Shown here in pieces: positions 1-27,310 of a DNA stretch of 27,310 bases (positions within the stretch are counted from its first letter, which is position 1; each line of letters starts with the position of its first letter). The stretch covers positions 1-27,310 of the IMG/VR virus record IMGVR_UViG_3300017752_000119; one strand, 5' to 3'. The notes under the pieces are model-generated. The model did not search any database. It was given only the letters and a program-made list of their open reading frames with translations, and was not told the DNA's origin. The position numbers were made by a program, and so were the translations under genes. The DNA comes from a virus.

Positions 1-286
1 TCTTTAGAAATGTACTTTTATCAGCAAAAATATTATCTGGAATGTCAACTAGATAATTTTGCTTAAAGTAATTTACAAACTCATCTACAGTTTTGTCGAT
101 GTCTGCGTATAAACTAATATTTCTAGTTCTTTCAATAGCACCAGCGTTTTGTTCTGCCCACTCATAATATGCTTCCAAAAAAGCAACAAATGTCGTATGG
201 TCAGATGCAACAAATTCAGGCAACTGCTCAGAAACAATTGTCTTCACTCTACCTTTGATTTCGTCTGGTACTATATTTAACGTCAT
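1..286 (-). CDS. Large virion structural protein, N-terminus (cut by window edge)
   Basis: The reading frame starts at ATG 286 and runs off the left edge, giving the first 95 residues. They include LPEFVASDHTTFVAFLEAYY at about residues 19-38, followed by an acidic/aromatic stretch. This resembles the N-terminus of the very large structural protein that follows gp6 in T4-like marine phages (recalled, not searched). The start overlaps the gp6 stop by one base (TAATG), so it should be translationally coupled to gp6. Position directly after gp6 suggests a baseplate-periphery protein, perhaps in the role of T4 gp7/gp8. The exact function cannot be judged from this fragment. Confidence 0.7.
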   Translation of the reverse strand, partial: MTLNIVPDEIKGRVKTIVSEQLPEFVASDHTTFVAFLEAYYEWAEQNAGAIERTRNISLYADIDKTVDEFVNYFKQNYLVDIPDNIFADKSTFLK

Positions 287-2241
287 TAGTAACTACTTCC
301 TCCGCCGCTACCTGATCCAGATGATCCAGTTGATCCGCTACTTACAATATTTGATGTCGCGGTTGTTACACCACTACCACCAGTTTTACTTAGTTCATTA
401 CTACCAGTTGTCTGATAGTCAACACCAGCAGAGGATTCGCCAGTTGCAACTTTATCTACAATTGTATTAACTGTAATATCTTCTTCATTAATCATCAACA
501 GAACATTACGAACACTCACAATATCATTTGAGTTTAGAGTGACAAATATTTCAACAGCATTATTATCTAATGTTGTTCCAGTAATATTTAACTGGTCAAT
601 AACTATTTTTCCAGTTCCATAGTCAATTTGTCCTTGTCCCGAATTTACATAAACTCTAGTTGAAGAACCCTCTTCTAGATAATATGAGCGAATGTTACCA
701 CCACCATCATCATCTAGATATAATGTATTTGCTAGTCCAGCAACTGTAAATCCAGTAGATGATAAGTTAGTTGGTGCACCAACACCTTGAGTAAATAAGG
801 GGTTGTAAAAATTAATAGTATATTTACTCTTAACATTTAAGATTGCATCAAAGTGTCTTTCGCATCTAAGAGTTGTGATGTTTGAAACAATACCAACATC
901 AGCACGGTCAATAATATTTGTTAGTTTTGAATATCTAAGAACACTATCAAAGTTTTTGATTTCAGTATTAGAGTAATTCATAACTGCACTTCTAACCTTA
1001 GAAGATATATCTGTATATGTTGCTGTTGTCGCATTAGGATTCCAATATGCATTGATAGTAGGAATAACACAAATATAAACAGGATCAATAATTTCTGGAG
1101 TAATAGACACCATGGTTTTGGATCGTAGAATATCGTTTTTAATGGAATCTTTTGTAGATGTGGTTAGCGACCTACCAGTCTTAGGTTTGATTGACATAAA
1201 GACTTTTCCATAAACCGGAGGATCATTATCTTCACCCCCCCATACTTGCATAGTATCAACATTATTATAAAGTTTAGGAAGTATGACTTTATAATCTTCT
1301 GCAGTTACCGCACGATTTTGTGCTGAGTAGAATTTAGGAGCATTAAACTTGATACTGTCAACCGTCTCTCTAGGTCCACCATTCTGTGCGTTAATTACTG
1401 TCGTAATTGTTGCATTAGTAGAACCACCAATTTCAGTTGCTAATGTAAATGCAGATGCACCATTCGCCTCATCTTCATTACTAACAATGTATTCAAGAAT
1501 GATGATATTACCATCATCTAAAGACTTACCTAAAACATCATCACCAAAAGTAATTTCATATTGTCCATTTTCAATACCATTAAGAAAATATACAGTAGAA
1601 GTATTTTTAATATCTAATATGTTTTCTGCTTTAGTAAAAGTTGTTGCAGTTAAATCAGACACACTGTTCTGAACTTTAACGGCAATTGTAGATGTATCAA
1701 CATTCTCTTCAGGAATAATAAATCTTTGCGTCAGCGTAGAATTTTTTGTATAAAATAGTTGTAGAAGTGTACCCTCACGCAAATCAATATTTGTAAATGT
1801 GTAAACACCTTCAGTAGGTACAATAGTTACATCTGATGTTGTTACGAACTGATAGTTGTTCTCAGAAACACGACTTCTAAAAACAGTACCTTTAGGCATT
1901 GTTAACTGTGCTGGTGCACCAACAGGACTATTAACTGTTACGTTAATTCTCGCGGTTGGAGAAGTTGATGAATTAGGAGTATAACCTAAGTGCTTGGCAA
2001 GAGAAACTACACTGTCTCGTTTGACGGCACTATCAAGAAACATCTCGTTTGCTACCATATTAGCATACACTGCATTGTAGTGAGTATTATATGATAATAC
2101 ATCCAAGAGAGTATTCATTGCTGAACCCTCAAAGTTATAATCTTTGAATGCATCTTGTGATGTTAGATATGTTTTAAGATTTGACTTAATACTAGTGAAG
2201 TCAACTTCTGATACATTAATTCTTTTTGTAGTCTGTGCCAT
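286..2241 (-). CDS. 6: Baseplate wedge subunit gp6
   Basis: A 651-residue protein matching the T4 gp6 family, close to the T4 length of about 660. The N-terminal segment (about residues 10-110) has the signature FEGSAMNTLLDVLSYNTHYN and then ANEMFLDSAVKRDSVVSLAK, the most conserved part of gp6/J-like wedge proteins. In T4, gp6 forms the continuous ring linking the six baseplate wedges and drives sheath contraction signalling. The last ~25 residues are a Ser/Gly-rich low-complexity tail. The gene follows gp25 by three bases, as in T4-like phages, and its stop overlaps the next start. Family assignment is confident; the tail's role is unknown. Confidence 0.95.
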   Translation of the reverse strand: MAQTTKRINVSEVDFTSIKSNLKTYLTSQDAFKDYNFEGSAMNTLLDVLSYNTHYNAVYANMVANEMFLDSAVKRDSVVSLAKHLGYTPNSSTSPTARINVTVNSPVGAPAQLTMPKGTVFRSRVSENNYQFVTTSDVTIVPTEGVYTFTNIDLREGTLLQLFYTKNSTLTQRFIIPEENVDTSTIAVKVQNSVSDLTATTFTKAENILDIKNTSTVYFLNGIENGQYEITFGDDVLGKSLDDGNIIILEYIVSNEDEANGASAFTLATEIGGSTNATITTVINAQNGGPRETVDSIKFNAPKFYSAQNRAVTAEDYKVILPKLYNNVDTMQVWGGEDNDPPVYGKVFMSIKPKTGRSLTTSTKDSIKNDILRSKTMVSITPEIIDPVYICVIPTINAYWNPNATTATYTDISSKVRSAVMNYSNTEIKNFDSVLRYSKLTNIIDRADVGIVSNITTLRCERHFDAILNVKSKYTINFYNPLFTQGVGAPTNLSSTGFTVAGLANTLYLDDDGGGNIRSYYLEEGSSTRVYVNSGQGQIDYGTGKIVIDQLNITGTTLDNNAVEIFVTLNSNDIVSVRNVLLMINEEDITVNTIVDKVATGESSAGVDYQTTGSNELSKTGGSGVTTATSNIVSSGSTGSSGSGSGGGSSY

Positions 2242-2244
2242 GTG

Positions 2245-2649
2245 TTACCTTGTCCTCGTCAAGTAGGTATCGAAAACCTCTTGCTGTGTATGATTGACAA
2301 CATAAAAATAGATGCGTACATTATATTCATTATTATCACTGTTATCAAAAACTTCAACGGAAGAAATTTTTGCTCTAGGTTCATGGTGTTGTATAACTTC
2401 TTCAATAGTCTTACCTATCATTCGTCTTGTCATTGGTGTATTATTTTCAAATAATAATTGACTAACTGCACACCCTAAATAAGGTTGAAACGGTCTCTCA
2501 AAGTTTCTAGTACTAATCAATGCTCTCATAGACTGTTTTACTGCTTCAACATCAGTCTTTTTTGCTACATCACCAGTACTACTCAACTTTGTAAAATTAA
2601 AGTCGAGGTCTGTAAAACTATTAGTGCTTCTGGTTACTTTTGTTGCCAT
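2245..2649 (-). CDS. 25: Baseplate wedge subunit gp25
   Basis: 134 residues, almost the same length as T4 gp25 (132). It shows the gp25/anti-adaptor core: RALISTRNFERPFQPYLGC around residues 42-60, a central ENNTP, and a C-terminal EVFDNSDNNEYNVRIYFYV strand pair. gp25 belongs to the wedge core that nucleates the contractile sheath and is conserved through T6SS (TssE). It lies between the PAAR gene and gp6. A late-promoter octamer TATAAATA ends 5 nt before the ATG, and the Shine-Dalgarno-like GAGG lies about 13 nt upstream, so initiation could be leaderless or coupled to the upstream gene. Confidence 0.93.
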   Translation of the reverse strand: MATKVTRSTNSFTDLDFNFTKLSSTGDVAKKTDVEAVKQSMRALISTRNFERPFQPYLGCAVSQLLFENNTPMTRRMIGKTIEEVIQHHEPRAKISSVEVFDNSDNNEYNVRIYFYVVNHTQQEVFDTYLTRTR

Positions 2650-2654
2650 AGAAC

Positions 2655-2662
2655 TATTTATA
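2655..2662 (-). promoter_or_regulatory. 25: Late-promoter octamer abutting the gp25 start
   Basis: Exact TATAAATA on the minus strand in the PAAR-gp25 gap. The octamer ends 5 nt before the ATG, so a start six bases downstream would be at the first base of the ATG, giving a leaderless message. An octamer of this composition can arise by chance in AT-rich DNA, so placement is the main support. Confidence 0.5.
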
Positions 2663-2667
2663 CCTCT

Positions 2668-2967
2668 TTATCCACCGGCGAATACGTTTGGTGAACCTGA
2701 ATTACTTTTGTTAGCAACCCACGACCCATGTCCACCGGTTCCATCACCTTTTCTGTGTATGCCTTTATTATTTACAAACACAGTTGAACTATGTCCAGTT
2801 GCTGGATCACCGCATTTAGTCTTATCACCTTTTCTTGTGGTCTTCGCACCATTTGTAAATACGTTAGGTGAACCTGTTGAGTATGCTGTCTGATGAAAGG
2901 GATTTGGTGTGGGACTTGCATGACCCACATGTTTATCTAAACCAACTCTTGTTACTGCTTTTCCCAC
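2668..2967 (-). CDS. PAAR-domain spike-tip protein (gp5.4-like)
   Basis: 99 residues rich in Gly, His, Thr and Lys, with repeated GSPNVFxxG blocks (near residues 32 and 91) and GHSSTVFVNNKGIHRKGD, the hallmark of PAAR proteins. PAAR proteins cap the membrane-piercing spike as a metal-bound sharp cone; T4 gp5.4 does this on gp5. The gene sits directly after gp5, the expected partner. The start is GTG at 2967 with AAGGAG five bases upstream; an in-frame ATG is absent here. The His/Cys residues available for metal binding include C52 and several His, but I cannot assign ligands. Confidence 0.9.
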   Translation of the reverse strand: MGKAVTRVGLDKHVGHASPTPNPFHQTAYSTGSPNVFTNGAKTTRKGDKTKCGDPATGHSSTVFVNNKGIHRKGDGTGGHGSWVANKSNSGSPNVFAGG

Positions 2968-2976
2968 ATCATCTCC

Positions 2977-3876
2977 TTAGTTCAAGTTAATTATTGGTGC
3001 ATCTGCATCAATCTCTTTACCACCATTCAAGTCTATCACACTACTCGCATCAACTCTAAAGTTTACACACTTAACACGAACATCTTTTGTGGATTCAATA
3101 TCGATGTTATCTTCTGCTTTAATAGTTGCTTTACCACCAACGTAAATATTATAATTACTTTTTACATGCTCATTATGGTCTTTTTCTATTAGAACTTCTT
3201 GTACACCTTTATTTAGTATGCGTATCGAACCATCAGGATGCATTTCAATGAAACTACCTGACATATGCTGAATGTTAATTCTCTCACCGTTCGGTGTATC
3301 GTCAAGTTCAATTACATGACCACTTTCAGTTTGTTGCACTTTATTAAAAGGATATCTTGCATTATAAGGAATTGACATTGTATCCCATGTACCACCCCAC
3401 GCTATTGGATGACTAGGATGTGCATCTTTTGATAAGTTTTCTTGTTTTGATACAAACAGTTTAGAGCGTTTATCACCTCTTGCTAATCTTGAAGTGTCTG
3501 GTTCATTAATTTCTGCAGGATGCGTTCCTGAAGGATCACAAAATCCTAAGTCTGTGTTTGGTCTTTCTACTGGATACCCATGAAACGACCCCATAATAAC
3601 AGGTTCTTGACATCCCTCACCATCTCTAAAGAATCCCATTACCCACGACCCCTTTAAGAGTCCTGAAGGTGAGTGTCCTAACTGAGATATAGATGAACTA
3701 GTGGTGGGCATCATAATCATCGCCCAAGGTAAATCTTCGGTGGGAAGTGTTTCTTTATCTTCTGTGTGAATACCCAAGCAACGAACACGAACACGACCGA
3801 TTTGCTCTGGATCATTATGGTCTTCAACTACTCCCATGAACCAGATAAAACCGTCCATACCCATAAAATTCTTCAT
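2977..3876 (-). CDS. 5: Baseplate hub/spike protein gp5, without lysozyme domain
   Basis: 299 residues. The N-terminal ~130 are an OB-fold of the gp5/VgrG type (MGVVEDHNDPEQIGRVRVRC at 14-33, then LPWAMIMMPTTSS and GSWVMGFFRDGEGCQEPVIMG). The C-terminal ~90 residues are repetitive short strands (EDNIDIESTKDVRVKCVNF) expected for the trimeric beta-helix needle. T4 gp5 is 575 residues and carries a lysozyme domain between these parts. Here the linker passes straight from OB-fold to helix with no lysozyme motif, so spike and murein hydrolysis are separated. Two dedicated hydrolases lie elsewhere in the window. It is followed by the PAAR gene and preceded by a structural gene. Confidence 0.9.
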   Translation of the reverse strand: MKNFMGMDGFIWFMGVVEDHNDPEQIGRVRVRCLGIHTEDKETLPTEDLPWAMIMMPTTSSSISQLGHSPSGLLKGSWVMGFFRDGEGCQEPVIMGSFHGYPVERPNTDLGFCDPSGTHPAEINEPDTSRLARGDKRSKLFVSKQENLSKDAHPSHPIAWGGTWDTMSIPYNARYPFNKVQQTESGHVIELDDTPNGERINIQHMSGSFIEMHPDGSIRILNKGVQEVLIEKDHNEHVKSNYNIYVGGKATIKAEDNIDIESTKDVRVKCVNFRVDASSVIDLNGGKEIDADAPIINLN

Positions 3877-3886
3877 AATCTACCTC

Positions 3887-4609
3887 TTAGTTTGCTTTAA
3901 GAATAATATCAAATGCCGCTGTTGCTCTCGCATTGTTTGACCGGACTGTTGCACGAACATCAATATCAGATTTTTCAGGTATTACTTGAGGAACAGAAAA
4001 TTCATAATCGTATGGTCCGCCTGTTCCTGCTACTTCGAATGTGTGACCAATTCTGAATGCATCTTGTCCAAAATATCTAATGTACATGTTACCTGTTGCA
4101 TCAGCATTTGAGGCAACCGACATGCCAACTCGCATTAGATATCCAGTATAACCTGCAGGGATTGTATAAATCGCCATGAGTGTTTGACCTAGAGATGCAG
4201 TAATTCTTGCAACGACAGTTGTAGATACTTTAATATCGATGTTACCTACATTCGTTACGCCTGTAGATACAAATGCTCTAAAGACACGAATGAATGTTGT
4301 GCCGCTGTCTGTTGTGTTACCTGATGCATTTGTGAGTGTGCATGTATCTGTAACTAGTTCGTAGTTCTCATCTAGTCCTTCAATAGTTACAACTTTGTTA
4401 GCATCACTTGCGTTTGCTCTATCCACTGTGACTGCAGAAGCAGAAGCGAATGCTGTCCAAGGATACAGTGTGTCATCAACATCCCACACAGAACCAGTTG
4501 TGTTCACTGCCATTTCAGCAACAGCACCGAACTTGTGAATGTCGCTTACACCTTTAAGCAAACCTCTTGCAATATTCATTCTCTCATCGTTGAAAAAATA
4601 GTTACCCAT
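3887..4609 (-). CDS. Putative virion structural protein, function unknown
   Basis: 240 residues, with no catalytic motif I recognise. The composition (high Thr/Ala/Val/Asn, few charged clusters, no Cys apart from one in CTLTNASGN) and predicted beta-rich strands are typical of a phage decoration, adhesin or fibre-associated domain. The start at 4609 has AAGGGAGAG about ten bases upstream. A dedicated TATAAATA late promoter (4641-4634) overlaps the stop codon of the gene before it, suggesting separate, abundant late expression. Its place between the gp27-like block and gp5 implies a role in the particle. Similar proteins occur in marine T4-like phages as unnamed structural proteins (recollection, not searched). 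Confidence 0.7.
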   Translation of the reverse strand: MGNYFFNDERMNIARGLLKGVSDIHKFGAVAEMAVNTTGSVWDVDDTLYPWTAFASASAVTVDRANASDANKVVTIEGLDENYELVTDTCTLTNASGNTTDSGTTFIRVFRAFVSTGVTNVGNIDIKVSTTVVARITASLGQTLMAIYTIPAGYTGYLMRVGMSVASNADATGNMYIRYFGQDAFRIGHTFEVAGTGGPYDYEFSVPQVIPEKSDIDVRATVRSNNARATAAFDIILKAN

Positions 4610-4633
4610 CGGTGTAAGTCTCTCCCTTTATCT

Positions 4634-4641
4634 TATTTATA
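4634..4641 (-). promoter_or_regulatory. Internal late promoter before the structural protein
   Basis: Exact TATAAATA on the minus strand, overlapping the TAA stop of the upstream 128-residue gene. The predicted start near 4628 leaves a ~19-nt leader containing AAGGGAGAG before the ATG at 4609. This would boost the 240-residue structural protein and gp5 downstream. Confidence 0.7.
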
Positions 4642-5023
4642 CAGACAAGGTCTGGTTACTTGTAGCAAAACCTTTTTTACGCATAATCGTTTTTGCTACA
4701 AGTTCAAACTCTTGTGAGGTTTTATCCCATTTAAGAACAAACGGCATATTAATATCTGTTCTCATATCTTTTAATACTGCTTCAGCATCAGGACCTAGTT
4801 GCGGAATTTTCTTGCCATGCTTGTTATAAGTTTGCTTAAACAGTCTCGTAAGTTCTGCAGTAGTAATCTGTTTCTTGTTACGTTCATCGTTTACCCTATC
4901 TAAAAAGTGTCGAGTGAATTCAACATCGATGCCAACCTTCGCAAACAATCTATCTGCAAATTTCTCTACACCATCTAAATCACTCTTAGAGACTTGTTCT
5001 CTTAGTTCTGAAAATTTACGCAT
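4637..5023 (-). CDS. Conserved small phage protein, unknown function
   Basis: 128 residues, basic and alpha/beta in character. The most distinctive piece is FTRHFLDRVNDERN near residues 36-49, followed by KKIPQLGPDAEAVLKDM and the closing strands PFVLKWDKTSQEFELVAKTI. Similar stretches occur in many marine T4-like phages, sometimes at the end of larger proteins. The layout (His-rich helix plus short antiparallel strands) loosely recalls RelE/BrnT folds, but I see no diagnostic catalytic set and do not claim toxin activity. It overlaps the gp27-like gene by 8 bp, so it is translationally coupled to the baseplate operon. Confidence 0.75.
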   Translation of the reverse strand: MRKFSELREQVSKSDLDGVEKFADRLFAKVGIDVEFTRHFLDRVNDERNKKQITTAELTRLFKQTYNKHGKKIPQLGPDAEAVLKDMRTDINMPFVLKWDKTSQEFELVAKTIMRKKGFATSNQTLSV

Positions 5024-6416
5024 TCCATCCGTCCTTTACAATATTTGTATCGCATTTATACTGTGCAGTTCCATTACCAACAGGTCTTACAATATGAACA
5101 CAGTCTCTAATTAAATATAATCCACAATACTTCTTCTGATAAGCATCGTCTGGTTTTAACACTTTTCTCATTGATGGATAGTTAAACTCAACTAGTCGTC
5201 CTGATGTGATAAGTGGATGACCTGGTATAACAAAGTTTTCAACTACATTATCTGATATTTGTTTCATCACATGCTTTCTACCTTGCACATAGTCATTGGC
5301 AAAAAGATTTCTAAATCCATCTTCGTTTTTTTTCTGAGCATGTATTCTGCTTTGTTTACCAGATAACATAATCTTAACATCAGAAGAAACTTTATTTTCC
5401 CATACTCCATAGTGAGGTACTTTACCTAGACGTTTTAACTTTTTCTTATCATCTTCATAACTATCAAAATAGTCGTATGTCTCTACACTATAGTTCTTAA
5501 AAAATAAATCATGTGTTATATGCTTCGATGCAAGATACCCATTGTTCACATCTTTAAGATATGTTTGTCTATAATCCACACGAAAGTCATCCACGTTTTG
5601 AAGAGTTTCATCACCAACGGCACCGGAAGTTGGTTTACCATCTGAACCTAAAGTTGGTATTCCGGGTACTTTGTATAAATAACCTTTCTTCACTTTACCT
5701 TCAGCGCGAATTGCTTCTACATCTGCAAGTTTGTCTGTGATACACACATTTCTGTTTCGGTCAAAAAGTGAACTGGTTGATAGAAACCTAAACCCATGCA
5801 TTGCTTGAAAGAAAAAGAACCCAGGAGCATTTGTGTTCATATCAACTGCTTTGTTCATTACATAATTAATTACCTGAAATGCTCTCCACCTAGGACAAAC
5901 AATTTTCATTCCACCTATGGAATCATCAATTGCAATTTTCTTACCACTATCAGAAAATAAGTAATTATCAAATACATCAGAAACGATTGTGCTAGGCGAT
6001 CCGGTGAATGAAGATGATATTGAAGTGTGTGCGTTTTTAAAACCCTCTTCTGATATAAATTGTATAGTAAAGATTTGCTTTCGTTCTTTAATAGCAATAT
6101 TCTTAATAGCAGTTAATCTAAACCACAAGTCAATCTTTGTATCATCTGTACCACCAGACACATTATATGCAATATGAATTAGTTCACCTCCAATAAGAGG
6201 ATAATCTGCAATCATATCATTACTGTCAGTAATCATCATCTCACCTGCCTGAAAAGGTGATAGAATGCTGTCATAGATTTCAAATCCAGCATATACATTT
6301 AATAAGTCAATAAACTTATTTGTGCTTTTTGCTGATTTAATATTAACTACTTCATTGTGATATATCTTTAATGATTTTATAAGTAGTTGACCACCGCCTT
6401 TACTAGGTTCTGCCAT
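5016..6416 (-). CDS. 27: Baseplate hub subunit, gp27-like
   Basis: 466 residues against 391 for T4 gp27. The opening resembles the first gp27/gpD beta-barrel: STNKFIDLLNVYAGFEIYDS at about 31-50, then a MMITDSND turn and ELIHIAYNV. The last ~70 residues (VIPGHPLITSGRLVEFNYPS, then GLYLIRDCVHIVR) fit the closing beta-barrel of hub proteins, which converts the sixfold tube to the threefold gp5 spike. The extra ~75 residues lie in the middle. The gene lies between gp53 and gp5 genes, in the baseplate operon. Confidence is high for hub protein of this superfamily, somewhat lower for strict gp27 orthology. Confidence 0.78.
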   Translation of the reverse strand: MAEPSKGGGQLLIKSLKIYHNEVVNIKSAKSTNKFIDLLNVYAGFEIYDSILSPFQAGEMMITDSNDMIADYPLIGGELIHIAYNVSGGTDDTKIDLWFRLTAIKNIAIKERKQIFTIQFISEEGFKNAHTSISSSFTGSPSTIVSDVFDNYLFSDSGKKIAIDDSIGGMKIVCPRWRAFQVINYVMNKAVDMNTNAPGFFFFQAMHGFRFLSTSSLFDRNRNVCITDKLADVEAIRAEGKVKKGYLYKVPGIPTLGSDGKPTSGAVGDETLQNVDDFRVDYRQTYLKDVNNGYLASKHITHDLFFKNYSVETYDYFDSYEDDKKKLKRLGKVPHYGVWENKVSSDVKIMLSGKQSRIHAQKKNEDGFRNLFANDYVQGRKHVMKQISDNVVENFVIPGHPLITSGRLVEFNYPSMRKVLKPDDAYQKKYCGLYLIRDCVHIVRPVGNGTAQYKCDTNIVKDGWNA

Positions 6417-6417
6417 A

Positions 6418-7242
6418 TCAGTCTCCTATCATATCTTCAAATTCTTCTACAAATGAAGATACCAATGCAGGTCTTAGAATTCTAATTCGTCTTTTAGTTT
6501 CGTTTAATCTCTCTTCATATAATTGATTAGTTATCGCAATAGAATTTTTAGTTTCTGTAACCCCAATATTAGTAACTATAGTATAAGTTGGTTCTGTAGT
6601 TCGTACCATCACGTTAGCATCACCAGATGCTTGAGGTCTCTCGTAGTGATGAATACCATTCGTTCCCGAGTTTGCTGTCCACAATGTATATAATGTTTTA
6701 TCATAATCACTCTTCGCATGATATCTATTCGCCCCGCTTGGCATGTGAAATACTTTAGAAGGAAATTCAGAAAAATTATGCGTGTGTGATGCGCCAGAGA
6801 AACCTTGCTGTCTGTCGTAGTTTCTTGCTTCTTCAGCGGTAGAGAATAGTGGATAGTAATAACCATTAACACCAGAGTATGATTTACCGGTACTAATATC
6901 TGTACCTTTGACGGCATATGGACCTAATCCAGTATACTTATCATCAATATATTTTCTCAACTCTCTTTCAGTTCTAGGCCAATCTTCGTATACATCATGT
7001 ATTTCATTTGTCACTAAAATGATCCAAGCGAGGTCACTATCATTATAAAATGAATGTGCTACAATATCAGGACGCTCACCTTCTTGAATATCATATTCAT
7101 CATATGCAAAGACATTATTTTGAATATTTTCTCTCAACTTAACACGGCGTACAATATCTTTAGCGATAACAAATCTATTGGTCAAATCACCGGGTTTTGT
7201 TAAGTCATAAATCAGATTTGGAAATTTAGAAAAATAACTCAT
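6418..7242 (-). CDS. 53: Baseplate wedge subunit gp53
   Basis: 274 residues. The N-terminal ~110 are clearly gp53: MSYFSKFPNLIYDL, then REDIVRRVKLRENI-like RRVKLRENIQNNVFAYDEYD, and PDIVAHSFYNDSDLAWIILV followed by NEIHDVYEDWP. T4 gp53 is 196 residues; here about 80 extra residues are inserted in the middle (around 120-220), containing YHAKSDYDKTLYTLW. gp53 stitches adjacent wedges together around the hub. Its start is two bases from the stop of gp48, and its own stop abuts the gp27-like start, so the genes form a tightly packed operon. Confidence 0.93.
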   Translation of the reverse strand: MSYFSKFPNLIYDLTKPGDLTNRFVIAKDIVRRVKLRENIQNNVFAYDEYDIQEGERPDIVAHSFYNDSDLAWIILVTNEIHDVYEDWPRTERELRKYIDDKYTGLGPYAVKGTDISTGKSYSGVNGYYYPLFSTAEEARNYDRQQGFSGASHTHNFSEFPSKVFHMPSGANRYHAKSDYDKTLYTLWTANSGTNGIHHYERPQASGDANVMVRTTEPTYTIVTNIGVTETKNSIAITNQLYEERLNETKRRIRILRPALVSSFVEEFEDMIGD

Positions 7243-7244
7243 AT

Positions 7245-8357
7245 TTAGAATCCTTCAGCAATACGATGCTTATGCATAACTTCAATTTCTCTGAAGTTGA
7301 GTGTCATTTGAATTTCTGTAGGTTGTCCATCTCTATTTGTAGAAAACACACCTGATGATGTATAGTTCAATGTACAACCAGTTAACACGCAAGTTGAGAT
7401 TTTATGTAAATATTGATTTTCTTTATCTTTAAACATTAGAGTAATATCAAACAGCGATGGATAAGCAAAATATAAACCACTTTCAACTAATTCTGGATGC
7501 ATATGAAATCTGAATGCTTTAATGATATTATCGATAGCATCTGCCTCTGCCTTTGACCTACCGACAAACTCATGCACAAAAGTAAATTCTCTAGGTGCCA
7601 TCTCCTCAAACTTTTGCTCAACATGAGAGTTTTGCACACGGCGAGTTGTAACTTCTAGCATATCTCTAAAGTTTAATCCGAATGCTTGAAAGGCAGATGC
7701 GGCAGTATCTAATCCAATACGCGCAAGTTCACCTGTCATTTGAGTTGCTTGCTCACCACTCATGTTGCTAAATTTATCTACAATACCACCAACGCCACCT
7801 TCCATACCTCTTGCTAAAGCACCACCCATAGCACCCATTTTCGCAGTACCCCAATTAGCAGTAGAAGATGTGGTCAAAGTATTGGGAACAGCGAGAGCAA
7901 TAGAAGTGTTTAGTTTCTTCATGTTTCGTGCGCCTGCAAAAACTGAACCAGCAAAGTTGTTTAAGGAATCTGTAGCAGTCTTAGCACCAGCACCAACACC
8001 CTTTGATACGTTTGCACCTAACCATCCAGTAATTGCATCACCTACAGATGCACCCTCTTGTCCCAATGCTGAGAGTCCGTTTCTCATCTTTTGTGATGCG
8101 ATTGCAGTGTGACCTTGAAATGCTTGAGGTTCGCCAGCAGTTGTTTGATTAAGCGCGGCGAAAGAAGTACTGTCATCAATATAGATATCAAATATAATAT
8201 GGTTGTCAAGTTCGGCGGGTGCTTCGATTCCCATATCAAGAGGATATGTTAATCCATAGGTGCCGTATTGACGACCCGTCTTTCTAGGTTCTTGTCGCGA
8301 TGACACAAGTCCATGTCCACCTACGATGTCACCCACTAATTGTCCTAATGATGCCAT
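7245..8357 (-). CDS. 48: Baseplate tail-tube cap gp48
   Basis: 370 residues, close to T4 gp48 (364). The C-terminal ~120 residues carry the tube-like domain: REFTFVHEFVGRSKAEADAI, then FHMHPELVESGLYFAYPSLF and the closing LTGCTLNYTSSGVFSTNRDG with EIQMTLNFREIEVMHK. This pattern is shared by gp48/gp54 and the tail-tube family. The middle (about 100-200) is Gly/Ala-rich and likely helical. It is the first gene of the minus-strand baseplate operon, directly behind a TATAAATA late promoter at 8396-8389. gp48 is favoured over gp54 because of length and because a shorter tube-family gene lies nearby on the other strand. Confidence 0.82.
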   Translation of the reverse strand: MASLGQLVGDIVGGHGLVSSRQEPRKTGRQYGTYGLTYPLDMGIEAPAELDNHIIFDIYIDDSTSFAALNQTTAGEPQAFQGHTAIASQKMRNGLSALGQEGASVGDAITGWLGANVSKGVGAGAKTATDSLNNFAGSVFAGARNMKKLNTSIALAVPNTLTTSSTANWGTAKMGAMGGALARGMEGGVGGIVDKFSNMSGEQATQMTGELARIGLDTAASAFQAFGLNFRDMLEVTTRRVQNSHVEQKFEEMAPREFTFVHEFVGRSKAEADAIDNIIKAFRFHMHPELVESGLYFAYPSLFDITLMFKDKENQYLHKISTCVLTGCTLNYTSSGVFSTNRDGQPTEIQMTLNFREIEVMHKHRIAEGF

Positions 8358-8369
8358 TGCGTACTCCCG

Positions 8370-8377
8370 TATAAATA
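8370..8377 (+). promoter_or_regulatory. Late promoter for the gp4 operon
   Basis: Exact TATAAATA on the plus strand. The predicted start is near 8383, about 26 nt before the gp4 ATG at 8409. It points into the minus-strand late promoter, so each octamer lies in the opposite transcript's leader and the two start sites nearly coincide. Confidence 0.8.
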
Positions 8378-8388
8378 GTTATTGCAAT

Positions 8389-8396
8389 TATTTATA
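8389..8396 (-). promoter_or_regulatory. Late promoter for the baseplate operon
   Basis: Exact TATAAATA on the minus strand, the T4 late-promoter octamer recognised by gp55-type sigma. Predicted start about six bases downstream near 8383, giving a leader of roughly 26 nt before the gp48 ATG at 8357. It faces the plus-strand octamer at 8370-8377. Confidence 0.8.
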
Positions 8397-8408
8397 TGAG
8401 TTTTTCAC

Positions 8409-8843
8409 ATGGCATACAAAGGAAGATATTCACCGATTAATCCGGCAAAATATCAAGGCAATCCATCAAACATTATCTATCGCTCTTTATGGGAGAGGAA
8501 GATGATGAAGTGGTGCGATTTGAATCCAGATGTAATAAAATGGGGAAGTGAAGAAACTGTTATACCTTATGTATCACCCTTAGATAGAAAAATTCATCGA
8601 TACTTCGTTGACTTCTATGTACAAGTTAGAACTAAAGATGGACAACTAAAATCATTTCTCGTAGAAGTAAAACCTAAAAAATATACAAAAGCACCCGATA
8701 AAGCACCAAAGAAGAAAACTAGAGCATGGTTCGGTGAGGTGAAAGCATGGGGTATAAATTCTGCTAAATGGAAAGCGGCAAGCGAATATTGCAAAGACCG
8801 TAAGTGGGAATTTATAATTTTAACAGAAGACCATTTAAACTAG
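8409..8843 (+). CDS. 4: Head completion protein gp4
   Basis: 144 residues, close to T4 gp4 (150). It has the gp4 signature NPSNIIYRSLWERKMMKWCD at about residues 17-36, followed by IKWGSEETVIPYVSPLD, then YFVDFYVQ and FLVEVKPKKYT. The D-x-D/E-x-K arrangement in FVDFY and VEVKPK is that of PD-(D/E)XK/TnsA-like nuclease folds. gp4 completes the packaged head before tail joining. It is the first gene after the plus-strand late promoter and has no overlap with the next gene. Confidence 0.93.
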   Translation: MAYKGRYSPINPAKYQGNPSNIIYRSLWERKMMKWCDLNPDVIKWGSEETVIPYVSPLDRKIHRYFVDFYVQVRTKDGQLKSFLVEVKPKKYTKAPDKAPKKKTRAWFGEVKAWGINSAKWKAASEYCKDRKWEFIILTEDHLN

Positions 8844-8851
8844 CATAAATA
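8844..8851 (+). promoter_or_regulatory. Late-promoter-like octamer (CATAAATA) before the next gene
   Basis: CATAAATA, one mismatch to the late octamer, ends 5 nt before the ATG at 8857, the same spacing as at gp25. No Shine-Dalgarno sequence is visible before that ATG. Functional status is uncertain because the match is imperfect. Confidence 0.35.
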
Positions 8852-8856
8852 CTAGT

Positions 8857-9447
8857 ATGGCAGAAGAAATGGGAATATTAGAACAAGTTAGAATTGCTAG
8901 GGGCGATGCCTCTCGTAGTGTACAGTGGTATCAAGAACAAGTTCGTCAAGTTGTTGGTACTGCGTATAACGGAGCGCAGTTTCAGAGAGAGTATGCAGAA
9001 AATATGACAACTAGAATGTTGCCTGGACGCATGTATCTAATTCACTATGCAAATCCTGTTACTAGAGATAAATTACCATACTACGATATGTTCCCATTGA
9101 TACTCCCATTTAACATTGAGAGTTCAACCGTTACAGCATTAAACTTTCACTATTTACATCCTGTGCAGAGAATTATTCTACTAGAAAAGTTAAGTCGCTT
9201 CAAAGTAGGTAATACAGATATTGCAACTAGAATTCGCGCTGATTGGGACATACTAAAGAACTTTTCTAGATTTAGAGAAGTTGCACCAGCAGTAAAAAAA
9301 TATAAGAAGAGTTTGATTAAAGGAAGACTTCTGTTCATTCAACCCGATGACTGGACAACTGCGGCGATGCTACCAACTGAACAATTTAGAGGAAGTAGTA
9401 AGCAAAAGGTTTGGACAGATAGCAATAGAAAAATGAGGCGTAAATAA
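8857..9447 (+). CDS. Conserved virion-assembly protein of marine T4-like phages, unassigned
   Basis: 196 residues. The distinctive core is LPGRMYLIHYANPVTRDKLP (about 55-74), followed by YYDMFPLILPF and ALNFHYLHPVQRIILLEKL. This motif set recurs in many large-phage genomes in unnamed proteins. The C-terminal ~50 residues are basic (KKYKKSLIKGRLLF, then SNRKMRRK), which suits nucleic-acid contact. Its position beside gp4 fits T4's gene 2 (DNA-end protector), but I see no sequence signature that secures that link. The ATG lacks a Shine-Dalgarno and follows CATAAATA by 5 nt. Its stop codon overlaps the next start. Confidence 0.75.
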   Translation: MAEEMGILEQVRIARGDASRSVQWYQEQVRQVVGTAYNGAQFQREYAENMTTRMLPGRMYLIHYANPVTRDKLPYYDMFPLILPFNIESSTVTALNFHYLHPVQRIILLEKLSRFKVGNTDIATRIRADWDILKNFSRFREVAPAVKKYKKSLIKGRLLFIQPDDWTTAAMLPTEQFRGSSKQKVWTDSNRKMRRK

Positions 9448-10241
9448 TGTCAATATCAGAATTTTTAGCAAACGCAAAAACAAGAGACTTCGCAAGAGCA
9501 AGTAAGTATCTCGTTATCATAGACATGCCGAGGGGTCCTTCTGCTAATCAGAATGGTGTTAGCAACGCATTTGCGTCCCTATTCAGAACTGGCGGTAGAG
9601 GTGCAAACGATGCATTCGGCGGTCTAGTAAATAACTTTGTAAAAGCAGATGGACAATATCTAGCATCATTGTTCTGTGAAGCAACAGCATTACCATCTTT
9701 AAATATAGATACTAAATTACAGAAAGTTTATGGTCCAGGTAGAGAGATTCCCTATGGACGTAGTTACACACCTGTTGGAATGAACTTCTATATAGATGCT
9801 AGTTATCAAATCAAAGACTTTTTTGAAATATGGCAAGGTATGATATTCGATGAGGATTCGTCCCATATGAACTACTACAATGAATATACAACGAATGTAC
9901 ATATTCTCGCGCTAGATAATCGTGAAGGAAGATTTGGTACATTTGGCGTATTACCTGATATCGGTACATTACAAAACAGTATTATTGTATCCAGATATCA
10001 ATGCACATTACAAGAGTGCTACCCTAAAGTTGTTGCAGAAGTACCTTTAGGCGCAGGGAATAATGCTGTACCAACATTACAAGTTCAATTTCAATATAGA
10101 AAATGGACAAACACAAGCACATTGATGGGAGTTGGTAATGTAACATCAACCTCACATCCAGATAGTAGTGTATACTATAATCCAACAAGTGGTATTGTTG
10201 GTGGAAGTAGAGACACTACAGTTTATTCAAGTAACAACTAA
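9447..10241 (+). CDS. 54: Tail-tube family protein, probably tube initiator gp54
   Basis: 264 residues. The N-terminus MSISEFLANAKTRDFARASK leads into a beta-rich tube domain: ATALPSLNIDTKLQKVYGPG (about 84-103), YGRSYTPVGMNFYIDASYQI, then FFEIWQGMIF. This order of elements is the gp19/gp54 tail-tube family. It is longer than a typical gp19 (about 160-210) and lacks a neighbouring sheath gene, while gp48, the partner of gp54 in the baseplate, is close by. I therefore prefer gp54 (320 residues in T4). Alternative: a second tail-tube paralogue. The start overlaps the previous stop by one base. Confidence 0.7.
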   Translation: MSISEFLANAKTRDFARASKYLVIIDMPRGPSANQNGVSNAFASLFRTGGRGANDAFGGLVNNFVKADGQYLASLFCEATALPSLNIDTKLQKVYGPGREIPYGRSYTPVGMNFYIDASYQIKDFFEIWQGMIFDEDSSHMNYYNEYTTNVHILALDNREGRFGTFGVLPDIGTLQNSIIVSRYQCTLQECYPKVVAEVPLGAGNNAVPTLQVQFQYRKWTNTSTLMGVGNVTSTSHPDSSVYYNPTSGIVGGSRDTTVYSSNN

Positions 10242-10270
10242 ATAACCATATACTATGAGGAGAAAATAAT

Positions 10271-10975
10271 ATGGCATTACCAAGAATTGACACTCCAACC
10301 TATGATTTGACTTTGGTATCATCAGGTGAGACAATTAAATATAGACCGTTCTTAGTTAAAGAACAAAAAATTCTTTTACTGGCGGCAGAAGATGGAAAGA
10401 CTGAAAGTGTAATAAACGGTATTACACAAATTGTCGAGAACTGTACATTCGGCAAAGTCAAAGCAAGAGATTTACCGGTATTTGAAATTGAGAATATCTT
10501 TCTACGACTGAGAGAGAAGTCTGTGGGAGAAGTTGCTGAGTTCAGTGTTACATGTGTAAGTGAAGAATGCGAACACACAACAAAAACTGCGGTTGACTTG
10601 AGAAACATTGTTCTATCAGAACCACCAAGAGATAGAAGCGTTAAAATTACCGATGCTGTTATTGTTAATATGAAGTATCCAACTTTGGTAAACTTGACGC
10701 AATTAAATGACCTAAATAATGTAGATGATAATTTTAAATTCTTAGCGAGTTGTATTGAGACTATTGAACATAACGGTGAAATCATTGATGCAAAGACAAC
10801 TTCAAAAGAAGAGTTACAAGAGTTTATTGAGAATATGACACAGGCGCAGTTTGAGAAGATTAAATCTTTCTTCACAGCAATGCCTAGAATGGTAGGAAAA
10901 CTTGAATATGATTGTTCTGCTTGCGGAACTCATTGCGAAAGAGAATTAAGTGGATTGCAGAATTTTTTAGCATAG
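10271..10975 (+). CDS. 26: Baseplate hub protein gp26 family (zero-frame product)
   Basis: 234 residues, T4 baseplate/gp26 family (T4 gp26 is 208). Recognisable are YRPFLVKEQKILLLAAEDGK at 25-44, QIVENCTF, and FEIENIFLRLREKSVGE. Two Cys pairs, CVSEEC (about 95-100) and CSACGTHC near residue 220, look like a zinc ribbon. The final codons read AAT TTT TTA GCA TAG, placing a U UUU UUA heptamer seven bases before the end of the frame, with a hairpin beyond. The -1 frame continues into the next conserved segment. A Shine-Dalgarno (GAGGAG) precedes the ATG. The protein helps build the hub; the frameshift suggests a tail-chaperone-like role too. Confidence 0.85.
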   Translation: MALPRIDTPTYDLTLVSSGETIKYRPFLVKEQKILLLAAEDGKTESVINGITQIVENCTFGKVKARDLPVFEIENIFLRLREKSVGEVAEFSVTCVSEECEHTTKTAVDLRNIVLSEPPRDRSVKITDAVIVNMKYPTLVNLTQLNDLNNVDDNFKFLASCIETIEHNGEIIDAKTTSKEELQEFIENMTQAQFEKIKSFFTAMPRMVGKLEYDCSACGTHCERELSGLQNFLA

Positions 10976-10990
10976 GCCTCTCTCACGAGG
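10963..10990 (+). promoter_or_regulatory. Candidate programmed -1 frameshift site in gp26
   Basis: Slippery heptamer T TTT TTA occupies 10963-10969 in the correct phase (zero-frame codons TTT TTA). Seven bases later a 4-bp GC-rich hairpin forms: CCTC at 10977-10980 with GAGG at 10987-10990 and a six-base loop. The zero-frame stop TAG is at 10973-10975. After slipping, reading resumes at AGC 10969 and stays open for 60 codons to TAA 11149-11151, giving a predicted 293-residue fusion. Confidence 0.6.
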
Positions 10991-11004
10991 ATTTGTTTAA
11001 TTTG

Positions 11005-11151
11005 ATGAAAACAAATTTTGCGCTAATGCAACATCACAAATATTCTCTAACCGAGTTAGAAAATATGATGCCGTGGGAGAGGGAAGTATATGTAACTCTT
11101 CTAGTGCAGTATTTGGAAGAAGAAAAAGAAAAGCAAAAACAGAGGGGTTAA
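11005..11151 (+). CDS. Chaperone-T-like segment: -1 frameshift extension of gp26, or separate 48-residue gene
   Basis: The -1 frame relative to gp26 encodes a conserved-looking stretch: LSHEDLFNLMKTNFALMQHH, then YSLTELENMMPWEREVYVTL and a charged coiled tail (EEEKEKQKQRG). The frame is open from before the gp26 stop, and the conserved-looking residues begin right at the shift point. The only ATG is at 11005, 14 nt after GAGG, a poor spacing; TTG codons at 10993 and 11002 are alternatives. The -PWERE- motif resembles downstream halves of split tail-assembly chaperones that precede tape-measure genes. Either expression route is possible; I favour frameshifting. Confidence 0.65.
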   Translation: MKTNFALMQHHKYSLTELENMMPWEREVYVTLLVQYLEEEKEKQKQRG

Positions 11152-11152
11152 C

Positions 11153-11485
11153 ATGGGAGAAGAAGAAATAAAAGCATCTGGTCATCATCCTGCTGATACA
11201 AACGGTGATGGTAAGGTCAGTGATAAAGAACAAGACATGTATCTAGAGTTCAAACGTAAAGAACTTGAAGATGTGGATGCAAGAAGAGATGCAATGAGAT
11301 ATATGACATGGTTCGCTTTGATGGGTATATTCAACTATCCAGGCGCAATTTTGATTACAGCAATGTTAGGTTATGATACAGCGGCGAATATTATCGGAGA
11401 TATTGCTCCGACTTACTTCGTTGCCACTTCAGCAATTGTTGCCGCATATTTTGGTGCAAACGCTTACACTGATAAAAAGAAATAG
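11153..11485 (+). CDS. Small membrane protein with an EF-hand loop
   Basis: 110 residues. Residues about 13-24 read DTNGDGKVSDKE, a textbook 12-residue EF-hand loop (acidic/polar at positions 1, 3, 5, 9 and Glu at 12). A charged helix follows (EQDMYLEFKRKELEDVDARR), then two hydrophobic segments near 50-70 and 82-102 ending in a basic KKK tail. This predicts a two-pass membrane protein with a single calcium-binding loop at the N-terminus. It begins one base after the preceding stop and precedes the candidate tape measure. Function unknown: a holin or a tail-tip/membrane-interaction protein are possible, neither shown. Confidence 0.78.
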   Translation: MGEEEIKASGHHPADTNGDGKVSDKEQDMYLEFKRKELEDVDARRDAMRYMTWFALMGIFNYPGAILITAMLGYDTAANIIGDIAPTYFVATSAIVAAYFGANAYTDKKK

Positions 11486-11496
11486 GGAACACTTAA

Positions 11497-13404
11497 ATGG
11501 CAGATATAGCATCACTAGCAGACGCAATTGAAAGTCTAAAGATTGAAGTTCAGTCTACAGGCGGTCAGCAAATAGCATTCTTAGATAATATCGCTCTAGA
11601 TATGTCAGGTATGTTAGACAACTCAAACGTCATGGTTGAAGAGTTGCGACTGTTGCGTGAAGCACTAGCACCAGACAACGCATTTGAACGTGCAGGACAA
11701 ACTGAACGTGAACGCGAAGCAGGTCTATCTGGACAGAATGTAACACCAGACCAACAAGCAATCAAACCAGCAGGCGGTGGTATATCAGGTAAAGGACTAC
11801 TTATGGGTGCCGCTCTTGTTGGTGGTGTTGGTGCATTACTTGCCACATTCTCAGGACTACTTGATTTTGATGCAGATAAACTAGTAGGAAAAATAAAAAC
11901 ATTAATGTCACTCAAAGATGAAGTGGCAGATGGTAGTCTATTAAAACTTCTTGCTGAAGGTGGTGTGCTTATTGCAGTTCTTGGTGGTATAGGTCTTGCT
12001 CTCGGAGCATTCGGTATTGGTGCCGCTGTTGCTGGTGGTGGTATGGCACTTGCAGATTGGTCAGGTGGTGAAGACTGGTCACAAGCAATCGTAGACCACG
12101 TTGTAACTCTACTTTCTATCAAGGACCAACTTGGTGGTAATATGAAGATGCTAATGGATGGTGGAGCATTTATGTTAACCATGGCAGGTGTTGGATTGGG
12201 TCTTGCCGCGTTTGGTGTTGGAGCATTTGTTGGTGGAGGTGCATTAGCATTTAGTGACTGGATAGGTGGGGATAAGTCCTGGTCCGAATCAATTAAAAAT
12301 CACGTTGTTACATTACTATCTATCAAAGACGAACTTGGCGGTAACGTGAAGATGCTAATGGATGGTGGAGCATTTATGTTAACCATGGCAGGTGTTGGTC
12401 TTGGTCTTGCCGCATTTGGTGCTGGCGCATTTGTTGGCGGCGCGGCGATAGGATTCTCAGATTGGGTGGGTGGTGAAAATTGGTCACAAGCAATCAAAGA
12501 CCATGTTATAACTCTACTCTCCATTAAAGATGAATTAGGTGGTAACTTAGACATGCTTGCCGATGGCGGAGCATTCATGTTGACTATGACAGGTATTGGT
12601 CTTGGTCTTGCCGCGTTTGGTATAGGCAGTGCGACAGCAGGTCTTGGTGATGCAATTGCAAAGTTTTCTATGGGTAGTGACTGGACACAAGCAATAAAAG
12701 ATAATGTTATAAATCTAGTATCAATAACAGATGAAGTGTCTGCAGAGAAGGCACAAGGATTCAGCAACGCAATGGGACTTGTTTCAGCAGGACTACTAAA
12801 GTTCTCTGGTGGCAATTTTGGATCAGCATTCTTAGAAGCAGGAGCAAACATCCTAAACTTCTTATCTGGAGGTAAAAGTCCTATTGAGCAGATGATGGAT
12901 GTTGGGAATAATGCAGACAACTTGAATAAAGGTGCAGATGCACTAGATAGAATACAAAGCGCATTAGGTAAACTATCCGGTTTGAAATTCAGTGGTTCTA
13001 AATTAGGTATCACAGAAATGGCAGAGGATTTATTGAATGCTATACCTGCAATTGAAACTGCTATCAATGGAGGTACTGTTGGTGAAGGATGGATAGCATC
13101 CGGAACAAAGATTAAAGGTCTTGCATCTGGTGACATTAAGTTTGAAGATGCCGCAACTAATATTAAGTTGTTGAGGGAATCTCTGGGATTAACAGCAGAA
13201 GTTCAACCAGCACCTATTACTCCTGCGGTGAATGATAGAACATCACAGATGGGAGCAAGTGATGCAGGTACTAATGTAACGATAGCGGCGCCTACAGTAG
13301 CACCTATGCAAGTTAACAACTCTAGTAGTAACTCTACAGCATTTGCTGGACGCAACGAGCATCGTAAGAGAGATTTTGATGAGTTAATGTTTGATGGTCC
13401 GTGA
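11497..13404 (+). CDS. Repeat-rich tail protein, candidate tape measure
   Basis: 635 residues. The N-terminal 70 are helical (ADAIESLKIEVQS...EELRLLREALAP). From about 148 to 420 there are four to five tandem repeats of 68 residues, each with a charged start (TLLSIKDELGGN), a Gly/Ala-rich hydrophobic stretch (GGAFMLTMAGVGLGLAAFG) and an aromatic end (FSDWVGGENWSQAIKDH). A 52-bp block is identical at 12143-12194 and 12347-12398, 204 bp apart. The C-terminus is Thr/Pro/Ala-rich and then basic. Helical repeats with long hydrophobic segments, length near T4 gp29 (590), and position after a frameshifting chaperone-like gene favour the tape measure. Alternative: another internal virion or hub protein. 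Confidence 0.6.
   Translation: MADIASLADAIESLKIEVQSTGGQQIAFLDNIALDMSGMLDNSNVMVEELRLLREALAPDNAFERAGQTEREREAGLSGQNVTPDQQAIKPAGGGISGKGLLMGAALVGGVGALLATFSGLLDFDADKLVGKIKTLMSLKDEVADGSLLKLLAEGGVLIAVLGGIGLALGAFGIGAAVAGGGMALADWSGGEDWSQAIVDHVVTLLSIKDQLGGNMKMLMDGGAFMLTMAGVGLGLAAFGVGAFVGGGALAFSDWIGGDKSWSESIKNHVVTLLSIKDELGGNVKMLMDGGAFMLTMAGVGLGLAAFGAGAFVGGAAIGFSDWVGGENWSQAIKDHVITLLSIKDELGGNLDMLADGGAFMLTMTGIGLGLAAFGIGSATAGLGDAIAKFSMGSDWTQAIKDNVINLVSITDEVSAEKAQGFSNAMGLVSAGLLKFSGGNFGSAFLEAGANILNFLSGGKSPIEQMMDVGNNADNLNKGADALDRIQSALGKLSGLKFSGSKLGITEMAEDLLNAIPAIETAINGGTVGEGWIASGTKIKGLASGDIKFEDAATNIKLLRESLGLTAEVQPAPITPAVNDRTSQMGASDAGTNVTIAAPTVAPMQVNNSSSNSTAFAGRNEHRKRDFDELMFDGP
12143..12398 (+). repeat. 52-bp exact direct repeat inside the 635-residue gene
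   Basis: Positions 12143-12194 and 12347-12398 are identical over 52 bases, spaced 204 bp (68 codons). They encode the KMLMDGGAFMLTMAGVG part of adjacent protein repeats. Other units have drifted at the DNA level, so this pair reflects a recent duplication or gene conversion. Confidence 0.9.
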
Positions 13405-13410
13405 TACGTT

Positions 13411-13848
13411 CTAAACAAATTTCAAAAGCAACCACACCAAGAATACAGCAAATACAGTAATACCTATAATAATACCACCATATTCAAGATACATCATAAT
13501 ATCTTCTTGTTGTTTTATTTTGCGTCTGCGTTCAGCAAGTTCTGCTTCTTTACGCTTGTTTGCCGCTTCAGATTGAAACTTTAACCAGTCTTGCCACATA
13601 CCCGCACGTCCAGTATAAATCATTAACTCGCGCAGTTCATCTTCTTGTGCTTTGATTTTCTCTAGTGCAAGAAACTCTTCTAAGTCAGATTTATTACCTG
13701 ATGTTTGATTAACTTTTTTCTGTAGAGTATTCTTAGCATCAAAATAACCCAACAATTGGTCACCACAATCGTATAGTTCTTTTCCGTTAGAAATAAATTC
13801 TTTGACTGTATTAAATGCCGCTGATGCCAGCGCGAGTTCTGCAAGCAT
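13411..13848 (-). CDS. Tail-anchored small membrane protein, unknown
   Basis: 145 residues. A short hydrophobic N-terminus is followed by a long charged, coiled-coil-prone middle (about 45-115, ending EAELAERRRKIKQQEDIMM) and a single strong membrane segment near 122-143 (GIIIGITVFAVFLVWLLL). Topology suggests a C-terminal anchor with a soluble helical domain. It has its own late promoter (13934-13927) and converges on the 635-residue gene, with six bases between the two stops. Late expression plus this topology would suit a lysis-accessory or virion-associated role, but nothing in the sequence proves it. Confidence 0.72.
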   Translation of the reverse strand: MLAELALASAAFNTVKEFISNGKELYDCGDQLLGYFDAKNTLQKKVNQTSGNKSDLEEFLALEKIKAQEDELRELMIYTGRAGMWQDWLKFQSEAANKRKEAELAERRRKIKQQEDIMMYLEYGGIIIGITVFAVFLVWLLLKFV

Positions 13849-13926
13849 TTTGATGATACCTCCTATTTCTGCGTATCATATATCATGCTATGCTGTATTA
13901 GGAAAGTTCAACTCAAGTTGCACTAC

Positions 13927-13934
13927 TATTTATA
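13927..13934 (-). promoter_or_regulatory. Late promoter for the small membrane protein
   Basis: Exact TATAAATA on the minus strand, nine bases past the gp32 terminator. The predicted start is near 13921, with a ~70-nt leader before the ATG at 13848. Terminator and promoter together isolate this gene from gp32 read-through. Confidence 0.75.
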
Positions 13935-13942
13935 AAAGAAAA

Positions 13943-13966
13943 GGGGTTATCATTTCTGATAACCCC
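13943..13966 (-). terminator. Intrinsic terminator of the gp32 transcript
   Basis: Perfect 10-bp stem (13943-13952 with 13957-13966) closing a four-base loop that reads GAAA on the minus strand, a stable GNRA tetraloop. It is followed on the minus strand by TTTTCTTTT. It lies about 105 bases past the gp32 stop; the intervening bases hold no gene that I can see. Confidence 0.9.
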
Positions 13967-14070
13967 CACTTTCACTATTAATTTTTTATGAGTACCTACA
14001 TGAGTAGACCAAACTAGTATAAGGCGAGTACTTCATAAAGGAATAACTTCCACTACTTTCTACTTATTGT

Positions 14071-15000
14071 CTAGTCTTCTGATGCTAATTTACTGAAGTA
14101 ACTCATTGCTTCGTCATCTTCATCGTCAGCGGTTGAAGTCTCTGTTGTTGCAACTTGAGGTGTAGATTTCTCTTCTACCACCCAAGGTGCAGTTTCTTCT
14201 ACAGTCTGTTGCTTAACAGGTGCAGAAGGTGTATAACTTGGAACATCTGCAGATGCATTTAGTACCAAGTCAAGTTTCGCTTTCAACTCATCATATGATT
14301 TGAAATTAGAAGGTGCAAGAAACTCTTGCAGTTTATACTGTGTTTTCCACAGTGCTTCGATTTTGCTATCGTCACCCTCAAAGAGTCCAGATGCGCTATC
14401 GAATTCTGATTTATCGTAATTAGTAAATCCCTCTACTTTACGAATTTTCAGTTTAAAGTTAGTACCTTTCCAAGGATCAAAAGGATTGATAGGTGTCTCA
14501 TCTTCAAACTGTGGTTTCATCTGGTCCATAATCTTATCAAAGATTTTCTTACCAAATTTGAACAGTTTGACTTGACCCTCATTCTCAGGATGCTTTGGAT
14601 CAGATACTACTAGAACATTAGCAATGTAAGATAGACGGCGCTTTTGCTTTCGCGCAATGTCTTTGTTTGCTTCTGTACCAGAGTTCCACAGTACAGAGTT
14701 ATACTCTGCCACAGGGTCTTTCTCGTTAAGGGTAGTTAGAGAGTTCTCAATATACCACTTACCAGTAGGACCTTGAAACCCATGATTGAACAAGCGAACC
14801 CATGGTAGTTCTTCACCATCGCTCTCTGGAAGAAAACGAATGACAGCATAACCATTACCAGACTTATCTAACTCAGGACGCCAGAAGCGGTCATCGTTAT
14901 TGCTGTTGTTGCTTTGTTGTGGGGAGTTTACTTTTTCGACTTCGCCAAGTAAACGTGAAAGGTTGTCGTTAGACTTTTTTAGTTGTGCAAAATTACTCAT
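14071..15000 (-). CDS. 32: Single-stranded DNA-binding protein gp32 (no zinc ligands)
   Basis: 309 residues (T4 gp32 is 301). The basic N-terminus (QLKKSNDNLSRLLGEVEKV) is the cooperative binding segment. The OB-fold core follows, with GYAVIRFLPE and WVRLFNHGFQGPTGKWYIEN (68-86). The C-terminus is a highly acidic tail (TADDEDDEAMSYFSKLASED) for contacts with replication proteins. T4's zinc ligands His-Cys-Cys-Cys align with H73, S87, D95 and A98, and the whole protein contains no cysteine, so the zinc site is lost. It lies downstream of gp59 and carries tandem sigma70-like and late promoters and a strong terminator, implying separate and heavy expression. Confidence 0.96.
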   Translation of the reverse strand: MSNFAQLKKSNDNLSRLLGEVEKVNSPQQSNNSNNDDRFWRPELDKSGNGYAVIRFLPESDGEELPWVRLFNHGFQGPTGKWYIENSLTTLNEKDPVAEYNSVLWNSGTEANKDIARKQKRRLSYIANVLVVSDPKHPENEGQVKLFKFGKKIFDKIMDQMKPQFEDETPINPFDPWKGTNFKLKIRKVEGFTNYDKSEFDSASGLFEGDDSKIEALWKTQYKLQEFLAPSNFKSYDELKAKLDLVLNASADVPSYTPSAPVKQQTVEETAPWVVEEKSTPQVATTETSTADDEDDEAMSYFSKLASED

Positions 15001-15085
15001 TTATATTACCTCGTATATGTTGTATTGCGTTGTATTTACGTTTTATAAGTTTATCTTATCCACAGTATTTCATAATGTATAAGAC

Positions 15086-15093
15086 TATTTATA
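15086..15093 (-). promoter_or_regulatory. 32: Late promoter of gp32
   Basis: Exact TATAAATA on the minus strand. The predicted start is near 15080, about 80 nt before the gp32 ATG. The leader is A-rich and contains AATACAAC twice (15036-15029 and 15026-15019), a possible unstructured self-regulatory site. Confidence 0.72.
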
Positions 15094-15096
15094 CGA

Positions 15097-15720
15097 CTAG
15101 ACGCCAGTTTCGTCATATTTTGTTGTTCTACTATACACTATTGCCTTGTATTTGTCAACATCAAAATCAAGAAAAGGACGGTACTTGATTAACTTTCGCC
15201 GTTCTTCTTTCCAAAAGAAATCATCTTTCAGTGTCTTGTCCCAATATGACAAATAATTATTAATACTGTCTAGTATCAGCATCGTTTCGATTGTTACATC
15301 TCCGCGACTGTACATTTGTAGTAGCAGAGGATGTTGCTCATCTTTTACTACAAAGCATTTGTCAAACTTATTTACTTCCTCATAAGTAAGTTCTGAACAA
15401 ATCTCTTCTAGGTCATTCTCAAGGTTCTTTGTTAAACTCTGAAGGCGACCTTTCCATTTATTATAGACTTGTAGTGCCTCTTCGTAAATGAAAGCACCAC
15501 CCCATCTATTACCGTCAACATGATTAGCAATCAAGAACTTCGGCAACTCATCATCATTAAACTCTTTTGCTAGTTTAATAAAATTGAATTGGTCACTTCT
15601 TTTATAGAAGGTCTCATTCTTTGTTTTGACTGCACCTCTAGTCTTGGTGATATCATATCTATCTGTTGTGAAATGTAACTTGAAAGCAAGGTACACATTA
15701 AAAGCATCGAATTCATTCAT
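15097..15720 (-). CDS. 59: Helicase loader gp59
   Basis: 207 residues from ATG 15720 (T4 gp59 is 217). It matches gp59 along its length: FDAFNVYLAFKLHFTTDRYD at the start, YKRSDQFNFIKLAKEF, then FIYEEALQVYNKWKGRLQSL, and late DVTIETMLILDSINNYL with LIKYRPFLDFDVDKYKA. gp59 loads gp41 helicase onto gp32-coated forked DNA and gates leading-strand synthesis. I chose 15720 because its ATGA overlaps the upstream stop, the usual coupling; an in-frame ATG at 15744 would add eight residues. It precedes gp32, as in T4, and a sigma70-like promoter lies ~90 bp upstream. Confidence 0.92.
   Translation of the reverse strand: MNEFDAFNVYLAFKLHFTTDRYDITKTRGAVKTKNETFYKRSDQFNFIKLAKEFNDDELPKFLIANHVDGNRWGGAFIYEEALQVYNKWKGRLQSLTKNLENDLEEICSELTYEEVNKFDKCFVVKDEQHPLLLQMYSRGDVTIETMLILDSINNYLSYWDKTLKDDFFWKEERRKLIKYRPFLDFDVDKYKAIVYSRTTKYDETGV
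15130..15158 (-). promoter_or_regulatory. 32: Sigma70-type promoter of gp32
   Basis: TTGACA at 15158-15153, 17-bp spacer, TATAGT at 15135-15130, inside the 3' end of gp59. The predicted start is near 15123. With the late octamer ~40 bp downstream it gives gp32 early and late transcription. Confidence 0.78.
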
Positions 15721-16304
15721 ACGAAAGGTTTGCCGCATATCCATCCTACTAAACTATAACGAGTACCCTCTGTTACGGGAGTTACTCTATGAAACATAAA
15801 ACTAGGGAACACTATAGCACATCCTAACTTAGGTGTCAAGGTAATAGTGCGTTCTTTTTCATGTGGCGCACCTACTTCAAATTCAAAGTTACCACCTTCG
15901 TAGTCTGTGTTAAGAATAATAGAAAAACTAATCTTTCTAATTTTACCATATAACTCATCATCTGTGTAAGGTGTGCTTCTCTGGTCGGCGTGCCAATCAT
16001 AATGTTGTTTCTTAGAACCTTCATACTTTGTGAACTGTAAATCTTCAATCATATCATAATCAAAGTTCCAATTATTATTTACGTTCTCCATATAAATCAT
16101 ATTAAGTATTGGACCAAACATAAATTCTGTTTGTTGATTTCTTTTGAACCAAGCAATAGAACTTTTTCTATGACCTTCTATCGCCTCTTCTGTACCATCA
16201 ATTTTCGCAGGTTCAATATTATCATTGCCCATTTGAATTATCTTTGAAATGGTAGCATCATCAAGTACTCTTTTAGTTTCTGAAAATTGATACTTTAAAA
16301 TCAT
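15717..16304 (-). CDS. 2OG-Fe(II) oxygenase, prolyl-4-hydroxylase-like
   Basis: 195 residues with the double-stranded beta-helix motifs of 2-oxoglutarate/iron oxygenases: iron ligands H105 and D107 in YDWHADQ, distal H172 in FPSFMFHRVTPV, and the 2OG-binding R182 in EGTRYSLVGW. Also typical is the strand FSIILNTDYEGGNFEF. The general family hydroxylates protein side chains or small molecules; the substrate here is unknown. It is wedged between gp33 and gp59, sharing ATGA overlaps with both, so it is co-translated with the replication/late-transcription cluster. One of three 2OG-type genes in the window, and distinct in sequence from the other two. Confidence 0.9.
   Translation of the reverse strand: MILKYQFSETKRVLDDATISKIIQMGNDNIEPAKIDGTEEAIEGHRKSSIAWFKRNQQTEFMFGPILNMIYMENVNNNWNFDYDMIEDLQFTKYEGSKKQHYDWHADQRSTPYTDDELYGKIRKISFSIILNTDYEGGNFEFEVGAPHEKERTITLTPKLGCAIVFPSFMFHRVTPVTEGTRYSLVGWICGKPFV
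15811..15839 (-). promoter_or_regulatory. 59: Sigma70-type promoter inside the oxygenase gene, ahead of gp59
   Basis: TTGACA at 15839-15834, 17-bp spacer, TATAGT at 15816-15811. The predicted start near 15804 is ~85 nt before the gp59 ATG. It lies within coding sequence, so it needs experimental support, but box identity and spacing equal those of the intergenic sites. Confidence 0.6.
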
Positions 16305-16552
16305 ATAGGCAATACCGCTGTCTTAGGAAGATAGTTCAGTTCCTGTGCAGTTACTTCTACCTTCTCTTTTAGAGTTCGCGAGACATACTTGCGAATGTCT
16401 TCAGGTTCAAGTTGATGCTCTTCACAATAATGTAGAATTGCATCCATATAGTTAAGTTCTTTTTCTCTGACTATCCTCTCAACAATCAAAGAGAACCTTT
16501 TTGGGGTCATAGGTTCAACAACCTTTTCTAGGTCTATAATATCATCATTCAT
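16301..16552 (-). CDS. 33: Late transcription coactivator gp33
   Basis: 83 residues (T4 gp33 is 112; marine homologues are shorter). Characteristic pieces are MTPKRFSLIVERIVREKELN, YMDAILHYCEEHQLEPEDI and TLKEKVEVTAQELNYLPKTA. gp33 bridges host RNA polymerase beta-flap and the sliding clamp gp45 and, with sigma gp55, activates late promoters; this fits the TATAAATA octamers seen here. The ATG is three bases past the hydrolase stop, and the TGA stop overlaps the oxygenase start (ATGA). Placement beside gp59/gp32 mirrors T4. Confidence 0.9.
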   Translation of the reverse strand: MNDDIIDLEKVVEPMTPKRFSLIVERIVREKELNYMDAILHYCEEHQLEPEDIRKYVSRTLKEKVEVTAQELNYLPKTAVLPI

Positions 16553-16555
16553 GTT

Positions 16556-17056
16556 CTAATCCCATCTATAAAAAATGTGGTCATCAATTCTTCCTATTCT
16601 TGTTTTTTCTTTATTCCATTTAGGGTTAACGTAAGTGGCATGATAGTGTGTGGCACCCTCAATCATACCAGCATATCTGTTAGTCAGTATTCTACTCACT
16701 AATCTTAGTATTTGTTGATAATGTTCAATGTTAGTAATGATTTCTGGTTTACCATCGCAGAACCAAGAGAACTGACATTTATGTTTTCTAGGAACATCTT
16801 TACCTTTTTCTTCTTTCCACCACTTTGAATATTGTGCTTGATATACAACCCCGCAAATCGTGTTAGGAAATCTACTATCACGCACACGATTGATAACAAC
16901 AAGACCTACTGCTATTTGTCCTGCAGTAGATTGTGATTTCGCTTCGTGATATATGTTGTTAGCAAGACATGTTCTAGAATTTGTCTCAGGTGGTTTTACT
17001 TCTTCAGCAAATGCGCTTGATGCAAGTAAAAGAAATGGTGCAATATATTTAATCAT
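16556..17056 (-). CDS. Secreted cell-wall hydrolase, SleB/CwlJ type
   Basis: 166 residues from ATG 17056. Signal peptide 1-17 (MIKYIAPFLLLASSAFA, cleavage before EE). The hydrolase_2 core has CLANNIYHEAKSQSTAGQIA (30-49) with presumptive catalytic E38, VGLVVINRVRDSRFPNTICG, and the typical FSWFCDGKP and GATHYHA. This family cleaves peptidoglycan, so the enzyme acts in the periplasm. A longer frame opens at ATG 17092, but that codon lies on the -35 box of the gene's own promoter; the -10 TATACT ends only 7 nt before ATG 17056, so the message should be leaderless. It precedes gp33. Confidence 0.88.
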   Translation of the reverse strand: MIKYIAPFLLLASSAFAEEVKPPETNSRTCLANNIYHEAKSQSTAGQIAVGLVVINRVRDSRFPNTICGVVYQAQYSKWWKEEKGKDVPRKHKCQFSWFCDGKPEIITNIEHYQQILRLVSRILTNRYAGMIEGATHYHATYVNPKWNKEKTRIGRIDDHIFYRWD

Positions 17057-17063
17057 AGAATAC

Positions 17064-17092
17064 AGTATACTATAACTTTCTATGTTTGTCAA
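17064..17092 (-). promoter_or_regulatory. Sigma70-type promoter of the SleB-like hydrolase
   Basis: TTGACA at 17092-17087, 17-bp spacer, TATACT at 17069-17064. The expected start (17057/17056) coincides with the ATG, predicting a leaderless mRNA. The -35 and a box upstream (CTTTTACCATAA) repeat those of the tmRNA promoter. Confidence 0.82.
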
Positions 17093-17151
17093 GACTAATT
17101 ATGGTAAAAGTGTCACTTTTCTGTTGCAAGGTAAGTGACCAACCCCACAGA

Positions 17152-17196
17152 TTATGCCGCTAAGGCGTACTCTGTATGTGCAAAGTTATCGTTTGC
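17152..17196 (-). other. ssrA: tmRNA tag-peptide reading frame
   Basis: GCA resume codon at 17196-17194, then 13 more sense codons and TAA at 17154-17152, encoding ANDNFAHTEYALAA; with the alanine from charged tmRNA the tag is 15 residues. The start ANDN and end ALAA match proteobacterial tags (E. coli AANDENYALAA); the ANDNFA opening is alphaproteobacteria-like. Confidence 0.93.
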
Positions 17197-17282
17197 CTTT
17201 GTAGTGTTTGACCAATTACGCAGTCACCCGACAGTTCTACTCTTTCTTATCTACGTCAGTCGATCCTATTTCGCCCCCATCA

Positions 17283-17400
17283 TAAACACACTAAAGTCCA
17301 AGATATTTAATTCTCTTCTTCTCAGCATTCTCAACATAATTTCTATACCACTTAAATCTCAAAAAGAATTTTTCCATCGTAGACTGCTCCCGTGTGTTTA
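17283..17400 (-). repeat. Inverted repeat bounding the tmRNA intervening segment
   Basis: TAAACACAC at 17283-17291 is the perfect inverse of GTGTGTTTA at 17392-17400. In the precursor RNA these 9 bp stack onto the acceptor stem through four bases each side (ACCA against TGAT, three of four pairing), giving a helix of about 20 bp that closes the intervening loop. Confidence 0.88.
17291..17377 (-). CDS. 28-residue ORF inside the tmRNA intervening segment
   Basis: ATG at 17377 to TAG at 17291-17293. GGGAG at 17391-17387 lies nine bases upstream, immediately after the inverted-repeat arm. The peptide starts MEKFFLRFKWYRNYVENAEK and is strongly basic and amphipathic. The stop overlaps the other arm by one base, so the ORF exactly fills the loop. 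No homologue recognised. It could be a real microprotein, a processing-coupled element or chance; the fit to the loop and the Shine-Dalgarno argue against pure chance. Confidence 0.5.
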   Translation of the reverse strand: MEKFFLRFKWYRNYVENAEKKRIKYLGL

Positions 17401-17471
17401 TGGTGGAGGCGGTGGGTATCGCACCCACGTCCTGTCCGTCATTCAGATTGTATCAACAAACTGTAATCTTA

Positions 17472-17500
17472 TTTATACACTAGTTGACAAGATTTGTCAA
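17472..17500 (-). promoter_or_regulatory. ssrA: Promoter of tmRNA: sigma70 and late consensus combined
   Basis: TTGACA at 17500-17495, 17-bp spacer, TATAAA at 17477-17472. The -10 continues as TATAAATA (17477-17470), the late octamer. A perfect dyad, TTGACAA-GAT-TTGTCAA (17484-17500), covers the -35, a possible operator. Predicted start near 17465. Confidence 0.85.
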
Positions 17501-17523
17501 GTACTTTTATGGTAAAAGATATT

Positions 17524-17901
17524 CTAATAAGAAGTAGGTATACCCTTAGTAGGTTTAACCAGAACATTAGTGTTAACTTCTAGTCCTTCTCCAGGAGATA
17601 AAAAACAAGTCGCTTTGCTTACATGTAGATATTCTAGAATTGTTGTAGTGCCTGTATCTAGATTTGCTAGAACTTCCACTGTAGTTTGCTCACTACTCAC
17701 CCATCGCATCACACCAACTTCACCAAATTTAGCATTAAGATTTTTCTTAACCAAATCATAATTATCAGTCGTACAGTTAACTGGTTTCTGTGCTTTATAA
17801 ATTCTAGGTGATTTATCTGTAGGTTCTATCGCAAACGCATATCCGCAATAAAAAGATATGCTAAGAAGTATCAGATAGTGCGGTAAGTATTTCTTGAACA
17901 T
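17524..17901 (-). CDS. Secreted/periplasmic small protein, unknown
   Basis: 125 residues. A clear signal peptide at 1-24 (MFKKYLPHYLILLSISFYCGYAFA, cleavage after AFA) precedes a ~100-residue domain with two cysteines (in VNCTTDNYD and ATCFLSPGEG) that could form a disulfide in the periplasm. Predicted strands GVMRWVSSEQTTVEVLANLD and TTTILEYLHV suggest a small beta domain. The start has AAGGAG, and the first 41 bases overlap the end of the upstream oxygenase, so the two are coupled. Not recognised; possible superinfection-exclusion or lysis-accessory roles are speculative. Confidence 0.78.
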   Translation of the reverse strand: MFKKYLPHYLILLSISFYCGYAFAIEPTDKSPRIYKAQKPVNCTTDNYDLVKKNLNAKFGEVGVMRWVSSEQTTVEVLANLDTGTTTILEYLHVSKATCFLSPGEGLEVNTNVLVKPTKGIPTSY

Positions 17902-18448
17902 TTGTATCTCCTTGGTTCTGCATATTAAAATTGAAAGGCATCGTTAATCGATATCTCTCAGTATTATGCGGTGGCATTTCATGCTCTAACCACCCAGGAA
18001 ATAAAACAACCTTTCCCTTTTCTGCCTTTATGGAAGTAGGAGTAAAGTTAAATACCTGCGGTCTTGGATCATAAAAATTTGTATGTCCAATATCGTCATA
18101 ATACACAATAGCACATACCATGTCTTTATCACCATGGTTGTGTTTAGAGTGAGTGCAACCCCTTTGAACATAATTAAAAAAACTCATATCAATAGTTGCA
18201 CGCCGCCTAAAAACTTGTGTGACATGATTTGTTACTAACCTATTTATCATAGAAGTAAAAGGACCAAAACCTTCGGTGGTGAGGTCTACATTATAAGAAG
18301 AGTAATACCAAGATACACCACTATTGTTTTTGTTTTTAGTATAGTGATCCACAAGTTCAGTTCGTGAATTATCTATTATATGCTCATCTATAAAATATTC
18401 ATATAGGGAAGTTGCGAATAGTTGATGATGTGTTATACCATCAATCAT
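17861..18448 (-). CDS. 2OG-Fe(II) oxygenase (2OG-FeII_Oxy_5-like)
   Basis: 195 residues. The oxygenase motifs are HSKHNHGD (H105 and D107 as likely iron ligands), VCAIVYYDD, NFYDPRP, then KGKVVLFPGWLEHEMPPHNT with distal H156, and ERYRLTMPFNF with the 2OG-contacting arginine. This is the compact phage-type family commonly seen in T4-like marine viruses; the substrate is unknown. The start ATG shares one base with the stop of the nuclease gene (TGATG), and its end overlaps the secreted-protein gene. It is therefore in an operon of nuclease, oxygenase and secreted protein. Confidence 0.88.
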   Translation of the reverse strand: MIDGITHHQLFATSLYEYFIDEHIIDNSRTELVDHYTKNKNNSGVSWYYSSYNVDLTTEGFGPFTSMINRLVTNHVTQVFRRRATIDMSFFNYVQRGCTHSKHNHGDKDMVCAIVYYDDIGHTNFYDPRPQVFNFTPTSIKAEKGKVVLFPGWLEHEMPPHNTERYRLTMPFNFNMQNQGDTNVQEILTALSDTS

Positions 18449-19134
18449 CAGATACCCTTCGCCTCTCTATACGCTTCTCTGACAGATAGGTACTCACCGA
18501 TGTAATCATCACGCTTCTTAACAAACAACTGCGCCTCACCACCTTCTACAGCGATTAGAATAGCAATCTGGTCGATAGGTATGCCTGTCATCTCTTCAAA
18601 CATAACAGCATATGCACTACCTTGCATAAAGTAGTTTGTGATATACTTTTCGCTCTTTGGTTTACTAGATGTTTTGAAATCAATAATTGATAATCTATTA
18701 TCAAAATGCCCAATGCAATCTACGCGACCTGCAGTCTGTAGATGTCTAGAAAATAATGTCTTTTCTTGAAAGTAGATATTATCAATACGATGCAACAAAG
18801 GTTGAATAGCATTGAACATAGACTTCTCAGCAGGTCCTTCAATCTTAGGTTCTTTATTATTAAGATAGTCTTCACACTGATAGTGAAATCTAGTTCCTCT
18901 TGAGGATGCTTGTCTGCTAATTTTGTTCGCCGCTTCATCGCCGACACGTTTGCGCCATTCCATGATACCTTTGCGGGTATGCCAACCTAAGACTGTAGTA
19001 ACTGAAGGCATCTTCACACCATCAGGTGTTACATACAGTCTTAGGTCTTTGCTTTGTTCAGTCAGTAGTTCAGGAATACCAACTGTAAAATTATTCAAGT
19101 GTGTAAAGTGTTTTCGTTCCACGACATTATCCAT
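18448..19134 (-). CDS. RecB/Cas4-like PD-(D/E)XK exonuclease
   Basis: 228 residues with the PD-(D/E)XK core: a conserved SSRGTRFHYQCEDYL (77-91, motif I region), GRVDCIGHFDNRLSIIDFKT with D139, D152 and K154, and the following Q171 in FMQGSAYA, typical of RecB/Cas4-like nucleases. No Cys cluster for an iron-sulfur centre, so it is not a Cas4 proper. It probably acts in recombination or DNA processing; similar single-domain nucleases are common in marine T4-like phages. A sigma70-like promoter lies directly upstream, leaving a leader of about 9 nt and no Shine-Dalgarno. Confidence 0.85.
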   Translation of the reverse strand: MDNVVERKHFTHLNNFTVGIPELLTEQSKDLRLYVTPDGVKMPSVTTVLGWHTRKGIMEWRKRVGDEAANKISRQASSRGTRFHYQCEDYLNNKEPKIEGPAEKSMFNAIQPLLHRIDNIYFQEKTLFSRHLQTAGRVDCIGHFDNRLSIIDFKTSSKPKSEKYITNYFMQGSAYAVMFEEMTGIPIDQIAILIAVEGGEAQLFVKKRDDYIGEYLSVREAYREAKGI

Positions 19135-19150
19135 TCTATAGTGTGATTAT

Positions 19151-19179
19151 ACTATAACACACTTTCATAACATTGTCAA
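19151..19179 (-). promoter_or_regulatory. Sigma70-type promoter of the nuclease operon
   Basis: TTGACA at 19179-19174, 17-bp spacer, TATAGT at 19156-19151, in the gap after the endolysin gene. The predicted start near 19144 leaves a leader of about 9 nt before ATG 19134. Confidence 0.82.
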
Positions 19180-19182
19180 GTA

Positions 19183-19734
19183 TTAAATTAGTCCGAATGC
19201 TTTTGATGTTGTTTCATCAACTCTGCGAGTCCAACCTCTACCAAAAGTTTCAAATGTTGATAACTTCTCATAATAATGCTGGCGCATCTCTTGATAGTTG
19301 ATAATTGCTTGATGAAGACCTTCATCTTCATTTTTATCATCAGCATCGATTTCATCAATATACTCTTGCAGTTTTTTTAGTGTGTTAGGTCCTATTGCAC
19401 CATCTGCAGTTGCACCAATCATATTTTGCAAATATTTTGCGGCACGTCCTGGACCTGCGTTTACACCAAAATCAAAAACACATAAATCCAAACCTTCAGG
19501 TAAGTCATCACCTTTAACTCGGTCCCAATAGTTTTGCTTGTAAATAGGTGCTACATCATCAACAGTCAACTCTTTCATGTCTTTTGCAACAAAGTCTTCT
19601 GTCATGCACCATTCTTCGTAGACACGTTTGGTTACTCCAAGGTTAGTCTCACCTCCTGGGTCCTTTGGATGGTTAACGTATCCACCTTCGTGGTGTAGAA
19701 TGATTTGTAAACATTCTTCATAATTCTTCTGCAT
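19183..19734 (-). CDS. GH108 endolysin (N-acetylmuramidase)
   Basis: 183 residues, glycoside hydrolase family 108 plus peptidoglycan-binding region. The catalytic motif is HHEGGYVNHPKDPGGETNLG (14-33), with E16 as catalytic glutamate. Then YKQNYWDRVKGDDLPEGLDL and FDFGVNAGPGRAAKYLQ. The C-terminal half has IGATADGAIGPNTL, the PG_binding_3 signature, and a basic FGRGWTRRVDE end. No signal peptide is visible, so it should wait in the cytoplasm for a holin. It supplies the lysozyme function that gp5 lacks here. AGGAG precedes the ATG, and the phoH stop is nine bases upstream. Confidence 0.93.
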   Translation of the reverse strand: MQKNYEECLQIILHHEGGYVNHPKDPGGETNLGVTKRVYEEWCMTEDFVAKDMKELTVDDVAPIYKQNYWDRVKGDDLPEGLDLCVFDFGVNAGPGRAAKYLQNMIGATADGAIGPNTLKKLQEYIDEIDADDKNEDEGLHQAIINYQEMRQHYYEKLSTFETFGRGWTRRVDETTSKAFGLI

Positions 19735-19743
19735 GTTAGTCTC

Positions 19744-20481
19744 CTATGCGATTTTCATCTTCTTATCTATACTCTCATATAGATTAGCGTATTCTTTTCT
19801 ATTCTTTGCAACAATGTACTCTTTTACAAGTCCACTTCGCACAATGTCTTCTTCTTTAAAATCAATCAACGAAAAGGAATTCATATTCTTAACAATGTCC
19901 ATAAAGTCAATGATACCTTTTTGTTCGTTCACTCTAGTTAAGTCAGTTTGCATGAAATCACCAGAGAAAATAATTCTAGAGTTTTCACCAACTCTTGTTA
20001 TAATAGTATCTAATTCGTGAAAGTTTAAGTTCTGACACTCATCAACAATAATAATACTGTCCGTTAAAGTTATACCTCTTATATATGACGTAGGAAGAAA
20101 TTCTAATATGTCTTGGTATTTAGCAAGTTCATATGGATTTTCAACTCCAGGAAATAACTCATTCATTAGCGCAACGTATGGTTCATTATATACAGCAGAT
20201 TTCTCTTCTTGCGATCCAGGTAAAAAACCAATATCTCTAATTGGCAACATAGACCTAACCAGTACAACTTTTCTTTGCTCAACTCTATGTGAAAGAATTG
20301 CATCAAGTGCATTATATAATGCAATAAAAGTTTTACCTGTGCCAGCACATCCATGTAAGATTAAATTTTTCTCATCATTAAACGCATCAAAAGTTAATTG
20401 CTGATTATTAGTAATAGGTTTAACTTTTTTTAGTAATGATTTAGATAGTGCTTTGACGCTAATTACTTTAGATTTTGTCAT
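19744..20481 (-). CDS. phoH: PhoH-like P-loop ATPase
   Basis: 245 residues, PhoH family. Walker A GCAGTGKT at 44-51 and Walker B IIIVDECQN near 148, then sensor-like IIFSGDFMQTDL. Between them is VVLVRSMLPIRDIGFLPGSQ, a conserved PhoH block. PhoH is among the most widespread marine phage auxiliary genes; it is an ATPase/putative RNA-associated helicase and its role in infection is unresolved. Start has GGAG. It precedes the endolysin with a nine-base gap, so the two are likely co-transcribed. Confidence 0.95.
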   Translation of the reverse strand: MTKSKVISVKALSKSLLKKVKPITNNQQLTFDAFNDEKNLILHGCAGTGKTFIALYNALDAILSHRVEQRKVVLVRSMLPIRDIGFLPGSQEEKSAVYNEPYVALMNELFPGVENPYELAKYQDILEFLPTSYIRGITLTDSIIIVDECQNLNFHELDTIITRVGENSRIIFSGDFMQTDLTRVNEQKGIIDFMDIVKNMNSFSLIDFKEEDIVRSGLVKEYIVAKNRKEYANLYESIDKKMKIA

Positions 20482-20535
20482 GTGTTCTCCTCTGCTAAAT
20501 GACTAACATTACAAGGGTATCACCAATAAACATAA

Positions 20536-21510
20536 TCATTTTTTATTGAACGGACATTTTCCTCCTTTAGATTGTTGATGGTAACCGAAAAACTTTAATG
20601 CATTTCTATATGGGGCAGATGAACCCCATGCTGTACCCCTCATAAAATTAGAAATTTCTCTATGTCGTTCTATGTCAGCATCATTAATCATTCTGACTTC
20701 TAGGGGTAGTCTATCTCTCTTAATAGGAATGTATGTGACAAGAGGTGTCATATAAGGTATTTCAAATTGAACACCTTTTTCCTTAACAAAGAAAAACATA
20801 TTAGAGGAGTGCCAATAGTCTGTGTTAAGTATTCCAGGTAGTGCTTCTAATGTATTGTTGAATTGATATGTGGGATCAATCTGTAACATTGACCATCCAG
20901 GAGGAGTATGTATTTCCCATATACTATCCAACTTCAACAGACAAGATGCCCACCGTTCTGGCATCTCAGGAATCATTGTTGAATACTGAGAAGCAGGATG
21001 CATACCCCAATTTTCATTAGTATCGTTTTCTTGTTGCCACTGTTCTAACTTACTTAGTGTTACACTTTCACTAGTAGCAAAATCACCATCTATATTTTTA
21101 TACTGGTCTGTTTTTGCAACGTGTGATGCTCTGTGCGTTGATGAGGTTGTTATCAGGTCTTTGCCATCTTCAGTAACAGTTACAATCGTATTGCCCCAAT
21201 ACGGCATTGTGTATCCAACACTGAGAATGTCTTGCATTCCAGGACAGGTCTTAATTGTTTGACCATGTGTCTTAAAGTCAGGATGAATACCTCCAGGCGC
21301 ACTCCGCGCAATTTGCGCTCTTGCTTGTTCATCAACATCTAGTAATTGATTGGTTGGTAATTTCTTAAACCAATCAGGAATAAAATGACTACTATTCTTA
21401 ACAGGTGCCCATTTTTGTACACCCTCTATCTGTGTGACGAATTCGACTTTTGGTGGTGTGTATGTTTTTTTTGCTAACCATGTCGCAAAGTCATTGAGTA
21501 CTTCTCTCAC
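20536..21510 (-). CDS. Conserved hypothetical (DUF6065-like)
   Basis: 324 residues, no signal or membrane segment. The recognisable core is IWEIHTPPGWSMLQIDPTYQ (about 197-216), followed by LPGILNTDYW, and FVKEKGVQFEIPYMTPLVTY with IPIKRD. This WSxx/GILDTD/TPxxxxIP pattern recalls the DUF6065 family (recalled, medium certainty). The protein ends GGKCPFNKK. Start is GTG 21510, overlapping the preceding TGA (GTGA), so it is coupled to the upstream gene. Function is unknown. Confidence 0.75.
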   Translation of the reverse strand: MREVLNDFATWLAKKTYTPPKVEFVTQIEGVQKWAPVKNSSHFIPDWFKKLPTNQLLDVDEQARAQIARSAPGGIHPDFKTHGQTIKTCPGMQDILSVGYTMPYWGNTIVTVTEDGKDLITTSSTHRASHVAKTDQYKNIDGDFATSESVTLSKLEQWQQENDTNENWGMHPASQYSTMIPEMPERWASCLLKLDSIWEIHTPPGWSMLQIDPTYQFNNTLEALPGILNTDYWHSSNMFFFVKEKGVQFEIPYMTPLVTYIPIKRDRLPLEVRMINDADIERHREISNFMRGTAWGSSAPYRNALKFFGYHQQSKGGKCPFNKK

Positions 21511-21806
21511 TTTTTCTTCGCCCTATGCTTTGCTAGAATGTTTTCTGTTTGAGACTGTTTTATAGTCTTTCGATTATATTGTTGGTCAACCGATGACCCA
21601 GGAGACTTTTCTCCAATTTTTGACATAACCTCTTTGAATCCATCTGATTGCTTGTCGCGTAAAGATACACCACCCACAATGCTAGGTGCCGTTATCATCT
21701 TGTCTAGATGCGGATTGGTTGTTTTGAAATCATCTAACTCTGACATACTCATGTAATGGTCTTCGACTTCGCCTGTTGCTTGATTAATGAAACTATATGT
21801 TGGCAT
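21507..21806 (-). CDS. FmdB-like small protein lacking the zinc ribbon cysteines
   Basis: 99 residues. The opening MPTYSFINQATGEVEDHYMS resembles FmdB-type regulators (MPTYEYxCxxCG...), but the CxxC pairs are replaced and the protein contains no cysteine at all. Then MSELDDFKTTNPHL, a hydrophobic SIVGGVSL and FKEVMSKIGEKSPGSSVDQQ. The C-terminus is basic (TIKQSQTENILAKHRAKKK). Similar Cys-less versions occur in marine T4-like phages as hypothetical proteins. Overlaps the next gene by four bases (GTGA). Confidence 0.75.
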   Translation of the reverse strand: MPTYSFINQATGEVEDHYMSMSELDDFKTTNPHLDKMITAPSIVGGVSLRDKQSDGFKEVMSKIGEKSPGSSVDQQYNRKTIKQSQTENILAKHRAKKK

Positions 21807-21824
21807 ACTATTATCTCTATTTAG

Positions 21825-21962
21825 TTAGTGCATCTTTTGATGCTTGAGTTTTTCCATGTGTTCGATTACTTTTTGCCAGTAATCTTTGAACCAAGGGTCT
21901 TTTGCCCTATTCTTCGCTTTCTTCAGAAAGTGAATTCGTCTTTCAATTGTAGGAATGTTCAT
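21825..21962 (-). CDS. Small basic helical protein (45 residues)
   Basis: 45 residues from ATG 21962: MNIPTIERRIHFLKKAKNRA, then DPWFKDYWQKVIEHMEKL. It is basic, fully helical in appearance and typical of small accessory phage proteins. A longer in-frame opening at 22055 would lie wholly inside the preceding gene and reads as unrelated sequence, so the short start is preferred; AAAGG is about 15 nt upstream. It overlaps the previous gene by 20 bases. Confidence 0.65.
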   Translation of the reverse strand: MNIPTIERRIHFLKKAKNRAKDPWFKDYWQKVIEHMEKLKHQKMH

Positions 21963-22500
21963 ACCAGTAAGGAACCTTTCTCTTCTTCCAATTAGCAAAA
22001 GTCTTCTTTGCTTCGCGATAGAAGTTGCGATATGCTGAAATACTATCACCTTCAACCATACACTGAGGGAACTGCTTCATTGCTTGAGGCGGTTCGATAA
22101 ATGATGTGTTTGAAATGTTTGATGGTGGTGTTGCTAGAAATTCCGACAGAAGTGTATAACTAGCGTGGGACTTTCCGTATCGATATATGAACTCTTTATG
22201 CAACTCGCACCAAAGGTCGTACATCCACTTGTAATGAGTAACAGACTGACGCACCCAAATAGCAGACGGATGATTGACATGACACGCTTTGTACACAAGA
22301 TTTTCTGCATTATCACTTTTTAGTCGCCAGCGTTTGACTTTTCTATTGTTTTTACTGTAACCTATGTATTCATCACCGTCAAGCACCCTGTGGGCGGTTG
22401 ACATGAGTTGTGCATACTCAACAAGCATCTTACTCACATGTTTGTCTACATGCCACTCAGCGCACGTTTTAGGGTCATTATGTAGATAGAATATATTCAT
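21943..22500 (-). CDS. Conserved phage protein with DKHVSKM signature, unknown
   Basis: 185 residues. The N-terminus MNIFYLHNDPKTCAEWHVDK then HVSKMLVEYAQLMSTAHRVL is strongly conserved across unrelated large phages, as are NHPSAIWVRQS and HYKWMYDLWCELHKEF. Conserved His and Asp (H17, D19, H21) suggest metal binding or catalysis, but no characterised function is known to me; pyrimidine-dimer glycosylase-like annotations exist in places and I cannot confirm them. It has its own sigma70-like promoter and a good Shine-Dalgarno (GAGG). Confidence 0.82.
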   Translation of the reverse strand: MNIFYLHNDPKTCAEWHVDKHVSKMLVEYAQLMSTAHRVLDGDEYIGYSKNNRKVKRWRLKSDNAENLVYKACHVNHPSAIWVRQSVTHYKWMYDLWCELHKEFIYRYGKSHASYTLLSEFLATPPSNISNTSFIEPPQAMKQFPQCMVEGDSISAYRNFYREAKKTFANWKKRKVPYWYEHSYN

Positions 22501-22526
22501 AGTCTTACCTCATTATGTAATAAGTT

Positions 22527-22555
22527 ACTGTATCATAAAAGATACAGTTTGTCAA
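22527..22555 (-). promoter_or_regulatory. Sigma70-type promoter with overlapping inverted repeat
   Basis: TTGACA at 22555-22550 (overlapping the bS21 stop codon), 17-bp spacer, TACAGT at 22532-22527. ACTGTATC and GATACAGT form an 8-bp inverted repeat (22527-22534 and 22541-22548) that contains the -10; it may be an operator or a weak terminator of the bS21 transcript. Confidence 0.75.
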
Positions 22556-22821
22556 GAATTTTCTTCAAGTTTCTTCTGTAATTTTCTCCAACGCTTTACT
22601 GCTTCTTTTTTCTTGCGCTGTTTTGCTTCCGCTGGTTTCTCATAATATTGCTTTGCTTTGAGTTCTTTAAGAATACCAGACTTCTGCACCTTCTTCTTAA
22701 ATACACGCATTGCTTTTTCTAAGTCACCGTTGCGTACTGTTACTTCTAGACCACCGTCACGCGGTCTATCATCCTTTTTCACATATCGTTTATTACTGTT
22801 GTAGTTATTTTTATAAGTCAT
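22552..22821 (-). CDS. rpsU: Ribosomal protein bS21
   Basis: 89 residues. From residue 25 the bS21 family is plain: LEVTVRNGDLEKAMRVFKKK, then SGILKELKAKQYYEKPAEAK and QRKKKEAVKRWRKLQKKLEE. The ~24-residue N-terminal extension (YKNNYNSNKRYVKKDDRPRD) is basic and resembles extensions in phage-encoded versions. bS21 sits on the 30S platform near the anti-Shine-Dalgarno and influences initiation, so a phage copy could exchange with host S21 and bias translation. Its -10 box ends 5 nt before the ATG and no Shine-Dalgarno is visible, predicting a leaderless mRNA. Confidence 0.95.
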   Translation of the reverse strand: MTYKNNYNSNKRYVKKDDRPRDGGLEVTVRNGDLEKAMRVFKKKVQKSGILKELKAKQYYEKPAEAKQRKKKEAVKRWRKLQKKLEENS

Positions 22822-22826
22822 GCGTT

Positions 22827-22855
22827 AATATAACACTTCTTTCTCTAATTGTCAA
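22827..22855 (-). promoter_or_regulatory. rpsU: Sigma70-type promoter of bS21
   Basis: TTGACA at 22855-22850, 17-bp spacer, TATATT at 22832-22827. Only five bases (AACGC) separate the -10 from ATG 22821, so the transcript should begin at or within the start codon. Confidence 0.8.
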
Positions 22856-22857
22856 GT

Positions 22858-23481
22858 CTATTTATTACTTTTACCGAAATTAAATGCAATAGTTACCCTA
22901 TTCTTGATTATATCATACTCACTATGTATCTGGTCACGAACATGGGGTACGGTGTGCATCATATATCCAGGAAACAAAACCAACTGTCCAGGTTGAGGTA
23001 GTACTTTGTGAGATACTTTCGTAACTTCAGTATTCTTTGTTTCTTCATATGTTGTATGAAATGTGTAACTATTAGGATTTACAAAAACAGTTGGTGTCAA
23101 ATCGGGAGTTGCATAATAGATAGCGCATATGTGATGCTTACCGTGATGATGTGCTTCTTGCGAATGATGATTTTCGGTGTACTTATTAAACCAAGCAGAA
23201 GTAATTATAGAGGGATTGTCAGTATCTTCCCATCCAATAGCATCACAGAACTGCTGACCTTGTTGTGTTACTCGGTCAAACAGTTCTGTGCATTGTTCAT
23301 TGAGAATTTTATTAATATTGTCATGGTTAAAAGAAGAGACAACCTTACAATCCCATGTATGATTTGCATCTTCTTCTGTGATGTTTTTTGCGAGAGCATC
23401 AACAGTTTTTAGCACATAACTATTATCTATTTCTAAATCTACAACCGCAATTGGATGCGGAAAAATATAATCAACATTCAT
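22858..23481 (-). CDS. 2OG-Fe(II) oxygenase (2OG-FeII_Oxy_5-like), third copy
   Basis: 207 residues. A His-rich iron-binding segment, NHHSQEAHHHGKHHICAIYY (104-123), is followed by TVFVNPN, then QPGQLVLFPGYMMHTVPHVR with distal H176, and RVTIAFNFG, containing the 2OG-contacting Arg. The pattern is the same family as the oxygenase at 17861-18448, with low similarity between the two, so it is an old paralogue or separate acquisition. Two intact extra histidines (HHH) beside the metal site are unusual. Substrate unknown. It lies upstream of bS21, which has its own promoter. Confidence 0.88.
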   Translation of the reverse strand: MNVDYIFPHPIAVVDLEIDNSYVLKTVDALAKNITEEDANHTWDCKVVSSFNHDNINKILNEQCTELFDRVTQQGQQFCDAIGWEDTDNPSIITSAWFNKYTENHHSQEAHHHGKHHICAIYYATPDLTPTVFVNPNSYTFHTTYEETKNTEVTKVSHKVLPQPGQLVLFPGYMMHTVPHVRDQIHSEYDIIKNRVTIAFNFGKSNK

Positions 23482-23496
23482 TATAAAATTTACTCT

Positions 23497-24090
23497 CTAT
23501 TTTTTACCATCTTCTCTTACATGCGTATTGCTAGTTGCTTTCATTACATAGTCATCAGACTGAAATGAACCTCTTGCGGTTCTGAGAATTTTATATTCAG
23601 TACCTTCTAAAACAATCTTTGCTCCTTCATCAGGACCATCAAACATTATGCATGAGATTTTCATTGTATTGAAATCACGAACATGAGCAACGTATGCTGG
23701 ATGACCATGGTGTGACGGATCATCAAGTTTATTTACTTCAATAATATCTCCAGGAAACAAAGCGCATGATTTAGGATATTTCTTATGACCAAACCAAATA
23801 TAGTCTACATTATCATCACCCTCTTCAGTCATGGTGTACTTTAGTCCTTGTTTGGCAAGTTCTTCAGGACTTTCAATAAGTCCCTCATCAATAAGACGCT
23901 GTTGATTGTGTCTACTATATTCTGCAATAACTACATCATAAGTTGATGCAACGTCACCATATGATAGATTTCCTGCTTTAGAGATAATATCATCTCTACT
24001 AGCGGCATCCATTAAGCGACTTCCGCCAACAGCATATTGAACTGTTCCATCAGGAAGCAATTTTCTTTCGGTTTTAGTGTAATCTGACAT
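23497..24090 (-). CDS. Unrecognised phage protein
   Basis: 197 residues from ATG 24090 (GAGAGG upstream). The opening MSDYTKTERKLLPDGTVQYA suggests a short beta hairpin; the middle has DVASTYDVVIAEYSRHNQQR, and the C-terminal third is beta-rich: ALFPGDIIEVNKLDDPSHHG, then HVRDFNTMKISCIMFDGPDE and YKILRTARGSFQSDDYVM. An in-frame ATG at 24201 would add a hydrophobic segment, but it starts inside the opposite gene's leader and upstream of the late promoter, so I reject it. A late promoter (24144-24137) suggests a virion role. Not recognised. Confidence 0.72.
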   Translation of the reverse strand: MSDYTKTERKLLPDGTVQYAVGGSRLMDAASRDDIISKAGNLSYGDVASTYDVVIAEYSRHNQQRLIDEGLIESPEELAKQGLKYTMTEEGDDNVDYIWFGHKKYPKSCALFPGDIIEVNKLDDPSHHGHPAYVAHVRDFNTMKISCIMFDGPDEGAKIVLEGTEYKILRTARGSFQSDDYVMKATSNTHVREDGKK

Positions 24091-24136
24091 TTTTATTTTA
24101 TCCTCTCGCAAAAGATTTATTAAACTCTTATGATAG

Positions 24137-24144
24137 TATTTATA
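24137..24144 (-). promoter_or_regulatory. Late promoter of the 197-residue gene
   Basis: Exact TATAAATA on the minus strand; predicted start near 24131, a ~40-nt leader to ATG 24090. It forms a normal back-to-back pair with the plus-strand octamer at 24166. Confidence 0.75.
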
Positions 24145-24165
24145 ACAGATACTATCCACTAAAGT

Positions 24166-24173
24166 TATAAATA
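24166..24173 (+). promoter_or_regulatory. Late promoter of the P-loop kinase-like gene
   Basis: Exact TATAAATA on the plus strand; predicted start near 24179, a ~23-nt leader with GGAG before ATG 24202. Confidence 0.75.
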
Positions 24174-24201
24174 CTCTTAGATATTTATATTGGAGAAACA
24201 T

Positions 24202-24909
24202 ATGTCTAAAAAATTCACAGAACTAAAAGATGATATCATTGTGGAGAATATCAAAGAACTCAATGAAGGTGTTTATGATCCAGGCATCTTCAAAGCATTC
24301 TTTTTAGCAGGTGGTCCTGGTTCGGGTAAGTCATATGTGCAGAAACAGACCACTGGTGGTATGGGGTTGAAAGTTGTAAACTCAGATGATATTTATGAGA
24401 AGATGCTAAAAGATGCTGGTATGGATACAACACCAGAAGATATCTACTCAGACAAAGGACAAGAAATTCGTGGTCGTGCAAAGCAGGTAACGAAAGCAAG
24501 ACAGTCAAACTTTTTGATGGGTCGTCTTGGTGTTGTTATTGATGGTACTGGTAAAGACTTCGATAAAATTCAAAGGCAAGCGGCATCACTAAAGCAACTT
24601 GGGTATGACACTTATATGATTTTTGTAAACACTTCAGAAGAAGTTGCACAACAAAGAAATCAAGATAGAAAAAGAACACTACCTAGAGAAGAAGTTAAAG
24701 CAATGTGGTCTGACGTTCAAAAGAACATAGGTTCATTTCAGCGTTTCTTTGGTGGAAAGAACTTTATTATTCTAGACAACAACGGTCCTAACGATGATGT
24801 TCTTCAAATGGTATTTAAGAGAGTTCGCGGACTAGTAAAAACACCAGTCAAAAACTATATTGCTAAACAATGGATTGCTAACGAACTAGAAAAGAAAAGA
24901 AGGAGATAA
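24202..24909 (+). CDS. P-loop kinase-like/zeta-toxin-fold protein
   Basis: 235 residues from ATG 24202 (GGAG at 24192-24195). Walker A GGPGSGKS (37-44) in FFLAGGPGSGKSYV, then LKVVNSDDIYEKMLKD, RLGVVIDGTGKD (second acidic motif) and YMIFVNTSEEVAQQRNQDRK with RTLPREE, the lid region of kinase folds. This is the zeta-toxin/polynucleotide-kinase branch of P-loop proteins; closely similar proteins are common in marine T4-like phages without a known role. No antitoxin neighbour is seen, so toxin function is not claimed. Late promoter and strong terminator define a one-gene late unit. Confidence 0.85.
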   Translation: MSKKFTELKDDIIVENIKELNEGVYDPGIFKAFFLAGGPGSGKSYVQKQTTGGMGLKVVNSDDIYEKMLKDAGMDTTPEDIYSDKGQEIRGRAKQVTKARQSNFLMGRLGVVIDGTGKDFDKIQRQAASLKQLGYDTYMIFVNTSEEVAQQRNQDRKRTLPREEVKAMWSDVQKNIGSFQRFFGGKNFIILDNNGPNDDVLQMVFKRVRGLVKTPVKNYIAKQWIANELEKKRRR

Positions 24910-24919
24910 ATCTCCTTCT
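24898..24919 (+). terminator. Intrinsic terminator of the P-loop gene
   Basis: A 9-bp stem (24898-24906 with 24911-24919) around a TAAA loop that contains the gene's own TAA stop, followed by GTTTTC. It uses the last three codons, so termination and translation end coincide. Confidence 0.8.
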
Positions 24920-24923
24920 GTTT

Positions 24924-25061
24924 TCACTGAAAATATTTTCCTTTATAAAGTAAATTTTTCTGGCGTCTTTCTAACTCAATCAAATCGCTAGAATCCGCTA
25001 AGTATTTTTCTAAAGGTGACATGCGACCAGCATTCCACCATTTCTTAATTGCTTTAATCAT
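24924..25061 (-). CDS. 45-residue protein, DUF3563-like
   Basis: ATG 25061 to TGA 24924. The sequence MIKAIKKWWNAGRMSPLEKY then LADSSDLIELERRQKNL resembles the short DUF3563 pattern (SPEERYLADAxDxxDLERR) of proteobacterial small proteins, whose function is unknown. It overlaps the stop of the upstream 66-residue gene by eight bases, which supports translation. Together with its two upstream neighbours it makes an operon of very small host-like proteins. Confidence 0.6.
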   Translation of the reverse strand: MIKAIKKWWNAGRMSPLEKYLADSSDLIELERRQKNLLYKGKYFQ

Positions 25062-25254
25062 CTCTACCCACCATTAATTCTTTTGCTTCTTTGTGGTATC
25101 CCATTCTTGCTAGTTCAGATGCCGCCCGCGCTTTACCAGCGGATTCTGAAATCGAAATGAGTGATACTAATGCCGCGATAAAAATCGCTCGTACTGCTGT
25201 GCAAAATGCACATGTATATTCATAACCATTATGTAATGCTATGCCAATTGACAT
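25054..25254 (-). CDS. 66-residue small membrane protein
   Basis: A hydrophobic segment at about 17-36 (AVRAIFIAALVSLISISESA) is followed by a basic amphipathic helix (ARAASELARMGYHKEAKELM). Two cysteines at 15 and 18 (CAFC) precede the membrane segment. GGGAG stands about 12 nt before the ATG. Not recognised; small membrane proteins of this type are frequent in phages, with lysis, exclusion or host-membrane roles possible but unshown. Translation overlaps the next gene. Confidence 0.65.
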   Translation of the reverse strand: MSIGIALHNGYEYTCAFCTAVRAIFIAALVSLISISESAGKARAASELARMGYHKEAKELMVGRDD

Positions 25255-25260
25255 TTTAGT

Positions 25261-25413
25261 CTATCTCCCTGTTTTTAAAAAGTGATTGTAAAATGATACA
25301 ACATCTTCATCTTTGAGATGCTTTGTATCATTTGCAAACTCGGTGCGAATATATCTAACCATGTCGCTATTGTTTGATTTTGGTTTTAGTAAATTGAAAA
25401 TATAGTTAAGCAT
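25261..25413 (-). CDS. 50-residue protein, unknown
   Basis: ATG 25413, well preceded by AGGAG, to TAG 25261-25263. The sequence starts MLNYIFNLLKPKSNNSDMVR and closes with DEDVVSFYNHFLKTG; a short amphipathic N-terminal helix is followed by a polar helical domain. The stop lies beside the Shine-Dalgarno of the next gene, the usual layout of a coupled operon. The first of three tiny minus-strand genes. No recognisable family. Confidence 0.6.
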   Translation of the reverse strand: MLNYIFNLLKPKSNNSDMVRYIRTEFANDTKHLKDEDVVSFYNHFLKTGR

Positions 25414-25447
25414 CGTGGTCTCCTAAAGTTCGCACCCGTTTTTAGAC

Positions 25448-25476
25448 TTGACACAATTGTGCAAGTCATATATACT
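25448..25476 (+). promoter_or_regulatory. thyX: Sigma70-type promoter of thyX with nested dyads
   Basis: TTGACA at 25448-25453, 17-bp spacer, TATACT at 25471-25476. Three dyads cover it: GACTTG...CAAGTC with CACAATTGTG inside (25445-25467), ATATACTAGTATAT (25470-25483), and GTAAGT-AA-ACTTAC (25495-25508). The leader to ATG 25600 is about 117 nt, the longest among these promoters. Confidence 0.78.
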
Positions 25477-25599
25477 AGTATATTATTTGAAAGTGTAAGT
25501 AAACTTACGCTACTATATATAATGCAACGCACAAAAAACGACAGCAATACTGATGTTTTTTTGGCAATACACATGTGACAATTTAGCACAGATAACATA

Positions 25600-26277
25600 A
25601 TGGAGAAAAAATTGAAGGTTAAACTTATATCATATTCACAAGCACCACTTGGAGACTTTGAAGAAGAACTGAGTGATGTACAAGACTTAATTGCATTTTG
25701 TGCTAGAGTATCAAATCCTAACGGACAGATGAACTCAGCAACATCAGAAAAACTTCTCACATATCTAGCAAAGCATAAACACTGGTCACCATTCGAAATG
25801 GTATCAGCATGTCTTGAGATTGAAACAACTAGAGACATTGCTCGACAAATTTTGCGGCATCGTTCTTTTTCGTTTCAAGAATTCAGTCAACGCTATGCAG
25901 ACCCAACTAAAGATTTAGAGTTTGTAACTAGAGAAGCGCGATTGCAAGACCATAAGAACAGACAGAACTCAATTGAAACTGAAAATGTAGAACTACATCA
26001 CGCTTGGGTTGAAAAACAACAAGCAGTTATTGATGCGGCGATGGACGCATACACATGGGCAATTGAAAATGACATTGCAAAAGAGCAAGCGAGAGCAGTT
26101 CTACCAGAGGGTAATACAATGTCGCGCATGTATATGAATGGCACACTTCGTTCTTGGATGCACTATATTGAATTACGCGGTGCTAATGGCACTCAACTAG
26201 AACATATTGAGATTGCTAAGGCATGTGCTACAGTGATTGCAGGTATTTTTCCGTTGACAAAGAATTTAAATTCATAA
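25600..26277 (+). CDS. thyX: Flavin-dependent thymidylate synthase ThyX
   Basis: 225 residues, ThyX family. The diagnostic motif RHRSFSFQEFSQRY is at 86-99 (RHR-x7-S). Flanking conserved parts are DLIAFCARVSNP, HWSPFEMVSACLEIETTRDI, and C-terminal MYMNGTLRSWMHYIELRG with QLEHIEIAKAC. It makes dTMP from dUMP using FAD, NADPH and methylene-tetrahydrofolate, feeding phage DNA synthesis. The ATG at 25600 lacks a Shine-Dalgarno; a TTG at 25612 follows GGAG by six bases and would give a start LKVKLISYS, so the true start may be there. A long leader with dyads precedes it. Confidence 0.95.
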   Translation: MEKKLKVKLISYSQAPLGDFEEELSDVQDLIAFCARVSNPNGQMNSATSEKLLTYLAKHKHWSPFEMVSACLEIETTRDIARQILRHRSFSFQEFSQRYADPTKDLEFVTREARLQDHKNRQNSIETENVELHHAWVEKQQAVIDAAMDAYTWAIENDIAKEQARAVLPEGNTMSRMYMNGTLRSWMHYIELRGANGTQLEHIEIAKACATVIAGIFPLTKNLNS

Positions 26278-26336
26278 AAAAACATAAAAAAATTACAAGT
26301 CGTTGTTTTCGTTGAAGTCTTTTTTTCACTTTTCCC

Positions 26337-26365
26337 TTGACATTGTGGCAAACATCTGCTATATT
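26337..26365 (+). promoter_or_regulatory. Sigma70-type promoter of the downstream small-gene operon
   Basis: TTGACA at 26337-26342, 17-bp spacer, TATATT at 26360-26365. Predicted start near 26372; the ~35-nt leader contains CGGAG before ATG 26407. Separates the next genes from thyX. Confidence 0.85.
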
Positions 26366-26406
26366 GTATAAGTAAGATGAATTGAAACTTAAACGGAGAT
26401 AACGAC

Positions 26407-26763
26407 ATGGCCTATATTTCACAAGAAAAGAAAAAAGAACTTGCTCCTGCTATCAAAGCAGTTGCCAAGAAGTTCGGTATGAAAGTTACTATCGGTATCA
26501 ACAACCATTCTTCTTTAGTAGTTCGCGTTAAAGAAGGTCCTTTACAGTTCGATGAGTATGAGCAAGTAAATGTGTATCATGTAGAAAAGTTCTACGGTAC
26601 TGGTACCAAGCAAACTGCATTTCTAGAAGAGATGGTTGATGCAATGAAAGGTGCAGATTGGTTCTGCGATGATGATGCAATGACTGATTACTTCCATCGT
26701 TCTTACTATACTGATATTCATATCGGTCGCTGGGATACACCTTACATTCAAACTGCCGCATAA
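26407..26763 (+). CDS. Conserved phage protein, unknown (118 residues)
   Basis: 118 residues. MAYISQEKKKELAPAIKAVA then KKFGMKVTIGINNHSSLVVR, DEYEQVNVYHVEKFY, and the C-terminal MTDYFHRSYYTDIHIGRWDT form a pattern I recognise from many unrelated phages and plasmids, always as a hypothetical protein. Many aromatic and acidic residues in the last third suggest a compact alpha/beta fold. CGGAG precedes the ATG by eight bases and a sigma70-like promoter drives it, so it is probably expressed early. Function unknown. Confidence 0.82.
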   Translation: MAYISQEKKKELAPAIKAVAKKFGMKVTIGINNHSSLVVRVKEGPLQFDEYEQVNVYHVEKFYGTGTKQTAFLEEMVDAMKGADWFCDDDAMTDYFHRSYYTDIHIGRWDTPYIQTAA

Positions 26764-26772
26764 GGAGTTATT

Positions 26773-27066
26773 ATGAAATACGAAACTGCAGTTCGCTTAT
26801 TAGAAAAACGTGCAAAAGATTTCTATGGTATAGACTTTTGGAAATTTATCGAAATACTCGACAATGGTTTTGATGAAAACCTGACTGTCACAAAAGCATA
26901 TGAACAATACAAGATGGCACAAGGTTGCGTCTGGATTGGTCTTAATGGTAAACGATGGGGTACGCCTGCAGAGAAAGCAGAAGAATATGCTGTAAAGTTT
27001 GAAGGTGGATTTCAACGTGGGTTCGACTTCAAAATAAATGACATTGTTAATGCGGTCAAATTTTAG
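26773..27066 (+). CDS. Unknown small phage protein (97 residues)
   Basis: 97 residues. MKYETAVRLLEKRAKDFYGI then FWKFIEILDNGFDENLTVTK AYEQ, and VWIGLNGKRWGTPAEKAEEY. Rich in aromatic and charged residues, with no membrane segment. It lies nine bases after the preceding stop with AAGGAG before the ATG, so the two share the sigma70-type promoter at 26337. Not recognised. Confidence 0.72.
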   Translation: MKYETAVRLLEKRAKDFYGIDFWKFIEILDNGFDENLTVTKAYEQYKMAQGCVWIGLNGKRWGTPAEKAEEYAVKFEGGFQRGFDFKINDIVNAVKF

Positions 27067-27079
27067 GAGACTATATATT

Positions 27080-27310
27080 ATGAACAACAAACTTTCGAAT
27101 GTGCTTAAAGCATTATCTCAAATTGACAACCAGGAAGACTTGAACGTGATTGCTCAAGCGTGGAAAAATCAGATGAACATAATCGGTAAGTCTAACAAGC
27201 GTACCGTTGCTAAAGGTATGACTGTTGAATGGACCAATCGTGGGTTCACTCAGTCTGGTGTTGTTACAAAAGTAAACCGTACAACGTGTGATGTAGTAGC
27301 GACAGGTGCA
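27080..27310 (+). CDS. Unknown phage protein with a KOW-like segment, cut by window edge
   Basis: ATG 27080, preceded by AGGAGA, runs open for 77 codons to the right edge. The N-terminus (MNNKLSNVLKALSQIDNQED) is helical; from about residue 47 the sequence KGMTVEWTNRGFTQSGVVTK then VNRTTCDVVA has the beta-hairpin look of KOW/SH3-like RNA-binding modules. Whether it binds RNA is not shown. It is third in the operon driven by the 26337 promoter. Confidence 0.7.
   Translation, partial: MNNKLSNVLKALSQIDNQEDLNVIAQAWKNQMNIIGKSNKRTVAKGMTVEWTNRGFTQSGVVTKVNRTTCDVVATGA

What the first reader, a model, noticed from the sequence alone, without database searches (positions are those of the whole stretch)
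17112..17465. Phage-encoded circularly permuted (two-piece) tmRNA
On the minus strand the CCA-bearing acceptor piece precedes the coding piece. All seven acceptor pairs form, with G3-U70; the T-arm, the GGATCGAC element, a tag frame ANDNFAHTEYALAA-stop and a downstream stem/pseudoknot are present. Full conserved architecture argues for a functional RNA rather than a remnant. Permuted tmRNAs are established for alphaproteobacteria and some cyanobacteria and betaproteobacteria; in a T4-like phage this implies capture from, or adaptation to, such a host. A phage tmRNA could rescue ribosomes stalled by mRNA decay during takeover, tag proteins with a phage-specific tail, or outcompete host tmRNA for SmpB.
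Basis: partly seen in the sequence, partly recalled or inferred. Interest (0 to 1): 0.92.

Follow-up and report, generated by a model that had tools for sequence, protein, structure and literature searches.

The report
Phage tmRNA carrying a hidden gene
A marine T4-like phage carries its own two-piece ribosome-rescue RNA (a kind of phage gene already reported), and the stretch that should be cut out when this RNA matures holds a small protein gene, which appears to be a hitherto unnoticed cargo slot in many such phages.

Summary
ARAGORN and two Rfam models (110 bits each) call a circularly permuted alpha-type tmRNA on the minus strand, tag ANDNFAHTEYALAA, in a T4-like pelagimyophage relative.

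In alphaproteobacteria it is about 33 nt (8-14 nt in small marine-type genomes). In phages it is often 100-500 nt and then filled by one or two Shine-Dalgarno-led small ORFs: 33 of 69 unselected spacers of 100 nt or more at p<=0.01, against about 0.7 expected. Several unrelated ORF families recur there, evolving as proteins: pN/pS 0.14-0.34 in frame, 0.48-3.7 in other frames. One family also exists as an ordinary gene. Occupied and empty loops occur between otherwise near-identical phages. A covarying 9-12-bp helix clamps the loop. The window's own ORF (17291-17377) has relatives in seven other phage loops. I found no earlier description.

The parts
17470..17500 (-). Promoter-like motif: TTGACA (17500-17495), 17 nt, TATAAATA (17477-17470), which reads both as a sigma-70 promoter and as the T4 late-promoter box
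   Evidence: read; TATAAATA within 130 nt upstream in 276 of 371 phage permuted tmRNAs against 1 of 150 bacterial ones; TTGACN-N15..19-TATAAA in 152 of 263 distinct phage loci, median 70 nt before the CCA end
17401..17461 (-). Acceptor piece: T-arm 17432-17412, acceptor 3' strand CGCCUCC 17411-17405, ACCA 17404-17401
   Evidence: RF04321 and RF01849 alignments
17392..17400 (-). Clamp helix, 5' strand (UAAACACAC)
   Evidence: pairs with 17291-17283; covariation across 229 phage loops
17279..17400 (-). Intervening segment (122 nt), predicted to be excised when the tmRNA matures
   Evidence: phage spacers median 122 nt, n=371; bacterial median 33 nt, n=150
17387..17391 (-). Shine-Dalgarno-like GGGAG of the nested gene
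   Evidence: SD-led ORF p=0.006 against 500 dinucleotide shuffles
17291..17377 (-). Nested small protein gene, 28 aa, MEKFFLRFKWYRNYVENAEKKRIKYLGL, stop UAG
   Evidence: relatives L549, L551, L553, L577 (E 4e-5 to 2e-4), grouped with L083, L570, L575; cluster pN/pS 0.39, in-frame 0.23 against 0.69 and 1.12
17283..17291 (-). Clamp helix, 3' strand (GUGUGUUUA); its first base is the last base of the ORF's stop codon
17112..17278 (-). Coding piece: acceptor 5' strand 17278-17272, D-like GGAUCGAC, tag frame 17196-17152 (ANDNFAHTEYALAA*), terminal stem 17139-17133 / 17118-17112
17524..19134 (-). Upstream neighbours: exonuclease (PHROG 298), 2OG-Fe(II) oxygenase, short unknown ORF
16301..17050 (-). 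Downstream neighbours: cell-wall hydrolase (PHROG 938) and late-transcription coactivator gp33 (PHROG 254); helicase loader gp59 and gp32 follow, a similar order to Melnitz and Mosig

Best explanation
The locus is a phage ssrA gene of the permuted alphaproteobacterial type with a small protein gene nested in the loop between its two halves. One precursor is transcribed from a promoter that could be read by host RNA polymerase and by the phage late machinery. The acceptor and T-arm half and the tag half fold together, and a 9-bp clamp helix beyond the CCA closes the loop. Host tRNA-processing enzymes should cut after CCA and before GGGGG, giving a two-piece tmRNA that recycles stalled ribosomes and adds ANDNFAHTEYALAA. 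The loop is translated from its own GGGAG site, before or after excision, to give a 28-aa basic peptide. Across phages the loop acts as an exchangeable cargo slot for small, often membrane-spanning, phage proteins. Shown by sequence: the tmRNA architecture, the promoter motif, the clamp, the nested ORFs, their protein-level selection, the existence of one family outside tmRNA, and occupied and empty loops. Inferred: transcription timing, processing, translation, and the peptide's role in host takeover.
For: tmRNA calls and scores. Spacer length: phage median 122 nt against bacterial median 33 nt; 8 and 9 nt in two SAR116 genomes and 9-14 nt in small genomes with ALAA-type tags. SD-led ORFs in 33 of 69 unselected phage spacers of 100 nt or more at p<=0.01, but 1 of 47 of 60-100 nt and 0 of 11 bacterial spacers of 60 nt or more. 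pN/pS lowest in the ORF frame for six of seven clusters tested: 0.14-0.34 against 0.48-3.67. The WSICAD peptide lies inside 75 tmRNA loops and also as a free-standing gene; in a 148-kb record and a 26-kb contig it is free-standing while the tmRNA loop is only 8 and 32 nt; in L430 and L477 it lies just upstream of the tmRNA. L042 (266-nt loop, 75-aa ORF) and L474 (32-nt loop) are 97-99% identical next to the loop on both sides. Clamp pairs 1-9 are 85-99% paired, eight of them 95% or more; where both columns vary, shuffled partners give about 50%, with C-G/G-C and A-T/T-A exchanges.
Against: No RNA or peptide was measured. The window's own ORF is short (28 aa) and its single-sequence p is only 0.006; the case for it rests on distant relatives (best E 4e-5 in a small database). 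Five cluster-3 pairs are few for a frame control. About half of the long phage loops give no significant ORF under my criteria; several look structured rather than coding. Nested ORFs match no PHROG at a useful level, so their function is unknown. The shuffle test demands ATG and an SD, so it may both miss and select.
Confidence: 0.82

Rival explanations
1. It is an ordinary phage two-piece tmRNA as published, and the ORF in the spacer is a chance open frame with no product.
For: The tmRNA itself needs no ORF; Mosig and several relatives have short or non-coding loops. The window ORF is only 28 codons.
Against: Excess of SD-led ORFs in unselected loops, protein-level selection in the ORF frame only, homologues of one family elsewhere as ordinary genes, and the window ORF's relatives in other loops.
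Confidence: 0.12
2. The loop ORF is regulatory: a ribosome translating it controls folding and processing of the tmRNA precursor (leader-peptide logic), and the peptide itself matters little. In the WSICAD type the 5' clamp strand AAAGGAGAU is itself an SD, so ribosome binding and clamp formation would exclude each other.
For: SD and stop codons sit at or in the clamp strands; stops cluster at -4, -10, +10 and +39 relative to the coding piece. In 38 of 135 loci the stop lies inside the coding piece, so translation would run into the acceptor stem.
Against: Selection on amino-acid sequence, many unrelated ORF families, and free-standing copies of one family away from tmRNA argue that the protein product matters.
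Confidence: 0.15
3. The phage tmRNA is a decoy that titrates SmpB or a degenerate remnant, as suggested for the tRNA-like fragment of phage DS6A, and does not tag proteins.
For: A tRNA-like-domain-only phage tmRNA inhibits host tmRNA when expressed in E. coli (PMC11915505, PMC4131195).
Against: The window has a full tag frame and coding domain. All 85 nested-ORF loci called by ARAGORN have tags starting with A and ending in AA, 84 of them starting with AN, while the middle varies (ARAGORN itself may favour such ends).
Confidence: 0.08

Closest known systems
Two-piece tmRNA of Methylophilales phage Melnitz and Pelagibacter phage Mosig (Buchholz et al. 2022, PMC9004378)
   Same: T4-like Kyanoviridae, alpha-type permuted ssrA between a PD-(D/E)XK nuclease region and gp33/gp59/gp32; TTGACA and TATAAATA upstream in Melnitz. 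Melnitz also carries an unannotated loop ORF, MFKWLSKTRLVVITRDYFRERNRKADAKIPKYLSG....
   Different: Melnitz has a glutamine riboswitch right after the tmRNA (52.8 bits); none is detected in this window, where a cell-wall hydrolase lies between tmRNA and gp33. The loop ORF is not annotated in the Melnitz record, nor mentioned in the passages of the paper that I read. Mosig's loop is short (about 45 nt) and I see no SD-led ORF in it.
Alphaproteobacterial permuted ssrA (RF01849; Caulobacter type)
   Same: Order of pieces, acceptor with G3-U70, T-arm, ANDN... tag, conserved 3' GGGGUU...ACC..GCAACAGAA element.
   Different: Host loops have a median of 33 nt and no ORF in the sample examined; the phage loop is 122 nt with an ORF.
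Introns that host protein genes (for example group I introns with homing endonuclease genes; group I introns occur in some tmRNA genes, PMC11915505)
   Same: A protein gene sits inside a segment removed from a structured RNA.
   Different: No self-splicing; the loop is expected to be removed by tRNA-type processing and the halves are not rejoined; the cargo is not an endonuclease but small, varied phage proteins.

Membership tests
Permuted (two-piece) tmRNA, RF04321 / RF01849 | Covariance-model score above the curated cut-off, end to end | tested here: met
   110.6 bits against 47 and 110.1 against 50
Permuted (two-piece) tmRNA, RF04321 / RF01849 | CCA-bearing acceptor half precedes the coding half | tested here: met
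   CCA to 17401, GGGGG from 17278 on the minus strand
Permuted (two-piece) tmRNA, RF04321 / RF01849 | Alanine identity: G3-U70 in a 7-bp acceptor stem | tested here: met
   GGGGGCG / CGCCUCC
Permuted (two-piece) tmRNA, RF04321 / RF01849 | Tag frame with Ala resume codon and hydrophobic ...AA end | tested here: met
   ANDNFAHTEYALAA*, 17196-17152
Permuted (two-piece) tmRNA, RF04321 / RF01849 | Maturation into two RNA pieces | not testable with these tools
   needs RNA-seq or northern blot from infected cells
Permuted (two-piece) tmRNA, RF04321 / RF01849 | Binding of SmpB, aminoacylation, tagging of proteins | not testable with these tools
   biochemistry needed
Melnitz-type tmRNA with glutamine riboswitch | glnA riboswitch (RF01739) directly 3' of the tmRNA | tested here: not met
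   none up to E 5 in 16500-18500; present in Melnitz
Nested-ORF tmRNA loop (proposed here) | Spacer longer than in hosts, closed by a clamp helix | tested here: met
   122 nt; 9-bp clamp
Nested-ORF tmRNA loop (proposed here) | SD-led ORF filling the loop beyond chance | tested here: met
   28 codons, 69% of the loop, p=0.006
Nested-ORF tmRNA loop (proposed here) | ORF homologous to loop ORFs of other phages and under protein-level selection | tested here: met
   cluster 3, eight sequences, pN/pS 0.39; in-frame 0.23 against 0.69 and 1.12 from five pairs only

The most novel reading that the evidence does not exclude
The loop of permuted phage tmRNA genes is a general cassette site: tmRNA maturation releases a hairpin-clamped mini-mRNA for an exchangeable takeover peptide. 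In the subset whose stop codon lies inside the coding piece (38 of 135 loci; not the window), RNase P cutting would strip the stop codon, turning the cargo message into a nonstop mRNA that the tmRNA itself would silence, so peptide synthesis would be tied to tmRNA maturation.
Probability: 0.25. Interest if true: 0.88.

Novelty: new variant of a known kind. Interest (0 to 1): 0.72.

Why it matters
Phage two-piece tmRNAs were known, but only as RNA genes. If their excised loop routinely carries a protein gene, one phage transcript makes both a ribosome-rescue RNA and a small protein, and a class of phage genes is missed because annotators mark the stretch as tmRNA only. The loops give a ready list of short, selected, mostly membrane or basic peptides in marine phages. 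The cultured Melnitz-OM43 system carries such a loop, so the idea can be tested directly.

Tried and rejected
A glutamine riboswitch downstream, as in Melnitz: not found in the window. Permuted tRNAs in loops with T-arm-like stretches: ARAGORN on linear and circular loops found none in 112 loops of 55 nt or more. PHROG matches for nested ORFs: none useful. Nested ORF homologues in sequenced phages: only the four Melnitz records for the MFKW type, none for the WSICAD type. Pattern TCYTTTTTGATGGGGG... was mistyped and returned nothing. Searches selected for SDs or for the peptide, so loci found only there were left out of the excess-ORF count. Acceptor pairing in my own extraction was imposed as a filter and is not used as evidence. 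Literature searches for an ORF in the tmRNA intervening segment found nothing, but subscription papers and preprints are not covered.

Full report
WHAT IS THERE. The minus strand of 17061-17495 carries one tmRNA gene, permuted, with tag ANDNFAHTEYALAA (ARAGORN). Rfam models for permuted tmRNA (RF04321) and alphaproteobacterial tmRNA (RF01849) match it end to end at 110.6 and 110.1 bits, more than twice their cut-offs. From the sequence: T-arm 17432-17412; acceptor strands 17411-17405 and 17278-17272, pairing seven of seven with G3-U70; ACCA to 17401; tag frame 17196-17152; a terminal stem 17139-17133 / 17118-17112.

WHOSE IT IS. The baseplate protein at 286-2241 is closest, at about 45% identity, to phages Melnitz (host OM43), Mosig and HTVC008M (host Pelagibacter). 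Neighbours on the minus strand are PhoH, an endolysin, an exonuclease, a 2OG oxygenase, the tmRNA, a cell-wall hydrolase, gp33, another 2OG oxygenase, gp59 and gp32. Melnitz and Mosig have their tmRNA in a similar setting. By inference this is a distinct lineage of the same T4-like group.

Buchholz et al. 2022 (PMC9004378) described the two-piece tmRNA of Melnitz, its alphaproteobacterial affinity, 53 two-piece tmRNAs among phages (50 aquatic), and proposed maintenance of the hijacked machinery or selective tagging. They placed it after an early promoter. The window and many relatives have TTGACA-N17-TATAAATA, where TATAAATA is also the T4 late box: it occurs within 130 nt upstream of the CCA end in 276 of 371 phage loci against 1 of 150 bacterial loci. 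Most bacterial controls are richer in G+C, so the fixed spacing (median 70 nt to the CCA end) is the stronger argument. Early and late use are both possible.

WHAT WAS OVERLOOKED. The segment between the pieces, 17400-17279, is 122 nt. In 150 bacterial permuted tmRNAs the median is 33 nt, with 2% at 100 nt or more. In 371 phage loci the median is 122 nt; that set is partly selected for long loops, and the first, less selected sample gave a median of 85 nt.

THE LOOP HOLDS GENES. In loci found through the tmRNA coding piece, 69 distinct spacers were at least 100 nt. Of these, 33 contain an SD-led ATG ORF that about 1% or fewer of dinucleotide shuffles match, and 40 pass at p<=0.05; about 0.7 and 3.5 are expected. 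Among 47 spacers of 60-100 nt only one does. None of 11 bacterial spacers of 60 nt or more does. Across all loci, 135 such ORFs form nine clusters with at least three members and ten singletons; clusters 1 and 3 look related, and membership of the TM-rich cluster 2 may partly reflect shared hydrophobic composition and the shared VFMMGAK end. L036 carries two ORFs in a 499-nt loop, and WSICAD-type loops carry two overlapping ORFs (read from the sequences).

THEY EVOLVE AS PROTEINS. Pooled pN/pS is 0.31 (69 sequences), 0.48 (19), 0.42 (11), 0.39 (8, including the window), 0.33 (5) and 0.14 (3). On ungapped pairs the ORF frame gives 0.14-0.34 in six clusters, the other two frames 0.48-3.67; a seventh cluster has too few changes to tell. 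The window ORF MEKFFLRFKWYRNYVENAEKKRIKYLGL aligns with L551, L549, L553 and L577 (46-56% identity, E 4e-5 to 2e-4) around a shared KYLG end.

THEY MOVE IN AND OUT. The WSICAD membrane peptide lies inside 75 tmRNA loops; the remaining 44 pattern matches are a mix of loops cut by contig ends or with divergent acceptors, free-standing genes and unrelated frames. In a 148-kb record the free-standing gene lies about 7.4 kb from a tmRNA with an 8-nt loop; in a 26-kb contig the loop is 32 nt. In L430 and L477 the gene lies just upstream of the tmRNA. L042 has a 266-nt loop with a 75-aa ORF and L474 a 32-nt loop; the 100 nt before and 180 nt after the loop are identical, and kilobases beyond are 96-99% identical. 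L076 and L304 have 99% and 97% identical flanks but unrelated loop ORFs. The tmRNA stays and the cargo changes.

THE CLAMP. Beyond the CCA the loop's two ends form a helix of usually 9-12 bp. In 229 distinct phage loops pairs 1-9 are paired in 85-99% of sequences, eight of them in 95% or more; at the most variable positions shuffled partners pair in about half, and C-G/G-C, A-T/T-A and G-T alternatives occur. In the window the clamp is 17400-17392 with 17291-17283; the SD follows the 5' strand at once and the stop codon ends on the first base of the 3' strand. Stop codons across loci cluster at -4 (the UGA of the UGAU linker), +10, -10, +39 and -15 relative to the coding piece.

HOW IT LIKELY WORKS. 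Inferred: one transcript gives a two-piece tmRNA after cuts after CCA and before GGGGG, and the loop is translated before or after release; its paired ends would protect a released loop from exonucleases. The cargo is probably a small takeover, membrane or lysis-related peptide; that role is a guess from size and hydrophobicity. In 38 of 135 loci the stop codon lies within the coding piece, so processing would leave a nonstop message, a possible feedback worth testing. The window is not in that subset.

LIMITS. No expression data. Contigs are metagenomic apart from Melnitz, whose four isolates all carry the MFKW ORF. The window ORF alone would not convince; the family does. Literature coverage is limited to open-access papers.

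Noticed in passing
window 17484-17500 (minus): Inverted repeat TTGACAA-atc-TTGTCAA covers the -35 hexamer of the tmRNA promoter and could be an operator.
   Followed up: no
window 17064-17092 (minus): A second near-consensus promoter, TTGACA-N17-TATACT, lies between the tmRNA and the cell-wall hydrolase gene.
   Followed up: no
L424, L426, L451: Phage tmRNA tag ANDNIANDNYSEYRLAA repeats the ANDN motif twice, as if the start of the tag had been duplicated.
   Followed up: no
L013, L020, L024, L057, L077, L079 loops: Some phage tmRNA loops without ORFs contain T-arm-like stretches such as GGGTTCAAGTCCC; ARAGORN finds no tRNA even on circularised loops.
   Followed up: partly
L423 16468-16806 (Mosig): ARAGORN's tag for Mosig, GEDNFALAA, begins with Gly instead of Ala: an unusual resume codon or an ARAGORN misplacement.
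   Followed up: no
L669: A 103-nt loop encodes a cysteine-rich 25-aa peptide, MKVCWCKVKDTIKQCWCFCKKKCGC.
   Followed up: no
window 15717-16304, 17861-18448: Two 2OG-Fe(II) oxygenase genes flank the tmRNA region.
   Followed up: partly
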